Source: Hypericibacter adhaerens (GTDB lineage Bacteria > Pseudomonadota > Alphaproteobacteria > Dongiales > Dongiaceae). Taken from it: a stretch of DNA of 64,000 nt. The position numbers and the translations under genes were made by a program. The stretch is from positions 248,001 to 312,000 of the forward strand of contig NZ_CP042582.1 in assembly GCF_008728835.1 (NCBI RefSeq). The letters run 5' to 3'. Shown here piece after piece: positions 1-64,000 of this stretch. How positions within the stretch are numbered: position 1 is the first letter of the stretch; every line of letters starts with the position of its first letter. Under the pieces are notes generated by a model, which saw only the letters and a program-made list of their open reading frames with translations, was not told the DNA's origin and ran no database searches.

Positions 1-496
1 CGGCGCGCGGCAGGAGCAGCGTCACGTCGGCCTGGCGCGCGAGCGCGCTGTCGGCACGGCTGGTCAGCGCGATCAGCGGAATGGCGAAGCGGCGGGTATA
101 AGCGATGATGTCGGCGAGCTCGGGCGTGTCGCCGGAGTTCGACAGCGCCAGGACCGCGTCCTCGCGCGTGATCATGCCGAGATCGCCGTGGCTCGCTTCG
201 CCCGCATGGACGAAGAGGGCGGGTGTGCCGGTCGAGGCCATGGTGGCCGCGATCTTGCGCCCGATATGGCCGCTCTTGCCGATGCCCGTCACCACCACGC
301 GGCCCGGCACGGCCTCGATCCGGTCGAGGGCGGCGATGAAGCTCGGGCCCAGCGCCTGGGCCAGCGCCTCGAGGCCGGCGACCTCCTGCGACAGGACGCG
401 GCGCGCCACCGTCAGATCGTCGCCAGCCCGCTTCTTCGGCGCGCCCTGGGGCGCATTGGGTCGCAGGGCCGCGTCCGGGTGGGCTTGGCGCGTCAT
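1..496 (-). CDS. kdsD: arabinose-5-phosphate isomerase, SIS domain (3' end cut by window)
   Basis: Reading leftward from the ATG at 496, about 165 residues are present before the window edge. The protein is a KpsF/KdsD-type sugar isomerase that converts ribulose-5-phosphate to arabinose-5-phosphate, the first step to the Kdo sugar of lipopolysaccharide. The SIS fold is visible: a VVVTGIGKSGHIGRKIA segment near residue 70, then the HAGEASHGDLGMI loop and ALSNSGDTPEL, all characteristic of this family. The C-terminal CBS domains would lie beyond the edge. It follows rnd on the same strand after about 230 bases. In many Alphaproteobacteria rnd and kdsD precede lptC/lptA/rpoN, so the LPS export genes probably continue off the window. 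Only the end of the gene is uncertain. Confidence 0.9.
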   Translation of the reverse strand, partial: MTRQAHPDAALRPNAPQGAPKKRAGDDLTVARRVLSQEVAGLEALAQALGPSFIAALDRIEAVPGRVVVTGIGKSGHIGRKIAATMASTGTPALFVHAGEASHGDLGMITREDAVLALSNSGDTPELADIIAYTRRFAIPLIALTSRADSALARQADVTLLLPRA

Positions 497-725
497 GTCG
501 ATCAGACCTCGTTTCGCTGCCGCCGGCATCCGGCCGACGGAATCTTGCCGGAACAGGGCGTTGCCCCCTGCTGTCCCGGCCCCTCTGTCATTCACGGTCC
601 GGTCCGGCGAATCCGGCGGGCCGCCCGATTCTCGAGCCAAATCCTAGCAGCCTTTGGCCCACGCACCCTATGCGTCTCGCCGCCGCCGGAAAAGCCGGTC
701 TCGCCGTAACCTACCCGCAAGCTTC

Positions 726-1358
726 TCAGTGCTCGAAGATATCCACCTCGCCCCAGCCGGCGAGATCGAGATCGGCGCGGGTGGGCAGGAACCGGAAGCA
801 GGCCTCGGCGATCGCGGTGCGGCCCTCGCGCGCCAGCATCTCGTCGAGCTTGGCCTTGAGCTGGTGCAGGTAGAGCACGTCGCTGGCGGCGTAGCGCAGC
901 TGCTCCTGGGTCAGGACGGGGGCGCCCCAGTCCGAGGATTGCTGCTGCTTGGACAGCTCGATATTGAGCAGGTCCCTGCACAGATCCTTGAGTCCATGAC
1001 GGTCGGTGAAGGTGCGGACCAGCTTCGAGGCGATCTTGGTGCAGTAGAGAGGCTGGGTGACCACGCCCAGCGTGCGGCGCAGGACCGCGATATCGAACCG
1101 CGCGAAATGGAACAGCTTCAGGGTCGCCGGATCGGTCAGCATCCGCGCCAGATTCGGCGCTTCCTGGCGCTCGCCGGCCGGCTTGGCCGGGAACTGGACC
1201 AGATGGCAGACCCCGTCGCCGTCCGAGAGCTGCACCAGGCAGAGCCGGTCGCGGGCCGGGATCAGGCCCATGGTCTCGGAATCGATGGCGACGACGGGCC
1301 CGAGCTTGAGCCCCGCCGGCAGGTCGCCGTGATGGAGCTCGATGGTCGGCTGGGGCAT
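726..1358 (-). CDS. rnd: ribonuclease D-type 3'-5' exonuclease (short form)
   Basis: A 210-residue DEDDy exonuclease, predicted to trim tRNA and other stable RNA 3' ends in the cytoplasm. Visible motifs: ExoI AIDSETMG (Asp26 and Glu28), ExoII around FHFARFDIAVL, and ExoIII YAASDVLYLH with the Tyr and Asp that define the DEDDy class. E. coli RNase D is about 375 residues with HRDC domains. This protein ends soon after the nuclease domain, the short architecture common in Alphaproteobacteria. ATG at 1358. It lies upstream of kdsD on the same strand. tRNA-Leu is immediately upstream, also on the minus strand, which may be coincidence. Confidence 0.9.
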   Translation of the reverse strand: MPQPTIELHHGDLPAGLKLGPVVAIDSETMGLIPARDRLCLVQLSDGDGVCHLVQFPAKPAGERQEAPNLARMLTDPATLKLFHFARFDIAVLRRTLGVVTQPLYCTKIASKLVRTFTDRHGLKDLCRDLLNIELSKQQQSSDWGAPVLTQEQLRYAASDVLYLHQLKAKLDEMLAREGRTAIAEACFRFLPTRADLDLAGWGEVDIFEH

Positions 1359-1454
1359 GGCGCTGTCAACCTGGCGCGAGGGTCAGTTGGGTACGAAGGG
1401 CCGGCCCGGCCGAAGCGGGGGCGGGGCGCCGGGCTCGGGTCACGAGCCGGCGAA

Positions 1455-1539
1455 TGGTGCCCAGGAAAAGACTCGAACTTTCACGGGTTGCCCCACAGGT
1501 ACCTGAAACCTGCGCGTCTACCAATTCCGCCACCTGGGC
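1455..1539 (-). tRNA. tRNA-Leu (anticodon CAG)
   Basis: Read on the minus strand, an 85-nt tRNA begins GCCCAGGTGGCGGAATTGG and ends with an encoded CCA. The acceptor stem GCCCAGG pairs perfectly with CCTGGGC. The anticodon arm is CAGGT-TTCAGGT-ACCTG, giving anticodon CAG. The long variable arm (TGGGGCAACCCG) and the T-arm GTTCGAGTC loop fit a class II leucine tRNA. The anticodon reads CUG codons, abundant in these high-GC genes. Confidence 0.95.
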
Positions 1540-1749
1540 ATCTTATAGGCAGCTTTGAAGGCCGGGATTTTCATCACGGGCCTCGCAAAGTCAACCGCGA
1601 TTTCCGGCTGCTACGCCCGATTCGGCTTCATTATAGTGCCGGCTCGGAAGGCAGTCCTCGCCGCACCGCCAGGCCCGCTTCAAGCGGGTTCCGGCCGCCG
1701 GCGCAAGGATCTGTCCCATGGGACGGTCGAGGACGGGGTCGAGGGAGCG

Positions 1750-2694
1750 ATGGCGCGCAGGCTGGCGACGGTTTTCGGGGGCTCGGGCTTCATCGGGCGC
1801 TATGTGGTGCAGCGCCTGGCCAAGCAGGGCTGGATGGTCCGGGCCGCGGTCCGCCGGCCGGACGAGGCGCTGTTCCTCAAGCCTCTGGGCGATGTCGGCC
1901 AGATCACGCCCGTGGCCGCCAATCTGCGCCATCAGGGCTCGGTCGAGGCCGCGGTGGCGGGGGCCGATGCGGTCGTGAACCTGGTGGGGCTGCTCTACCA
2001 GGCGGGCCCGCAGCGTTTCGACGCGGTCCATGTCGAAGGCGCGGGCCGGACTGCCGCGGCCGCGGCCAAGGCCGGCGCCAGCCGTTTCGTGCAGATTTCG
2101 GCAATCGGCGCCGACCCGGCCTCGCCTGCGGCCTATGCGCGCACCAAGGCGGCCGGCGAGGCGGCGGTCAGGGCCGCCTTCGCGCGGGCCACGGTGCTCC
2201 GGCCTTCGATCGTGTTCGGGCCCGAGGACCAGTTCTTCAACCGCTTCGCGCAGATGGCGCGGATGTCCCCGGCCCTGCCGCTCATCGGCGGCGGCCATAC
2301 GAAGTTCCAGCCGGTCTATGTCGGCGACGTCGCCGACGCGGTCATGGCCGCGATCGAGCGCCCGGAGGCCTTGGGGCAGACCTATGAGCTCGGCGGCCCG
2401 GAGATCCGGACCTTCCGCCAGCTGATGGAGCTCATGCTGAGCGAGATCGAGCGCAAGCGCCTGCTGATCCCGGTGCCCTTCGCGCTCGCGAGCCTGCAGG
2501 GCGCCCTCCTCGGGCTCCTGCCCATGCCGCCTTTGACGCTCGACCAGGTGCGCCTGCTCAAGCGCGACAATGTCGTGGGCGCCGGCATGCCGGGCCTGAA
2601 GGAGCTCGGCATCGATGCCACCGCGCTCGAGCTGATCCTGCCGACCTATCTCGCCCGCTACCGGCCGGGCGGACGGCATATGCGGCTGGCATAG
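1750..2694 (+). CDS. NDUFA9-like NAD(P)-binding protein (complex I-associated SDR family)
   Basis: A 314-residue atypical short-chain dehydrogenase of the group annotated as complex I NDUFA9 subunit family. The Rossmann motif FGGSGFIGRYVV lies at the N terminus. NLVGLLYQ, HVEGAGRTAAAAAK and the TVLRPSIVFGPEDQFFNRF segment follow, matching NDUFA9/YlbE-type NAD-dependent epimerase-like proteins. In mitochondria NDUFA9 stabilises the complex I peripheral arm; in bacteria a direct complex I role is not established. I chose the ATG at 1750 because the dinucleotide-binding motif starts within ten residues of it and a GGAG sequence sits just upstream. The frame stays open back to 1555 with non-family sequence. 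Confidence 0.85.
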   Translation: MARRLATVFGGSGFIGRYVVQRLAKQGWMVRAAVRRPDEALFLKPLGDVGQITPVAANLRHQGSVEAAVAGADAVVNLVGLLYQAGPQRFDAVHVEGAGRTAAAAAKAGASRFVQISAIGADPASPAAYARTKAAGEAAVRAAFARATVLRPSIVFGPEDQFFNRFAQMARMSPALPLIGGGHTKFQPVYVGDVADAVMAAIERPEALGQTYELGGPEIRTFRQLMELMLSEIERKRLLIPVPFALASLQGALLGLLPMPPLTLDQVRLLKRDNVVGAGMPGLKELGIDATALELILPTYLARYRPGGRHMRLA

Positions 2695-2719
2695 CGCCAA
2701 GCCGTCATTTCACCGCTCT

Positions 2720-2749
2720 GCCGTCATCCCCGCTTTCGCGGAGATGACC
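2720..2749. repeat. single REP-like palindrome
   Basis: A half-element of the dispersed palindrome also seen at 10661, 14430, 16477 and 28505: GTCATCCCCGC followed by TTTC and GCGGAGATGAC. The stem has one mismatch. It lies between two convergent genes (NDUFA9-like and uppP) and may act as a bidirectional transcription or mRNA end signal. Confidence 0.6.
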
Positions 2750-2796
2750 ATGGGAGCGCGCGCCGGCGCCGCGGCTTCGTTTCGACGGCAATATCC

Positions 2797-3594
2797 TCAG
2801 AAATACAGATAAACGATCAGCGCGCCGCCGAGGATCAGGCGGTAGAGGATGAAGGGCATGAAGCCCGCATTGCGCAGCCAGCGCATCATGAAGGCGATCG
2901 CGAAGACGCCGGTCATGGCCGAGAGCGCGGCGACGATGCCGGCGGCGCCCCAGGGCGCGTCGAGGCCCTGGCGCGCGAGCTTCATGCCCTCCCACAGGCC
3001 GGCCGCCGCGATGGCGGGTATGGACATCAGGAACGAGAAGCGCGCGGCCTCGGTGCGCTCATAGCCCATGAAGCGCGCCGCGACCATGGTGATGCCCGAG
3101 CGGCTGGTGCCGGGGATGAAGGCGATGCATTGGCTGAGGCCGACGATCAGCGCCTGGCCGATCGTCATGTCCTGGACGCGCCGCACGGTGGCGCCGGCCC
3201 GGTCGGCGAGGAAGAGCACGATCGCGAATCCGATCATCGCGAAGGCCACCACCTCCACATGGCGCAGATAGTCCTGCCCGTAATGCTCGGCCAGGAATCC
3301 GGCGATCAGCGCCGGGATGGTGGCGACGATCAGGTAGAAGGCGAGCCTGGCGCCGGCATCGAAACGGCCCGTGACCAGCTTGGCGCAGCCCACCGCCATG
3401 CGCGCGACATCGCGCCAGAAATAGATGAGCACGGCGGCCAGGGTCCCGACATGGGCCGAGACATCGATGGCCAGGCCCTGGTCGGGCCAGTTGAAGAAAT
3501 GGGGAACCAGGATGAGGTGACCGGAGGAGCTGATGGGCAGGAATTCTGTGATGCCCTGGACGACGGCCAGGACCACGAGTTGCAGCAGGCTCAC
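2797..3594 (-). CDS. uppP: undecaprenyl-diphosphatase (UppP/BacA)
   Basis: Integral membrane phosphatase that recycles undecaprenyl pyrophosphate to the monophosphate carrier used for peptidoglycan and surface polysaccharides; it also gives bacitracin tolerance. The two family signatures are clear: EFLPISSSGHLIL near the N terminus and PGTSRSGITM around residue 165. About eight hydrophobic segments span the 265 residues. The frame stays open to a TTG at 3630. I prefer the GTG at 3594 because homologues begin with the SLLQLVVLAVVQGITEF segment and GGGGGAG lies upstream. The C terminus ends in hydrophobic residues, as usual for the family. Confidence 0.92.
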   Translation of the reverse strand: MSLLQLVVLAVVQGITEFLPISSSGHLILVPHFFNWPDQGLAIDVSAHVGTLAAVLIYFWRDVARMAVGCAKLVTGRFDAGARLAFYLIVATIPALIAGFLAEHYGQDYLRHVEVVAFAMIGFAIVLFLADRAGATVRRVQDMTIGQALIVGLSQCIAFIPGTSRSGITMVAARFMGYERTEAARFSFLMSIPAIAAAGLWEGMKLARQGLDAPWGAAGIVAALSAMTGVFAIAFMMRWLRNAGFMPFILYRLILGGALIVYLYF

Positions 3595-3968
3595 GGTGGA
3601 AGGCTCTCCCCCTGGATCGAGCACGCCCAAGCCGGGCCCCGGCCGGTGCGGACTGCTTCTGCCGGCGACTCGGACGCGGGCTCGGCACCGGCAAAAGAGG
3701 GGTTATCATCAATGACTTCGGAACCCAAGCGACGCGCCCGCCGTATATAGTCTCATTTTGGAACTAATATTGAGGAATCGCACCGGAGCCCGGCGTCAAA
3801 TCGGCCAGGGAGGGGCGCTAGGCGTCATAAATATGACAGTAAGACTGTCTTAAACTCGAAAAACCCCTCGCTTTCCGCCGGTTGATGCCCTATAGGTCGC
3901 TTCCCTTGCCCTTTCGCGGCCGGCCCAGTCCCGGGTTGGCCGCAAGGCAGGAGCCGGGAGGGGACGCC
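3595..3968. other. uppP-gltD divergent intergenic region
   Basis: About 370 bases separate the divergent uppP and gltD genes. No coding sequence is convincing. Locally AT-rich DNA around 3745-3860 contains a hairpin GACAGT-AAG-ACTGTC at 3835-3849, preceded by TCATAAATATGA. These are likely promoter or operator elements for the glutamate synthase operon, but no regulator can be named. Confidence 0.4.
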
Positions 3969-5432
3969 ATGACGGCCAAAATGCTGCGCTTCGTGACTCT
4001 GGGCCGCGCCATGCCCGAGAAGCGCGGGGCGGAGCTGCGCCGCCATGACTTCGACGAGATCTACCGGGAATTCAGGCCCGAGGAGGCCGCCGACCAGGCC
4101 AGCCGCTGCTCGCAATGCGGCGTCCCTTTCTGCCAGGTCCATTGCCCGGTCCATAACAACATCCCCGACTGGCTGAAGCTCGCGGCCGAGGGAAGGCTGG
4201 AGGAGGCGTACGAGACCTCCTCGGCCACCAACAATTTCCCCGAGATCTGCGGGCGCATCTGCCCGCAGGACCGGCTCTGCGAAGGCAATTGCGTGATCGA
4301 GCAGGCGGGCCACGGCACCGTCACGATCGGCGCCATCGAGAAGTTCATCACCGACACCGCCTGGGAGAAGGGCTGGGTCAAGCCGGTCCGGCCGCGCCGC
4401 GAGCGCCGCCAGAGCATCGGCATCGTCGGCGCCGGCCCGGCCGGCCTCGCCGCGGCCGAGGAGCTGCGCCGCCAGGGCTATCAGGTGACGGTCTATGACC
4501 GCTACGACCGCGCCGGCGGCCTGCTGATCTATGGCATTCCCGCCTTCAAGCTCGAGAAGGAGGTGGTGCAGCGCCGCACCGCCCTGCTGGTCGAGGCGGG
4601 CGTCACCTTCACGCTCAATTTCGAGGTCGGCCGCGACGCTTCGCTCGAGGAGCTGCGCCGGCGCCATGACGCGATCCTGATCGCCTGCGGCGTCTACAAG
4701 GCGCGCGACATCCAGGCGCCGGGCGTGGGCTTGCACAACATCGTGCCGGCGCTGGACTACCTGACCGCCAGCAACCGCAGCTCGCTGGGCGACCATGTGC
4801 CGGCCTTCGCCTCGGGCGCGCTCGATGCGCGCGGCAAGAACGTGGTGGTGATCGGGGGCGGCGACACGGCGATGGATTGCGTGCGCACCGCGGTGCGCCA
4901 GGGCGCCCTTTCCGTCAAATGCCTCTATCGCCGCGACCGCGCCAACATGCCGGGCTCGCAGCGCGAGGTCGCGCATGCCGAGGAGGAAGGCGTCGAGTTC
5001 GTCTGGCTGGCGCAGCCGGAGGCCTTTGTCGGCGGCTCCGGCAACGCCGATCCCTACAAGCTCACCGGCTTGCGCGCGCAGCGCATCCATCTCGGCATCG
5101 CCGACGCCACGGGGCGCCAGCAGCCGCGGCCGATCGAGGGCTCGCATTTCCATCTGCCGGCCGATCTGGCGATCAAGGCGCTGGGCTTCGATCCGGAGAA
5201 CCTGCCCGAGGCGATGGGCGCACCGGGCCTCGAGCTCACGCGCTGGGGCTCGGTCAAGCTCGACTGGAAGCGCATGGCGACCAACCTCGAGGGCGTCTTC
5301 GCCGCGGGCGACATCGTGCGCGGTGCCTCGCTCGTGGTCTGGGCCATCCGCGACGGCCGCGACGCCGCGGCCGCGATCCAGCGCTACCTGATGGCCAAGG
5401 AAGCCGGCCTCAGCGCCACGGCGGCGGAATAG
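3969..5432 (+). CDS. gltD: glutamate synthase [NADPH] small subunit
   Basis: The 487-residue beta subunit of bacterial GOGAT. It takes electrons from NADPH and passes them through FAD and [4Fe-4S] clusters to GltB. The N-terminal Fe-S domain has CSQCGVPFCQVHC and then ICGRICPQDRLCEGNC. The FAD motif GIVGAGPAGLAAAE follows near residue 150, and the NADPH-binding VVVIGGGDTAMDC near 295. The C-terminal VFAAGDIVRGASLVVWAI is the usual FAD-contact end. The ATG at 3969 is preceded by GGGAGGGG; the frame is open further upstream but without family sequence. Unusually, the catalytic partner gltB does not follow directly: a GST gene lies between them. Confidence 0.95.
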   Translation: MTAKMLRFVTLGRAMPEKRGAELRRHDFDEIYREFRPEEAADQASRCSQCGVPFCQVHCPVHNNIPDWLKLAAEGRLEEAYETSSATNNFPEICGRICPQDRLCEGNCVIEQAGHGTVTIGAIEKFITDTAWEKGWVKPVRPRRERRQSIGIVGAGPAGLAAAEELRRQGYQVTVYDRYDRAGGLLIYGIPAFKLEKEVVQRRTALLVEAGVTFTLNFEVGRDASLEELRRRHDAILIACGVYKARDIQAPGVGLHNIVPALDYLTASNRSSLGDHVPAFASGALDARGKNVVVIGGGDTAMDCVRTAVRQGALSVKCLYRRDRANMPGSQREVAHAEEEGVEFVWLAQPEAFVGGSGNADPYKLTGLRAQRIHLGIADATGRQQPRPIEGSHFHLPADLAIKALGFDPENLPEAMGAPGLELTRWGSVKLDWKRMATNLEGVFAAGDIVRGASLVVWAIRDGRDAAAAIQRYLMAKEAGLSATAAE

Positions 5433-5446
5433 CGGGAGCGGGACCG

Positions 5447-6070
5447 ATGCTGCGTCTCTACGACTTCCTCGACTCCGGCAACGGCTACAAGGTGCGGCTC
5501 GCGCTGCACAAGCTGGGGATTCCGTTCGAGCTTATCGAATGCGATATCCTCAAGGGCGAGACCCGCACGCCCGAATTCCTGAAGCGCAATCCCAACGGCC
5601 GCATCCCGACGCTCCAGCTCGAGGACGGAACCTTTCTCGCGGAATCGAACGCGATCACCTGGTACCTGGCCGAGGGCACGGAGCTCGCGCCCGCCACGCG
5701 CCTCGACCGGGCGCGCACGCTGCAATGGATGTTCTTCGAGCAATACAGCCACGAGCCCTATATCGCGGTGCTCAGGGCCTGGGAGCATGTGGGTTTCGGC
5801 GTGACGCCCGAGCGCAGGGCGCAGATCCCCGAGAAGATGGCCAAGGGCAACGCGGCGCTCGCCGTGATGGAGCAGCATCTGGCGCGCGAGCCCTGGTTCG
5901 TGGGCGGCCGCTTCGGCCTCGCCGACATCGCGCTCTATGCCTACACCCATGTCGCCCATGAGGGCGGCTTCGACATGAAACCCTATCCCGCCATTCGCGC
6001 CTGGATCGACCGGGTCGCGGCCCTGCCGCGCCACGTGCCGATCACCTGGAAGCCGGCGAAGGCCGCGTAA
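5447..6070 (+). CDS. glutathione S-transferase family protein
   Basis: A 207-residue cytosolic GST. The N-terminal thioredoxin-like domain contains SGNGYKVRLALHKLGIPFE, the cis-Pro region NPNGRIPTLQLEDG (about residues 48-61), and the glutathione gamma-glutamyl contact ESNAITWYLA. The C-terminal helical domain has the conserved FGLADIALYAYTH. GSTs of this type conjugate or reduce electrophiles, but the substrate cannot be read from sequence. It starts 14 bases after gltD and ends 11 bases before gltB, so it is almost certainly co-transcribed with glutamate synthase. The ATG at 5447 has an upstream GGGAGCGGG. Confidence 0.92.
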   Translation: MLRLYDFLDSGNGYKVRLALHKLGIPFELIECDILKGETRTPEFLKRNPNGRIPTLQLEDGTFLAESNAITWYLAEGTELAPATRLDRARTLQWMFFEQYSHEPYIAVLRAWEHVGFGVTPERRAQIPEKMAKGNAALAVMEQHLAREPWFVGGRFGLADIALYAYTHVAHEGGFDMKPYPAIRAWIDRVAALPRHVPITWKPAKAA

Positions 6071-6081
6071 GGAATCCGCCC

Positions 6082-9000
6082 ATGACCGACCCGACCCAAA
6101 CCGGCGAAGAGCTCATCGCGCGATGGCGCGCCGAGGCCGCCTATCTGGCCGAGCAGGGCCTCTATGATCCGGCCGAGGAGCATGACGCCTGCGGCGTGGG
6201 CCTGATCGCGGCGCTCGACGGCAAGCCGCGCCGCGCGGTGGTCGAGGCCGGCATTGCCGCGCTGAAATCCGTCTGGCACAGAGGTGCGGTCGATGCGGAC
6301 GGCAAGACCGGCGACGGGGCCGGCATCCATGTCCAGGTGCCGCAGGAATTCTTCAAGGACCATATCCGCGGCTCGGGCAATGTCGCGGGGCCGGGGCGGC
6401 TCGGCGTCGGCATGGTGTTCCTGCCGCGCACCGATCTCGGCGCCCAGGAGCGCTGCCGCGTCATCGTCGAGCGCGAGATCCTGGGCTATGGCTACACGAT
6501 CTATGGCTGGCGCCAGGTGCCGGTCAATGTCGAGGTGATCGGCGAGAAGGCCAACGCGACGCGGCCCGAGATCGAGCAGATCCTGGTCAACAACAACCGC
6601 GGCCGCGACGAGGAGGCGTTCGAGAACGACCTCTACATCATCCGCCGGCGCATCGAGAAGGCGGCGCTCGAGGAGAGCATCAAGGAGCTCTATATCTGCT
6701 CGCTCTCCTGCCGTTCGGTCATCTACAAGGGCATGTTCCTCGCCGAGCAGCTCACCGCCTTCTATCCCGACCTGCTCGACCCGCGCTTCGTCTCGAACTT
6801 CGCGATCTATCACCAGCGCTACTCGACCAACACCTTCCCCACCTGGCACCTGGCGCAGCCCTTCCGCGTGATCGCCCATAACGGCGAGATCAACACGCTC
6901 AAGGGCAACGTCAACTGGATGAAGGCGCACGAGACGCGCATGGCGGCCGCCGCCTATGGCGAGCATATGCCGGAGATCAAGCCGATCATCCAGCCGGGCG
7001 GCTCGGACTCCGCCTGCCTCGACAACGTGTTCGAGGCGATGGTCGGCGTCGGGCGCACGCTGCCGATGGTGAAGTGCCTGCTGATCCCCGACAGCTGGGC
7101 GGGCCGCGTCACCATGCCCGAGGCCCATCGCGACTTCTACAGCTACTGCAACTCGGTGATGGAGCCCTGGGACGGGCCGGCGGCGCTCTGCGCGGTCGGC
7201 GGCAACTGGGTGGTGGCGGCGATGGACCGCAACGGCCTCCGGCCGCTGCGCTATGCGCTGACCGAGGACGGGCTCCTGGTCGCGGGCTCCGAGACCGGCA
7301 TGGTCAAGCTCGACGAGGCGAAGATCGCGCGCAAGGGCCGGCTCGGGCCGGGCCAGATGATCGCGGTCGATCTCAAGGCCGGCCGCTTCTACGACCATCA
7401 CGAGATCGTCGACAAGCTGGTGGGCGAGGCCGATTTCTCGGCCTGGGTCGAGAACATCACCGTCATCGACGACCTCCTGAAGGCGAAGCCGGGCCTGCCT
7501 GCCTCCTTCGCCAAGGAGGAACTGCGCCGGCGCCAGCTCTCGGCCGGCCTCTCGATCGAGGATCTGGAGCTGGTGCTCCACCCGATGGTCGAGGACGCGA
7601 AGGAGCCGGTGGGCTCGATGGGCGACGACACGCCCTTGGCCGTGCTCTCGGAGCGCTATCGCGGCCTGCATCACTATTTCCGGCAGAATTTCAGCCAGGT
7701 CACCAACCCGCCGATCGACAGCTTGCGCGAAAGCCGGGTGATGACGCTCAAGACCCGGCTCGGCAATCTCGGCAACATCCTCGACCAGGACGAGAGCCAG
7801 TGCCGGCTGCTCCAGCTCGAATCGCCGGTCCTGCTGACGGCCGAGTTCGAGGCGATGCGTGCCTATATGGGCACCAGCGCGGTCGAGGTGGATTGCACCT
7901 TCCCGACCGGCGGCGGCGAGCATGCGCTGCGCGACGCGCTGTCGCTGATCCGCCGCCAGGCCGAGGACGGCGTGCGCGGCGGCGCCGTGCATGTGATCCT
8001 CTCGGACGAGAAGGCGGGCCCGGGCCGCATCGCGATCCCGATGATCCTCGCGACCGGCGCCGTCCATACCCATCTCCACCGCCAGCAGCTCCGCACCTTC
8101 ACCTCGCTCAATGTGCGCTCGGGCCAATGCATCGACGTGCATCACTTCGCGGTGCTGATCGGTGTCGGCGCCACCACGGTCAACGCCTATCTGGCCGAGG
8201 CCTCGATCGCCGACCGCCATCGCCGCGGCCTGTTCGGCAATCGCGGCCTCGAGGACTGCCTGGACCGCTTCAAGGAGGCGATCGACCAGGGCCTCCTGAA
8301 GGTCATGTCCAAGATGGGCATCGCCGTCATCAGCTCCTATCGCGGCGGCGGCAATTTCGAGGCGCTGGGCCTGTCGCGCACGCTGGTGGCCGAGTTCTTC
8401 CCCGACATGCCCTCGCGGCTCTCCGGCATCGGGCTTCCCGGCATCCAGCAGAAGCTGGCGGAGCTGCATGAGCGCGCCTGGCGCGAGGACGTGACGGCGC
8501 TGCCCGTGGGCGGCTTCTATCGCTATCGCCGCTCGGGCGACAGCCATGCCTGGGAGGCGGGGCTGATCCACACGCTGCAGAGCGCGGTCGCCACGGAATC
8601 CTACCAGACCTTCAAGCGCTATTCGGAAGGGGTGGAGAAGCTGCCGCCGGTGGCGCTGCGCGATCTGCTGGGATTCCGTGAGGGCCGGACCGCGATCTCG
8701 ATCGACGAGGTCGAATCCATCACCGAGATCCGCAAGCGCTTCGTGACGCCGGGCATGTCCCTGGGGGCGCTCTCGCCGGAGGCCCACGGCACGCTCAACG
8801 TCGCCATGAACCGGATCGGCGCCAAGTCGGATTCGGGCGAGGGCGGCGAGGATCCGGAGCGCTTCCGGCCGCGGCCCAACGGCGACAATTTCAACTCGGC
8901 CATCAAGCAGATCGCCTCGGGGCGCTTCGGCGTGACGGCGGAGTATCTCAACAATTGCCGCGAGATCGAGATCAAGGTGGCGCAGGGCGCGAAGCCCGGC

Positions 9001-10623
9001 GAGGGCGGCCAGCTCCCGGGCTTCAAGGTGACGCCCGAGATCGCCAAGCTCCGCCATGCCACGGCGGGCGTCATGCTGATCTCGCCGCCGCCCCATCACG
9101 ACATCTACTCGATCGAGGATCTGGCGCAGCTCATCTACGACCTGAAGCAGATCAACCCCGACGCCAAGGTCGGCGTGAAGCTGGTGGCGCGATCAGGCAT
9201 CGGCACCATCGCGGCCGGCGTCGCCAAGGCCAAGGCGGACGTGATCCTGATCTCGGGCCATGTCGGCGGCACCGGCGCCTCGCCCCTGTCCTCGATCAAG
9301 TTCGCGGGCGTGCCCTGGGAGATGGGCCTTTCCGAGACGCACCAGGTGCTGACCTTGAACCGGCTGCGCCACCGCGTGCGGCTGCGGACCGACGGCGGCA
9401 TCAAGACCGGCCGCGACGTGGTGATCGCCGCGATGCTGGGCGCCGAGGAGTTCGGAATAGGCACGGCCTCGCTGGTGGCGATGGGCTGCATCATGGTGCG
9501 GCAATGCCACTCCAACACCTGCCCGGTCGGCGTCTGCACGCAGGATCCGGCGCTCCGGGCCAGGTTCACCGGCACGGCGGAGAAGGTCGTCAATCTCTTC
9601 AGCTTCATCGCCGAGGAGGTGCGCGAGATCCTGGCGAATCTCGGCTTCCGCAAGCTCGAGGAGGTGATCGGCCGCACCGACCTGCTGCGCCAGGTGAGCC
9701 GCGGCTCCGAGGCGCTCGACGACCTCGATTTCAACCCGCTGCTGGCGCGCGCCGATCCCGGCGACTATCCGCGTTTCTGCACGCTCGAGGGCCGCAACGA
9801 GGTGCCGGACACGCTCGACAAGCAGATGATCGCCGATGCCCGCGCGCTCTTCGAGGACGGCGAGAAGATGCAGCTCCAGTACAACGTCCGCAACACGCAG
9901 CGCGCCATCGGCACGCGCTTCTCCTCGCTGGTGACGCGCCGCTTCGGCATGACGGGTCTCAAGCCCGGCCATGTGACGATCCGCCTGCGCGGCTCGGCCG
10001 GCCAGTCGCTCGGCGCCTTCGCGGTGCAGGGCCTGAAGCTCGAGGTCTTCGGCGACGCCAACGACTATGTCGGCAAGGGGCTGTCGGGCGCCACCATCGT
10101 GGTGCATCCGTTGCCCTCGAGCCCGCTCGTCACCAACGAGAACGCGATCGTCGGCAACACGGTCCTCTACGGCGCCACCGGCGGCAAGCTGTTCGCCGCC
10201 GGCACCGCGGGCGAGCGCTTCGCGGTGCGCAATTCCGGGGCCGAGACCGTAGTCGAGGGCTGCGGCTCCAACGGCTGCGAATACATGACCGGCGGGACTG
10301 CCGTGATTCTCGGGCCCGTCGGCGACAATTTCGCGGCCGGCATGACCGGCGGCATGGCCTTCGTCTATGACCCCGAAGGCCATCTGCCGAGCCGCATCAA
10401 CGGCGACAGCGTCCTCTTCCAGCGCTTGGGCTCGCGCTACTGGGAGGCGCGGCTCCGGGGCCTGGTCGAGGAGCATGCGCGCGAGACGCAGTCCCGCTTC
10501 GCCATGAGCCTCCTCAACGACTGGCATCTCGAGCGCGACGGCTTCTGGCAGGTGGTGCCGAAGGAGATGGTGGCGCTCCTGCCGCATCCGCTCGAGGATA
10601 CGGCGGCGGAGCTGCGGGCGTAG
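6082..10623 (+). CDS. gltB: glutamate synthase large subunit
   Basis: The 1513-residue alpha subunit of GOGAT converts glutamine plus 2-oxoglutarate to two glutamates. The N-terminal amidotransferase nucleophile is Cys37 in HDACGVGLI, after a 36-residue propeptide that must be removed. A central domain and the FMN-binding synthase domain follow. The [3Fe-4S] ligands are Cys1136, Cys1142 and Cys1147 (C-x5-C-x4-C). The C-terminal GXGXG beta-helix shows repeated GATGGKLFAAGTAGERF-type strands. Length matches full-size bacterial GltB. RBS AGGAAT precedes the ATG. Long reading frames on the opposite strand (for example 5983-9099) are shadows produced by the high GC content. Confidence 0.97.
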   Translation: MTDPTQTGEELIARWRAEAAYLAEQGLYDPAEEHDACGVGLIAALDGKPRRAVVEAGIAALKSVWHRGAVDADGKTGDGAGIHVQVPQEFFKDHIRGSGNVAGPGRLGVGMVFLPRTDLGAQERCRVIVEREILGYGYTIYGWRQVPVNVEVIGEKANATRPEIEQILVNNNRGRDEEAFENDLYIIRRRIEKAALEESIKELYICSLSCRSVIYKGMFLAEQLTAFYPDLLDPRFVSNFAIYHQRYSTNTFPTWHLAQPFRVIAHNGEINTLKGNVNWMKAHETRMAAAAYGEHMPEIKPIIQPGGSDSACLDNVFEAMVGVGRTLPMVKCLLIPDSWAGRVTMPEAHRDFYSYCNSVMEPWDGPAALCAVGGNWVVAAMDRNGLRPLRYALTEDGLLVAGSETGMVKLDEAKIARKGRLGPGQMIAVDLKAGRFYDHHEIVDKLVGEADFSAWVENITVIDDLLKAKPGLPASFAKEELRRRQLSAGLSIEDLELVLHPMVEDAKEPVGSMGDDTPLAVLSERYRGLHHYFRQNFSQVTNPPIDSLRESRVMTLKTRLGNLGNILDQDESQCRLLQLESPVLLTAEFEAMRAYMGTSAVEVDCTFPTGGGEHALRDALSLIRRQAEDGVRGGAVHVILSDEKAGPGRIAIPMILATGAVHTHLHRQQLRTFTSLNVRSGQCIDVHHFAVLIGVGATTVNAYLAEASIADRHRRGLFGNRGLEDCLDRFKEAIDQGLLKVMSKMGIAVISSYRGGGNFEALGLSRTLVAEFFPDMPSRLSGIGLPGIQQKLAELHERAWREDVTALPVGGFYRYRRSGDSHAWEAGLIHTLQSAVATESYQTFKRYSEGVEKLPPVALRDLLGFREGRTAISIDEVESITEIRKRFVTPGMSLGALSPEAHGTLNVAMNRIGAKSDSGEGGEDPERFRPRPNGDNFNSAIKQIASGRFGVTAEYLNNCREIEIKVAQGAKPGEGGQLPGFKVTPEIAKLRHATAGVMLISPPPHHDIYSIEDLAQLIYDLKQINPDAKVGVKLVARSGIGTIAAGVAKAKADVILISGHVGGTGASPLSSIKFAGVPWEMGLSETHQVLTLNRLRHRVRLRTDGGIKTGRDVVIAAMLGAEEFGIGTASLVAMGCIMVRQCHSNTCPVGVCTQDPALRARFTGTAEKVVNLFSFIAEEVREILANLGFRKLEEVIGRTDLLRQVSRGSEALDDLDFNPLLARADPGDYPRFCTLEGRNEVPDTLDKQMIADARALFEDGEKMQLQYNVRNTQRAIGTRFSSLVTRRFGMTGLKPGHVTIRLRGSAGQSLGAFAVQGLKLEVFGDANDYVGKGLSGATIVVHPLPSSPLVTNENAIVGNTVLYGATGGKLFAAGTAGERFAVRNSGAETVVEGCGSNGCEYMTGGTAVILGPVGDNFAAGMTGGMAFVYDPEGHLPSRINGDSVLFQRLGSRYWEARLRGLVEEHARETQSRFAMSLLNDWHLERDGFWQVVPKEMVALLPHPLEDTAAELRA

Positions 10624-10660
10624 GCTGGATCGTGCTTCTCATTCTCTCCGACACGCCAAA

Positions 10661-10742
10661 CGTCATTCCCGCGAAAGCGGGAATCCAGCTTGATCCAGCG
10701 TACCGGGTTGAAAGATGGATCCCCGCTTTCGCGGGGATGACG
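10661..10742. repeat. REP-like double palindrome
   Basis: Two hairpins in opposite orientation. The first is CGTCATTCCCGCGAAAGCGGGAAT. After a linker containing TTGATCCAGCG, the second is ATCCCCGCTTTCGCGGGGATGACG. The outer ends are complementary, so the whole 82 bases can also fold on itself. It lies between the convergent gltB and cytochrome c genes. Related copies occur at 2720, 14430, 16477 and 28505. Confidence 0.8.
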
Positions 10743-10750
10743 GGTGGGCG

Positions 10751-11167
10751 CTATTCCCTCGTCGCCTGCTTCAGATACGCGATCAGGTCTGCTCGATCCC
10801 GCGGGTTCTTCACCCCGGCATAGGTCATCTTGGTGCCGGGCACGAAGCCGCGCGGGTCGCTGAGGAAAGCGTCGAGGGTCTGCTCGTTCCAGACGATCCC
10901 GGACGCTTTCATCGCCGCGGAATAGTCGAAGCCCGGCACGGTGCCCGCCTGACGGCCGAACAGGCCCTTATGCATCGGGCCGACGCGGTTGCGGTCGATC
11001 GAATGGCAGCCTTGGCATTTGCGGTAGATCGCCTCGCCGCGCGCGGGATCGCCGGTCGCGGGCTCGTCCGCGCGGGCTCGCAGGGCGGTCGCAGCAGCCA
11101 GGATCAGCAGGAGCCAGACAACGAGCAGCAGGAGGGCCGAGCGCGCCTGGTTTCGCGGCGGGGACAT
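10751..11167 (-). CDS. class I c-type cytochrome
   Basis: A 138-residue periplasmic or membrane-anchored cytochrome c. An uncleaved anchor or signal peptide rich in Leu/Val covers about residues 10-32. The haem attachment motif is CQGCH, and the distal axial Met is in VPGTKMTYAG, as in cytochrome c2/c550. The ATG at 11167 has AGGA upstream; the frame is open further, but that would overlap the neighbouring gene. The next gene on the same strand is a ferritin-like lipoprotein, and an ECF sigma/anti-sigma pair follows upstream, so a shared redox or envelope-stress role is possible but unproven. Confidence 0.9.
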   Translation of the reverse strand: MSPPRNQARSALLLLVVWLLLILAAATALRARADEPATGDPARGEAIYRKCQGCHSIDRNRVGPMHKGLFGRQAGTVPGFDYSAAMKASGIVWNEQTLDAFLSDPRGFVPGTKMTYAGVKNPRDRADLIAYLKQATRE

Positions 11168-11331
11168 GGATGATCCTGTCGTCGGGTTGCCGGGGATGAG
11201 GAAAAAGCGGTCTGCCGGCGGCCGAGGCCCGTTTGGGGAAGACGGCCGGTCGCCGGCAGACCGAAGCCCGTTCTCGCGAGGGCCGGAAGTCCGGGTGTAT
11301 CGGCCCCGCGAGAACGAGGGGCCTCGCTCGC

Positions 11332-11928
11332 TCAGGAGATCGCGAAGGGTGTCGGAATCGGGTCCTCGCCCAGCGCGCTGCGCAGCACGGCCCAATGCAT
11401 CGCCTCGTCGGCCATGATGCTGGCGGCCGCCGCCGACAGGTCCTTGTTGGCGAAGACCGGCACCGCGCCGTAATAGGCCTGGGCGGCACCCTGCTCGAGC
11501 CCGGCCGCGAAGCGCAGCACGTCTTCCTGCGTCTTCAGGTTGCCGGTCGGGAAGTCGTATTTCGACTGGGGCATGACCGGCGTGCCGCCGAGCTTCTTCA
11601 CGGTCGAGGCCAGGAGCTCGGCATGCTTCTTGTGATGGTCCTGGAACTTCACCGCGACGCCGAGCACGGGCTTCTGCAGCAGGCCGCTTTCGGCGCCGAC
11701 CTGATAGGCGGCGATGCCCTCATATTCGAGGCCCAGCGCCGTGTTCAGCACCTGGATGTCGTTCGCGGCCGTGGCCGCGGAGGCGGGCTTGCTCGAGGCC
11801 ATGCTCTCGCAGCCCGCGAGGATCGCGATCGCGCCGGCGCTGAGCAGCACCTGGCCGCCGCGCACCAAGAGCCTGCGCCGCGCCGGAACCAGCGTCGTCT
11901 CGGGACGAAGAATGTTCTGTTCGCTCAT
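11332..11928 (-). CDS. ferritin-like domain protein with Tat/lipoprotein-type export signal
   Basis: A 198-residue protein whose N terminus has RRRLLVRGGQ followed by a hydrophobic segment and the lipobox-like LAGC, suggesting Tat export and lipid anchoring. The rest is a four-helix ferritin-like (Ferritin_2/DUF4439-like) domain. Candidate carboxylate and His ligands are in GLEYEGIAAY, FQDHHKKHAELL and MADEAMHWAVLR. Such proteins bind metal or act as oxidase-like modules, but no enzymatic activity is established from sequence. It is adjacent to and co-directional with cytochrome c (164 bases), compatible with one transcript. Confidence 0.8.
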   Translation of the reverse strand: MSEQNILRPETTLVPARRRLLVRGGQVLLSAGAIAILAGCESMASSKPASAATAANDIQVLNTALGLEYEGIAAYQVGAESGLLQKPVLGVAVKFQDHHKKHAELLASTVKKLGGTPVMPQSKYDFPTGNLKTQEDVLRFAAGLEQGAAQAYYGAVPVFANKDLSAAAASIMADEAMHWAVLRSALGEDPIPTPFAIS

Positions 11929-12257
11929 GAAACCCTCTCTCTGTCGGTTGCTCGTTCGACAGCGCCTGGGGAATGAATTCGCTGTCGCGAGGCCTTACCG
12001 GCGGGCGGGGAGGGCGGATGCGGGAGGCCCGGTCACGAATGCGTGAGGGGCGCGAAAGTGCCGCCGATATGTTCTTCCTCTCCGCCCGCGCAGCGGGGGA
12101 GAGGGCAGGGTGAGGTGGGTGGTGACGCTTGCGGCGCTCTCTCGTGATAGATCCCCCTCATCCAGCTCCGGCTAAGTCTCCGCTTCGCTTCGACTAAGCC
12201 TGCACATCCTTCTCCCCCTGGCGGGGGAGAAGATGAAAACAACGGAGATGCCGAATG
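11929..12257. other. intergenic region with GC-rich inverted repeats
   Basis: About 330 bases between the ferritin-like gene and the anti-sigma gene. No gene is evident. Two short palindromes of the CTCTCC-CGC-GGGGGAGAG / CTTCTCCCCC-TGG-CGGGGGAGAAG type (near 12070-12105 and 12209-12233) resemble a common alphaproteobacterial intergenic repeat. They resemble the structure at 24531. The ferritin-like promoter must lie at its left end. Confidence 0.45.
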
Positions 12258-13004
12258 TCACGACGCCGGCAGCACCGCGCCGGAATAGAGCACCGGGCCG
12301 GTGGGCAGGCCCGTGGGCGAGCCGCCGGCGGGCTCGAGGCTGACGGCGAGCCCGCCGTGGGCGAGATCGGCCGCGGCCGCGCGGTCGAGCGGCAGGGAGA
12401 GCGGGCCGGCCGGAAGGACGCCCAGCGAGCGGGGATTGCCCTGCGGCGGCAGGATCCAGAGCTCGAGCGATTTGCCGGCCTCGGCCACCGGCAGGCGGCT
12501 GGCATCGAGGGTGAGGCGGTCATGCTTGAGATCGAGGCTCACCATCGCCACCGGCTTGCTGGCCGCGTCCGCGAGCAGCGCCATATGGGTGGGCGTGGGC
12601 GGCGGCGCCACGAAGAGATAGACGAAGAGCAGCAGCGCGATGGCCGCACCCGCGAGGCCCGCACGCCGCCAGAAGCCGAGGCAGTACCAGAGGCCCGCGG
12701 TGGCGAGGCTCGGCACGGGCCCGGTCGGCCGGCCGAACAGCAGCGCGAGGAGGCCGCGCCGGGCGCGCGGGGGCGCCGCTCCGATCCGGCGCTCGATCTC
12801 GGCCCAGCTCCGCGCCGGCGGCTCGATCGCGGGCGCGCCCTCGGCCAGCGGGTCCAGCCGCTGCGCCCAATCCTCGACGCGCCGCGCGAGGGCCGGATCG
12901 CCCTCGATCAGCCGCTCGAAGCGCCGGCGCGCGGGGCCCCTGAGCGTGCCCAGCGCATATTCGGCCGCGAGCTGGTCCAGCAGTTCGGGATTCGGCTCGG
13001 TCAT
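12258..13004 (-). CDS. RskA-family anti-sigma factor
   Basis: A 248-residue anti-sigma factor. The cytoplasmic N-terminal part contains an anti-sigma motif (LLDQLAAEYALGTLRGPARR). A transmembrane helix lies near residues 116-134 (AGLAGAAIALLLFVYLFVA). The C-terminal periplasmic region has the RskA-type LELWILPPQGNPRSLGVLP segment. It should hold the adjacent ECF sigma factor inactive at the membrane until regulated proteolysis or another signal releases it. Its ATG overlaps the sigma stop codon by four bases (ATGA), a usual sign of translational coupling and 1:1 production. Confidence 0.9.
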   Translation of the reverse strand: MTEPNPELLDQLAAEYALGTLRGPARRRFERLIEGDPALARRVEDWAQRLDPLAEGAPAIEPPARSWAEIERRIGAAPPRARRGLLALLFGRPTGPVPSLATAGLWYCLGFWRRAGLAGAAIALLLFVYLFVAPPPTPTHMALLADAASKPVAMVSLDLKHDRLTLDASRLPVAEAGKSLELWILPPQGNPRSLGVLPAGPLSLPLDRAAAADLAHGGLAVSLEPAGGSPTGLPTGPVLYSGAVLPAS

Positions 13005-13546
13005 GTGTCGAGGCATCCCTTGAGTCGCACCAGGCTGCGGCGGATCCAGCTCTTCACCGTGCCGAGCGGCACCCCCAGCCGCGCCGCCACCTGATGGAAG
13101 GTCAGGCCCTGGTAATAGGCGAGGAGCAGGCTCGCCCGCGGCTGCGCCTCGAGCTGATCGAGGCAGCGCTTGAGCCGGAGGGCCTCCTCGCCGCCCTGCG
13201 CCAGGGCCTCGGGACCTGCGGCGGGATCGGGCAGGGCCTCGGCCATCTCGGGATCGAGCGGGGCGTCGCGGCCGCGTTTGGCCATGAGATCGAAGCATTC
13301 GTTGCGCAGGATGCGCGCCATCCAGCCGAGCGCCGTTCCGCGGTCCGCGTCGAACCGGCCCGCATGCCGCCATACCGCCATGAAGGTCTCCTGCAGGGCC
13401 TCCTCCGCGAGATCCCGGCGTCTGACTATACCGAGGGCGAGCCCGAATAGTTGCGGGGCCGTCGCGCGATAGAGTCGCTCGAGCGCGGTGCGGTCGCCCC
13501 GGGCGACCGCAGCGAGGAACGCGGCGAGAAGGGTGGCGTCGCTCAT
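13001..13546 (-). CDS. ECF RNA polymerase sigma factor (sigma-70 family)
   Basis: A 181-residue extracytoplasmic-function sigma factor. Region 2 is seen as ERLYRATAPQLFGLALGIV and LAEEALQETFMAVWRHAGRF; region 4 as LLLAYYQGLTFHQVAARLG and VPLGTVKSWIRRSLVRLKGCL, the helix-turn-helix that reads the -35 element. It resembles the SigK-type group paired with RskA anti-sigma factors. Gene order sigma then anti-sigma with an ATGA overlap supports that pairing. Likely targets include its own operon and possibly the nearby ferritin-like and cytochrome genes, but no matching promoter pair was identified. Confidence 0.93.
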   Translation of the reverse strand: MSDATLLAAFLAAVARGDRTALERLYRATAPQLFGLALGIVRRRDLAEEALQETFMAVWRHAGRFDADRGTALGWMARILRNECFDLMAKRGRDAPLDPEMAEALPDPAAGPEALAQGGEEALRLKRCLDQLEAQPRASLLLAYYQGLTFHQVAARLGVPLGTVKSWIRRSLVRLKGCLDT

Positions 13547-13707
13547 GAACCGGGCGTTCCGACAGGCGAGGCCAAAGCACGCTCCTGGGGCGCACGCGGA
13601 TCCCCGTGAGATCCGCGGGCGTCATGGCAGCGGAGGGGCGGGCGCAAGTCAACGGGCTTTGGGCCCGCCGCCTCCTTGGTTATGCTCACCAGCGAACGAA
13701 TCGACCC

Positions 13708-14376
13708 ATGCTTCTGCTCATCCATTTCCCGCTCGATCCCGCCTCGCGCAAGGTCCGCATCCTGTTGAAGGAGAAGGGCATGGCGTTCGAGCTGCGCGAG
13801 GAGCGCGCCTGGGAGCGGCACGAGGAATTCCTCGCCCTGAGCCCCGGCGGCGATCTGCCGGTGCTGATCGAGGCCGACGGCAAGCCGATCGCCGATGCGG
13901 GCGCCATCGTGGAATATCTGGAGGAGACGGGGCCGGCCCCCTCGCTCTACGGCACCGAGCCGCGGGCGCGGGCCGAGGTGCGGCGGCTCGCCGCCTGGTT
14001 CGACCGCAAGTTCCAGCGCGAGGTCACGGCCAACCTGCTCGACGAGAAGATCGGGCGGCGCATCATGGGCAAGGGCACGCCGGATTCGAGCGCCATCCGC
14101 GCCGGCATCCTCAATCTCAAGACCCATCTCGATTATATCGGCTGGCTCGCCGATCGCCGCACCTGGCTCGCGGGCGATAGCTTCTCGATGGCCGATATCT
14201 CGGCCGCGGCGCAGCTCTCCTGCATCGACTATCTGGGCGACGTGCCCTGGGACGATCACCAGGGTGCCCGCGACTGGTACCAGCGCGTGAAGTCGCGCCC
14301 CAGCCTGCGCCCGCTGCTCGGCGACCGCATCCCCGGCGCACCGCCGCCGACGCATTACGCGGACCTGGATTTTTGA
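13708..14376 (+). CDS. glutathione S-transferase-like protein (possible FzlA type)
   Basis: A 222-residue GST-fold protein. The thioredoxin-like half has FPLDPASRKVRILLKEKGM, SPGGDLPVLIEADG and the DAGAIVEYLEE contact. The helical half has the DSFSMADISAAAQLSCIDYL motif. The N-terminal wording and the ERHEEFLAL segment resemble the alphaproteobacterial GST-fold protein FzlA, which binds FtsZ and controls constriction. I cannot separate that from an ordinary GST by eye, so no symbol is given. The ATG at 13708 starts directly before the first beta strand. It is divergent from the ECF sigma gene. Confidence 0.88.
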   Translation: MLLLIHFPLDPASRKVRILLKEKGMAFELREERAWERHEEFLALSPGGDLPVLIEADGKPIADAGAIVEYLEETGPAPSLYGTEPRARAEVRRLAAWFDRKFQREVTANLLDEKIGRRIMGKGTPDSSAIRAGILNLKTHLDYIGWLADRRTWLAGDSFSMADISAAAQLSCIDYLGDVPWDDHQGARDWYQRVKSRPSLRPLLGDRIPGAPPPTHYADLDF

Positions 14377-14429
14377 GCGGGTGCTCCACTGGGACTCAGT
14401 TTCCCACGGTCGGTGCTGTTGTCCCTACC

Positions 14430-14545
14430 GTCACCCCCGCGAAAGCGGGGGCCCCACTCGACGCTCGACGCGCTGGATCAAGATGGATCCCCGCTGGAGT
14501 TTACGCTTGGGCCGGCCTACGGCCGGACCCGGGCGTGGGGATGAC
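14430..14545. repeat. REP-like element with extended central segment (copy A)
   Basis: It begins CGTCACCCCCGCGAAAGCGGGGG and ends with GGGGATGAC, like the other REP copies. It also carries a central stretch with GAGTTTACGCTTGGGCCGGC and a further palindrome GGCCGGCCTACGGCCGG. The same central stretch recurs at 16477-16594, so these two are a sub-family of the dispersed repeat. It lies between convergent genes. Confidence 0.8.
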
Positions 14546-14580
14546 TGCTGGGAAGGAAGCAATCGCTTCCTTCCCAGCAG
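14545..14580 (-). terminator. strong hairpin directly after the TPR gene
   Basis: A perfect 16-bp stem (CTGCTGGGAAGGAAGC with its complement) and a 4-nt loop, starting at the base next to the stop codon of the minus-strand TPR gene. No U-run follows, so it may stabilise the mRNA end or act with Rho rather than as a classical intrinsic terminator. Confidence 0.55.
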
Positions 14581-15417
14581 TCACTCCGTCTTCAGATCCA
14601 GCTTCTCGATCCGTCCCTGCGCCGCTTCGGCGGTGGGGGTGTTGGGGGCGAGCTGGGCGGCCTGGACCCAGTCGGTGCGGGCGCCGTTCTTGTCGCCGGC
14701 AGCGTCCTTGAGGATGCCACGCTCGAGATAGCCCTCGGCATTCTTGGGATCGAGCGTCAGCGCCTGGTTCACGTCGGCGAGCGCCAGCTCGGTGCTGTTC
14801 ACATAGCGATAGGCGCTGGCGCGCAGCACCAGGATGTCGGCGCGCTTGGGCGCCAGCTCGTTCGCATGGTTGAGATCGTCGAGCGCATCCCACCAGCGTT
14901 CGGCCGCACCCAGCGCCACCGCGCGGTCGATCACCATCTCGACATCGTTGGGCGCGATCCCGAGCGCCGCGTTCGAGGCGGCCACGGCCTGCGCGGCATC
15001 GCCCTCGAGCAGCCAGACCTGACCCGCCTGGTCGTAGAGCTGGGCCGCGAGCGTGCGCGAGCTGTCGGTCTTGGCGAGCTCGCCCGCCACGGTCTGCAGC
15101 ATCTGCGCCGCCTCCGTGTAGCGGCCGAGGCCCACCAGCGCCACCGCCTGGCAATGCTGCGCCGGCGGCCCGCCATTCTTCGCGAGCCAGGCGCCGGCGC
15201 TGTCATAGGCGTCCTGCGGATGGTCCTTGGTCAGCACCATGCAGGCGGCATACTGCTTGGCTTCCTCGAGATTCTGCTCCGGGAAGCTCTGGATCTGCCC
15301 TTGCTGGGCCGAGGCCGGGAACGGCGCACCGCCGAGGAGCAGCAGCGCGAGCGCCAGCACCGCCGCACCGCGCCGGGCCGTCGCCTTGTTCCGTCCGAGT
15401 GGCGTCATTACGTTCAT
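14581..15417 (-). CDS. exported tetratricopeptide-repeat protein
   Basis: A 278-residue protein with a signal peptide (AVLALALLLLGGAPFPASAQQ) and then several TPR motifs. Recognisable repeats include YTEAAQMLQTVAGELAK, AAQAVAASNAALGIAPND, WWDALDDLNHANELAPKRAD and LALADVNQALTLDPKNAEGY. TPR proteins act as scaffolds; the partner is unknown. The predicted location is the periplasm. The ATG at 15417 gives a normal signal peptide, whereas the open frame back to 15525 gives none. Its 5' end faces the divergent SDR gene, leaving about 80 bases for two promoters. Confidence 0.82.
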   Translation of the reverse strand: MNVMTPLGRNKATARRGAAVLALALLLLGGAPFPASAQQGQIQSFPEQNLEEAKQYAACMVLTKDHPQDAYDSAGAWLAKNGGPPAQHCQAVALVGLGRYTEAAQMLQTVAGELAKTDSSRTLAAQLYDQAGQVWLLEGDAAQAVAASNAALGIAPNDVEMVIDRAVALGAAERWWDALDDLNHANELAPKRADILVLRASAYRYVNSTELALADVNQALTLDPKNAEGYLERGILKDAAGDKNGARTDWVQAAQLAPNTPTAEAAQGRIEKLDLKTE

Positions 15418-15497
15418 GGACGCAGAACTGCTCCTGGTTGGATCCGGCGGCCTCGTGCCTCCGGGTCGGGGCCAGAGCCTCCCTCCTGGCTGGTCGA

Positions 15498-16439
15498 ATG
15501 GCAAGTGCGACGAAATTGGATGCATCCGGCGAACATGGACCGGAAGAAAGCGGCACGGCGCCGCGCCTGTTCGTCTTCGGTCTCGGCTTCAGCGCGCTGG
15601 CGCTGGCCGAGCGGCTGAAGCCCAAGGGCTGGCAGATCGCGGGTACCTGCCGCGAGGCGGAGAAGGCCCAAGCGCTGCAAGCGCGGGGCTTCACGGTGCA
15701 TCGCTTCGATCGCGACCATCCGCTGCCCGATCCGCGCGCCGTCCTGGCGGGCACGACGCATCTCCTTTCCAGCGTGCCGCCCGATGGCGGGATGCCGAGC
15801 GGCGACCCGGTGCTCGATCGTCACGGCGCCGATATCGCGGTCCTGGCGCCGGGCCTCGCCTGGGCGGGCTATCTCTCGACCACCGGCGTTTATGGCGACC
15901 GCCAGGGCGGCTGGGTCGACGAGGCGAGCGCGCTGACGCCTTCGGGCGAGCGCGGCCGGCGACGGCTCCAGGCGGAGCAAGCCTGGCTCGCGCTCTGGGA
16001 ACGCCACCAGGTCCCGGTGCATCTCTTCCGTCTCGCCGGCATCTATGGGCCGGGGCGCAGCGCGCTCGACAGCGTGCGCGCCGGCACGGCCAAGCGCGTC
16101 GTCAAGCCGGGCCAGGTCTTCAGCCGCATCCATGTCGCGGATATCGCGACCGTGCTCGAGGCCTCGATCATGCGGCCGCATCCGGGCGCGGCCTACAATC
16201 TCTGCGACGACGACCCCGCACCGCCGGCCGAGGTGATCGAGCATGCCTGCCGTCTCCTGGGCGTCGAGCCGCCGCCGGCGCTGCCCTTCGACGAGGCCTC
16301 GCTCTCGCCGATGGCGCGCAGCTTCTATGAGGACAACAAGCGGGTGCGCAACGAGCGCATCAAGCGCGAGCTCGGCGTGACGCTCGCCTATCCCAGCTAT
16401 CGCGACGGCCTCAAGGCGCTGCTCGCGGAGGGGAAGTGA
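15498..16439 (+). CDS. SDR family NAD(P)-dependent oxidoreductase (YeeZ-like)
   Basis: A 313-residue extended-SDR-like protein. The Rossmann motif is FVFGLGFSALALAERL. The catalytic region contains GYLSTTGVYGDRQGGWVDE, followed by LFRLAGIYGPGRS, HVADIATVLEAS and AAYNLCDDDPAPPAEVI, typical of YeeZ/nucleotide-sugar-epimerase-like proteins. The substrate is unknown. I chose the ATG at 15498; the frame also opens upstream of the divergent TPR start at 15417, which is unlikely to be used. Confidence 0.85.
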   Translation: MASATKLDASGEHGPEESGTAPRLFVFGLGFSALALAERLKPKGWQIAGTCREAEKAQALQARGFTVHRFDRDHPLPDPRAVLAGTTHLLSSVPPDGGMPSGDPVLDRHGADIAVLAPGLAWAGYLSTTGVYGDRQGGWVDEASALTPSGERGRRRLQAEQAWLALWERHQVPVHLFRLAGIYGPGRSALDSVRAGTAKRVVKPGQVFSRIHVADIATVLEASIMRPHPGAAYNLCDDDPAPPAEVIEHACRLLGVEPPPALPFDEASLSPMARSFYEDNKRVRNERIKRELGVTLAYPSYRDGLKALLAEGK

Positions 16440-16476
16440 AGCCGGTCAATGAGCGTCGACATCGCCGCCGCTCTCT

Positions 16477-16594
16477 CGTCACCCCCGCGAAAGCGGGGGC
16501 CCATGTCGATGCCCGACGCGCTGGATCAAGCTGGATCCCCGCGGGAGTTTACGCTTGGGCCGGCCTACGGCCGGACCCGGGCGCGGGGATGACG
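16477..16594. repeat. REP-like element with extended central segment (copy B)
   Basis: Same organisation as 14430-14545: outer CGTCACCCCCGCGAAAGCGGGGG, middle GAGTTTACGCTTGGGCCGGC, outer GGGGATGACG. The two copies are about 2 kb apart and near-identical over the middle. It lies between the SDR gene and the convergent hydrolase gene. Confidence 0.8.
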
Positions 16595-16639
16595 GCTGGG
16601 GGCGCGGGAAGCGTGAGAAGCTCGCCGCCTTAACGCGAC

Positions 16640-17440
16640 TTAAAAGTTTTTCGCGGCAATCTCGTCCGACAGCGCATCGACGGTCGCGGCCAGCCGCGCC
16701 AGGTCTTGCGGCCGGGAGAGCCGATGGTCGCCATCCTTCACCAGCGTCACGGTAACGTCGCCGCCGCTCAACCGTTCGGCAGTACGCACCGCCCAGCGCC
16801 AGGGCACGTCCGGATCCTCCATGCCTTGCAGCAGCCGCACCGGGCAATTCACCGCGATCGGCTGGCCCAATAACAAATGATGGCGACCTTCCTCGATCAG
16901 CTTGAGTGTAATCGGCAGATCAGGGCCATAACGCGAGGGCTCATGCCATTCGCCATCGCGCAGCAGCTGCTCCTTGATGGGCGCGGTCATCCGGCTCCAC
17001 ATCAGCTCCTCGGTGAAATCCGGGGCGGCGGCGATTCCGACGAGCCCGGCCACGCGGGCCGGCCGCGCCAGCGCCGCCAGCAGCATGATCCAGCCGCCCA
17101 TGCTGGAGCCCACCAGGATCAGCGGGCCTTCGGTCAGGCGGTCGATGACGGCGAGCGCGTCCTCGCGCCAGCGCCCGATGGTGCCGTCGGAAAATTGTCC
17201 GGACGAGGCGCCATGGCCGAAATAATCGAAACAAAGAAAAGCTTGTCCCCGGTTCCGGCAGTGCGATTCGAGGAAAACCGCCTTGTTTCCCGACATGTCG
17301 GACGCGAACCCGCTCAAAAAAACCACACTTGGCAAATTTCGACCGTCAACGCCCTGGAATCGACGGTAGGCCGTTGTCGTCCCGTCTTCGCGTGCTAGAC
17401 TCAGATGGCGGGGGGACGAATCGCGTGGCGTGTCGGACAT
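16640..17440 (-). CDS. alpha/beta hydrolase
   Basis: A 266-residue serine hydrolase. The nucleophile elbow is GSSMGGW (catalytic Ser) near residue 116; the oxyanion region is VVFLSGFASDMSGNKA; the terminal His is in VKDGDHRLS. The sequence with FDYFGHGASSG resembles the ABHD10/acyl-protein thioesterase-like group of short bacterial hydrolases, although substrate prediction is insecure. No signal peptide, so cytoplasmic. The ATG at 17440 is divergent from the glycosyltransferase gene and the two 5' regions nearly touch. Confidence 0.88.
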   Translation of the reverse strand: MSDTPRDSSPRHLSLAREDGTTTAYRRFQGVDGRNLPSVVFLSGFASDMSGNKAVFLESHCRNRGQAFLCFDYFGHGASSGQFSDGTIGRWREDALAVIDRLTEGPLILVGSSMGGWIMLLAALARPARVAGLVGIAAAPDFTEELMWSRMTAPIKEQLLRDGEWHEPSRYGPDLPITLKLIEEGRHHLLLGQPIAVNCPVRLLQGMEDPDVPWRWAVRTAERLSGGDVTVTLVKDGDHRLSRPQDLARLAATVDALSDEIAAKNF

Positions 17441-17512
17441 GGCGTGGGTGTAATGGACGCAGCGGGATCGGTCGAGACCCCCGATCATAACATGACGATG
17501 AAGAGGCCGGCG

Positions 17513-18691
17513 ATGAGCGGGCCGGTTGTTCTCCAGGTGATGCCGACCTTGGCGCATGCCTCGGATCGTATCGCGCTGGACATCGCGGGGGCGGTGCATC
17601 ACGAGGGCGGCACGGCGCTGATCGCGTCGAGCGGCGGCCCGTTCGTGGCCGAGCTGCCGCGCTCGGGCGCGCGCCATCATCGCATCACGCTCGATCGCCG
17701 CAATCCTCTGGGCATGCTGGCCTCCGCCTCGAAGCTGGTGCGGCTGATCCGCAGCGACTCCGTCGACATCGTCCATGCGCGTGGCCTTCACGCCGCCTGG
17801 CCCGCCTATCTGGCGGCGCGCCGCACGGCCAAGCCCTTCGTCACGACATTCGATCTCGGCGGCCCGGCCGACGGCGCCTTCGATCGCTTCTATGCCGCGG
17901 CGCTGGCGCGCGGCGACCGCGTCATCGCGGTCTCCGAATTCGCCGCGCGGCTGGCCTACGAGCAGCACAAGGTCGACGACCGCCGCCTGCGCCTGGTGCG
18001 CCGGGGCATCGACACCGAGACCTTCGACCCCTCGCATGTGACGGCGCCGCGCATGATCCGCCTGGCGCGGCTCTGGGGCCTGCCGGACGACCTGCCGGTG
18101 CTGATGCTGCCGGGCCGGCTCATGCCGCATAACGGCCATGCGCTCCTGATCGACGCGCTGGCCCGGATCAAGAACCGCGCCTTCCACTGCCTCGTGGTCG
18201 GGGCCGAGGGCGACGATCCGGGCTATAGCGGCGAGATCGAGGAGCGGGCGCGGGCCGCCGGCCTCAATGGCCGCTTCCATATCGTGCCGGAATGCCGCGA
18301 CATGGCCGCCGCCTACATGCTGGCCGACGTGGTCTTGAGCGCCGCCCCGGCGCCCGAGGCCTTCAGCCTGGTTCTCGCCGAGGCCCAGGCCATGGGCCGC
18401 CCGGTGGTCTCGATCGACCGCGGCAGCGCCCGCGAGCAGGTGGCCGGCAACGAGATGGCCTGGCTGGTGCCGCCCGAGGATCCGGCGGCGCTGGCCTCCG
18501 CCATCGGCCGGGCGCTCGATCTCGACCCCGACCTCAGGGCTCGCCTCGCGGCCGAAACCGCCCAGCGCGCCCAGGCCCGCTACGCCCGAACTACCATGTG
18601 TGCCGGGACCTTGGCCGTCTATCGCGAGCTGATGGAACGGCCGAGCCCGCACCCGGCGCCCGCCTTGACAGAGGCCTCGATCCCCTCTTAA
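17513..18691 (+). CDS. glycosyltransferase family 4 protein
   Basis: A GT-B fold retaining glycosyltransferase, about 392 residues. The N-terminal acceptor domain begins VVLQVMPTLAHASDRIALDI. The C-terminal donor domain contains PVLMLPGRLMPHNGHALLIDAL and the EX7E motif in PEAFSLVLAEAQAMGRPVV, diagnostic for GT4. It probably transfers a nucleotide-activated sugar to a surface lipid or polysaccharide. Several in-frame ATGs exist (17453, 17492, 17498, 17513). The last has GAAGAGG at good spacing and leaves the first beta strand directly at the N terminus. Confidence 0.88.
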   Translation: MSGPVVLQVMPTLAHASDRIALDIAGAVHHEGGTALIASSGGPFVAELPRSGARHHRITLDRRNPLGMLASASKLVRLIRSDSVDIVHARGLHAAWPAYLAARRTAKPFVTTFDLGGPADGAFDRFYAAALARGDRVIAVSEFAARLAYEQHKVDDRRLRLVRRGIDTETFDPSHVTAPRMIRLARLWGLPDDLPVLMLPGRLMPHNGHALLIDALARIKNRAFHCLVVGAEGDDPGYSGEIEERARAAGLNGRFHIVPECRDMAAAYMLADVVLSAAPAPEAFSLVLAEAQAMGRPVVSIDRGSAREQVAGNEMAWLVPPEDPAALASAIGRALDLDPDLRARLAAETAQRAQARYARTTMCAGTLAVYRELMERPSPHPAPALTEASIPS

Positions 18692-18803
18692 TTCCGGCGG
18701 TTTGGGCGTTAATTACCCTTTCTCAACCTGAATCCGGTCGAGTCCCGGCGGGATTCACGAAGTTTCGACCCGCAAAACGGGCCGAAGAAGCATCAACGGC
18801 TCC

Positions 18804-20783
18804 ATGATTCACATCACGCTACCCGACGGCAGCCGCCGGTCCTACGACCAGCCGGTTTCCGGTGACGAGATTGCCGCCTCGATCGGCAAGGGCCTGGCGC
18901 GCGACGCGCTGGCCGTGAAGATCGACGGCGAGCTCAAGGATCTGGCGACGGTCATCGACCGCGACGCGAAGATCGAGATCGTCACCCGCAAGCATCCCGA
19001 CGCGCTCGAGCTTCTGCGCCACGACGCGGCCCATGTGCTGGCCGAGGCGGTGCAGGAGCTCTATCCCGGCACCCAGATCACCTTCGGGCCGGCGATCGAG
19101 AACGGCTTCTACTACGATTTCGTGCGCGACGAGCCCTTCACGCCCGAGGATTTCCTCAAGATCGAGCAGCGCATGCGCGAGATCGTCGATCGCGACGAGA
19201 AGATCACGCGCGAGATCTGGAGCCGCGACGAGGCCGTGCGCTGGTTCAAGGATCACGGCGAGAAATACAAGGCTGAATGGGTGCTCGAGATCCCGAAGGA
19301 CGAGGAGATCTCGATCTACCGTCAGGGCAGCTGGCTCGACATGTGCACGGGCCCGCATCTGCCCTCGACGGCCAAGCTGGGCAAGGCCTTCAAGCTGATG
19401 AAGGTGTCGGGCGCCTATTGGCGCGGCGACGCCAACAACCAGCAGCTCCAGCGCGTCTATGGCACGGCCTGGGCGGACGAGAAGCAGCTCCAGCAATATC
19501 TGACGATGCTGGAGGAGGCGGAGAAGCGCGACCATCGCCGCCTCGGCAAGGAGATGAACCTCTTCCACCAGCAGGAAGAGGCGGCCGGCATGGTGTTCTG
19601 GCATCCCAAGGGCTGGACGCTCTACCGCACGGTCGAGAACTATCTGCGCGGCCGGCTCGACCAGTCGGGCTATGTCGAGGTCAAGACGCCCCAGCTCGTC
19701 GACCGCAAGCTCTGGGAGGCCTCGGGCCACTGGGAAAAATTCCGCGAGAACATGTATCTCGCCGAGAACGAGGCGGGCCTGAAGGAATATGTTGCCGATC
19801 CCAGCCAGCGCATCTTCGCGCTCAAGCCGATGAACTGCCCCTGCCACGTGCAGATCTTCAACCAGGGGCTCAAGAGCTACCGCGACCTGCCGCTGAGGCT
19901 GGCCGAGTTCGGCTCCTGCCACCGCTTCGAGCCGGGCGGCGCGCTGCACGGCATCATGCGCGTGCGCAACTTCACGCAGGACGACGCGCATATCTTCTGC
20001 ACCGAGGACCAGATCACGGCCGAAAGCGTCGATTTCTGCCGGCTGCTGCTCGAGGTCTATGGCGATTTCGGCTTCACCGACGTGGCCGTGCGCTTCGCCG
20101 ACCGGCCCTTGAAGCGGGCCGGCACCGATGCCATCTGGGACAAGGCCGAAGCCGCGCTCAAATACGCGGTCGAGCGGGCCCAGCTTCCCTACACGATGGC
20201 ACCGGGCGAGGGCGCCTTCTACGGTCCCAAGCTCGAGTTCCACCTCAAGGACACAATCGGCCGGTCCTGGCAATGCGGGACGCTGCAGGTGGATTTCGTG
20301 CTGCCGGAGCGGCTCGACGCCAACTACATCGCCGAGGACGGGCAGAAGCACCGCCCCGTGATGCTGCACCGGGCCATCTTCGGCTCGATGGAGCGCTTCC
20401 TCGGCATCCTGATCGAGAACCATGCCGGCAAGCTGCCGCTCTGGCTCGCCCCGCTACAGGTTGTGGTCGCCACCATCACGGACGACAGCCGGTCCTATGC
20501 GGAAGAGGTCGCGGGCGCCCTGCGGGCCGCGGGCTTGCGGGTCGAGACCGACGCCCGCAACGAGAAGATCAACTACAAGGTCCGCGAGCACAGCCTGGCC
20601 AAGGTGCCGGTCCTGGCCGTGGTCGGCAAGCGCGAGGCCGAGAAGCGCGAGGTCGCCCTCAGGCGCCTGGGCGGGAATGAGCAGGAAGTCCTTGCGCTCG
20701 ATGAGGCGCTCAATAGACTAAAGGCAGAAGCGCGTTCGCCCGCGGGGAAGTCGGGCGCGGCGCTTGCGGCGGGCGCGTTCTAG
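18804..20783 (+). CDS. thrS: threonyl-tRNA synthetase
   Basis: A 659-residue class II synthetase. Order of domains: TGS (residues 1-62), the SAD editing region with [11 protein letters not shown], catalytic core, then anticodon-binding C terminus. The zinc Cys is in [10 protein letters not shown]. Motif 2 is [18 protein letters not shown], and motif 3 contains [13 protein letters not shown]. Length is close to the family norm (about 640-660). infC follows 62 bases downstream on the same strand, the classic thrS-infC arrangement. Confidence 0.97.
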
Positions 20784-20845
20784 CGCGGATTCTCCGGCCG
20801 GAACCCCCGCCATTTTCAGGTCAACATCGCTCAGGAGAAGTCAGC

Positions 20846-21382
20846 ATAGCCAGACCACCGCAGGAATCCGCGCCGTCACGTGACGGTCCGCGGATCAATC
20901 ACCAGATCAACGTGCCGCAGGTGCGGCTGGTGAAAGAGGATGGAACGATGGTGGGCGTCGTATCGATACGCGAGGCCCTGCTCATGGCGGAAGACGCGGG
21001 GCTCGATCTCGTCGAGATCTCGCCCAATGCCAGCCCTCCCGTCTGCAAGATTCTCGATTTCGGCAAGTTCAAATACGAGCTGCAGAAGAAAGAGAACGAG
21101 GCGCGCAAGAAGCAGAAGGTCATCGAGGTCAAGGAGATCAAGCTGCGCCCCGGCATCGACGAGCACGACTACCAGGTGAAGATGCGCTCGGTGCATCGCT
21201 TCCTCGAGGAAGGCGACAAGGTCAAGGTGACCATGCGCTTCCGCGGCCGCGAGATGGTGCATCAGGAGCTGGGCATGAAGGTGCTCGACCGGGTGCGTGC
21301 CGAGCTCGATGCGCTCGCCAAGGTCGAGCAGATGCCGCGCCTCGAAGGCCGGCAGATGATCATGGTCATGGCGCCCAAGTAA
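20846..21382 (+). CDS. infC: translation initiation factor IF-3, apparent ATA start
   Basis: IF-3 of 178 residues. The N-domain begins [19 protein letters not shown]; the C-domain includes [19 protein letters not shown] and [16 protein letters not shown]. The reading frame has no ATG before the conserved N-domain; a GTG at 20912 falls inside it and would remove essential sequence. An ATA at 20846 is in frame, 22 codons upstream, with AGGAGA at optimal spacing. infC is the well-known case of rare start codons (AUU, AUC, AUA), which let IF-3 repress its own translation, so ATA is the likely start. rpmI and rplT are displaced about 2 kb downstream. Confidence 0.93.
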
Positions 21383-21474
21383 GGCGCCGCCGGAAACGGG
21401 GCGGATCGGCGAACGATCCGCCCCGTCTCATTTCCGCCCCGTTTCCGTCCGAGGATCGCGTCCCGGGAGACGAC

Positions 21475-21900
21475 ATGGCCGAGCCTGAAGAACAGCCCCG
21501 CGACATCATCGATGTCACCGCCGCGCCCAAAGCGGCGGTGGTGCGGCTGACACCGGTCGCCCCGATGCAACCTGCCGCCGCCGCGGAGCCCCTGCCGCCC
21601 GAGCCCGCCGCCTGGCCGTCGGAGGAAAGCGGGCCGTCGGCCGTCTTCGCCCTGCCGCCCGCCTATCTCCGCAAGCCGCCGGTCCTGGGCCTGCTGGCCG
21701 TCATCTACGGCATCGTGGCGCTGATCAAGCTGCCGATCCTGTTCGGGCCCTTGGCGATCCTGTTCGCGATCGCCGCCGCCTGCCGCAAGCAGTTCTGGTA
21801 TGCGGCGCTGGGGGCGGCCACCGGGGCCGCCGGCCTCGTCAGCTCGACCACCTTCTGGTTGCTGCTCGGTGGCGGCTGGCTCATCAATTATCTGCTCTAG
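21475..21900 (+). CDS. small membrane protein of unknown function
   Basis: A 141-residue protein. The first 65 residues are Pro/Ala-rich and look disordered and cytoplasmic. Hydrophobic segments follow at about residues 72-103 (LGLLAVIYGIVALIKL and PLAILFAIAAA) and 110-138 (YAALGAATGAAGLVSS, then FWLLLGGGWLINYLL). No family was recognised. ATG at 21475. It lies 92 bases downstream of infC and 32 bases before the Rieske fusion gene on the same strand, so it may be on the infC transcript. Confidence 0.7.
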   Translation: MAEPEEQPRDIIDVTAAPKAAVVRLTPVAPMQPAAAAEPLPPEPAAWPSEESGPSAVFALPPAYLRKPPVLGLLAVIYGIVALIKLPILFGPLAILFAIAAACRKQFWYAALGAATGAAGLVSSTTFWLLLGGGWLINYLL

Positions 21901-21932
21901 ATCGATCTGACATCGCTTGGGGGAGAGCGGCG

Positions 21933-23021
21933 ATGGCGAATCCCGATTGGCACCGGCTGGGTCCGGTCGAGACCTTGAAGCAGCGGTCGCTGCAGACCGT
22001 CACCGTGGCGGGCCGGCCGATCGCCTTGTCCTACGACGAAGGACGTTTCGGCGCGATCCTGGGCCGCTGCCTGCATGCGGGCGGGCCGCTGGGCGACGGC
22101 ACGCTCCGCAACGGCTATGTCGTTTGCCCCTGGCATGGCTGGACCTATCAGCGCGAGACCGGCGAGGGCGAGCCCGGCAGCACCGACGCCGTACCGCGCT
22201 ATCTGCTGAAGCAGGAGGGCGGCGAGCTCTTCATCGATCTCGCCTCGGGCACCCACCCGCGCGCGGCCTCGCACGAGCCCCATCCGCTGGCGCGCCGGCC
22301 CGAGCGCGCGCCGGGCGCGCTGCGCGTCGTGGGCATCTCGACCACCGTCATGGACCGGCAGGCGCCGCGCTACTCGACCTCGGAGGATCTGCTGGGCGTG
22401 GCGCTCGAGGCGGCGGCGGGCGATGGGGCGGAGACGAAGCTCATCCGGCTCGACAGCCTCAGGTTCCGCGCCTGCGAGGGCTACTACTCGAAGAGTGCGA
22501 ATGCCTGCACCTGGCCCTGCTCGATCACGCAGATGGACGACAAGGACGAGCTCACCGCCGTCTATGAGGCGCTGGTGCATTGGGCCGACGTGGTCCTGAT
22601 CGCGACGCCGATCCGCTGGGGCAATGCCAGCTCGCTCTATTTCAAGATGATCGAGCGGATGAACTGCATCCAGAACCAGATCACCACCCATAACCGCGTG
22701 CTGATCCGCAACAAGGTCGCGGGCTTCATCGTTACCGGCGGCCAGGACAATGTGCAGGCGGTGGCGGGCGAGATGATGATGTTCTTCGGCGAGCTGGGCT
22801 TCACCTTCGCCCAGTTCCCCTTCGTCGGCCACAGTCGCGGCTGGTCGGCCGAGGATATGGAGAACAATGTCGCGGCGGTGAAGGCCGACCAGGAGCTGCG
22901 GGAAGGCACGCGGGCGCTGGCCCGGCGCTGCCTGGAGCGGGCGCGGGATCTGGTCGCGGCCGGCGAGGGTGCCGCCCGGACCGAGCGCGGCGGCCGCAAG
23001 GCCAATGGCTCCTTGAAGTAG
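21933..23021 (+). CDS. Rieske [2Fe-2S] domain fused to flavodoxin-like FMN reductase
   Basis: A 362-residue two-domain protein. Residues 1-110 form a Rieske domain, with cluster ligands in GRCLHAGG (Cys-x-His) and CPWHGW (Cys-x-x-His). Residues about 125-340 resemble an NADPH-dependent FMN reductase/flavodoxin_2 domain (LRVVGISTTVMD, ADVVLIATPIRWGN, NKVAGFIVTGGQDN). A redox relay between FMN and the iron-sulfur cluster in one chain is the obvious inference; substrate and partner are unknown. No signal peptide is visible, so it is probably cytoplasmic. The C terminus is charged and low in complexity. It lies between infC and the ribosomal protein genes. Confidence 0.85.
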   Translation: MANPDWHRLGPVETLKQRSLQTVTVAGRPIALSYDEGRFGAILGRCLHAGGPLGDGTLRNGYVVCPWHGWTYQRETGEGEPGSTDAVPRYLLKQEGGELFIDLASGTHPRAASHEPHPLARRPERAPGALRVVGISTTVMDRQAPRYSTSEDLLGVALEAAAGDGAETKLIRLDSLRFRACEGYYSKSANACTWPCSITQMDDKDELTAVYEALVHWADVVLIATPIRWGNASSLYFKMIERMNCIQNQITTHNRVLIRNKVAGFIVTGGQDNVQAVAGEMMMFFGELGFTFAQFPFVGHSRGWSAEDMENNVAAVKADQELREGTRALARRCLERARDLVAAGEGAARTERGGRKANGSLK

Positions 23022-23103
23022 GGCCATCTAGCGCCTTTTTATTTTTTTTATAGAAGTGCGGGCGGCGAATTGGCCGTCAGGTTCACAGGGGAGAAAATAA
23101 TCC

Positions 23104-23132
23104 TTGACGACATATTAATATCGTGGTAATAT
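23104..23132 (+). promoter_or_regulatory. near-consensus sigma-70 promoter of the micro-ORF
   Basis: TTGACG at 23104-23109 and TAATAT at 23127-23132 with a 17-base spacer, inside an AT-rich island that contrasts with the surrounding GC-rich genes. The predicted start near 23139 leaves a leader of about 18 bases before the ATG at 23157. Confidence 0.7.
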
Positions 23133-23156
23133 TGACCTCAGAAAGGAGGTCACGCG

Positions 23157-23234
23157 ATGATATATAATTTAACATCATTAATATATCTAGCCATCGCGAT
23201 ACTATATCTAATGCTGTCTGCCTTGCATAGATAG
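23157..23234 (+). CDS. 25-residue hydrophobic micro-protein
   Basis: A 26-codon ORF (ATG to TAG) with a textbook Shine-Dalgarno GAAAGGAGGT seven bases upstream. The peptide starts MIYNLTSLIY and ends LSALHR. All but the ends is hydrophobic (Leu, Ile, Ala, Tyr), so it would form one transmembrane helix with a short basic tail. It uses ATA, TTA and CTA codons, almost absent from the neighbouring genes, which points to recent transfer or special selection. Its own promoter and terminator flank it. Size resembles single-helix accessory subunits of membrane complexes or type I toxins, but I recognise no homologue. Confidence 0.6.
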   Translation: MIYNLTSLIYLAIAILYLMLSALHR

Positions 23235-23259
23235 TAAGTCGCCGGTCGTTATATTAGGG

Positions 23260-23300
23260 AATCTGGGAGCTCTGTCACGGGCTCCCAGATTTTATTATTA
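23260..23300 (+). terminator. intrinsic terminator of the micro-ORF unit
   Basis: An 11-bp perfect stem AATCTGGGAGC / GCTCCCAGATT with a 9-10 base loop, followed by TTTATTATTA. This is one of the clearest factor-independent terminators in the window. It isolates the micro-gene from rpmI-rplT. Confidence 0.85.
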
Positions 23301-23368
23301 GAAGCGAAAGTTTTTATTTCTGAACAGGGCTGCAGCGGATGGTCACACCGCACGCCGGCGGCGATTCC

Positions 23369-23397
23369 TTGCCATTCCCGGCCTCCCCCTGTATAAC
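23369..23397 (+). promoter_or_regulatory. candidate rpmI-rplT promoter
   Basis: TTGCCA at 23369-23374 and TATAAC at 23392-23397, 17 bases apart, with TG directly before the -10 (extended -10 type). It lies after the micro-ORF terminator and about 90 bases before rpmI, as needed for a gene pair cut off from infC. Confidence 0.5.
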
Positions 23398-23486
23398 CGC
23401 GCGTCCTCGGCGAGCGAGACCGGGCCTGGATAGGGCATGCCCGGCCGCCCGAAGGACATAGATATCAAATACTTAGAGGACATGAA

Positions 23487-23687
23487 ATGCCCAAGATGAA
23501 GACCAAGAGCGGCGCCAAGAAGCGCTTCGCTCTCACCGCCACGGGCAAGGTCAAGATGACCCCGTCCCGCAAGCGCCATGGACTTTCGAAGCGCACCCAG
23601 AAGATGAAGCGTCAGGCCCGCGGCATGCGGATCATGGCCGACATGGATGCGGCGAACGTCAAGAAATTCTTCCTGCCGAACGGTTGA
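23487..23687 (+). CDS. rpmI: 50S ribosomal protein L35
   Basis: A 66-residue basic protein starting [14 protein letters not shown], the family signature, and continuing [18 protein letters not shown]. Length is the family norm (64-66). The ATG at 23487 is preceded by AGAGGA. A second ATG six bases upstream is out of the family alignment. It is followed 14 bases later by rplT. Confidence 0.98.
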
Positions 23688-23701
23688 GAGGGAGCTGAGC
23701 C

Positions 23702-24067
23702 ATGGCACGCGTCAAGCGGGGCGTCACCACCCACGCCCGTCACAAGAAGATCGTCGATATGGGCGCCGGCTATTTCGGCCGCGCCTCGACCAATTTCCGC
23801 GTCGCGATCGAGAAGGTCGAGAAGGGCCTGCAATATGCCTATCGCGACCGTCGCAACAAGAAGCGCGACTTCCGCGGTCTCTGGATCCAGCGCATCAATG
23901 CGGGCGTGCGCGAGCACGGCCTGACCTACTCGAAGTTCATCGCCGGCATGAAGAAGGCGGGGATCGAGGTGGACCGCAAGGTGTTGGCGGATCTCGCCGT
24001 GCGCGAGCCGGCCGCCTTCGGCGCGCTGGTGAAGCAGGCGAGCGACGCGCTCGGCAAGGGCGGCTGA
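23702..24067 (+). CDS. rplT: 50S ribosomal protein L20
   Basis: A 121-residue L20, required for early 50S assembly and in some bacteria a translational repressor of the rpmI-rplT mRNA. The family start [17 protein letters not shown] and the [19 protein letters not shown] segment are intact. GGGAGCTGAGCC precedes the ATG. The usual infC-rpmI-rplT linkage is broken here by two genes and an AT-rich island. Confidence 0.98.
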
Positions 24068-24084
24068 ACCGCCACCCTCCCGGA

Positions 24085-24519
24085 ATGCCGGATCACGACA
24101 TGAGCCCCGCCTCATGGGCCAAGGCCCGGATGGCGGGGCTTTTGCTTTCGGCCTCGCTCCTGGCGCCGCTGGCTCTCTCGGCTTGCGACCGGTACGGCGA
24201 CGATATCGCGCTGGTGAAGAAATCGCCGGTGCTGGGCGACACCACCGGCGAGAAGCTCTGCACCGACACCGCCGGCGCCCGCGGCAAGTTCGAATGGTCG
24301 GCCGGGAAATCCGAGACCTACAAGGACAACGACCAGATCGTCGAGGTCACCTGCAAGGTGACCAAGCCCGGCTCCTCGGGCGCCCAGCATGTGATCGAGT
24401 TCGCGTTCATCCATAACCGCCAGACCGAGAAGGTGGCGCTCGACCGGCTCCTGATCGACGGGAAGGAGCAGAGCCTGCTCTCCGGCGCGATGAACCTGAT
24501 GCTGCTGCAGCTGGATTGA
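24085..24519 (+). CDS. putative lipoprotein of unknown function
   Basis: A 144-residue protein with a signal sequence LLLSASLLAPLALSAC ending in a lipobox (LSAC), so Cys would be lipidated and the mature part would face the periplasm. The mature region has two further Cys (KLCTDTAG and EVTCKVTK) that may form a disulfide. No known family was recognised. It begins 17 bases after rplT and probably reads through from it. The ATG at 24085 or the one five codons later may be used. Confidence 0.75.
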   Translation: MPDHDMSPASWAKARMAGLLLSASLLAPLALSACDRYGDDIALVKKSPVLGDTTGEKLCTDTAGARGKFEWSAGKSETYKDNDQIVEVTCKVTKPGSSGAQHVIEFAFIHNRQTEKVALDRLLIDGKEQSLLSGAMNLMLLQLD

Positions 24520-24644
24520 GGCCTCTTATCCCTTCCCCCGCTTTGCGGGGGAAGGTTAGGAAGGGGGCTGCTCGGTATCCGACACCGAGCAGCCCCCTCC
24601 CCAACCCTCCTCCGTTCCGGGGGAGGGGATGAACCGCGGTTAGA
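24520..24644. repeat. cluster of GC-rich palindromes / terminator region
   Basis: Three palindromes follow the lipoprotein stop codon. CCTTCCCCCG / CGGGGGAAGG lies at 24531-24555. A 14-bp perfect stem GGGGGCTGCTCGGT / ACCGAGCAGCCCCC with a 7-base loop lies at 24563-24597. A weaker CCTCC / GGGGGAGG pair follows near 24605-24628. They probably end the rpmI-rplT transcript. The outer two resemble dispersed repeats at 12070-12233. Confidence 0.65.
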
Positions 24645-24674
24645 TTGACCGGCCGCCGGGCTTGCGCCTATCCT
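24645..24674 (+). promoter_or_regulatory. candidate pheST promoter
   Basis: TTGACC at 24645-24650 and TATCCT at 24669-24674 with an 18-base spacer. The expected start (24681-24683) coincides with an ATG that opens a 32-codon frame, so the leader would be translated without a 5' UTR. Confidence 0.45.
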
Positions 24675-24682
24675 CGCGCCCC

Positions 24683-24781
24683 ATGACGAGGATGATCGCA
24701 ACGCGCCGATTTACCGGCGGCCTGACCCAGACGACGGCCCGCCTCCCGGCGGCCGGCTCGGACAGGGCGCCGATGCCTTAG
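24683..24781 (+). CDS. possible leaderless pheST leader peptide
   Basis: A 32-residue frame (start MTRMIATRRFTGG, stop TAG at 24779) lies between the candidate promoter and the terminator hairpin before pheS. No Shine-Dalgarno is present, and the predicted transcription start falls at its ATG. It has only one Phe codon, unlike the Phe-rich E. coli pheM peptide, so classical Phe-dependent attenuation is not supported. It may be a chance frame. Confidence 0.3.
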   Translation: MTRMIATRRFTGGLTQTTARLPAAGSDRAPMP

Positions 24782-24816
24782 CGCGACCCGCCAGAGACGG
24801 CAGCGAGACCAGGCGA

Positions 24817-24851
24817 GAAGGGGCCGAGCCATGTTCGGCCCCTTCGCTTTT
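24817..24851 (+). terminator. intrinsic terminator / attenuator in the pheST leader
   Basis: An 11-bp perfect stem GAAGGGGCCGA / TCGGCCCCTTC with loop GCCATGT is followed by GCTTTTGTGCTTTT. It ends only 27 bases before the pheS ATG. Placed between promoter and gene, it can only act as an attenuator of pheST or as the terminator of a separate short RNA. Confidence 0.7.
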
Positions 24852-24878
24852 GTGCTTTTGAATTGAGGACGATTTCCG

Positions 24879-26060
24879 ATGCTCGAGGATGCAAGCCGGT
24901 TGGAGAAGAAATGGCTGGAGGCGGTCGCGGCCGCGTCCGGTCTGGACGCGCTCGAGACCGTGCGCGTCGAAGCGCTCGGCAAGAAGGGCGAGATCTCGGG
25001 CCTGATGAAGGGGCTGGGCGCGCTCACCCCCGACGAGCGCAAGAGCGCCGGCGCCAAGCTCAACCAGCTCAAGGACGCGGTCGCGGCCGCGATCGAGGCG
25101 CGCAAGAGCCAGCTCGCCGAGGCCGCGATGGATGCGCGCCTGCAGGGCGAGAAGCTCGACATGACGCTGCCGGCGAGCCTCGGCGCGCAAGGCCGGCTGC
25201 ACCCGATCAGCCAGACCATCGACGAGATCATCGCCATCTTCGGCGAGATGGGCTTCAAGGTCGCGGAAGGCCCCGACATCGAGGAGGACTTCTACAACTT
25301 CACGGCGCTGAACATCCCGCCGGACCATCCCGCGCGTCAGATGCACGACACGTTCTATCTTGGCCGCGCCGATGTTGCCGCGAACACCAACCATGCCGGC
25401 GGCACCGGGGTTGGTGGGGCGGCCGGTGACGCCGGCATCCAGGAAAAGAAGTTCGGCAAGGAAGCGACGCCGACGGATCTGGAGGGGCGCCGGCTGCTGC
25501 GGACCCACACCTCGCCGGTGCAGATCCGCTACATGAAATCGCACCAGCCGCCGATGCGCATCATCGCGCCCGGCCGCACCTATCGCTGCGATTCCGACAT
25601 GACCCACACGCCGATGTTCCATCAGGTCGAAGGTCTCGTCGTCGACGAGAAGACCCATATGGGCCATCTCAAGGGTTGCCTCACCGAATTCTGCCGTGCC
25701 TTCTTCGGCGTCGCGGACCTGCCCTTGCGCTTCCGCCCGAGCTTCTTCCCCTTCACGGAACCCTCCGCCGAGGTCGATATCGGCTGCTCGCGCAAAGGCG
25801 GCGAGCTCAAGCTCGGCAATTACGGCGACTGGCTCGAGATCCTGGGCTGCGGCATGGTCCATCCCAAGGTGCTGGAGATGGGCGGCATCGATCCGGCGCG
25901 CTATCAGGGCTTCGCCTTCGGCATGGGGATCGAGCGCATCGCCATGCTGAAATACGGCATCCCCGACCTGCGCACTTTCTTCGAGGCCGATGCGCGCTGG
26001 CTCGCGCATTACGGCTTCCAGCCGCTCGACGTCCCGAACCTGGTGGGGGCGCCGCGATGA
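24879..26060 (+). CDS. pheS: phenylalanyl-tRNA synthetase alpha subunit (with insertion)
   Basis: The 393-residue catalytic subunit of the alpha2-beta2 class IIc synthetase. After the N-terminal coiled-coil, motifs include [31 protein letters not shown] (motif 2 region), [19 protein letters not shown] and [18 protein letters not shown] (motif 3). The segment HDTFYL normally runs almost directly into LLRTHTSP. Here about 43 extra residues (roughly 162-204, Gly/Ala-rich) are inserted, making the protein about 35 longer than usual. The reading frame and all motifs are preserved. pheT overlaps its stop by four bases. Confidence 0.96.
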
Positions 26061-28462
26061 AGTTCACGCTCGGCTGGCTCAAGGACCATCTCGACACGAA
26101 TGCGGACGCGGCGGCGATCGCCGACCGGCTGACCAAGCTCGGCCTCGAGGTCGAGAGCGTCGAGGATCGTTCCAGGGATCTGGCGCCCTTCCGCGTCGCC
26201 TATGTGGTCGAGGCCAAGCCGCACCCGAACGCCGATCGCCTGCGCGTCTGCATGATCGATGTCGGCGAGGGCGCGCCGATCCAGGTCGTCTGCGGCGCGC
26301 CCAACGCGCGCACCGGCATGAAGGGCGTGTTCGCGCCGGCGGGCAGCCATATCCCGGGCACCGGGCTCGATCTCAAGAAGGGCAATATCCGCGGCGTCGA
26401 TTCCAACGGCATGCTCTGCTCGGCCCGCGAGATGGGGCTGGGCCAGGATCATGACGGCATCATCGAGCTGCCGGCGGATGCGCCGGTCGGACAGCCCTTC
26501 GCCAAGGTGATGGGGCTCGACGATCCGCTGTTCGACATCGCCATCACCGCCGACCGTGCCGACTGTCTCGGCGTGCGCGGCATCGCGCGCGACCTGGCGG
26601 CGGCGGGCCTGGGCAAGCTCAAGCCCTTCGCGGTCGAGACGATCGCGGGCAGCTTCGACAGCCCGGTCCGCTGGCAGCGCGATCTGCCGGCCAACGCCCA
26701 GGATGCCTGCCCCTATGTGGTCGGACGCTATTTCCGCAACGTGAAGAACGGACCGAGCCCGCAATGGCTCAAGGACCGGCTGGTCGCCATCGGGCTCCGG
26801 CCGATCTCGGCGCTGGTCGACATCACCAACTATGTGACCTTCGATCTGGGCCGCCCGCTCCACGTGTTCGACGCCGACAAGCTCGACGGCGATCCGACCA
26901 TGCGCTTCGCGCGCACGGGCGAGGAGATCCTGGCGCTCGACGGGCGCAGCTACCGCCTCGAAGGCGACATGACCGTGATCGCCGACCGCAAGGCCGTTCA
27001 CGGCATCGGCGGCATCATGGGCGGCGAGCATTCGGGCTGCACGCCCGACACCAAGAACGTCTTCCTCGAGGTCGCGCTGTTCGATCCTAAGCGCACGGCG
27101 GCCACCGGTCGCCGGCTCGGGATCGAGAGCGATGCGCGCTACCGCTTCGAGCGCGGACTTGATCCGGTGTCGGCCGAATGGGGTGCGGAGATCGCGGCCA
27201 AGCTGGTGCGCGAGCTCTGCGGCGGCGAGGCGAGCCGCGTCGTGAGCGCGGGCGCGATGCCCGAGTGGCGGCGCAAGCTCTCGCTGCGGACGAGCCGCAT
27301 CTTCGCGCTGGGCGGGCTCGACCTGCCCGTGGCGGAATCGAAGCGGATCCTCGAGGCCCTGGGCTGCGAGGTGACGGGCGACGGTCAGACCCTCGCCGTC
27401 ACGCCGCCCTCCTGGCGCGCGGATATCGAAGGCGAGGCCGACCTCGTCGAAGAAGTCGTGCGCGTCAAAGGCTTCGACGAGGTGCCGGCGGTGCCGCTCG
27501 AACGCGAGACACCGCTGCCCGAGCCCGCGGTCACGCTGGGCCAGCGCCGCGCGCAGCAGGCCAAGCGCATCCTGGCCTCGCGCGGGCTGCTCGAGGCGGT
27601 CACCTACTCCTTCACCTCCTCGGCGGCCGCGTCCTTCTTCGGCGGGGTGAAGCCGGAGCTCATGCTCGCCAACCCGATCTCGGCCGATCTCGACGTGATG
27701 CGGCCCTCGATCCTGCCGAACCTCGTGATGGCGGCGGCGCGCAACGCGGCCCGGGGCTTAAGCGATCTCGGCCTGTTCGAGGTGGGTCCGCAATACGCCG
27801 ACGCCACGCCCGAAGGCCAGGCCCTGGTCGCGACGGGGCTGCGCGTGGGTCAGACCGGCCCGCGCCACTGGCGCGATCGCCCCCGCGCGGTCGATGCCTT
27901 CGACGCCAAGGCCGATGCGCTGGCGCTGCTGACGGCGCTGGGGGCACCGGTCGAGAACCTCCAGGTCACGGCCGACGCGCCTGCCTGGTACCATCCGGGC
28001 CAGTCGGGCCAGTTCCGCCTGGGCCCGACCGTGCTGGCGCGTTTCGGCGCGCTCCATCCGCGCGTGACCAAGGGTCTCGATCTCGAGGGGGCGGCGGTCG
28101 CCTTCGAGGTGATGCTCGACACGATCCCGCAGCCCAAGGCCAAGGCCGGGCCGCAGCGTCCGCCGCTCAAGGCCTCCGCCTATCAGCCGGTCGAGCGCGA
28201 CTTCGCCTTCCTGGTCGCGTCGGACGTGCCGGCGGACAAGCTGATCCGCGCCGTCAAATCGGCGGAGAAGGCGCTGATCCAAAGCGTCAGCCTGTTCGAT
28301 CTTTACGAGGGCGATCGCATCGAGGCCGGCAAGAAGTCGGTCGCGATCTCGGTCACGCTGCAGCCGAGCGACCGCACGCTGACCGATGCCGAGATCGAGC
28401 AGGTCTCGGCGAAGATCGTCGCGGCGGTGACGAAGGCGACGGGCGCGGTGCTGCGATCGTAA
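26057..28462 (+). CDS. pheT: phenylalanyl-tRNA synthetase beta subunit
   Basis: The 801-residue beta subunit: EMAP/tRNA-binding domain first ([20 protein letters not shown]), then B3/B4 editing domain, B5, catalytic-like core ([18 protein letters not shown]) and C-terminal ferredoxin-fold anticodon-binding domain ([16 protein letters not shown]). It removes mischarged Tyr-tRNA-Phe and anchors tRNA. The ATG at 26057 overlaps the pheS TGA (ATGA), so the two subunits are translationally coupled. Full normal length. Confidence 0.97.
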
Positions 28463-28504
28463 GGAGCGGGGCGCCGGCGCTCGTTGTCATGCCGGCGCTC
28501 TTCC

Positions 28505-28585
28505 CGTCATCCCCGCGAACGCGGGGATCCATCCTTCAGCCTGCGCTGCCGGATCGGGTTGGCCCCCCGCTTCCGCGGGGGTGAC
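28505..28585. repeat. REP-like double palindrome
   Basis: Hairpin one CGTCATCCCCGCGAACGCGGGGATCC; hairpin two CCCCCCGCTTCCGCGGGGGTGAC, in inverted orientation after a 35-base linker. Same family as 10661-10742. It lies between pheT and the convergent small gene. Confidence 0.8.
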
Positions 28586-28633
28586 AATAGGAGCAGGGCG
28601 ACGAGAGGGAACGTTGGCCCGTGCGGGTGCAAC

Positions 28634-28882
28634 TCAGTGCCGCGCGGTGCTCTGCGGCAGATAGCCCTGCTGGTCCCAGAGCTGGGCGCTGGCCCAGTCC
28701 ATCGCGTCGGTGAAGGCGCCCTCGCCGATCTTGGCGGTGAGGATGTTGCCGACCTCGCTCAAGGCGGCTTCGAGCTGATCGGCATGGTCGTCGCGGCCAT
28801 GGGCGCGCAGCAGCCGGCTCAGGGCCGCGCTGTGCATCATCCAGAGCGCGGCCATGCGCGCGGTTTCGGTCGGGTCGGTCAC
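28634..28882 (-). CDS. small hypothetical protein
   Basis: An 82-residue soluble, mostly helical protein (MAALWMMHSAALSRLLRAHG, then HADQLEAALSEVGNIL). Start assigned to GTG at 28882, which has GGAGA at proper spacing; a TTG at 28912 lacks that support. No family was recognised. It stands alone between two intergenic regions, convergent with pheT. Confidence 0.55.
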   Translation of the reverse strand: MTDPTETARMAALWMMHSAALSRLLRAHGRDDHADQLEAALSEVGNILTAKIGEGAFTDAMDWASAQLWDQQGYLPQSTARH

Positions 28883-29279
28883 GGGAGAGGGTCTCCGGTC
28901 GGGCCAATGCAATTGGCGACAAGACTATAACGGCCGCATTAACAGGCGATGAACTCGCCGAAAACCTCCCGCCCGATCAACGCGCTGCAATGCCGGCATC
29001 CGGGAGTCCGCACGACATTTTGACACAGGAACGCAACTTGCCGCCGCGCACGGCGCGCGAGTACACTTCTGCGCAACGACATCGGATCGCGCTCGCGCCA
29101 GGACGAACAGCGATCCATCGTGCCCCAGTTATCTATCGACCCCGCCCGTCACGCCCGAGCTTGCGTCTACGGGATGCCGGTCGTTCCTCGAGGAGGGCTT
29201 TCACCTTCGGGCGGCCATCATGTCGGGCGGAACCCACGTCACGCAGACTTCATGTCACGCGAAACCGGGAGACGAATCC
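28883..29279. other. intergenic region upstream of the phasin gene
   Basis: About 400 bases. Promoters for the minus-strand small gene and for the phasin must lie here. A TTTTGACA sequence near 29020 is the best -35 candidate, but no convincing -10 follows. Short reading frames in this stretch lack ribosome-binding sites and codon bias. No RNA gene was recognised. Confidence 0.35.
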
Positions 29280-29831
29280 ATGGCACGTACCACTTCCCCT
29301 GCGGCTCACACTGAAGCCTTCAAGTCGGGTGTCATCCGCACCGACATGTTGAAGGCCTCGCAGGCGGTGCCCCGCAGCACCGCCGAGACACCGTCCTCCT
29401 CCACGGATCAGCCCGACGCCGCCGCGCCGTCGGCGGCGGTTCCCACCATCGACTATGCCGCGATGGCCACCCTCAGCGGCAACGCCGTGCATGCCTTCCT
29501 CGAGACCGGCAACACCATGATGAAGGCCATGGCGGAGATGAACGAGGAGGTCGCGAGCTTCGCCAACAGCCGCTGGCGCGAGCATGTCGAACGCTCGGAA
29601 GCGCTGATGAAATGCAGCGATCCGGCCGCGGCCTTCGGCCTTCATGTCGATTTCGCGCAGAAGGCCACGCAGCAATATCTCGAGGAGGCGAGCCGGCTGA
29701 TGGCGCTGGCGACGCAGCTCTCGGGCAAATGCTGGGAGCAGCTGCAATCGAGCGCGCGCGACGCGATGGCTCCGGCGGCCGCGGCGGACAAGAACGAAGC
29801 CACGGCGGAGACGCCGCAGACCACCCACTAG
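29280..29831 (+). CDS. phasin family protein
   Basis: A 183-residue protein. After about 55 low-complexity residues it has the phasin-type helical segment (FLETGNTMMKAMAEMNEEVASF; ERSEALMKCSDPAAAFGLH; DFAQKATQQYLEEASRLMALA). Phasins coat polyhydroxyalkanoate granules; the related TIGR01841/Phasin_2 group is soluble. ATG at 29280 with GGGAGA upstream. No other PHA gene is in the window. Confidence 0.8.
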   Translation: MARTTSPAAHTEAFKSGVIRTDMLKASQAVPRSTAETPSSSTDQPDAAAPSAAVPTIDYAAMATLSGNAVHAFLETGNTMMKAMAEMNEEVASFANSRWREHVERSEALMKCSDPAAAFGLHVDFAQKATQQYLEEASRLMALATQLSGKCWEQLQSSARDAMAPAAAADKNEATAETPQTTH

Positions 29832-29859
29832 GCATCCCGGCCGCCGGGAGACGCGCCCG

Positions 29860-30417
29860 TCAGGCGGGGGCCGCGCTCAGGAGCGCGAACTGCCCCCGCC
29901 AGGCGGCGAGCCGCGTCTCGGTATCGACGGCAAGCCCCAGCTGGTGCTCGGCCAGGAGGGCCTGGTAGCAGAGCCGTGCCCGGATCGCGGCACCGTCGCC
30001 GGCAAACCGCATGGCCCGGAACAGGCCCTCGAGATAGGCGAGGCGCTGGCGGTCGATCTCCTCGAGCGTCGCGCGGATCGCGGGGTCGCTGCGGCCCCAG
30101 CCGCGCAGCGCCGGCTCCGGCGAGCGCGCGCCCTCCCGGATCACCGTCTCGATCAAGGCCCAGAGCCGTTGCTGCGGCGTGCCGCGTTGCGCCTCGACAC
30201 GGGCGATGAGCGCGCCGCCGGACCGTTCGCGCCATTGCGCCAGCATCGCGGCCAGGAGGGCGGCGCGGTCGGCGAAATAGCCGTAGCAGCTCCCCTTGGT
30301 CACCCCCAGCTCCCGGGCCAGGGCCTCGATCCGCACCGCGGCCGGACCGCCCCGGACCAGCGCCCGCCAGCCGGCCGCGATCCAGTCTTCCGCCCGATAG
30401 GTTGCCGGCCGTGCCAT
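29860..30417 (-). CDS. TetR/AcrR family transcriptional regulator
   Basis: A 185-residue repressor. The N-terminal helix-turn-helix reads AAVRIEALARELGVTKGSCYGYFADRAALL. The C-terminal ligand domain is divergent and gives no ligand clue. An ATACG-ATAC-CGTAT palindrome lies 4 bases before its start codon, suggesting autorepression. Its regulated neighbour is not obvious: the phasin converges on it and lepA diverges from it. Confidence 0.88.
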   Translation of the reverse strand: MARPATYRAEDWIAAGWRALVRGGPAAVRIEALARELGVTKGSCYGYFADRAALLAAMLAQWRERSGGALIARVEAQRGTPQQRLWALIETVIREGARSPEPALRGWGRSDPAIRATLEEIDRQRLAYLEGLFRAMRFAGDGAAIRARLCYQALLAEHQLGLAVDTETRLAAWRGQFALLSAAPA

Positions 30418-30805
30418 AAGATACGATACCGTATATTATGGCCCAAGGCTAGTGCCCGGGCCGGTTGGATATTATATACGTAATAGAATATTATGAAACC
30501 GGAGCCGCCTCCGGACCGGGCGATAGCGACGCGATGCGGCGGAAAAGCCGGCGGGGTCCTTGCGGTTGCAAGGCGGCGGGGTGGGCCCTATGTTCCTGCC
30601 CGCGCCGACGCGGCCGCGCGCGCGACTCTTACCGCCCGGACCAGCCGATCGCCGGCACCGGGCGGAGGACAGGAAGGCCGCTTCCGCCATCGCCGACGCG
30701 TTGCTCCGCCGTCGGGCCGGCCTTGCCGACCCGGCATCGGGATCGATGCCGCCCAGCCTGCTCCGCCTCGTCTCCAATCGCCGCTTCATCGCCTGTAAGA
30801 GCGCC
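30418..30805. promoter_or_regulatory. TetR-lepA divergent promoter region with candidate operator
   Basis: The palindrome ATACG-ATAC-CGTAT sits at 30421-30434 beside the TetR start codon. An AT-rich block with TATTA-TATACG-TAATA at 30470-30485 follows and is a likely promoter zone. The remainder up to lepA (30490-30805) is GC-rich. It is open in the lepA frame for about 80 codons, but without lepA family sequence, and I see no gene in it. Confidence 0.45.
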
Positions 30806-32608
<1,803 letters not shown>

Positions 32609-33339
32609 CGCCCGCTCCCGCGCAGCCGGGCCACGAGGGCCGCGCCGCTCCAAGAATTGCGACCAGGCGTGAGGTTTCGGGCAGATTCGGCGATCGGGTC
32701 GAATCGGGAAACACTCCTGTCCGATTCTTTCTTTTCGGGCGAGAACATCTTCGGCGGCTGCCCGCCTTCGCTGCGAGCGTCGGTGCCCCGGTCGCCGGCG
32801 CCTGCAGGTTGCGCTGCGGCGTGACCATAATCTTTCTCCGGATATGTGTCGGTGCCCGCCGGCAATGCAGCGGAAATCCCGATCCGCCGCCACACTGATC
32901 GCAGCGCCGACATACCCATAATTCCTATCTGGATACGCGCGGGTCCGGGCAATCGGTTGCTTGTGGGAGCGGCATCGGACAGCAATCGTGCCATTTTTCA
33001 GGGACGAACAGCCCGCGCGGCGCGACGTGCCCGTGAAAAAATTTTATCTCCCGCGCATAACCCGATACGCGCCCGCGAAAGCCGCGGAAATCGGCGGCTT
33101 GTCGCCTGTCCGTGCCATGTGCGGGAGGGCATAGGAACGAAATCCAGAGCGAGCCCGCATACATCGTTAATCATAGATTCACATACGAAAGGTGTGAATG
33201 GCCTCCGCCGACGCTAGGACCACGATCCCAGCCGGTGTCGTTTCTTGCGGGAGAGGCCTGAATGGAACTGCAGCCCATCGATGCCCCGGTGCTCACGGCC
33301 GGCAGGGATTCCGTCGCTCCGATGCCGAGCGCCTGACAC
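32609..33339. other. long non-coding stretch between lepA and the chemoreceptor
   Basis: About 730 bases (1.06 kb counting the doubtful frame that follows) with no supportable gene. Composition is mixed, with an AT-richer part around 32985-33200. An inverted repeat ATTCACA-N9-TGTGAAT at 33177-33199 is the only clear structured element; it could be a regulator site for the downstream gene. I find no tRNA, repeat or recombinase remnant here. Confidence 0.4.
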
Positions 33340-33651
33340 ATGGCGGTATTCGATCATGCGGACCACCGTCCGATGGCCGGTCGTCGCAATCGCCGGGGGC
33401 TTCGCCTCGGCTGGTACGGCCTTCTGCGCCGGATCCGGCCCGTGGCGCTCGAGCTCGGCGAGCATCTCGGGGCCTCTCTTTCTGCCGTTGCGGCCATGAC
33501 CGGTGCCTGCGACCGGCTCGCCCTGTGGGCGGAAGGCGGCGGCTGTCCCGGGATCGATGCCGAGCGCAACGCCAGCATGGCGGGTCTTGCCGGCGGCAAG
33601 GACGGCCCGGCGCCGTTCCGGCCATGTCGAGCTTCAAATCAACCAATCTGA
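33340..33651 (+). CDS. doubtful small ORF upstream of the chemoreceptor
   Basis: A 103-codon frame whose middle (about PVALELGEHLGASLSAVAAM) has GC-rich third positions like real genes, but both ends are poor. There is no good ribosome-binding site and no recognised family. It ends 18 bases before the chemoreceptor start. It may be a small protein, a decayed gene or chance. Confidence 0.25.
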   Translation: MAVFDHADHRPMAGRRNRRGLRLGWYGLLRRIRPVALELGEHLGASLSAVAAMTGACDRLALWAEGGGCPGIDAERNASMAGLAGGKDGPAPFRPCRASNQPI

Positions 33652-33669
33652 CGATGAAGGGGGAACGCC

Positions 33670-35607
33670 GTGCGTAACATGACGATCAAGGCCAGGATCA
33701 TCGGGGCCTTTTCCGCGATATTGCTGATGCTGGCGCTCGTCGGCGCCATCGGCCTCTATGCCCTGGGCAGCGTCAAGGCTGTCGCCCACGACATCGCCGC
33801 GACCTACCTGCCGAGCGTCGCCTATTCCGGCGGCATGAGCGCCGACCTCTCCCATTTCCGCATCGCCGAGGGCAATCACATCCTCGCCGCGGATGCGGCG
33901 GGCATGGACAAGGCCGAGGCCGACATGGCCGCCGCCGCCCAGGCGATGGACGAGAATCGGAAGAAATACGAGGTCCTGGCGGACAGCGACCAGGAACATG
34001 CGGCCTTGAGCGCGTTCTCCGATCTCATCGGCCAGTATCGCGACGCCAACAAGCAGATCGTCGCCTTGTCGCGCGGCGACCAGCGCGACGAAGCGATCAA
34101 GCTCTTCACCGGCGAGTCGCAGCGGCTGTTCGCCGCCGCCAGCGACCAGCTTCAGAAGCTGGTCGATCTCAATGCCGACCAGGGCAGCAACGGCGACGAG
34201 GCGGTGCTGTCGACCTTCGGACGGTCGCGCCTCATCATGCTCACGCTCATCGGCATCGGTCTTGCCGGCGCCGCTCTGCTGGCCCTTCTGATCATCCGCA
34301 GCATTTCGGCGCCGATCGGGGCGATCACCGGCGCGATGGCGAGGCTCGCGGAGGGCGAGGACAATATCGAGATCAAGGGCGAGGGACGCCGGGACGAGAT
34401 CGGCGCGATGTGGCAGGCCCTGGGCAAGCTGCGCGACGCGGTCAACAAGGCGTTCGAGCTCAGGCAGCTCGTGGAGGAACTGCCGATCAACGTCATGCAA
34501 TGCGAGCCGCGGGACTTCAAGGTCACCTTCATGAACCGCTCGACGCGCGACACCTTGAAGAAGCTCGAGAGCCTGCTGCCCTGCAAGGTCGATCAGATCC
34601 TCGGCCAGTCGATCGACATCTTCCACCGGAACCCGGAGCATCAGCGCCGCATCCTGCGCGATCCGAAGAACCTGCCCTATACCGCCAAGATCAAGCTCGG
34701 CGAGGAGAACCTGTCGCTCAACGTGGCGGCCATCATGGACCGCAAGGGCAACTATATGGGCCCGGTCCTGACCTGGAACGTGGTGACGGCGCAGGTGCAG
34801 ATGGCCAACCGCGTCAAGGAGGTGGTCGGCGTCGTCGCATCCTCGGCCTCGGAGATGGAGACCTCGGCGCAATCGATGAGCGCCACGGCCGAGGAGACCA
34901 ACCGTCAATCGACGGCGGTGGCCGCGGCCTCCGAGCAGGCCGCCACCAACGTGCAGACGGTGGCGTCCGCGGCCGAGGAGCTCTCGGCCTCGATCCGGGA
35001 GATCCAGCAGCAGATGGCCAACTCCGCCCGCATCGCGCAGCAGGCGGTGGAGCAGGTCGATCGCACCGATGCCACGGTCACGGGACTGGCGCAGGCGGCC
35101 GAGAAGATCGGCGAGGTGGTGAACCTCATCAGCGACATCGCCTCGCAGACCAACCTGCTGGCCCTCAACGCCACCATCGAGGCCGCGCGCGCCGGCGAGG
35201 CGGGCAAGGGCTTCGCCGTCGTCGCCTCGGAGGTCAAGAACCTCGCCAACCAGACCGCCAAGGCCACCGAGGAGATCGGCCAGCAGATCGCGGCGATGCA
35301 GACCGCCACCGGCGATTCCGTCCAGGCGATCCGCGGCATCGGCGAGACCATCAAGCAGATCAGCGAGGTCACCACGACGGTGGCCTCCGCGGTCGAGCAG
35401 CAGGGCGCGGCGACGCAGGAAATCTCGCGCAACGTGCAGCAGGCCGCGGCCGGCACGCAGGAGGTGTCCTCCAACATCACCGGCGTGCAGCAGGCGGCGA
35501 CGCAGACGGGAACGGCCGCGGGCCAGGTCCTGAGCGGCGCGCGCGAGCTGGCGAAGCAGGGTCAGCAGCTCAATACCGAGATCGAGGAGTTCCTGCGCTC
35601 GGCTTGA
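33670..35607 (+). CDS. methyl-accepting chemotaxis protein with PAS domain
   Basis: A 645-residue chemoreceptor. TM1 is at about residues 9-30; a four-helix-bundle-type sensor region follows to about 190; TM2 is [20 protein letters not shown]; then a HAMP domain. A cytoplasmic PAS-like domain (about 270-375, [29 protein letters not shown]) precedes the signalling domain. The signalling hairpin tip is [20 protein letters not shown] with [15 protein letters not shown]. Start is GTG at 33670 with AAGGGGGA upstream, or ATG three codons later. It should control a CheA pathway; no che genes are nearby. The extra PAS domain could sense redox state or a small molecule. Confidence 0.93.
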
Positions 35608-35710
35608 ACCCCCGCCGCAAGTCGAACCGCGGACGACGCGCCCGGCCTCTTCGCGGCCGGGCGTGCTCGTCATCGGGAAGCGGTTCGAGGCAAAGGCGGC
35701 CCGGTCGCCG

Positions 35711-36052
35711 CTACTTCCCCCAGAGGCGCCGCCGGGCGGGGCGCCGTCCGAACAATGTCAGCGCCAGCCCCGGCAGGCCGAACACGGCCCAGACCGGCCA
35801 GCTCAGGATTTCGGTCAGCCCGCGCCCGAGGGGCGCCCAGAGATTCGCCAGCCAGGCGTGAAGCCGGTCGCGGCTCGCCTCATGGAGCCAGCCCCAGGCC
35901 TGGCCCAGCGAGACCACGTCCCAGTGGCCGCTCTTGAGCAGCAGCACGAGATCATGGCCCAGGAAAGCGCCGGCGATCGCCAGCAGGGCCCAGCCCAGAT
36001 AGCGCAGCGATGTCCCCATGCCCGATGTCTGTTCCCTCTTTGACAGGATCAT
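35711..36052 (-). CDS. small membrane protein of unknown function
   Basis: A 113-residue protein with two likely transmembrane segments (YLGWALLAIAGAFLGHDLVLL and PVWAVFGLPGLALTLFG) separated by an amphipathic stretch. It ends in a very basic tail (RRPARRRLWGK). A later ATG (36019) is an equally good start because AGAGGGA lies before it. No family recognised. Confidence 0.6.
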   Translation of the reverse strand: MILSKREQTSGMGTSLRYLGWALLAIAGAFLGHDLVLLLKSGHWDVVSLGQAWGWLHEASRDRLHAWLANLWAPLGRGLTEILSWPVWAVFGLPGLALTLFGRRPARRRLWGK

Positions 36053-36265
36053 GAAGGCGGGCGAGGCCCGACCTTAACGGCTTGAGGGCACAGAGGAAAC
36101 CGGCCGAAAGGTGAGCCCCCGCCGAACGATGGCGCCCGGGGTCGGTGATAACAATAGCGTGACTTGCCAAAAGAAACCGGCATGATAGCGGTAACGAATA
36201 GGACAGGGCGCGCCCGGCGGCCCCCGGCGGCTTGGGCTTGCGCATGGAAAGCAGGAGTTTTGACG

Positions 36266-36688
36266 ATGACGCGCACGACGGCGGTACCGGAATGCCCCAT
36301 GGATTGGGTGCTGCGGATCCTGATGGGCCCCTGGACCACCTACATTCTCTGGGTGCTGCTGCGCTCGGGCCCCAGCCGGTTCGGCGAGGTGAAGCGCCAG
36401 GTACCGGGCATCTCCGCCAAGGTGTTGACCGAACGGCTGCGGATGCTGGAGAGCACCGGCATCGTCGACCGCCGCTATGAGGCGACGATCCCGCCGCGGG
36501 TCACCTACAGCCTGACCCAGCGGGGCGAGGAGCTGCGGCTCGTCCTCAGCCAGCTCAACGATCTCGCCCGGCGCTGGCGGGTCGCGGACGGCAAGCCCGT
36601 TCCCGACAAGTCGCTCGACGCGCCGCTGGCCGCCGCCGCGAGCGCCGCCAAGGCGCCGGCGCCGATGCATGCGGAGCCGGCCGAGTAA
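36266..36688 (+). CDS. HxlR family winged-helix transcriptional regulator
   Basis: A 140-residue DNA-binding protein: MDWVLRILMGPWTTYILWVL, then RFGEVKRQVPGISAKVLTERL and the wing VTYSLTQRGEELR, the HxlR signature. The usual Cys redox switch may be the single Cys in VPECPMDW. The C-terminal 30 residues are Ala/Pro-rich and likely disordered. GCAGGAG precedes the ATG. The frame is open upstream, but without family sequence. Confidence 0.88.
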   Translation: MTRTTAVPECPMDWVLRILMGPWTTYILWVLLRSGPSRFGEVKRQVPGISAKVLTERLRMLESTGIVDRRYEATIPPRVTYSLTQRGEELRLVLSQLNDLARRWRVADGKPVPDKSLDAPLAAAASAAKAPAPMHAEPAE

Positions 36689-36783
36689 AGCCGGTCGCCG
36701 CCCGGGTTCCGGGCGCTCTTCGCCGGCCCCGCCTATCAGGCATATGATCGGCCTCTTTTCCGCGGTGGGAAGGGCCGATCGCG

Positions 36784-37242
36784 ATGCGCCTGACCTTGCA
36801 TACCGACTATGCGCTGCGCCTGCTGATGCTGCTCGCGGCGGAGCCCGGGCGGCGCCACACGATCGAGGAGATCGCGGCGCGCTATGCGATCGCCCGCAAC
36901 CATTTGACGAAGGTGGCCTTGCGGCTGAGCCAGGCCGGCTTCGTGCGCAGCCTGCGCGGCCGCCACGGCGGCCTGGAACTGGCGCGTCCTCCCGCGGCGA
37001 TCAATCTCGGCGCCGTGGTGCGCGCGACCGAGGATAATTTCGCGCTGGTCGAATGTTTCGACGCGGCCCGCAATGGCTGCGTCATCACCGCGGCCTGCGG
37101 GCTCAAGGGTCCGCTCCAGGAGGCGCTCACCGCTTTCCTCGCGACGCTCGACCGCTACAGCCTGGAGGATCTGGTCAAGGCACGGCCCGCGGGCCGTGCC
37201 TTGCGTCGCGTCCTGGCGGCCACGCAACCTGGAAATGCCTGA
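36784..37242 (+). CDS. Rrf2 family regulator (NsrR-like, Fe-S binding)
   Basis: A 152-residue Rrf2 protein. It starts MRLTLHTDYALRLLMLLA, with the winged helix RNHLTKVALRLSQAGFVRSL. Cys91, Cys99 and Cys105 (ECFDAARNGCVITAAC) form the three-Cys cluster site. The wording ECFD...C...AC-LKG is that of NsrR, the NO-sensing [2Fe-2S]/[4Fe-4S] repressor, though NO target genes are not adjacent. I therefore leave the symbol open. Confidence 0.88.
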   Translation: MRLTLHTDYALRLLMLLAAEPGRRHTIEEIAARYAIARNHLTKVALRLSQAGFVRSLRGRHGGLELARPPAAINLGAVVRATEDNFALVECFDAARNGCVITAACGLKGPLQEALTAFLATLDRYSLEDLVKARPAGRALRRVLAATQPGNA

Positions 37243-37320
37243 GAATCCGGGGTTCTGGCCGCGTCATGGCGAGGGTTGCGCCGCCCGGGGAGCCTGGGCT
37301 AGGGTCCCCGCCGCTTTGCT

Positions 37321-37410
37321 GGAGGGGTGGCCGAGTGGTTTAAGGCACACGCTTGGAAAGCGTGCATAGGGTAACACCTATCGCGGGTTCGAATCCCGCC
37401 TCCTCCGCCA
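37321..37410 (+). tRNA. tRNA-Ser (anticodon GGA)
   Basis: A 90-nt class II tRNA with encoded CCA. Acceptor GGAGGGG pairs with CTCCTCC (one G-U). The anticodon loop TTGGAAA gives GGA (reads UCC/UCU). The long variable arm is GCATAGGGTAACACCTATCGC, and the T-arm carries GGTTCGAATCC. The 113-bp repeat array starts at the very next base. Confidence 0.97.
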
Positions 37411-37859
37411 CCCTACGCCTACGGCTTCGGGTGGCAGGCCACGGAGTGGACTGACGTCCGAAGGCGTAGGCGTAGGGTGATCTCCCGAAGCTGCGAAGCA
37501 GCGCAGGGAGACAGCGGGCCATGAGGCACTTCTGCTTTTTCGGGTGGCAGGCCACGGAGTGGACTGACGTCCGAGGGCGTAGGCGTAGGGTGATCTCCCG
37601 AAGCTGCGAAGCAGCGCAGGGAGACAGCGGGCCATGAGGCACTTCTGCTTTTTCGGGTGGCAGGCCATGGAGTGGACTGACGTCCGAGGGCGTAGGCGTG
37701 GGGTGATCTCCCGAAGCTGCGAAGCAGCGCAGGGAGACAGCGGGCCATGAGGCACTTCTGCTTTTTCGGGTGGCAGGCCACGAAGTGGACTGGCGACCGG
37801 AGGCATGGGCGTAGGGTGGTCTCCCGAAGCTGCGAAGCAGCGCAGGGAGACAACGATCC
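37411..37859 (+). repeat. 113-bp tandem array, about 3.8 units, with coupled mini-ORFs
   Basis: Units begin GGGTGGCAGGCC at 37429, 37542, 37655 and 37768: exactly 113 bases apart. Each contains the hairpin CTCCC-GAA-GCTGC-GAA-GCAGC-GCA-GGGAG (first copy 37482-37510). The GGGAG arm doubles as a ribosome-binding site before an ATG. From each ATG (37521, 37634) a 38-codon frame runs to a TGA that overlaps the next ATG (ATGA). The last unit instead ends at the ATG of the GIY-YIG gene, and its own mini-frame (from 37747) runs 28 bases into that gene. The array begins with a 13-bp inverted copy of the unit tail (37411-37423 against 37465-37477). Confidence 0.9.
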
Positions 37860-38117
37860 ATGTGGTACGTCTACTTCCTTAAATTGAGCAGCGGCGACAT
37901 CTACGTCGGCTCTACCAATGATTTGAAACGGCGCTTTTCTTTGCACCGGGCTGGGCAGGTCCTTTCAACGAAGGCACGTCTGCCCGTCGAACTGAAATCC
38001 TATGTCGCCGTCGAAACAAAAGAACATGCACGAGAGCTCGAAATCTATTTCAAGTCCGGCTCAGGAAAGGCCGTTGCTCTCAAACGTCTTGTCAGGACAA
38101 GCAAGCCTGCGGAATGA
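37860..38117 (+). CDS. small GIY-YIG nuclease family protein
   Basis: An 85-residue single-domain GIY-YIG protein: the MWYVYFLKLSSGDIYVGSTND segment holds the GIY-like VYF and YIG-like YVG strands. LKRRFSLHRAG carries the catalytic Arg, and ARELEIYFKSGSGK carries the Glu. This is the size of the stand-alone YhbQ/UPF0213-type nucleases rather than UvrC. Base composition is noticeably less GC-rich than its neighbours, a hint of mobility. Its leader (hairpin, GGGAGA, ATG) is the same sequence that is repeated upstream. The first 22 bases resemble the start of the mini-ORFs (ATG-GG-AC-TCT-CTT pattern). Confidence 0.9.
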   Translation: MWYVYFLKLSSGDIYVGSTNDLKRRFSLHRAGQVLSTKARLPVELKSYVAVETKEHARELEIYFKSGSGKAVALKRLVRTSKPAE

Positions 38118-38434
38118 TGGGCTCTAGCCCTGTCCCTGTGATTTGCGCGTACCCGCGTGGTATTCGGTGAGATAGCTGCCAAATGCGAACCGGATCAACC
38201 ACGGGTCGCGGCCGGATTCCATTCCGCATCTCGATTTCGGGTTGACCCGAGGTCGAAACTTCTTCATCAGAGTCCGACGCCATGGTCAGTCGGGCTGACC
38301 GGCTGTACAATGGACTGGCACGGTCCGTCGGAATGGCCGGGAACAGGGGCGGCGAGGGGTGACAGCAATCAAGCCTCGGCGCCCGACGGTCATCGCCGGC
38401 GCCGCTGCAAAGATCTGACGCAAGGAGCCTCTAG
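38118..38434. other. intergenic region before the TetR gene
   Basis: About 320 bases, moderately AT-richer at its left end, continuing the composition of the GIY-YIG gene. A short hairpin GGTCAG-TCGG-GCTGACC lies near 38284-38301. No reading frame has support, and the TGAC-N6-GTCA motif of the neighbouring cluster is not found here. Confidence 0.35.
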
Positions 38435-39145
38435 TTGCCCCCCTGGAAGAATCACCTGCAAGTCAACGAAAGCCTGCAGCGGCTCAAGCGCGAAGCCGTT
38501 CTCAAGGAGGCGCGGCGCGCGTTCGGGAAGCGCGGCTATCACAACACCTCGCTGGACGAGATCGCCAGCCGGCTGAACGTGTCCAAGGGCACGCTCTACA
38601 ACTACGTCAAGGACAAGCAGGAGCTCCTCTACGAGTGCCATTCCCTGGCACTCGATATCGGCGAGCGGGCGATCGATTACGGCGAGGAGCATGGCGCGAG
38701 CGGCGCCGAGGTCCTGCGCCAGGCGCTCCTCCACAACATCACCTCGCTGACCGAGGAGTTCGGCGCCTTCGCGGTGCTGACCGAGATCGATGCGCTGCGC
38801 CCGGAAGACAGGGCCGGGATCGTGAAGCGCCGCGACGGGATCGAGAAGCGCATGGTCAAGCTGGTCCTGTCGGGCATCAAGGACGGCTCGCTGCGCCGGC
38901 TCGACCCGAAGATCGTCGTGATGACCTATATGGGCGTCATCAACTGGCTGCCGCGCTGGTTCTCGTCGGAGGGCCGCCTGACAGGCGAGCAGATCGCGCA
39001 GGAGATCACCGACCTGCTGATGGCCGGTTGCATCAACCCGGCCTATGTCGCCAGCGCCGCCAAGGTTTCCGCCGAAGCGCCGCCGCCCGGCAGGCGCCGC
39101 ACCGTCGCGGCCGCCGCGACCGCCAAGCGGCGCACCGCCGGCTGA
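38435..39145 (+). CDS. TetR/AcrR family regulator of the acyl-CoA cluster
   Basis: A 236-residue TetR protein. The helix-turn-helix is TSLDEIASRLNVSKGTLYNYVKDKQELLY, followed by a ligand domain resembling the KstR2/FadR-type TetR proteins that bind acyl-CoA. A C-terminal basic tail (PPPGRRRTVAAAATAKRR) is an unusual extra. Start is TTG at 38435, supported by AGGAG seven bases upstream and the absence of a nearby ATG. It stands at the head of the catabolic cluster, and palindromes upstream of three neighbouring units are its likely operators. Confidence 0.88.
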   Translation: MPPWKNHLQVNESLQRLKREAVLKEARRAFGKRGYHNTSLDEIASRLNVSKGTLYNYVKDKQELLYECHSLALDIGERAIDYGEEHGASGAEVLRQALLHNITSLTEEFGAFAVLTEIDALRPEDRAGIVKRRDGIEKRMVKLVLSGIKDGSLRRLDPKIVVMTYMGVINWLPRWFSSEGRLTGEQIAQEITDLLMAGCINPAYVASAAKVSAEAPPPGRRRTVAAAATAKRRTAG

Positions 39146-39173
39146 TTGGGTCGCCGCTTCGGGCGGAGCCCTT

Positions 39174-39965
39174 CTACACGCCTCGAAACTGAGGGCTGCG
39201 TTTCTCGTTGAAGGCGGCGATGCCTTCCCGCATGTCGAAGCTGTGGGCGTGCAGGCCGCCCGCGACGAGCTCGGCCCGCAATGCCACCTCCCTGGGCTGC
39301 TCGAGACCGTCGTCGACCAGCGTCTTCATGCGGGCGAGGCCGAGCGGGCTCTTGTTGGAAAGCTTGCCGACGAGGCGCTCGACGGCTTGCTCGAGCGCCG
39401 CGTCCTCCACCACCTCGTTGACCAGCCCCGCCGCGACAAGCTCGGCGGCCGGGACCAGCTCGCCGGTGAAGAACAGGTATTTGGCGCGAGTCGGGCCGAT
39501 CTTGCGCGGCAGCCTGACCGAGCCCCCGCCGCCCGGCAGCAGGCCGAAATTCGCATGCCCGTCTCCCAGCCTGGCGCTGCCGGCCGCCACGACGAGGTCG
39601 CAGCAGAGCAGCAGCTCCATGCCGCCGCCGGTCGCCAGGCCGTTGACGGCGCCGATGACGGGCTTGGGCAGCTTCTCCAGCCGGAGCATCAGCTGCAGGA
39701 CGGATTCCAGGAACTCGGCCATCCGCCGGTTCCTCTGGTCCTCGGGCAACTCGTTCAGGAATTTCAGGTCCGCCCCGGCGCAGAAGGCCCGGCCGGTGCC
39801 GGTCACCACGATGGCGATCACCGCCGGGTCGGCCAGGGCCTGATCGAGGGCCGCGTTGAATTCCCCGACGAGGGTCGGCGTCAGCGTGTTCAACGCTTTC
39901 GGGCGCGCGAGGCGGATCCAGGCCCCCCGGCCCCGGCGCTCCTGGACGATCTCCGTGAACTCCAT
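39174..39965 (-). CDS. enoyl-CoA hydratase/isomerase family protein
   Basis: A 263-residue crotonase-fold enzyme. The CoA oxyanion-hole segments are FCAGADLKFLNEL and NGLATGGGMELLLCCDLVVA; the second contains the candidate catalytic Glu. GLLPGGGGSVRLPRKIG follows. It would hydrate a 2-enoyl-CoA to 3-hydroxyacyl-CoA in the pathway formed with the adjacent ligase, dehydrogenases and thiolase. The ATG at 39965 has GGAGAAG upstream. It is convergent with the TetR gene. Confidence 0.92.
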   Translation of the reverse strand: MEFTEIVQERRGRGAWIRLARPKALNTLTPTLVGEFNAALDQALADPAVIAIVVTGTGRAFCAGADLKFLNELPEDQRNRRMAEFLESVLQLMLRLEKLPKPVIGAVNGLATGGGMELLLCCDLVVAAGSARLGDGHANFGLLPGGGGSVRLPRKIGPTRAKYLFFTGELVPAAELVAAGLVNEVVEDAALEQAVERLVGKLSNKSPLGLARMKTLVDDGLEQPREVALRAELVAGGLHAHSFDMREGIAAFNEKRSPQFRGV

Positions 39966-40001
39966 CCGGCTTCTCCTCGGTCCGAGCCAAACCATAGCTA
40001 C

Positions 40002-40029
40002 GAAGTCATTATTATGACTTCAAGGTCAA
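40002..40029. promoter_or_regulatory. candidate TetR operator upstream of the hydratase
   Basis: Two overlapping palindromes: GAAGTCAT-TATT-ATGACTTC at 40002-40021 (perfect, 8-4-8) and TGAC-TTCAAG-GTCA at 40015-40028. The second form (TGAC-N6-GTCA) recurs at 41671 and 42582. It lies 36 bases before the hydratase start codon. Confidence 0.6.
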
Positions 40030-40062
40030 TACGAATCCCTGCAAACAAGAGAAGGCGTGGCG

Positions 40063-41622
<1,560 letters not shown>

Positions 41623-41669
41623 CGGCCCCGAACCCGTTGGGATGACTGCCAGCGCCGGCAAAGGTAAAC

Positions 41670-41685
41670 TTGACGCTGTAGTCAT
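41670..41685. promoter_or_regulatory. candidate TetR operator between ligase and SDR
   Basis: TTGAC-GCTGTA-GTCAT, the TGAC-N6-GTCA motif, in the 125-base divergent region between the CoA ligase (minus) and the SDR (plus). It could control both directions. A second half-like AAGTCA follows at 41700. Confidence 0.5.
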
Positions 41686-41747
41686 TGAAGGGTACTCAGA
41701 AGTCAATACCGCCGTCAACAAGCCCGCAAAGACAGGGAACGACCGCC

Positions 41748-42512
41748 ATGCAGACTCGTGGAGCTCTTGAAGGGAAGGTGGCGCTCATCACCGGTGCCGC
41801 CGGCGTCATCGGCGTGGCCACGGCCCGTCTGATGGCCGAGCGCGGGGCGAAGATCGCCGCCGTCGACCGGCCGGGGGCCGATCTCGGGCCGCTGCGCGAG
41901 GCGGTGCCGCGCGACCTGGTCCTCATCGAGGCGGACGTCACCGACGAGGCGTCGACCAGCGGCTATGTCGCCCGTACGCAGGCAGCGTTCGGCGGGCGCA
42001 TCGACATCTTCTTCAACAATGCCGGCATCGAGGGGCCGGTGCGCCCGATCCCGGACTACTCGCTGGCCGATTTCAGGCGCGTCATGGCGGTCAATGTCGA
42101 GGGCGTGTTCCTCGGGCTCAAATACGTCCTGCCCGTGATGATCGCCCAGAGAGCCGGCAGCGTCATCAATTCCTCGAGCGCGGCGGGTGTCAGCGGCTCG
42201 CCCGGAACCTCGGGCTACAACGCGAGCAAGCATGCGGTGCTGGGGCTGACGCGGGTCGCGGCGCTGGAAGTGGGCGACAAGGGCGTGCGCGTCAATTGCA
42301 TCAACCCCGGCCCGATCCGCAGCCGCATGATGACGTCCCTGGACGATGCCCGCGGCTCCGGCGAGGCGCAGGGCGCGCTGCGGATCCCGGCCAGGCGCTA
42401 CGGCCAGCCGGAGGAAGTGGCGGCGATGGTGGCGTTCCTGGCCTCCGACGAGGCGGGCTTTATCAACGGCGCCTACCACCTGATCGACGGCGGCCGGCAC
42501 GCCACCGCCTAG
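41748..42512 (+). CDS. SDR family oxidoreductase
   Basis: A 254-residue classical short-chain dehydrogenase: cofactor motif TGAAGVIGVATA, NNAG motif FFNNAGIEGPV, catalytic Ser in INSSSAAGVSG, and YNASK with the Tyr-x-x-x-Lys pair. It ends with GAYHLIDGGRHATA, usual for the family. Likely role: oxidation of a hydroxyl on the substrate or a 3-hydroxyacyl-CoA. The ATG at 41748 is preceded by CAGGGA. Confidence 0.9.
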   Translation: MQTRGALEGKVALITGAAGVIGVATARLMAERGAKIAAVDRPGADLGPLREAVPRDLVLIEADVTDEASTSGYVARTQAAFGGRIDIFFNNAGIEGPVRPIPDYSLADFRRVMAVNVEGVFLGLKYVLPVMIAQRAGSVINSSSAAGVSGSPGTSGYNASKHAVLGLTRVAALEVGDKGVRVNCINPGPIRSRMMTSLDDARGSGEAQGALRIPARRYGQPEEVAAMVAFLASDEAGFINGAYHLIDGGRHATA

Positions 42513-42580
42513 CGTCGCGGGCCCGCATGGCGGCCCGCCGGTCGCCGTTGTTGACAGCGCCTTGACGTAAAAGTTAGATG

Positions 42581-42600
42581 ATATGACTATAAAGTCATAT
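42581..42600. promoter_or_regulatory. candidate TetR operator upstream of the acyl-CoA dehydrogenase operon
   Basis: Perfect palindrome ATATGACT-ATAA-AGTCATAT (8-4-8), containing TGAC-TATAAA-GTCA. A TTGACG at 42563-42568 just upstream suggests it overlaps the promoter. It lies about 130 bases before the dehydrogenase start. Confidence 0.65.
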
Positions 42601-42730
42601 CGATGGCTGTCGTGGTCATTTCCTGGTCGCCGGGCGGGGCGGCCGATGGCCCGGTCCCGTTGGCAATCGGGCCGGTGCCGGCGCCGGCAGGCACCGCAAC
42701 CGGAAGATCAAACAGGGTGTAGGGGTAGCG

Positions 42731-43963
42731 ATGAAAACGGGCGCCGCGAAGCGGGGAGAAACGCACCAGCCGTTCGGCGAGCATGTCGTGATGCGCGAGA
42801 ACGTGGAAGCGGGCGGGCTCGAGCCGAAGGAATACGAGAAGCTCAAGGCGGAGATCTTCGAGGCGATCTGGCGCGATCTCGATCCGCTCGAGAAGGAGAT
42901 CGAGGACAACGAGCATGTCGATCACGCGGTGGTCGATCCGCTGCTGCGCAAGATGCGCGCCTTCGGCCTGCTCGTTCCCAAGCGCTATGGCGGCGTCGGG
43001 CTTTCCACCTCGCAATATCTGCCGATCCTGGCCGAATTTTCGAAGGTCCAGGGCGGCATCCGCGTCCTGATGCATGTCCACAACACCGTCGCCCACGGCC
43101 TCTCCGAGCTCGCCACCGAGGAGCAGCGGCAGCAGATCCTGCCGGGCGTGGCCGAGGGTACGAAGTCGGTCGCCTTCGGCCTGACCGAGCCGGAGCATGG
43201 CACCGGCATGGATATCGGCACCACCGCCCGGCGCGACGGCGATCATTACGTGATCAACGGCCGCAAATGGCTGATCACGAATTCCGACATCGCGACCCAT
43301 TTCGTCATCTTCGCCAAGACCGACCCCAAGGCCGGCGTGGCGGGGGTGAGCGCGATCATCGTCGAGCGCGGCACGCCGGGCTTCACCATCACCCCGCTGC
43401 CAGAGACCATGGGCTGCAAGGGCGGCGAGCATGGCCAGCTCGACCTGGTCGATGTGCGCGTGCCGGTCGCGAACGTGCTGGGGCGGGAAGGGCAGGGCAT
43501 CCTGCAGATGGAGGAGTTGCTGGAGATCAGCCGCGTCTTCATCGCCGCCACCTCGCTGGGCACGGCGGAACGCGCCTTCGAGCTCTCGCTCGAGTTCGCC
43601 AAGAAACGCGTCACCTTCGGCAAGCCGATCGCCGCGCGCCAGGCGATCCAGCGCTACATCGCCGAGATGGGCACCGACATCTACGCGCTGCGCGGCATGA
43701 TCCAGGACGCGGCCGCGAAGTGGGACCAGGGCCGGCGCATTCCGGCCGAGGCCTCGATGTGCAAGCTCTTCGGCCTGGAGGCGGTCGGCCGCGTCACCGA
43801 CCGGGCGCTGCTGGTGCATGGCGGCATCGGCTATACCCGCCAGCATCCGATCGAGCGGCTCTATCGCGACGCGAGGCTGAACTGGCTGGAAGAGGGGCCG
43901 CCCACGATCCAGTATGCGGTGGCGGCGACCCGCTTCCTCGCCGGCTACGAGTGGCACGTCTGA
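42731..43963 (+). CDS. acyl-CoA dehydrogenase
   Basis: A 410-residue FAD-dependent acyl-CoA dehydrogenase. Visible: N-terminal helical domain (MRAFGLLVPKRYGGVGLS); substrate/FAD strands AFGLTEPEHGTGMDIGTTA and GRKWLITNSDIATHFVIFA; FAD-contact RVTFGKPIAARQAIQRYIAE; and the C-terminal signature LLVHGGIGYTRQHPIERLYR. It makes the 2,3-double bond of an acyl-CoA; electrons would go to ETF. It begins the operon that continues through the next two genes with a one-base overlap. Confidence 0.93.
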   Translation: MKTGAAKRGETHQPFGEHVVMRENVEAGGLEPKEYEKLKAEIFEAIWRDLDPLEKEIEDNEHVDHAVVDPLLRKMRAFGLLVPKRYGGVGLSTSQYLPILAEFSKVQGGIRVLMHVHNTVAHGLSELATEEQRQQILPGVAEGTKSVAFGLTEPEHGTGMDIGTTARRDGDHYVINGRKWLITNSDIATHFVIFAKTDPKAGVAGVSAIIVERGTPGFTITPLPETMGCKGGEHGQLDLVDVRVPVANVLGREGQGILQMEELLEISRVFIAATSLGTAERAFELSLEFAKKRVTFGKPIAARQAIQRYIAEMGTDIYALRGMIQDAAAKWDQGRRIPAEASMCKLFGLEAVGRVTDRALLVHGGIGYTRQHPIERLYRDARLNWLEEGPPTIQYAVAATRFLAGYEWHV

Positions 43964-44754
43964 TGGCGATAGGCTGCGACGGCAAGATCGCTCTGGTGGT
44001 GGGCGGCACGCGCGGCATCGGCCGTGCGGCGGCACTGGCGCTGGCCGAGGCCGGCGCCACGGTCGTGCCCACCGGCCGCTCGCGCGAGAGCGCGGCCGAG
44101 GTCTCGGCCGAGATCGCGAAGCTCGGCGCGAAGACCCTGCCGCTCGCCTTCGATGTCAACGATCCCGAAGCCTCGGCCGCGGCCGTGGACGAAGTGGTGC
44201 GCCAGTTCGGCCGCCTCGACGTGCTCGTCGGCAATGCCGGCATCAGCCCCTATTGGAAGCGCTCGGAGCAGATCACGCCGGCGATGTGGGACGAGGTGAT
44301 GGGCGTCAATCTCCGCGGCCTGTTCTTCTGCATGCAGGCGGCGGGCCGCCACATGCTCGGCCGCGGCTCGGGCAGCATCATCGCGGTCTCCTCTGTCACG
44401 GCCTCGGTCGGGGTCGTGCGCGGCCTGCCCTATATCGCCTCCAAGGGCGGGCTCGAGGCGACCATCCGCGCGCTCGCGGTCGAATGGGGCGACCGCAATG
44501 TGCGCGTCAACGGCGTGGCGCCCGGCTATGTGTCGACCGACCTGACGCACGGCCTGCGCGACAATGCGGATCTGTCGAGCACGCTGCTCGAGACCATCCC
44601 GCTCGGCCGCTTCGCCGAGCCGGCCGAGGTGGCGGGCATGATCGTCTATCTCGCCTCGGACGCCGCCTCCTACGTGACGGGCCAGAGCTTCATCGTCGAT
44701 GGCGGCTTCGCCGCCGGGAAGCTCACCGTGCGCAAGAACGGCCGGCCCGCATGA
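43963..44754 (+). CDS. SDR family oxidoreductase
   Basis: A 263-residue classical SDR: VVGGTRGIGRAAALALAEAG, VGNAGISPYW (variant of NNAG), AVSSVTASVGVVRGLPYIASK with the YxxxK pair, and the terminal FIVDGGFAAG. The ATG shares its A with the stop of the dehydrogenase (TGATG), so translation is coupled. The exact reaction is unknown; a 3-hydroxyacyl-CoA or alcohol dehydrogenase step fits. Confidence 0.92.
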   Translation: MAIGCDGKIALVVGGTRGIGRAAALALAEAGATVVPTGRSRESAAEVSAEIAKLGAKTLPLAFDVNDPEASAAAVDEVVRQFGRLDVLVGNAGISPYWKRSEQITPAMWDEVMGVNLRGLFFCMQAAGRHMLGRGSGSIIAVSSVTASVGVVRGLPYIASKGGLEATIRALAVEWGDRNVRVNGVAPGYVSTDLTHGLRDNADLSSTLLETIPLGRFAEPAEVAGMIVYLASDAASYVTGQSFIVDGGFAAGKLTVRKNGRPA

Positions 44755-44789
44755 CGGGAACGAAACCAGCAGCTCGCGGGATGTGACGG

Positions 44790-46043
44790 ATGTCGGACAT
44801 CTATATCGTCGGCGTCGGCATGACGCCCTTCGGCAAGTTCCTCGACCGCTCGGTCAAGGACCTGGTGCATGCGGCGACCCGCGACGCGCTGAAGGATGCC
44901 GGCGCGAGCCTCGCCGATATCGGCGCCGCCTTCTATTCCAACACGGTCCAGGGCGCGCTCGAAGGCCAGCTCATGGTCGGCGGCCAGGTCGCGCTGCGCA
45001 GCATGGGGTTCGAGGGCATCCCGATCACCAATGTCGAGAATGCCTGCGCCAGCGCGAGCACGGCCTTCCATCTCGCCTATACCAACCTGAAGGCGGGCAT
45101 GTCGGACGTGGCGCTCGCGGTCGGCGCCGACAAGATGTTCGACAAGGACAAGGCCAAGACGGCCGCCGTCTTCAACGGCGCCTGGGACGTCCATGACGTG
45201 GAGCATATCACCCGCTCGCTGATCGCGCTGGGCGAGGGGGTCGAGCCGCCGCCCGGCCGCAAGGAGGAAGGCGGTCTGCGCAGCGTCTTCATGGATGTCT
45301 ATGCGGCGCTGGCGAAGTCGCACATGAAGCGCTTCGGCACCACCGAGCGCCAGCTCGCCGCGGTGGCCGCGAAGAACCACCATCATTCCGTCCATAACGA
45401 GCGCTCGCAATATCGCAACGACATGACGGTGGAGGAGGTGCTGGCCGCGCGCATGATCTCCTGGCCGCTGACGCTGCCGATGTGCGCGCCGATCAGCGAC
45501 GGGGGCGCCGCCGCCGTGCTGTGCCGGGAAGAGGCGCTGTCGCGCTTCGACCGCAGCCGGGCGGTCAAGGTCTGCGCCACCGTGCTGGCCAGCGGCGTCA
45601 ACCGCGCCGCCGACGATGCGGAGGACCATATCTGCCGGCGGGCCGCCCTCAGGGCCTACGACCAGGCCGGCATCGGGCCGGACGATATTTCGGTCGTCGA
45701 GCTTCATGACGCATCGGCCTTCGCCGAGATCGTCCAGGTCGAGAATCTGGGCTTGTGCGAGATCGGGAAGGGCGGATGGCTGGCCGAGCGCGGCGAGACC
45801 GCGCTGGGCGGCCGCGTTCCCGTCAACCCGTCGGGCGGGCTGGAATCCAAGGGCCATCCGATCGGTGCCACCGGCCTGGGGCAGATCTTCGAGCTCGTCA
45901 CGCAGCTGCGCGGCGAGGCGGGGCCCCGGCAGGTGCCGAAGGCGCGCTTCGCCCTCGCGGAGAACGGCGGCGGGTTCTACGGCTTCGAGGAGGCCGCCGC
46001 CTGCATCACCATCCTGGGCCGCGATCGAGCGGCTGCGGCGTAA
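44790..46043 (+). CDS. thiolase family protein (SCP-X/acetyl-CoA acetyltransferase type)
   Basis: A 417-residue thiolase of the SCP-X-like branch. The nucleophile is Cys86 in NVENACASASTAFH; the catalytic His is in ESKGHPIGATGLGQI; the C-terminal segment AENGGGFYGFEEAA takes the place of the CGG loop of classical thiolases, as in the SCP-X group, which cleaves branched or steroid-like 3-oxoacyl-CoA. This suggests a branched or cyclic substrate for the cluster. It starts 35 bases after the previous gene. Confidence 0.92.
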   Translation: MSDIYIVGVGMTPFGKFLDRSVKDLVHAATRDALKDAGASLADIGAAFYSNTVQGALEGQLMVGGQVALRSMGFEGIPITNVENACASASTAFHLAYTNLKAGMSDVALAVGADKMFDKDKAKTAAVFNGAWDVHDVEHITRSLIALGEGVEPPPGRKEEGGLRSVFMDVYAALAKSHMKRFGTTERQLAAVAAKNHHHSVHNERSQYRNDMTVEEVLAARMISWPLTLPMCAPISDGGAAAVLCREEALSRFDRSRAVKVCATVLASGVNRAADDAEDHICRRAALRAYDQAGIGPDDISVVELHDASAFAEIVQVENLGLCEIGKGGWLAERGETALGGRVPVNPSGGLESKGHPIGATGLGQIFELVTQLRGEAGPRQVPKARFALAENGGGFYGFEEAAACITILGRDRAAAA

Positions 46044-46088
46044 GCGAACCGCTTCCCACCTTTTTCAAGGATCGAAAGACATTCGCCG

Positions 46089-46862
46089 ATGAACGTGAAA
46101 GACAAGATCGCCCTGGTCACGGGCGCGGCTTCGGGTCTCGGTCTCGCCACCGCCCGCAAGCTGGTGAGCGCCGGCGCCAAGGTCCTGTGTCTCGATCTCG
46201 GCGAGGATCGGCTCCGCGCGGCCGTCGCCGATCTCGGCAACAAGGCGCTCGCGCATGCGACCGACGTCGCCGACGAGGAGGCCGTGCGCGAGGCGGTGGC
46301 GCTCGCCGTCCGCCATTTCGGGACCGTCCATATCGCCGTGAATTGCGCCGGGGTGGTCGATGCGGCGAGGACCATCTCCAAGGGCAAGACCTTTCCGACC
46401 GCGACCTGGGACAAGGTCGTGGGGATCAACCTCACCGGCAGCTACAACGTCATCAAGCATGCGGCGCTCGCCATGGAGCGCAACGAGCCCGACGCCGAAG
46501 GCGGCGAGCGCGGCGTCATCGTCAATACCGCGTCCGGGGCCGCCTGGCAGGGGCAGGTCGGGCAGGCCGCCTACAGCGCCAGCAAGGCGGGCGTCATGGG
46601 CCTCACCCTGCCGGTCGCGCGGGACCTGGCGACGGTCGGCATCCGCGTCGTCTCCATCGCACCGGGCATGTTCGACACGGCCATGGCGTCGGGCCTGCCG
46701 CCCAACATCCTGTCCGGCATCGTCGACAAGATGATCCTGTTTCCGAACCGGCTGGGCCGTCCCGACGAGTTCGCGGGGCTGGTCCTGCATATCGCGGAGA
46801 ACGCCTACCTCAACGCGACCACGATCACCATCGATGGCGGCGCCCGGATCTCGACACGCTGA
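46089..46862 (+). CDS. SDR, 3-hydroxyacyl-CoA dehydrogenase type 2-like
   Basis: A 257-residue SDR: LVTGAASGLGLATARKL, NCAGVVDAARTISK, NTASGAAWQGQVGQAAYSAS with YSASK, and SIAPGMFDTAM. Wording and length match HSD17B10 / 3-hydroxyacyl-CoA dehydrogenase type II, which supplies the NAD-dependent third step of beta-oxidation, otherwise missing from the cluster. It starts 45 bases after the thiolase. No FadB-like enzyme is present. Confidence 0.9.
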   Translation: MNVKDKIALVTGAASGLGLATARKLVSAGAKVLCLDLGEDRLRAAVADLGNKALAHATDVADEEAVREAVALAVRHFGTVHIAVNCAGVVDAARTISKGKTFPTATWDKVVGINLTGSYNVIKHAALAMERNEPDAEGGERGVIVNTASGAAWQGQVGQAAYSASKAGVMGLTLPVARDLATVGIRVVSIAPGMFDTAMASGLPPNILSGIVDKMILFPNRLGRPDEFAGLVLHIAENAYLNATTITIDGGARISTR

Positions 46863-46926
46863 GCGACGGCGCGGCCGATTGCCGGCCCTTCGCTCTCGCG
46901 TTACGGTCGCGGCCCCCTTCGGTGCC

Positions 46927-48051
46927 ATGAGGACCAGCAGCGTGACCGAGATCGCCCGCTCATTGCCGGGACAACAGCCGACCGGCAGGCTTCCGGCGGA
47001 TGGCGGCGCCGGCGCGCCGCCGCCGGCGGAATTGTCCTACCCCATTCCCGAGACGCCGGACTTCGCCCGGACGCTCGCGATCGCGCCCGGCATCCTGTGG
47101 CTGCGCATGCCGCTGCCCCGCAACCTGGCGCTCGACCACATCAATCTTTGGCTGATCGAGGAGAGCGACGGCTGGACCGTCGTGGATACCGGCATCGGCA
47201 CTGCCGAGACCCGCGAAGTCTGGGAGCAGGTTTTCGCCGGGCCGATGGGCGGGCGGCCGATCCGCCGCCTGCTGGCCACCCACTACCATCCCGACCATAT
47301 GGGCTCGGCCGGCTGGCTCTGCGACCGTTTCGGCATCACCCTCGATGCCACGCTGACCGACTGGCTCCTGGCCCGCAGCCTCAGCCTGACCAGCGACGCG
47401 GATTATGTCCGAGGCGCCTTGCCCTTCTATCGCAGCGCCGGCGCCGACGACGGGCTGCTGGGGATGGTGGCGCAGGCCGGCAATCCCTATGCCAAGAGCG
47501 TCGGGCAGGTGCCGTTGCAAGTGCGACGCCTGCAGCACGGCCAGACGCTCACCCTGGGCGGTCGCGCCTGGCATGTCATCGTCGGCGAGGGCCATGCGCC
47601 GGAGCTGGCCACGCTCTGGTGCCCGGCGGAAAAGCTGCTGATCTCCGCCGACCAGATCCTGCCGAAGATCAGCCCGAATATCAGCGTCTGGAGCAGCGAG
47701 CCCGAGGCCGACAACCTGGCGCTCTACCTCGCCTCGATGAGCCGCTTCCAGGCGCTGCCGCCGGATACGCTGGTGCTGCCCTCTCATGGACGGCCGTTCA
47801 TCGGCCTGCATCGGCGGCTCGAGGCCCTGGCCGGCCATCATCGCGACCGTCTCGATCAGACCCTGGCCGCGTGCGAGCGGCCGGCGACGGCCGCCGATCT
47901 GGTCAAGGTCCTGTTCCGCCGGCCGCTCGACCGCCACACCGTGTTCTTCGCCCTCGGCGAAGCCCTGGCCCATCTCAACCATCTGTGGGCGGGCGGCCAA
48001 CTGGTGCGCGAAACCGATGCGTCGGGGGTCACCCGTTTCCGCCGGGCGTGA
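46927..48051 (+). CDS. MBL-fold metallo-hydrolase
   Basis: A 374-residue metallo-beta-lactamase-fold protein. The zinc motif is THYHPDHMG; further ligands are likely His in GEGHAPELA, Asp in LLISADQILPKIS and His in LVLPSHGRPF. A C-terminal winged-helix-like region follows (LVKVLFRRPLDRHTVFFALG), as in CoA-thioesterase/LACTB2-like members. Likely a thioester or ester hydrolase serving the preceding pathway. ATG at 46927 in line with the motif distance; no signal peptide. Confidence 0.85.
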   Translation: MRTSSVTEIARSLPGQQPTGRLPADGGAGAPPPAELSYPIPETPDFARTLAIAPGILWLRMPLPRNLALDHINLWLIEESDGWTVVDTGIGTAETREVWEQVFAGPMGGRPIRRLLATHYHPDHMGSAGWLCDRFGITLDATLTDWLLARSLSLTSDADYVRGALPFYRSAGADDGLLGMVAQAGNPYAKSVGQVPLQVRRLQHGQTLTLGGRAWHVIVGEGHAPELATLWCPAEKLLISADQILPKISPNISVWSSEPEADNLALYLASMSRFQALPPDTLVLPSHGRPFIGLHRRLEALAGHHRDRLDQTLAACERPATAADLVKVLFRRPLDRHTVFFALGEALAHLNHLWAGGQLVRETDASGVTRFRRA

Positions 48052-48345
48052 CGGCGGCCGAGACGATGCGGCATGGTTCCCGCACCGGTGCCACGGATTA
48101 TCCGGCGCCTCGCGGAAACCAATCGCCGACCAAGAAAGGACCATTGACACTTCACCGAATTCAATTGAACATAAAGTCAGAAATAAGACCCAGCCCGTCA
48201 CAAAATTGACGAGACAGAATCAATCGAGGAATTCGCGCGACAGACGCGATCCCGTGCGGACGATGCCGCACCTCCCCGGAGACGGATCGTGATGTCGGGC
48301 AAACTTCGAACGGGCTGACGCCGGCCGTCCAGGGGGCACGCGATC
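48052..48345 (+). promoter_or_regulatory. upstream region of ABC operon 1 with weak operator-like motif
   Basis: About 290 non-coding bases. TTGACA near 48144 is a -35 candidate. TTGAA-CATAAA-GTCAG at 48165-48180 differs by one arm base from the TGAC-N6-GTCA motif of the acyl-CoA cluster and shares the inner ATAAA with the site at 42581. It could place the transporter under the same TetR regulator. Confidence 0.3.
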
Positions 48346-49368
48346 ATGAGTCAAGGGAACAAGACCGGTTCCTTTCCGAGCCTACGGTCCGTGAATTTCG
48401 GATTCGGCGCCCTGTCCCAGGAACGGATCGTCTTCATCCTGGCGGCGCTGCTGTTCGCGGCCTTCGCGCTGTTCGTCGACGGGTTCGCCTCGGCGGCCAA
48501 CCTGCTGTCGCTGGTGCGCGGCGTGTCGGTGCTGGGCATCCTCGGCATCGGCATGGCGCTTGTGGTCATCGGCCGCGGCATCAACCTGTCGCTGGTGGCG
48601 ACCATGGCGATCAGCGTGGCCTGGACCCTGTCGCTGATCGCCAGCATGCAGGGGGCGGTGATCCCGATGCTGATCGGCATCGCCTTCGCGATCGCGATCG
48701 GGATCGTCGCCGGCGTCCTCATCGCCTATGTCGAGATCCCCGCGCTGTTCGCGACGCTGGCGATGGGCACCCTGATCTACGGCATCGGCCGCTTCAAGCT
48801 GATCGATCTCGACATCGTCTATGTTCCCGAGAACGCCGGCTGGATGAAGATCTTCGGCGCGGTGCAGGTTTTCGACATCCCCACGCCGGTCCTCTATTTC
48901 GTCGCCATCGCGGCGGTCGCCAGCCTCGGCCTGCGCTACACCAAGATCGGGAAGTTCATCTACGCGCAAGGCGACAATCTCGTGGCGGCGCGGATCACCG
49001 GGATCCCGGTCCGGCCCCTGATCGTCCTGCAATACGTGGCCTCGTCGCTGATCGGCTTCGCCGCCGGCATCATCACCGCCGCGTCGGTCGCGAGCATGAA
49101 CACCCGGATCGTCAATTCCACCCTGATCTATGACGTCATCCTGGTGGTCGTTCTGGGCGGCGTGGGCTTGAGCGGCGGCAAAGGCGGCATCCGCAACGTC
49201 ATCGTGGGCACGCTCCTGATCGGTGTGCTGCTCAACGGGATGACGATCCTCGACGTGCAGTACACGGCGCAGAACGTGATCAAGAGCACGATCCTGCTGG
49301 TGGCGCTGGTCGTCGACAGCTTCCTGAACCCGCGCGACGAGCAGGTCGCGCAGCAGGGAGACATCTGA
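48346..49368 (+). CDS. ribose-type ABC transporter permease
   Basis: A 340-residue BPD_transp_2 (RbsC-like) permease with about nine transmembrane segments (IVFILAALLFAAFALF first). The family motif region is SLVRGVSVLGILGIGMALVVIGRGINLS, and the EAA-equivalent loop is IGKFIYAQGDNLVAARITGI. It forms part of the import channel of operon 1 (48.3-55.3 kb). The substrate cannot be inferred beyond sugar or sugar-acid-like. It is the simple permease partner of the fused permease downstream. Confidence 0.92.
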   Translation: MSQGNKTGSFPSLRSVNFGFGALSQERIVFILAALLFAAFALFVDGFASAANLLSLVRGVSVLGILGIGMALVVIGRGINLSLVATMAISVAWTLSLIASMQGAVIPMLIGIAFAIAIGIVAGVLIAYVEIPALFATLAMGTLIYGIGRFKLIDLDIVYVPENAGWMKIFGAVQVFDIPTPVLYFVAIAAVASLGLRYTKIGKFIYAQGDNLVAARITGIPVRPLIVLQYVASSLIGFAAGIITAASVASMNTRIVNSTLIYDVILVVVLGGVGLSGGKGGIRNVIVGTLLIGVLLNGMTILDVQYTAQNVIKSTILLVALVVDSFLNPRDEQVAQQGDI

Positions 49369-49468
49369 CCCGCTCCCGGCCGGGGCTATCCGCCGGCGTT
49401 CCATTCGGCCGTTCCGACCAGAGACAACAAGAAGCATGCCGGAGCATGCGAAGAGGAGGAGGAAACAC

Positions 49469-50488
49469 ATGAAGCGATTGATCACCATGCTGCTCTTGGG
49501 AATGCTGGCCCTGGCCGGCGATCTTTCCCACGGCATCAGCCGCGCGGCAGCCGACGACAGCGGCCTCACGCCCGAGCAGCTGGCGATGCTGAAGGGCAAG
49601 ACCGTCGCCTTCGTTCCCCTGTCCATGGGCTTCGACCTCACCGAGGGCTGGAGCGCCATGACGAGGAAGCAGCTCGAGCCACTGGGCATCAACTGGGTCA
49701 TCCGCGATCCCAACTGGAGCACCGATGCCGGCGCCCAGGCCATCTCGACGCTGATCGCGAACAAGGTCGACGTGCTGGTCGTCCATAACCCGGACGTCCA
49801 GTCCTACGCCCGGCTCCTGAAGAAGGCCCAGGATGCCGGCATCTATGTCGTCCAGGTCAACATGCAGTCGGCCGCCCATACCGACGCCTTCGTCGGCGGC
49901 AACTTCGTCGAGATCGGCGAATCCGATGCCAATCTCATGGTCGCCAAGTGCGGCGGCGGCAAGGGCTCGTCCAACAAGATCGCCATCGTCCAGGGCGTGC
50001 TGACGGCGGCGGCCTCGATCGAGCGCATGCAGGGCATCAACAACGTCCTCTCCAAGCATCCGGAGATCGAGGTGGTGTCCAACCAGGCCGGCGACTGGGA
50101 CGCCTCGAAGTCCCGCGCCATCACCGACACGGTGCTGAAGCAGCATCCCGATCTCTGCGGCGTCATCGATTTCTGGGACGGCGCGGCCATGGGTTCGGGG
50201 GCGGCCATCCGCGAGGCCGGCAAGCAGGACCAGGTGACCCTGGTCACGGCGGGCGGCGGCGAGCAGTCGGCCTGCGACAACGTCTCCAACGGGACCTTCA
50301 CGGTGATCGACATCTCCGACGTGCGCACCCAGTCGGACGACATCGCCAAATCCGTCGAGAAGGTCCTGCTGGCGAAGCAGCCCGCCGGCGCCGACAAGCA
50401 GATCCTCTACACGCCGCTCGTGACGGCGTCGAAGGAGACGATGCGGCCGGATACCTGCTGGAGCCTGAAGGACTACAAGACCAACTGA
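49469..50488 (+). CDS. periplasmic substrate-binding protein, ribose/galactose type
   Basis: A 339-residue Peripla_BP_4-type protein with signal peptide (MKRLITMLLLGMLALAG through SRAAADD). Mature domain features: VAFVPLSMGFDLTEGWSAM, NKVDVLVVHNPDVQSYARLL, KIAIVQGVLTAAASIERMQG and CDNVSNGTFTVIDISD. Three Cys (Cys in KCGGGKG, DLCGVIDF, SACDN and near the end) may form disulfides, and they are kept in the paralogue at 63507. A strong GAGGAGGAGG ribosome site fits the usual high expression of binding proteins. Confidence 0.92.
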   Translation: MKRLITMLLLGMLALAGDLSHGISRAAADDSGLTPEQLAMLKGKTVAFVPLSMGFDLTEGWSAMTRKQLEPLGINWVIRDPNWSTDAGAQAISTLIANKVDVLVVHNPDVQSYARLLKKAQDAGIYVVQVNMQSAAHTDAFVGGNFVEIGESDANLMVAKCGGGKGSSNKIAIVQGVLTAAASIERMQGINNVLSKHPEIEVVSNQAGDWDASKSRAITDTVLKQHPDLCGVIDFWDGAAMGSGAAIREAGKQDQVTLVTAGGGEQSACDNVSNGTFTVIDISDVRTQSDDIAKSVEKVLLAKQPAGADKQILYTPLVTASKETMRPDTCWSLKDYKTN

Positions 50489-50565
50489 GCGAGCCTCGGG
50501 CGGCACGGACGGCGACGACCCCGTCCGTGCCGCCGACGCATTTTCTCTCCCGGGAGGCATGAAGG

Positions 50566-52686
50566 ATGTCGTTGCGCGAAACGGCAGCGAGATTGCGCTA
50601 CAAATACGTGCCGGATCACCTTCTTGGCGAGATCCTCTCGAAGAACTGGATCGACAACACGATCCCGTTCCTGGCGCTGCTCGCCTCCCTCCTGGTCTTC
50701 AGCTCCCTGATCCCGGATTTCCTGTCGCTGGGAAACCTGACGGTCGCGGCCAAGCAGCTGGGCGAGTTCACCTTCGTCACCTACGCGATGGCGGTGGTGA
50801 TGATCGCGGGTGGCATCGATCTGAGCGTCGGATCCAACTTCGCGCTCGGCAATTTCACGATGCTGGTGCTGATGAACGTCGCCGGCTGGCCGGCCTGGCT
50901 GGCGGCTCCGGCGGCGATCCTGGTCTGCGCCCTGATCGGTCTGCTCAATGGTTGGCTGATCGGCTATCTGCGCCTGCGCGCCTTCCTGACGACGCTGGCG
51001 ACCCTGATCATCGTCCGCTCCCTGGTCGACTGGCTGCTGCTGCGCTACAGCGTCGACATCGTGATGAACGTGCCGGACTCGCCGCTGCGCGACTTCCTGG
51101 CGGACGGCATCATCCTCTATATCCCCGTCAGCTTCTGGGCCGCGATCCTGTTCGGCATCGGCGCCCATATCTTCCTCAGCCGCACCCGGCCCGGCTGGCA
51201 CATCATGGCGATCGGCGGCTCGCGCAAGTCGGCCTACAATGTCGGCATCAGCGTGCGCCGCACCATCTGCCTCACCTATGTCGCCTCGGGCGCCCTGTGC
51301 GGCGTCGCCGGCGCTCTCTATGCCGCGCGCCTGGGCAGCGCCGGTTCCGACACGGGCGTCGGCATGGAGATCATGGCGCTAACGGCGGCCGTGCTCGGCG
51401 GCAACAGCCTGGGCGGCGGCCGCGGCTCCGTCGCCAAGGCGATCATGGGCGCGATCATCGTGCTCACCGTCACCAACGGCCTGGTGCAGCTCGGCCTGCA
51501 GAGCGGCGCCAGCTCGATCGCGCTGGGATTCATCCTGCTGCTGGCGATCGCGGTCGATGTCCGCTGGCTGAAGAACCGGCACAAGCTCCTGGCCAAGGTC
51601 TATCTGTCGCCCGCCTATCTGGCGCTGCCGCCCAGCCCCTCGACCGCGATCGGCTCGGATTCGCCCTTCGCCCTCAACGACAAGCTCAAGGATGTCGACC
51701 TGATCGGCCTGGGCCAGGTGGAGGGACCGGAAGACGTCATCTTCGACCGCGCCGGGAATCTCTATTGCGGCACGCGGCAGGGCGACATCATGCGATTCCC
51801 CGGCCCCGACCACCGCACCATGGAGCTGTTCGCGCATGTGGGCGGCTGGCCGCTCGGTCTCGCCTTCGACAAGGACGAGAACCTGCTGATCTGCGTCGGG
51901 GGCATGGGGCTCTACGGGGTGCGGCCGAACCGGGAGGTGTTCAAGCTCACCGACGAGACCAACCGGACCCGCTTCTCGATCATCGACGATTCCCGCCTGC
52001 GGATCGCCGACGATCTCGACATCGCGCCGGACGGCCGGGTGTTCTTCAGCGAAGCCACCGTGCGATACGAGGCCGCGGACTGGGTCTATGACGCGATGGA
52101 AGGGCGGGGCAACGGCCGCATCGTCTGCTACGACCCGCGCAACCAGCGCACCCATACCGTTCTGCGCAACCTGGTCTTCCCCAACGGCGTCTGCCTGGCG
52201 CATGACGGGAAGTCGATCCTGTTCAGCGAGACCTGGGGCTGCCGCATCAACCGCTACTGGCTGGAAGGGCCGAAGGCCGGCACGCTGGAACGCCTGATCC
52301 CGGCTCTGCCGGGCTATCCCGACAACATCAACCGCGCGTCGGACGGCACCTACTGGTTGGCGCTGGTCGGCATGCGCACCCCCTCGATGGATCTGGCGCT
52401 TCAGCTCCCGGGTTTCCGCCGCCGCATGACCCACCGCGTGTCGGCCCAGGAGCTGCTGTTCCCCAACATCAACACGGGCTGCGTGGTGAAGTTCGACGAC
52501 AGCGGCCGGGTGCTCGGCTCGCTGTGGGACCAGAGCGGCCAGAATCACCCGATGATCACCTCGATGCGCGAGCATCAGGGCCATCTCTATCTGGGCGGGC
52601 TCCTCAACAACCGCATCGGCAAATACCGGATCCCCGGGGCCGACCCGGATTGGACCGGCGTCGCGAGCTATTGGGGGACCCGGTGA
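50566..52686 (+). CDS. ABC permease fused to strictosidine-synthase/SMP-30-like beta-propeller
   Basis: A 706-residue fusion. Residues 1-335 form an RbsC-like permease (VMIAGGIDLSVGSNFALG; RLRAFLTTLATLIIVRSLV; GGNSLGGGRGSVAKAIMG). After a linker, residues about 375-700 form a six-bladed propeller of the strictosidine synthase-like/SMP-30 superfamily. Metal-ligand-like positions are Glu386 or Glu389 (QVEGPEDVIFD), Asn540 (FPNGVC) and Asp586 (YPDNINRASDG). These permeases usually end in the cytoplasm, so the propeller would sit at the channel exit and could hydrolyse a lactone or ester as it arrives. That coupling is inference. A near-identical architecture occurs at 61299-63428. Confidence 0.9.
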   Translation: MSLRETAARLRYKYVPDHLLGEILSKNWIDNTIPFLALLASLLVFSSLIPDFLSLGNLTVAAKQLGEFTFVTYAMAVVMIAGGIDLSVGSNFALGNFTMLVLMNVAGWPAWLAAPAAILVCALIGLLNGWLIGYLRLRAFLTTLATLIIVRSLVDWLLLRYSVDIVMNVPDSPLRDFLADGIILYIPVSFWAAILFGIGAHIFLSRTRPGWHIMAIGGSRKSAYNVGISVRRTICLTYVASGALCGVAGALYAARLGSAGSDTGVGMEIMALTAAVLGGNSLGGGRGSVAKAIMGAIIVLTVTNGLVQLGLQSGASSIALGFILLLAIAVDVRWLKNRHKLLAKVYLSPAYLALPPSPSTAIGSDSPFALNDKLKDVDLIGLGQVEGPEDVIFDRAGNLYCGTRQGDIMRFPGPDHRTMELFAHVGGWPLGLAFDKDENLLICVGGMGLYGVRPNREVFKLTDETNRTRFSIIDDSRLRIADDLDIAPDGRVFFSEATVRYEAADWVYDAMEGRGNGRIVCYDPRNQRTHTVLRNLVFPNGVCLAHDGKSILFSETWGCRINRYWLEGPKAGTLERLIPALPGYPDNINRASDGTYWLALVGMRTPSMDLALQLPGFRRRMTHRVSAQELLFPNINTGCVVKFDDSGRVLGSLWDQSGQNHPMITSMREHQGHLYLGGLLNNRIGKYRIPGADPDWTGVASYWGTR

Positions 52687-53792
52687 TGGCCTCCTTCGTC
52701 GCCCGCGCCGTGGGAGGAATGTTCGACGCCTGGCTGGGACGGGGCGCTTATGCCGTCACGGTTCCGCCCATGGACGGGCCGTTGATGCCGAACAACGATC
52801 TGGAAGAGGCGGCGGTGGCGCTGGCGGCGGAGGCACCCGACAATCTGGTTGTGGTCAATGGCGCCCTGCGGTTCTCGAGCGGATCGGACGTGCGCGAACT
52901 CGACCTCCGGCAGGCCACGGCCCGAACCGTCGCCCGCTATCAGGCGCCGGTGAGCGCGCTCGCCGCGCTGCCCGACGGCGGCATGGCGGTCGGGCTGACG
53001 GGCGGGGAGATCCTGCTCTCCGGCGGCAAACGCGATGGCACCGTCATTGCCGAATGGGGCGATTACAGGGGTGTCTGTCCGACCGCCTTGCTGGCCGTCG
53101 GCGACGCGCTGATCGTCGCGCAGGGCGCCGCCGGGCGCGGGCCCGACGACTGGTGCCGGGATCTGATCGAGCGCGGGGCCAGCGGCTCGGTATGGCGGCT
53201 GGAGCTGGGAAGCCGTAGCGCCACCTGCCTCGCCAGCGGCCTGGCTTTTCCCAGCGGGCTCGCGCTGCATCGCGATGGCGGCATCCTGGTCAGCGAGAGC
53301 TGGCGCCATCGCGTGATCAAGCTCGCGCCCCAGGGCGGCATCGCCGGCGCGGTCGTCGAGCATCTCCCCGGCTACCCGTCGCGCCTGGCGCCGTCGGCCC
53401 TGGGCGGCTACTGGCTGGCGGTCTTCGCGCCGCGCAGCTCGCTGATCGAGTTCGTCCTGCGCGAGCCGGAGTTCAAGCGCCGGATGATCGCGGAGATCCC
53501 GACGGAATACTGGGTGGCGCCCAGCCTCACCAGCGGCGCAAGCTTCCTCGAGCCCATGCAGAGCGGCGGCATCAAGACCATGGGCATCCGCAAGCCCTGG
53601 GCGCCCACGCGGTCCTACGGTCTGCTGGTGCGGCTGGACGCCGGCCTGTCCATCCTCGCCAGCCATCACAGCCGCGCCGACGGCCGGCGCCATGGCGTCA
53701 CCAGCGCCGTCGAGCAGGAGGGCACGGTCTATGCCACCAGCAAGGGTGGCGGTCTCGTCCTGTCCCTGCCCGCGAGCGAGCCGTCGAGGTGA
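52686..53792 (+). CDS. stand-alone strictosidine-synthase-like propeller, ligand positions lost
   Basis: A 368-residue beta-propeller related to the C-terminal half of the preceding fusion protein. Equivalent motifs have changed: EAPDNLV replaces EGPEDV, FPSG (Ser190) replaces FPNG, and GYPSRL (Ser232-Arg233) replaces GYPDN. The metal-dependent hydrolase site is therefore probably absent. No signal peptide, so cytoplasmic. The ATG shares a base with the stop of the fusion gene (TGATG). A binding or regulatory role beside the active propeller is plausible. Confidence 0.82.
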   Translation: MASFVARAVGGMFDAWLGRGAYAVTVPPMDGPLMPNNDLEEAAVALAAEAPDNLVVVNGALRFSSGSDVRELDLRQATARTVARYQAPVSALAALPDGGMAVGLTGGEILLSGGKRDGTVIAEWGDYRGVCPTALLAVGDALIVAQGAAGRGPDDWCRDLIERGASGSVWRLELGSRSATCLASGLAFPSGLALHRDGGILVSESWRHRVIKLAPQGGIAGAVVEHLPGYPSRLAPSALGGYWLAVFAPRSSLIEFVLREPEFKRRMIAEIPTEYWVAPSLTSGASFLEPMQSGGIKTMGIRKPWAPTRSYGLLVRLDAGLSILASHHSRADGRRHGVTSAVEQEGTVYATSKGGGLVLSLPASEPSR

Positions 53793-53796
53793 AGCC

Positions 53797-55296
53797 ATGG
53801 ACAAGCTGATCGAGCTCATCGGAATCACCAAGGAGTATCGGGGCGCGCTCGCCGTCAACAAGGTGGACTTCGACATCCGCAAGGGGGAGGTCCACGCCCT
53901 GATCGGCGAGAATGGCGCGGGCAAATCGACCCTGACCAAGATCATCGCCGGCGCCGTCCAGAGAAGCGCCGGCCGGATGCTGGTCGACGGCCGCGAGACG
54001 GTCTTTGCGACGCCCCGCGAGGCGCTCCAGGGCGGCGTGGCGATGGTCTTTCAGGAAACCAGCCTGGTTCCCTCCCTGACCGTCGCGCAGAATCTCTATC
54101 TCGGCGACGAGCCCTTCTTCAACCGGCTGCGCGGCATCTATATCAGCGCACAGCAGTTCCTGCAGTCGCTGAACTTCTCGGTCGATCCCGCCCGCCTCGT
54201 CTCCACCCTCGGTGCCGCCCAGCGGATGATGGTGGAGACCGCCCGCGCCGTGCATCACAAGGCCCGCCTGATCATCTTCGACGAGCCGACGGCGACCCTG
54301 ACGCCCGAGGAGAAGCATCATTTCTTCGCGCTGGTCGGCCGCCTTAAGGCGGCCGGCGTCTCGGTCATCTTCATCTCGCATGCGCTGGAGGAGGCGCTGG
54401 CGATCTCCGACCGGATCACCGTCCTGCGCGACGGCGAGTGCGTCCTCACCGCCAGCACCGCCGAGCTCGACCGCGACAAGCTGGTCCGGGCCATGGTGGG
54501 CCGCGCGCTGTCGGACGAGCTCTATGGCGGCGCCCAGGCCGTGCGCAAAGGCCGCCTGCGCGGCGAGAAGGTGCTGAGCGTCCAGAACCTGTCCTACGCG
54601 GGCGTGGTGAAGAACAACACCTTCTCGGTCTATGCCGGCCAGGTCACCGGCATGTTCGGCCTCATCGGGTCGGGGCGGACGGAGACCGCCAAGGTCATCG
54701 CCGGCGTCGTCAAGCGCGACCTGATCCATGGCGGCGAGATCTACCTGATGGGCCGGCCGATCCGCTACCGCACGCCGCGCCCCGCCGTGCTCGACCGCAT
54801 CGTCTATGTCACCGAGGACCGCAAGGTCGAAGGCTTCTTCGAGACCATGTCCATCGCCGAGAACGTCTATGTCGGGAAGATGGCGTCGGCGGAACCCACC
54901 TCGATGATCCTGAGCTACCGGCAGATGATGGCGATGTCCGAGCAATGGCGCACGACGCTCAACGTCAAGGCCATCAGCAGCGATGCCCGTGTCATCGAGC
55001 TCTCGGGCGGCAACCAGCAGAAGGTGGTGATCGCCAAGAGCCTGGCGCAGAAGCCGAAGCTGATCATCTTCGACGAGCCGACCCGCGGCGTCGATGTCGG
55101 CGCGATCGCCGAGATCCACCAGCTCATCAACCGGCTGGCGGACGAGGGCATCGCCATCATCATGATCTCCTCCTACCTGCCGGAGATTCTCCGCTTGTCG
55201 GATCGGATCCTCGTCACCCGGCAGGGCCGCGTGGTCGAGGAGTTCAATCCCGAGAACGCCGGCGAGGAGAAGATCATGTATGCGGCGGTGCACTGA
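53797..55296 (+). CDS. sugar ABC transporter ATP-binding protein (two ABC domains)
   Basis: A 499-residue RbsA/MglA-type double ATPase. First domain: Walker A IGENGAGKSTLTKI, Walker B LIIFDEPTATLTPEE. Second domain: FGLIGSGRTETAKVIAG in place of a full Walker A, signature LSGGNQQKVVIAKSLA, Walker B LIIFDEPTRGVDVG. The unequal pair is normal for this family. It ends with EEKIMYAAVH, the same ending as its paralogue at 58688. It closes operon 1; the ATG at 53797 follows the previous stop by four bases. Confidence 0.95.
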   Translation: MDKLIELIGITKEYRGALAVNKVDFDIRKGEVHALIGENGAGKSTLTKIIAGAVQRSAGRMLVDGRETVFATPREALQGGVAMVFQETSLVPSLTVAQNLYLGDEPFFNRLRGIYISAQQFLQSLNFSVDPARLVSTLGAAQRMMVETARAVHHKARLIIFDEPTATLTPEEKHHFFALVGRLKAAGVSVIFISHALEEALAISDRITVLRDGECVLTASTAELDRDKLVRAMVGRALSDELYGGAQAVRKGRLRGEKVLSVQNLSYAGVVKNNTFSVYAGQVTGMFGLIGSGRTETAKVIAGVVKRDLIHGGEIYLMGRPIRYRTPRPAVLDRIVYVTEDRKVEGFFETMSIAENVYVGKMASAEPTSMILSYRQMMAMSEQWRTTLNVKAISSDARVIELSGGNQQKVVIAKSLAQKPKLIIFDEPTRGVDVGAIAEIHQLINRLADEGIAIIMISSYLPEILRLSDRILVTRQGRVVEEFNPENAGEEKIMYAAVH

Positions 55297-55314
55297 GCGA
55301 CGGGGCCGTGCGCG

Positions 55315-56235
55315 TCATGTCCCGAGCCGGGGGCGGCCGTCGGGCTCGAAATAGCGCGGCCGGTCGAGATCGGCGAGGAGGCCGGGCCGCTTCGGCTCCC
55401 ATCCCAGCGATTTCCGCGTCCACATGCTCGAGGTCGGGTTGTCGAGCGCCGCGAAATGCGCGAACCAGCCGAAATGGCGGGCGGCCTCCTCGGGCGTCCG
55501 GCTCACGACCGGCAGGTTCAGGCGGCGGCCGATGACCCCGGCGATCTCCCGGAACGGCACGCCCTCCTCGGCGGCGCCGTGATAGCAGGCGCCGGCAGCG
55601 CCCTTCTCGAGCGCCAGCCGGTAGAGATGCGCGGCGTCGAGCCGGTGCACGCCCGGCCAGCGATTGAGCCCTCCGCCGACATAGGCCGAGACACCCTTCT
55701 CGCGCGCGAAGTCGATGAGGAAGGGCACGAAGCCGTGATCGCCGTCGCCATGGACCGAGGGGGCCAGGCGCACCACCGACACGCGCACGCCGCGCGCTGC
55801 CGCCGCGGCCGCCGCCTCTTCCGACGCGACGCGGGGCAGCGAGCCGGAGCCGGAAGCGGGCCGATCCTCTTCGGTGGCCAGCCGGCCGGGCGTCACGAGG
55901 CCGGTGCCGGAGGTGACGATCAAGGGACGGTCGGAGCCGGCGAGCGCGGAACCGAGGGCCTCGATGACGCCCCGGTCCGTCTCGCAATTGGCCTTGAACC
56001 TCGAGAAGTCGTGGATGAAGGCGGTGTGGATCACGCCGTCCGCCGCGGCCGCGCCGCGGCGCAGGCTCTCGAGATCCTCGAGCGACCCGCGATGAATCCC
56101 GGCCCCGGCCGCCGCCAGGGACGCGGCGCCCTTGTCCGAGCGGGCGAGGCCCAGCACCCTGTGTCCGGCGGCGATCAGCTCGCTGACGACGGCAGACCCG
56201 ACGAAGCCCGTGGCGCCGGTGACGAAGACACGCAT
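55315..56235 (-). CDS. extended-SDR NAD(P)-binding protein
   Basis: A 306-residue epimerase-like [75 protein letters not shown] and a C-terminal [20 protein letters not shown]. The usual YxxxK is not seen, as in many atypical NAD-dependent epimerases of the YfcH/AlsB-like type. Substrate unknown. It converges on operon 1 with 18 bases between stops. Confidence 0.88.
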
Positions 56236-56400
56236 GAAGGAATCCTCCTGATTGAGAGGACGCCATTGTCGTGCCGCGCCTTATCAGGGAAAATCGGCGA
56301 CTTTATACGGGTATAATGACTAACAGGACGGACCTGCCGGCGGCAGACAACAGCCGCGGAAATCAGGCTATTGTTCGTCATCACCGATGGAGAATCGCCC

Positions 56401-56658
56401 ATGCGCCTGACCGCCTTCCTGGCTTCCGCCCTGCTCGCTTCCTCGCTGGCCGGCTGCAGCAGCCCGACCGTCAGCGGCTCCGCCACGGAGGGGATCGTGA
56501 TCAACCACATGGCCGCGACCGACGACGCCTACAGCCTGCAGGCGCAGGCCGACGGCATTTGCGGCAAGGAGAGCACGACGGCGCATTTCGACCGCTATGC
56601 GGAGGAGGACACGTGGCTCGGACCGCGCAACGCCTATTTCTATTGCGGCGCTCCCTGA
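56401..56658 (+). CDS. small putative lipoprotein
   Basis: An 85-residue protein with signal MRLTAFLASALLASSLAGC; the lipobox LAGC predicts a lipidated Cys. The mature part has two Cys (GICGKES and FYCGAP) that may pair. No family was recognised. The ATG at 56401 lies directly at the signal sequence. The following kinase-like gene starts within or just after its end. Confidence 0.65.
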   Translation: MRLTAFLASALLASSLAGCSSPTVSGSATEGIVINHMAATDDAYSLQAQADGICGKESTTAHFDRYAEEDTWLGPRNAYFYCGAP

Positions 56659-56662
56659 TCCC

Positions 56663-57190
56663 TTGCCGCCGCTGCTGATCGTCTTCGGCGGGCTGCCGGG
56701 CACCGGCAAGACGACGATCGCGCGCGAGGTCGCCCGCCGGCAGCGCGCGACCTATCTGCGGATCGACACGATCGAGCAGGCGATCCGCGAGGCGGATGGG
56801 CTCGCCGGCGATATCGGCCCCGCCGGCTATGCAGCGGCTTACGCGCTGGCCGAGGCGAACCTGCGGCTGGGGCAGGCGGTCGTGGCCGATGCCGTCAATC
56901 CGCTGGCGATCACGCGCGCGGCCTGGCGGTCGGCGGCGGTCGCCGCCGCGGCGCCGATCCTCGAGGTCGAGCTGCTCTGCTCCGACCAGGCGGAGCATCG
57001 CCGGCGCGTCGAAGGCCGGGTGGTGGATGTGCCCGGCCTCGTTCCGCCCGGCTGGGCCGCGGTGCTGGCCCGCGAGTACGAGCCCTGGCCGGAGCCGCAT
57101 CTGGTGATCGACACGGCGACGGCGAGCCCGGACGAAGCCGTCGACCGGGTCTGCGCGGCGATCGAGGCACGGCGCTATCTCTCCTCCTGA
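56663..57190 (+). CDS. AAA/kinase-like P-loop protein
   Basis: A P-loop NTPase of about 175 residues: Walker A GGLPGTGKTTIAREVA at the N terminus, then DAVNPLAITRAAWRSA and EVELLCSDQAEHRRRVEGR, the layout of small zeta-toxin/gluconate-kinase-like ATP-dependent kinases annotated as AAA family. Start is uncertain: TTG at 56663 avoids overlap with the lipoprotein gene, while an ATG at 56597 would overlap it by 62 bases; neither has a good ribosome site. Function unknown. Confidence 0.78.
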   Translation: MPPLLIVFGGLPGTGKTTIAREVARRQRATYLRIDTIEQAIREADGLAGDIGPAGYAAAYALAEANLRLGQAVVADAVNPLAITRAAWRSAAVAAAAPILEVELLCSDQAEHRRRVEGRVVDVPGLVPPGWAAVLAREYEPWPEPHLVIDTATASPDEAVDRVCAAIEARRYLSS

Positions 57191-57218
57191 AGAATGATCC
57201 CCGAGCTCGCGGCAGTCC

Positions 57219-57596
57219 ATGCAGCCACCGCTCACTGTCTGGTACAACACCCGATGCCCGGTCTGTAACGCCGGCATCACCCGACAGCGGCGCCGGCTGC
57301 TGGCGGCGATGCAGAAGGGGATCATCGAATTCCGCGACATCAATCTCGAGCCCGAGGCGCTGGCCCGCTTCGGCGCGGGCCTCGAAGAGGTGCGGCGCCG
57401 GCTTCATGCCGTCGATGCGCAGGACCGGCTCCTGGTCGGTGCCGACTGCGCCATCGCCATCTGGCGCCTGACGCCGGGCGAGGCCTGGCTCGGTTGGCTC
57501 CTGGGGCTGCCGGTACTGCGCCAGGTCATGCGCTTCGCCTATGACGGCTTCGCCGACCGGCTCTATGGCTGGAACCGGCGCAAGGGCCATTGGTAG
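57219..57596 (+). CDS. DUF393 (DCC family) thiol-disulfide oxidoreductase-like protein
   Basis: A 125-residue protein with the N-terminal motif WYNTRCPVCNAGI (CxxC in the DUF393 position; the usual Asp of DCC is Thr-Arg here). It then carries IEFRDINLEPEAL and the C-terminal FAYDGFADRLYGWNRRKGHW characteristic of the family. These small thioredoxin-fold-like proteins are suspected redox proteins; no substrate is established. Confidence 0.85.
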   Translation: MQPPLTVWYNTRCPVCNAGITRQRRRLLAAMQKGIIEFRDINLEPEALARFGAGLEEVRRRLHAVDAQDRLLVGADCAIAIWRLTPGEAWLGWLLGLPVLRQVMRFAYDGFADRLYGWNRRKGHW

Positions 57597-57671
57597 CGCG
57601 CCGTGCTAGAGTGACGCCACTTCTCCGCCTCGCCGGCCGTCGCGATCGGGAGGCTTCCAGGCGATAGGACA

Positions 57672-58652
57672 ATGACCGGAATTCGTCCAGGTCCCCGCAA
57701 CCTGATCACCGATATCGGCGGGCTCAAGGTCGGCCAGGCCCACGACGCGCGCGTCCGCACCGGCGTCACGGTCGTTCTGCCGGACAGGCCCGCCGTCTGC
57801 GCCTGCGATGTGCGCGGCGGCGGTCCCGGCACGCGCGAGACCGATCTGCTGGCGGCCGATACGCTGGTGGAGGCGGTCGATGCGCTCGTGCTCTCCGGCG
57901 GCTCGGTCTACGGCCTGGGCGCCGCGGACGGCGTCGTCGCCGCGCTGGGGGCGGCGGGACGGGGCTATTCGGTCGGCGAGGGGGCGAAGCCCGCCCCGAT
58001 CGTGCCGGCCGCGATCCTGTTCGACCTCGCCAACAGCGGCGACAAGAACTGGGGCGACCGGCCGCCTTATGGCGAGCTCGGCCGCCAGGCGCTGGCGGCG
58101 GCGGATCGGGCGTTCGAGCTCGGCGTGGCCGGGGCCGGCTATGGCGCCAAGGCCGGCACGCTCAAGGGCGGCATCGGCTCCACGAGCCTGGTCGATGACA
58201 GCGGGATCGCCGTCGGTGCGCTGGTGGCGGTGAATGCGGTGGGCTCGGTCGTCATGCCGGGTTCCGACGCGTTCTGGGCCTGGCCGTTCGAGATCGACGG
58301 CGAGTTCGGTGGCGCGCGGCCCGATCCGCGCCGGCCGATGGCGCCCGACGATTGGGGCGCCGCCAAGGCGAGCCCGGCCTTGCGCCAGAACACCACGATC
58401 GCCGTCGTCGCCACCAATGTCGCGCTCACCCCGGCCCAGGCCCGCCGTCTGGCGATCATGGCGCAGGATGGTCTGTCGCGGGCGATCCGCCCGGTCCACA
58501 CGCTCTTCGACGGCGATGTTGTGTTCGCGCTCTCGACCGGCGCGCGGCCGCTGGCGGAACCTTGGGCCTTGACCTTGAGCGTGCTGGGCGAACGGGCCGC
58601 CAACTGCCTCGCCCGCGCGGTCGCGCGCGGCGTGTTCGCGGCCAGGGGTTGA
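57672..58652 (+). CDS. P1 family (DmpA-type) aminopeptidase / N-terminal nucleophile hydrolase
   Basis: A 326-residue member of the DmpA/BapA family of self-cleaving aminopeptidases. GPRNLITDIGGLKVGQAHD at the start, ALVLSGGSVYGLGAADGV and YGAKAGTLKGGIGSTS are family segments. The second Thr of RQNTTIAVVATNVAL is the predicted nucleophile exposed by autocleavage, by analogy with the Ser of DmpA. It would act on D- or beta-amino acid peptides or amides in the cytoplasm. It converges on operon 2. Confidence 0.88.
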   Translation: MTGIRPGPRNLITDIGGLKVGQAHDARVRTGVTVVLPDRPAVCACDVRGGGPGTRETDLLAADTLVEAVDALVLSGGSVYGLGAADGVVAALGAAGRGYSVGEGAKPAPIVPAAILFDLANSGDKNWGDRPPYGELGRQALAAADRAFELGVAGAGYGAKAGTLKGGIGSTSLVDDSGIAVGALVAVNAVGSVVMPGSDAFWAWPFEIDGEFGGARPDPRRPMAPDDWGAAKASPALRQNTTIAVVATNVALTPAQARRLAIMAQDGLSRAIRPVHTLFDGDVVFALSTGARPLAEPWALTLSVLGERAANCLARAVARGVFAARG

Positions 58653-58687
58653 ACCCCGGGCTCGCAGCGGCCCTGTGGCGACGATGC

Positions 58688-60190
58688 TCAGTGAACGGCG
58701 GCGTACATGATCTTCTCCTCCGTCGCCGCGCCGGGCATGAACTCCTCGACGACGCGGCCCTGGCGGCAGACCAGGATCCGGTCCGAGAGGTTCATGATCT
58801 CCGGCAGGTAGGAGGAGATCATGATCACCGCCAGCCCCTCGTCGGCCAGGCGGTTGATGAACTGGTGGATCTCGCCGATGGCGCCGACATCCACGCCGCG
58901 CGTGGGCTCGTCGAAGATCACCAGGCGCGGCTTCTGCAGCAGGGCTTTGCCGATGACGAGCTTCTGCTGATTGCCGCCCGACAGCTCGACGGCTCGCGCG
59001 TTGCGATTGATGGCACGGATATTGAGCGTCTGCGTCCAGCTGTCGGCGAGCTTGCGCATCTCGGCCATGCTGACGATACCGCCGGTCGCGTTGAGGTTCT
59101 TGGCCAGAAGCCCGGCATAGAGATTGTCGCCGATCGACATGGTCTCGAAGAAGCCCTCGAGCTTGCGGTCCTCGGTGACGTAGACGATCCCGTCCTTCAC
59201 GGCCGGCGCCGGCACCTTGTAGCGCACGGGCCGGCCCTCGAAACGCACCTCGCCGCCGTGGAAGAAGTCGCGCTTGACCACGCCGGCGACGATGCGCGCC
59301 GTCTCGGAGCGCCCCGATCCCACCAGCCCGAACAGGCCCGTGATCTGGCCCTCATAGACCGAGAAGGAATTGTTGCGGACCATGTTGCCCATGGTCAGGT
59401 CCTGCACGCTCAAGACCCGGCGGCCGCGGGGGCGCACCTGGCTCTGCTCGCGGCGGCGATAGAGCTCGCCCGAGAGCGAGCGTCCGACCATGGCGCGGAT
59501 GATCTTGTCGCGGTCGAAGGCGCCGGTCGCGTCGGTCACGACATGCTCGCCGTCGCGCAGCACCGTGATCCGGTCGGCGATGTCGAGCGCCTCCTCGAGC
59601 GCGTGCGAGATGAACACGATCGAGACGCCGCGCGCCTTGAGCCTTCCGACCAGCGCCACGAAGTGATGCTTCTCCTCGGGCGTCAGGGTGGCGGTCGGCT
59701 CGTCGAAGATGATGATGCGCGCCTTGTGCCGCACCGCGCGCGCGATCTCGACCATCTGCTTCTTGGCGGCGCCCAGCGACGCCACCGTCGCCGTCGGATC
59801 GACCGGGAAGTTCAGCGACTGCAGGAACTGCTGGGCCGAGATATAGATCCCGCGCAGGCGGTTGAGGAAGCGCTCGTCGCCCAGATAGAGGTTTTGCGCC
59901 ACCGTCATGGAGGGAACCAGCGTGGTCTCCTGGAACACCATGGCGACGCCCTGCTTCAGCGCCGCGGCGGGCGTGGGGAAGCTCACCGCCTTGCCTTCGA
60001 TCGCCATGGTGCCGCTGGTCGGCTGGACGACCCCCGCCATGATCTTGGTCAGGGTCGATTTGCCGGCGCCGTTCTCGCCCAGGAGCGCATGGACCTCGCC
60101 CTGAAGCAGCGTGAAATCGACAGTCTTCACCGCGGGAACGCCGCGATATTCCTTGGTGATCCCGCGCATCTCGAGCAGGGGCGTCGTCAT
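58688..60190 (-). CDS. sugar ABC transporter ATP-binding protein (two ABC domains)
   Basis: A 500-residue RbsA-like ATPase, paralogue of 53797-55296. Walker A LGENGAGKSTLTKI, Walker B IIIFDEPTATLTPEE, second-domain signature LSGGNQQKLVIGKALL and LVIFDEPTRGVDVG. The segment LRGIYISAQQFLQSLNF is shared exactly with the other copy, as is the ending EEKIMYAAVH. Its ATG overlaps the stop of the propeller gene by four bases. Last gene of operon 2. Confidence 0.95.
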   Translation of the reverse strand: MTTPLLEMRGITKEYRGVPAVKTVDFTLLQGEVHALLGENGAGKSTLTKIMAGVVQPTSGTMAIEGKAVSFPTPAAALKQGVAMVFQETTLVPSMTVAQNLYLGDERFLNRLRGIYISAQQFLQSLNFPVDPTATVASLGAAKKQMVEIARAVRHKARIIIFDEPTATLTPEEKHHFVALVGRLKARGVSIVFISHALEEALDIADRITVLRDGEHVVTDATGAFDRDKIIRAMVGRSLSGELYRRREQSQVRPRGRRVLSVQDLTMGNMVRNNSFSVYEGQITGLFGLVGSGRSETARIVAGVVKRDFFHGGEVRFEGRPVRYKVPAPAVKDGIVYVTEDRKLEGFFETMSIGDNLYAGLLAKNLNATGGIVSMAEMRKLADSWTQTLNIRAINRNARAVELSGGNQQKLVIGKALLQKPRLVIFDEPTRGVDVGAIGEIHQFINRLADEGLAVIMISSYLPEIMNLSDRILVCRQGRVVEEFMPGAATEEKIMYAAVH

Positions 60191-61302
60191 GCGCGGCCTC
60201 CTTCCTCGCCCGGGCCGGCGCCGGGATCGAGCGACAGGATGGCGTTGCCGCCTTTGCAGGCCACCAGCAACCGGCCGTTCCAATCGAGGCAGCTCGTCAC
60301 GCCGTGGCGCGTGCCGTCGGCGCGGCTGTGATAGCTGGTGACCGGCTGGAAGGCGGCATCGAGGCGGATCAGGAGCCCGTAGGAGCGGCTGGGCGCCCAG
60401 GGCTTCAGGATGCCGAGCTGCTTGATGGCGCCGCCCTGCAGCGGTTCGAGGAAGCTCTGGCCCGAATTCAAGGCGGGCGCGATCCAGTATTCGGCCTCGA
60501 CCTCGCGGAACATGTCGGCGCAGAAGCCGCGCTCGCGCAGCACGAACTCGACCAGCCGGCTGCGCGGTGCGAAGACGCAGAGCCAATGGCCGCCGCCCGT
60601 GGCCGGCGCCAGGCGCGCGGGATAGCCGGGCAGCAGATCCAGCAGCACGGTCGGCCTGTCGCCCGGGGAGGGCAGGGTCAGGATCTGGTGGCGCCAGCTT
60701 TCCGAGACCGCGACGGCACCTTGCGGTCCCGCGGCCAGCCCATAGGGAAAGGCGAGCCGGTCGGCCAGCCGGGTGGGCTTGCCGGATTCGAGATCGATGC
60801 GCCAGACCGAGCCGCTGGCGTTGCGCTCCATCAGGTCGCGCTTCCAGCCTGAGGGCGGGTTCTGGCGCGAGCCGTGGGCGACGATGAGCGACGCGTCCTC
60901 GAGCCGCAGGGCGGTCGGGCAGGAAGGCTTGGGGCCGGGATCGGCGAGGCGCTGGCCCTTGCGGGGTCCGCCCGCGAACAGGATCGTCCCGTCGTCGAGG
61001 CCGGCGACGAGATTGCCTTGGGTATCCCCGGCGAGGCAGGCGACCTCGCTGTCGAAGCCGGCGAGGATATCGGCCCTGTCGGCGCCGCCGCGCGGGTCGA
61101 GCGCCAGGACGGTCTTGCCGCTCGAGAACAGCACGCGGCCGCCGATCGCGACGAGATTGTCGGGCCGCTCGACCGACAGGAGGAGATCGGCCTCCTCGAT
61201 CGCCTGGTTGGGCTGGATCGCGCCGTCCATCGGCGGCAGGGTGATCGCGGCATCGCCGGTACCGCGGAACCAGTCGAGCGCCTGGCGCAGCGGACCGATC
61301 AT
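60187..61302 (-). CDS. stand-alone strictosidine-synthase-like propeller (operon 2)
   Basis: A 371-residue paralogue of 52686-53792. It has the same substitutions at the metal-ligand positions (ERPDNLV, FPYGLA, GYPARLAP). Shared family text includes SESWRHQILTL, VFAPRSRLVEFVLRE, SGQSFLEPLQGGAIKQLGI and YHSRADGTRHGVTS. Because both operons keep a propeller with the same lost site, the loss is old and the protein presumably has a non-catalytic role. ATGA overlaps on both sides couple it tightly to its neighbours. Confidence 0.82.
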   Translation of the reverse strand: MIGPLRQALDWFRGTGDAAITLPPMDGAIQPNQAIEEADLLLSVERPDNLVAIGGRVLFSSGKTVLALDPRGGADRADILAGFDSEVACLAGDTQGNLVAGLDDGTILFAGGPRKGQRLADPGPKPSCPTALRLEDASLIVAHGSRQNPPSGWKRDLMERNASGSVWRIDLESGKPTRLADRLAFPYGLAAGPQGAVAVSESWRHQILTLPSPGDRPTVLLDLLPGYPARLAPATGGGHWLCVFAPRSRLVEFVLRERGFCADMFREVEAEYWIAPALNSGQSFLEPLQGGAIKQLGILKPWAPSRSYGLLIRLDAAFQPVTSYHSRADGTRHGVTSCLDWNGRLLVACKGGNAILSLDPGAGPGEEGGRA

Positions 61303-63428
61303 CGCGCCGATCCCCAATAATGGTCCTGCGCGGTCCAGGTCGGATCGGCGCCGGGGATGCGGTATTTGCCGATCCGGTTGTTGTAGATGCCGCCGATATA
61401 GAGATGGCCGCGATGCTCGCGCATGGAGGTGATCATCGGGTGGTTCTGGCCGCCCAGATCCCACAGCGCGTCGAGCACCTCGCCCTTCTCGTTGAACTTG
61501 ACGATGCAGCCCGTGTTGATGTTGGGGTAGAGCCACTCGTCCATCGGGATGCGGCGCGCCATGCGGCGGCGGAAGCCCGGCTTGCGCAGCGCGAGATCGA
61601 GGATCGGGGTGCGCATGCCGACGATGGCGAGCCAGTAATTGCCGTCCGAGGCGCGGTTGACGTTGTCGGGATAGCCGGGCAGCCCGTCCAGCACGATCTC
61701 GGTCCGGCCGGCCTTCGGCCCGTCGAACCAGTAGCGCAGCACGCGGCAGGCCCAGGTCTCGTTGAGCAGCAGCGACTGCCCGTCGGAGGCCATGCAGATG
61801 CCGTTGGCGAGCCGGATGTTGCGCAGCACGGTGCGGGTCGTGCCGGTTCGCGGGTCGTGGCAGATGACCCGGCCATTGGGCCGGCATTCGACGCCGTCCA
61901 CGGCCCAGTCCTGCGATTCGTAGCGGATCGAGGCCTCGCTGAAGAAGATGCGGCCGTCCGGCGCGATGTCGAGATCGTCGGCGAAGCGGACGCGCGCATC
62001 GTCGATGATGGAACGCGGCGAGCGGTTGGTCTCGTCGGTCATCTTGCGCACCTCGCCCTTGGGCGAGACCGCGTAGAGCCCCATGCCGCCGACGCAGACC
62101 TGGAGATGGCCCTCCCGGTCGAACGCCATGCCCAGCGGATGGCCGCCGATATGGGCGAAGATCTCGGCGCGCTTGTGGTCGGGCCCGTGGAACTTGACGA
62201 TGTCGCCGTGCCGCGAGCCGCAATAGAGATTGTCGTCGCGGTCGAGGATCACGTCCTCGGGTCCCTCGATCTGGCCGAGCCCGATCACCTCGACCTGGCG
62301 CAGCTTGTCGTTGAGCGCATAGGGCGAGCCGGAATCCGGCAGCGTCGAGGGCCGCGTCGGCAGGCGGAAATAGGTGGGCGAGACATAGAGCTTGGACAGG
62401 ACCTTGTGCCGGTTCTTGAGCCAGCGCACGTCGATCGAGACCGCCATGAGCAGGATCAGCCCCAGCACCATGGAGGTGGCGCCGCTCTGGAAGCCCAGCC
62501 GCACCAGCCCGTTGCTGACCAGCAGCACGATGATCGAGCCGAGGATGCCCTTGACCACCGAGCCGCGGCCGCCGCCGAGGCTGTTGCCGCCCAGCACCGC
62601 GGCCGTGAGCGCCTGGATGTCGAGGCCCACGCCCGTGTCGGCGCCGGCGCCGCCGAGCCGCGCCGCGAAGAGGAAGCCCGCGACGCCCGCCAGGGCCGCC
62701 GAGAGCACATAGGTCATGCAGACCGTGCGGCGGACGGGAATGCCGATATTGTAGGCGGAGCGGCGCGACCCGCCGATGGCGCTCACATGCCAGCCGAGGC
62801 GCGAGCGGCTGAGGAAGATATGGGCGATGACGGCGATGACGATCGCCACGATGAAGCTGAAGGGCACGCCGAGCGCGGTGCCGTCGCCCAGATAGAACCA
62901 GAGATCGGATTCCACATAGGCGCCGGCGATCTGCACCGAGAACTTCAGCAGCAGCATGTCCACGACGGCGCGGATCATGATCAGCGTGACCAGCGTCGTC
63001 AGGAAGGCGCGCAGGCGCAGATAGCCGACCAGGACGCCGTTCATGAGGCCGACCAGGCCGTTGACCGCGACGACGGCGAGGAAGGCGGCCCAGACCGGCC
63101 AGCCCAGGATGTTCATCGCGATCAGCGCCACCAGGTTGGCGAGCGCGAAGGTCGAGCCGACGCTGAGATCGATGCCGCCGCCCAGCATGACGATCAGCAG
63201 GCCGATCACGATCAGCAGGAACTCGCCGAGCTGGCGCGTGGCGTCGCTCAGATAGCCGATGGAGTAGAAGTCCGGGATGACCGAGCCGAAGATGCCGATC
63301 GTGATCAGCAGGAAGGCGAAGGGGATCAGGTTGTCGATCCATCGCTTCGCCAGGATCTCGCCCAGGAGATGGTCCGGCAGCAGGCGATAGCGCCACCGCA
63401 TCAGGGCATCGGTACCGGCCAGGGCCAT
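61299..63428 (-). CDS. ABC permease fused to strictosidine-synthase/SMP-30-like beta-propeller (operon 2)
   Basis: A 709-residue fusion with the same layout as 50566-52686: RbsC-like permease (VMLGGGIDLSVGSTFALA; RLRAFLTTLVTLIMIRAVV; GGNSLGGGRGSVVKGILG), linker, then propeller with intact ligand-like positions (QIEGPEDVILD, LANGIC, YPDNVNRASDG). Both halves align along their entire length, so the fusion predates the operon duplication. The ATG at 63428 follows the binding-protein gene by about 80 bases. Confidence 0.9.
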   Translation of the reverse strand: MALAGTDALMRWRYRLLPDHLLGEILAKRWIDNLIPFAFLLITIGIFGSVIPDFYSIGYLSDATRQLGEFLLIVIGLLIVMLGGGIDLSVGSTFALANLVALIAMNILGWPVWAAFLAVVAVNGLVGLMNGVLVGYLRLRAFLTTLVTLIMIRAVVDMLLLKFSVQIAGAYVESDLWFYLGDGTALGVPFSFIVAIVIAVIAHIFLSRSRLGWHVSAIGGSRRSAYNIGIPVRRTVCMTYVLSAALAGVAGFLFAARLGGAGADTGVGLDIQALTAAVLGGNSLGGGRGSVVKGILGSIIVLLVSNGLVRLGFQSGATSMVLGLILLMAVSIDVRWLKNRHKVLSKLYVSPTYFRLPTRPSTLPDSGSPYALNDKLRQVEVIGLGQIEGPEDVILDRDDNLYCGSRHGDIVKFHGPDHKRAEIFAHIGGHPLGMAFDREGHLQVCVGGMGLYAVSPKGEVRKMTDETNRSPRSIIDDARVRFADDLDIAPDGRIFFSEASIRYESQDWAVDGVECRPNGRVICHDPRTGTTRTVLRNIRLANGICMASDGQSLLLNETWACRVLRYWFDGPKAGRTEIVLDGLPGYPDNVNRASDGNYWLAIVGMRTPILDLALRKPGFRRRMARRIPMDEWLYPNINTGCIVKFNEKGEVLDALWDLGGQNHPMITSMREHRGHLYIGGIYNNRIGKYRIPGADPTWTAQDHYWGSAR

Positions 63429-63506
63429 GGGTGTCCGTCTCGAATGGCGGGAAGGGGAGAGCAGAAGGACGAGGCGGCCGGACCGGCCGCCTCTTCCCGG
63501 GGAAAT

Positions 63507-64000
63507 CTAACCCTGCTTGGGCAGGTCCTTCATGCTCCAGCAGGAGTCGGGCTTGAGCGTGTCCTTGGTCAGGATCTTGTTGGGCGTGTAGAGCGAGACC
63601 TTCATGGCGCCCGGCTTCAGGCCGCTCTGGAGCAGCACCTTGATGATGGCGCTCATGTCGGCCGCCTGCCGCGGCACGTCGAAGCTGACATACTCGTCGA
63701 AGCCGCCGCTCTCGAGATTGTCGCAGGCCATCTTCTCGCCGCCGCCGTTGGTGACGACATAGACCTTGCCGGTGAGGCCCGCCTCGCTGATCGCGGCCGA
63801 GCTGCCGAGCGCCATGCCGTCCCAGAAGCTGATCAGGCCGCAGAGATCCGGGTTCTGCTGCAGCACCGTCGCCGTCAGGGCGCGGGCCTTGCTGGCGTCC
63901 CAGTCGGCCGCCTGGTTCGAGACGACCTTGATCTCGGGATGCTGGGCGAAGACGTCGAGGATCGGGCCGATCTGGTAGACGCTGGTCGCCGCGGTCAGCA
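63507..64000 (-). CDS. periplasmic substrate-binding protein, ribose type (5' end beyond window)
   Basis: The C-terminal 164 residues of a binding protein paralogous to 49469-50488: HPEIKVVSNQAADWDASKARAL, NPDLCGLISFWDGMALGS, GGGEKMACDNLESGGF and the ending DTLKPDSCWSMKDL correspond closely, including Cys positions. The upstream part and any further permease gene of operon 2 are off the window. Confidence 0.9.
   Translation of the reverse strand, partial: LTAATSVYQIGPILDVFAQHPEIKVVSNQAADWDASKARALTATVLQQNPDLCGLISFWDGMALGSSAAISEAGLTGKVYVVTNGGGEKMACDNLESGGFDEYVSFDVPRQAADMSAIIKVLLQSGLKPGAMKVSLYTPNKILTKDTLKPDSCWSMKDLPKQG

Follow-up and report, generated by a model that had tools for sequence, protein, structure and literature searches.

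A tandem array between tRNA-Ser(gga) and a GIY-YIG gene

In the 64-kb stretch of Hypericibacter adhaerens DNA analysed here (the window), a tandem array lies between a tRNA-Ser(gga) gene and an 85-aa ORF coding for a GIY-YIG nuclease (Table 1). Tandem Repeats Finder located the array at positions 37426-37852, with a period of 113, 3.8 copies, 95% matches and a score of 777; the other three tandem rows of the window score only 53-63. The first three units are mutually identical at 110-112 of 113 positions, and the fourth, adjacent to the nuclease gene, agrees with these at 95-98/113.

An earlier reading of this DNA from its letters (the sequence-only reading) had proposed a unit spacing of 113, and the ATGs at 37521, 37634, 37747 and 37860 do follow each other at exactly this distance. 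The same reading let the array begin directly after the tRNA CCA. This is true of the element (37411) but not of its repeated part (from 37426): the 15 bases following the CCA occur a single time, outside the repeated part. Likewise, the 13-bp inverted match reported at the array start is present (37412-37424 with 37458-37470), but not as a copy of the unit tail; it is a portion of the stem of a long hairpin (37409-37479) within the first unit. Over their first 21 bases, the mini-ORFs agree with the start of the nuclease gene at 14/21 positions, ATG counted, so that the view of them as decayed starts of that gene is reasonable. To judge from this likeness, the array unit seems to include a decayed copy of the first codons of the nuclease gene.

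Table 1. Coordinates of the features at the window locus and of a second arrayed locus in the same genome
Feature	Position	Strand	Remarks
tRNA-Ser(gga)	37321..37410	+	ARAGORN and Rfam RF00005; its 3' CCA is the first strand of hairpin A
Hairpin A, left end of element, overlapping the tRNA end	37405..37437	-	mirror image of hairpin C, 3x3 internal loop
Alternative long hairpin of the complete first unit	37409..37479	+	competes with hairpin A
Element left arm, single copy, directly after CCA	37411..37425	+	sequence and Tandem Repeats Finder
Array unit 1	37426..37538	+	
Hairpin C of unit 1	37481..37511	+	repeated at 37594-37624, 37707-37737 and 37819-37851
Mini-ORF 1	37521..37637	+	38 codons, TGA within next ATGA; by-product of repeat
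Array unit 2	37539..37651	+	112/113 identical to unit 1
Mini-ORF 2	37634..37750	+	38 codons, TGA within next ATGA; by-product of repeat
Array unit 3	37652..37764	+	110/113 identical to unit 1
Mini-ORF 3	37747..37887	+	46 codons, stop inside nuclease gene
Unit 4, diverged, reaching into first 18 bases of nuclease gene	37765..37877	+	98/113 identical to unit 1
GIY-YIG nuclease ORF, 85 aa	37860..38117	+	PF01541, E 9.1e-12
tRNA-Met(cat) GIY-YIG locus with 112-bp array	L010:1253-2067 = G000:C1:1136752-1137566		

The GIY-YIG nuclease is conserved and under purifying selection

The PF01541 match of the 85-aa ORF reaches 45.6 bits, against a Pfam cut-off of 22.6. Across 30 aligned proteins, Y5, Y15, G17, R25 and H29 are invariant and E61 is found in at least 90%; we take Y5, Y15, G17, R25 and E61 to be the Tyr, Tyr-x-Gly, Arg and Glu of the GIY-YIG active site. 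The comparison of the window copy with ten others gave pN values of 0.09-0.20 and pS values of 0.62-0.83, and the nuclease is under purifying selection.

The AlphaFold2 model (pLDDT 86.5) has the GIY-YIG fold. The nearest solved fold is the UPF0213 protein 1zg2 (Foldseek E 3.9e-4; phmmer E 1.6e-4), and Slx1 chains gave weaker fold matches (E 0.02-0.07). The UPF0213/Slx1 branch (PDB 1zg2, 7cq2 and 6seh) shares sequence and fold with the nuclease, with the match to Slx1 being weak; the PDB entries examined do not assign any of these solved relatives to a mobile element. Since Slx1 is a branched-DNA nuclease, the recognition of a DNA hairpin by a GIY-YIG protein is plausible by analogy.

Arrays are rare among related loci

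The H. adhaerens genome has three such loci, behind tRNA-Ser(gga), tRNA-Ser(cga) and tRNA-Met(cat). The second consists of one leader followed by a GIY-YIG ORF (66% identity). The third, whose ORF also matches PF01541, has its own tandem array between tRNA and ORF (112 bp × 4.3 copies, 99%), in which the four complete units are identical. A poorly resolved tree places the three GIY-YIG copies apart from one another.

Arrays upstream of the ORF were found at 3/90 related loci, namely the window locus, the 112-bp locus and L049, with a 76-bp unit (76 bp × 2.4). Seen from the tRNA side, arrays with a period of at least 40 lie within 500 bp in 3/182 distinct tRNA 3' flanks; all three carry the element and a GIY-YIG ORF, and their repeat units differ. 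In view of this scarcity at tRNA flanks, we reject a satellite.

ATGA coupling of the mini-ORFs is a by-product of the repeat

The sequence-only reading had described three 38-codon frames, each overlapping the next ATG, and this holds for two mini-ORFs but not for the third, which runs for 46 codons to 37887. The coupling needs no design: a period of 113 (2 mod 3), together with an ATGA in the unit and no earlier in-frame stop, produces ATGA coupling by itself. The 112-bp array of the same genome, its period being 1 mod 3, has no stop in any of the three frames and shows no ATGA coupling. Furthermore, in the one pair compared, the first and third mini-ORFs of the window, pS was 0.06 and pN 0.11, with no sign of constraint, and two mini-ORFs had no match in Pfam or NCBIfam. 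The ATGA coupling is a by-product of the repeat, without a function of its own.

The same observations bear on the proposal of a translated regulatory leader, in which ATGA-coupled mini-ORFs would control the nuclease. It would agree with the ATGA that couples two of the three mini-ORFs and with the GGGAG in hairpin C ahead of each ATG. As the coupling results from the period and is missing in the 112-bp array, and as the one pair of mini-ORFs compared reveals no constraint, we reject the mini-ORFs as a regulatory device and find this proposal hardly credible.

The array unit is the inner part of a two-hairpin element

In relatives, the leader follows a common order: tRNA CCA, hairpin A, palindromic partner arms, hairpin C and ORF (the script rules used for A and C did not recognise both hairpins in every leader). 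Hairpins A and C are mirror images of each other, each built of a stem, a 3x3 internal loop GAA/GYA, an inner stem and a loop, and they provide inverted ends of the kind present in miniature inverted-repeat transposable elements. The first strand of hairpin A is made of the tRNA's own CCA plus three bases of the element. Among 78 signature sites, 62 have TGG in the second strand, and the triplet after the CCA is the exact complement of the triplet before the TGG at 57/62 of these, which are not all independent because related loci and the own genome are included. In 2000 shuffles of the 62 sites the mean was 30.3 and the maximum 40, and outside the common CCC/GGG pair the pairing is found at 16/21 sites. 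In the 22 aligned leaders, 97.2% of the pair cells form, and changes on both sides were observed in 20 cells, compared to 4.4 in shuffled alignments and at most 3 with slid partners.

The tRNA-proximal segment 37407-37512 folds with a z of -9.6 as RNA and -10.8 as DNA, and the alternative long hairpin tolerates G-U pairs. An internal array unit, which lacks the left arm, folds weakly (z -1.5 as RNA, -2.6 as DNA), and therefore the array duplicates only the inner part of the element. The window locus is a copy of a two-hairpin element of about 95 bp in its basic form, and the array unit is its inner part. The 113-bp array would have originated as a tandem duplication of this inner part together with the first bases of the nuclease gene, possibly via slippage or break repair at the hairpins.

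In Rfam, only the tRNA reaches its gathering score; BjrC174 stays at 20.9 bits against a gathering score of 45, and a known Rfam RNA was rejected.

The strong RNA fold, the tolerated G-U pairs and the matching changes that keep the CCA pairing could also be read in favour of a functional tRNA 3' trailer kept by the host, either a processing signal or a CCA-pairing regulatory RNA, with the GIY-YIG gene as a passenger. The distribution of the element, given below, argues against such a trailer.

The element recurs at tRNA 3' ends across Alphaproteobacteria

With a covariance model built from the leader, we searched 289 genomes of the class (Alphaproteobacteria); at an E cut-off of 0.001 and under stricter filters, 30/289 had matches and the other 259/289 had none. 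After merging by hand the opposite-strand duplicates of palindromic matches, there were 69 places in 29 genomes outside the H. adhaerens genome, and 51/69 lie exactly at a tRNA 3' end (G242:C102, the sequence of which was not retrieved, is counted as not at a tRNA and is excluded from the solo/nuclease count below). By chance, tRNA-end placement would be expected for about 6 in 100,000 places, a rough figure assuming 50 tRNAs and 4 Mb. The 51 places cover 15 tRNA identities and 24/29 genomes, with at most 8 tRNA-end copies per genome. The 18 others, G242:C102 among them, are not at an intact tRNA in the sequence at hand, and several begin, as judged by eye, with an apparent tRNA tail.

Behind 13 of the 51 tRNA-end copies a GIY-YIG ORF was flagged at a short distance; 36 copies lacked one, and for 2 the contig end cut off the view. 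At G125:C2:177578, counted among the 13, a second tRNA follows, and the nuclease is that of the element next in line. Most tRNA-end copies are thus solo (36 or 37/51). The sequence-only reading had named units found widely without any GIY-YIG gene among the results that would make the array an ordinary satellite. This applies in part: the copies without the gene are the majority at tRNA ends, but they are single structured elements and not a satellite. Its suggestion of a nuclease-linked selfish unit at a tRNA gained support, and the tRNA-end element recurs far beyond the window locus.

Of the further model matches in the H. adhaerens genome, the 13 retrieved (L157-L169) are dispersed hairpins without an adjoining tRNA, e.g., CCTCCTTCGC..GCTWCGGAGG, which resemble hairpin A.

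The search from the protein side retained 80/84 relatives as loci. Several of the loci analysed come from metagenome bins, and some coincide: L029 and L041 are one place, as are L030 and L047, and L276 and L284; L091 and L092 are near copies. A same-strand tRNA end lies up to 600 bp upstream at 31/80 loci, a same-strand tRNA start lies 150-400 bp behind the ORF start at 14/80, and 43/80 have either placement. In shifted 600-bp control windows, taken for the upstream side only, a tRNA end was found in 4/291. Among the 22 closest loci, 18 have an upstream tRNA; the four without are L041 (the case of the G006 island, see below), L052, L053 and L056, with L053 and L056 less than 180 bp from the end of the available DNA.

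Presence, absence and displacement of the element at tRNA genes

In the G125 family, adjacent tRNA-Val(tac) and tRNA-Asp(gtc) genes were readable in 11 of the 16 genomes searched. At this tRNA pair the element is present in seven genomes, absent in three and decayed in one. The element-free spacer measures 36-47 bp (G306, G307 and G312), and the spacer with an element starting from the Val CCA measures 111-140 bp (G125, G315, G302, G309, G304, G303 and G308), with G303 and G308 having a variant that starts with GCC. In G316 the spacer is 54 bp and holds a decayed hairpin. Among the 11 genomes, G125 and G315 have a nuclease-bearing copy behind tRNA-Asp (sequences compared by eye).

Such variation at one and the same tRNA pair among relatives speaks against a host-kept tRNA trailer, as do the restriction of the element to 30 of the 289 genomes, the low number of tRNA-end copies per genome outside H. 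adhaerens and the many unrelated tRNAs that carry it. We regard a trailer as quite improbable.

Inside an rRNA operon, past the 3' part of the 16S rRNA gene, one further copy separates tRNA-Ile from tRNA-Ala, and another lies between tRNA-Tyr and tRNA-Gly. Copies within an rRNA operon and between tRNA genes make it hard to see the element as a terminator. An ordinary transcription terminator or satellite repeat would account for GC-rich hairpins directly behind a tRNA and for their tandem copies. Nevertheless, no hairpin followed by a T run (intrinsic terminator) was found in the leader; the single site detected comes after the ORF, a number no higher than expected by chance (1 vs 0.8). On these results, with the copies inside tRNA and rRNA clusters (the tRNA-Val/tRNA-Asp spacer included), we reject the terminator; taking also the three arrayed flanks in 182, the terminator or satellite reading is very improbable.

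A clear target duplication was not found in Alphaproteobacteria, the window locus included; the nearest case is G315, with an imperfect copy of the tRNA-Asp tail behind the ORF. Nor was a right-hand inverted end found in the alphaproteobacterial copies, including the window locus. The right end was sought through direct or inverted repeats up to 170 bp from the ORF, and most scores stayed at the shuffled level; among those that did not are L039, where a piece of hairpin C sits at the stop codon, L055, L057, L059 and L060. No exact empty/filled junction was obtained: the comparison of G162 and G030 at tRNA-Tyr gave an inversion instead. There (L297, G162:C4), the tRNA-Tyr and the element are inverted relative to both flanks with respect to G030, and pieces of the element are duplicated.

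Islands at tRNA-Ser(gga) have displaced the hairpin element from its tRNA in two genomes. In G006 (L260:1090-6800), a phage-integrase island separates tRNA-Ser(gga) from an element whose start repeats the tRNA tail; in the sister species G001 (L258:680-3415), a serine-recombinase island separates tRNA-Ser(gga) from a remnant of the element.

Two other configurations were noted behind tRNAs. At L055, L057, L080, L093 and L275 another insert follows the tRNA and ends in a second copy of the tRNA's last 15-19 bases; at L055, L057 and L080 the hairpin element and a GIY-YIG ORF come next after this copy. At L272, L276 and L273, about 30-38 bases of the 3' half of tRNA-Asp are copied about 60 bp downstream of the tRNA.

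Relatives outside Alphaproteobacteria

In a Chitinophagaceae relative (L060), hairpin A precedes the ORF and a C-type hairpin stands at the ORF's stop codon; next come 14 bp that repeat the tRNA-Ser 3' end, and then a further hairpin A. In Patescibacteria and others, inverted repeats often flank the ORF, starting at or near the stop codon. Where a tRNA lies just downstream, the best direct repeat of the flanks is or includes the 5' end of that tRNA at 10/14 loci. Signs of target duplication come only from relatives and not from the window locus.

At L065, L074, L075, L079, L083, L090, L095, L097, L099 and L103, small GIY-YIG ORFs adjoin tRNA genes and have the tRNA 5'-end direct repeat on both sides; many also have inverted repeats, and they look like transposon-like units of about 300 bp.

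At six loci (L088, L094, L096, L098, L100 and L107) a GIY-YIG ORF lies between inverted repeats inside an RNase P RNA gene, and by eye the RNase P RNA signature GAGGAAAGTCC stands directly behind the inverted repeat. RNaseP_bact_a matched in 6/6 of these loci, with E values from 4e-24 to 5e-13 and all scores under the gathering score; in L096 the match begins some 300 bp further on. At L107, the left repeat with the preceding GTCGCC occurs a second time further on. In a Verrucomicrobiaceae bin (L062:2480-2830), a GIY-YIG ORF with the inverted repeat CCCCGTGAGATA interrupts, by eye, an apparent gene, which by its appearance we take to be of DUF1016 type.

The role of the GIY-YIG protein can be weighed at this point. 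The elements could be mobile via another enzyme, with the GIY-YIG gene being a tRNA-adjacent homing gene or cargo, and this would suit the solo state of most copies, the lack of a target duplication in the alphaproteobacterial loci and the similar hairpins dispersed away from tRNAs in the H. adhaerens genome. Against it, many loci share the order of element first and nuclease after it, the nuclease is constrained, and no gene other than the ORF lies between the inverted repeats or hairpins of Patescibacteria and L060. We consider another enzyme unlikely, albeit deserving of some weight.

Comparison with known systems

Small mobile DNA made of two hairpins also exists in organelles, as the mitochondrial double-hairpin elements, to which the tRNA-end element is likened here by description. 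Free-standing GIY-YIG homing endonucleases, e.g., T4 SegB, are found beside phage tRNA genes, and we know of no hairpin element that accompanies them. The window nuclease resembles this type in being a GIY-YIG protein beside a tRNA gene; with tblastn at E 1e-5, it had no match in 50,697 phage records and none in 72,556 plasmid records, and we reject the idea of a gene common on phages or plasmids. The presence of sites at many different tRNAs argues against the single cognate site of a free-standing homing endonuclease.

A similar layout is that of REPIN/RAYT, which consists of inverted doublets with the enzyme gene beside clusters, some of these ordered in tandem (PMC3116915). Both systems have two inverted hairpin repeats as a unit, many gene-free copies, a nuclease-type enzyme gene nearby and ordered tandem clusters of near-identical units. 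The tRNA-end element differs in its linked enzyme, which is a GIY-YIG protein and not a RAYT tyrosine transposase, and in the position of its copies, exactly at tRNA 3' ends with the CCA in the stem. Because the linked enzyme belongs to another family, we do not count the element as a member of REPIN/RAYT.

Insertions with GIY-YIG ORFs have been described in rRNA genes of CPR bacteria; they are reported to match no group I or II intron, not to appear spread by homing and to sit mostly at the top or base of rRNA stem-loops (PMC11270868). These insertions sit in rRNA genes, whereas the tRNA-end elements are at tRNA genes, and the words "tRNA" and "RNase P" do not occur in the text of that paper (PMC11270868). 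Likened by description, the tRNA-end elements may be relatives of these insertions at tRNA genes. An unrelated palindrome behind tRNA genes is known in Methanopyrus (PMC5217627). Among the literature matches listed, the coverage of which ends before subscription papers and preprints, there was no description of GIY-YIG elements at tRNA ends, and the tRNA-end hairpin family is apparently undescribed so far.

A probable mobile hairpin element targeted to tRNA 3' ends

The anatomy of the element, its pairing, its exact placement at tRNAs, its presence and absence at one tRNA pair and the constraint on the nuclease are established here. On these grounds, we favour with reasonable confidence a mobile hairpin element that is targeted to the tRNA 3' end, has a REPIN-like layout and bears a putative GIY-YIG mobilising nuclease. 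Some copies carry the small GIY-YIG gene behind hairpin C, and most are solo. The predicted nuclease would recognise the hairpins and cut at the tRNA end, and this cutting could lead to copying of the element onto other tRNA ends; solo copies would then be non-autonomous and moved in trans. The GIY-YIG protein is the probable mobilising enzyme, although, with solo copies in the majority, it may not be required.

A wider reading, which we put forward tentatively and hold to be somewhat doubtful, is that small GIY-YIG proteins may carry out the transposition of a class of mobile DNA that has so far gone unrecognised. Its autonomous units would measure about 300-500 bp, with one ORF and hairpin or inverted-repeat ends, and would be directed to genes for structured RNAs. 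In Alphaproteobacteria and Bacteroidota these targets would be the 3' ends of tRNAs, in Patescibacteria the 5' ends of tRNAs and the RNase P RNA helix that precedes GAGGAAAGTCC; protein genes would be occasional targets. The address would be the structure and not the sequence, which, if true, would explain why the CCA is built into the element's own hairpin.

If the favoured reading is true, a GIY-YIG enzyme class would be added to the small mobile hairpin DNAs of bacteria, together with a new landing site, the exact 3' end of tRNAs with the CCA incorporated in the structure of the element. It would also explain the frequent occurrence of small GIY-YIG genes beside tRNA genes and, for hairpin elements that lack an enzyme, would offer a type that can be tested. 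With the covariance model, tRNA-end hairpin elements are easy to annotate.
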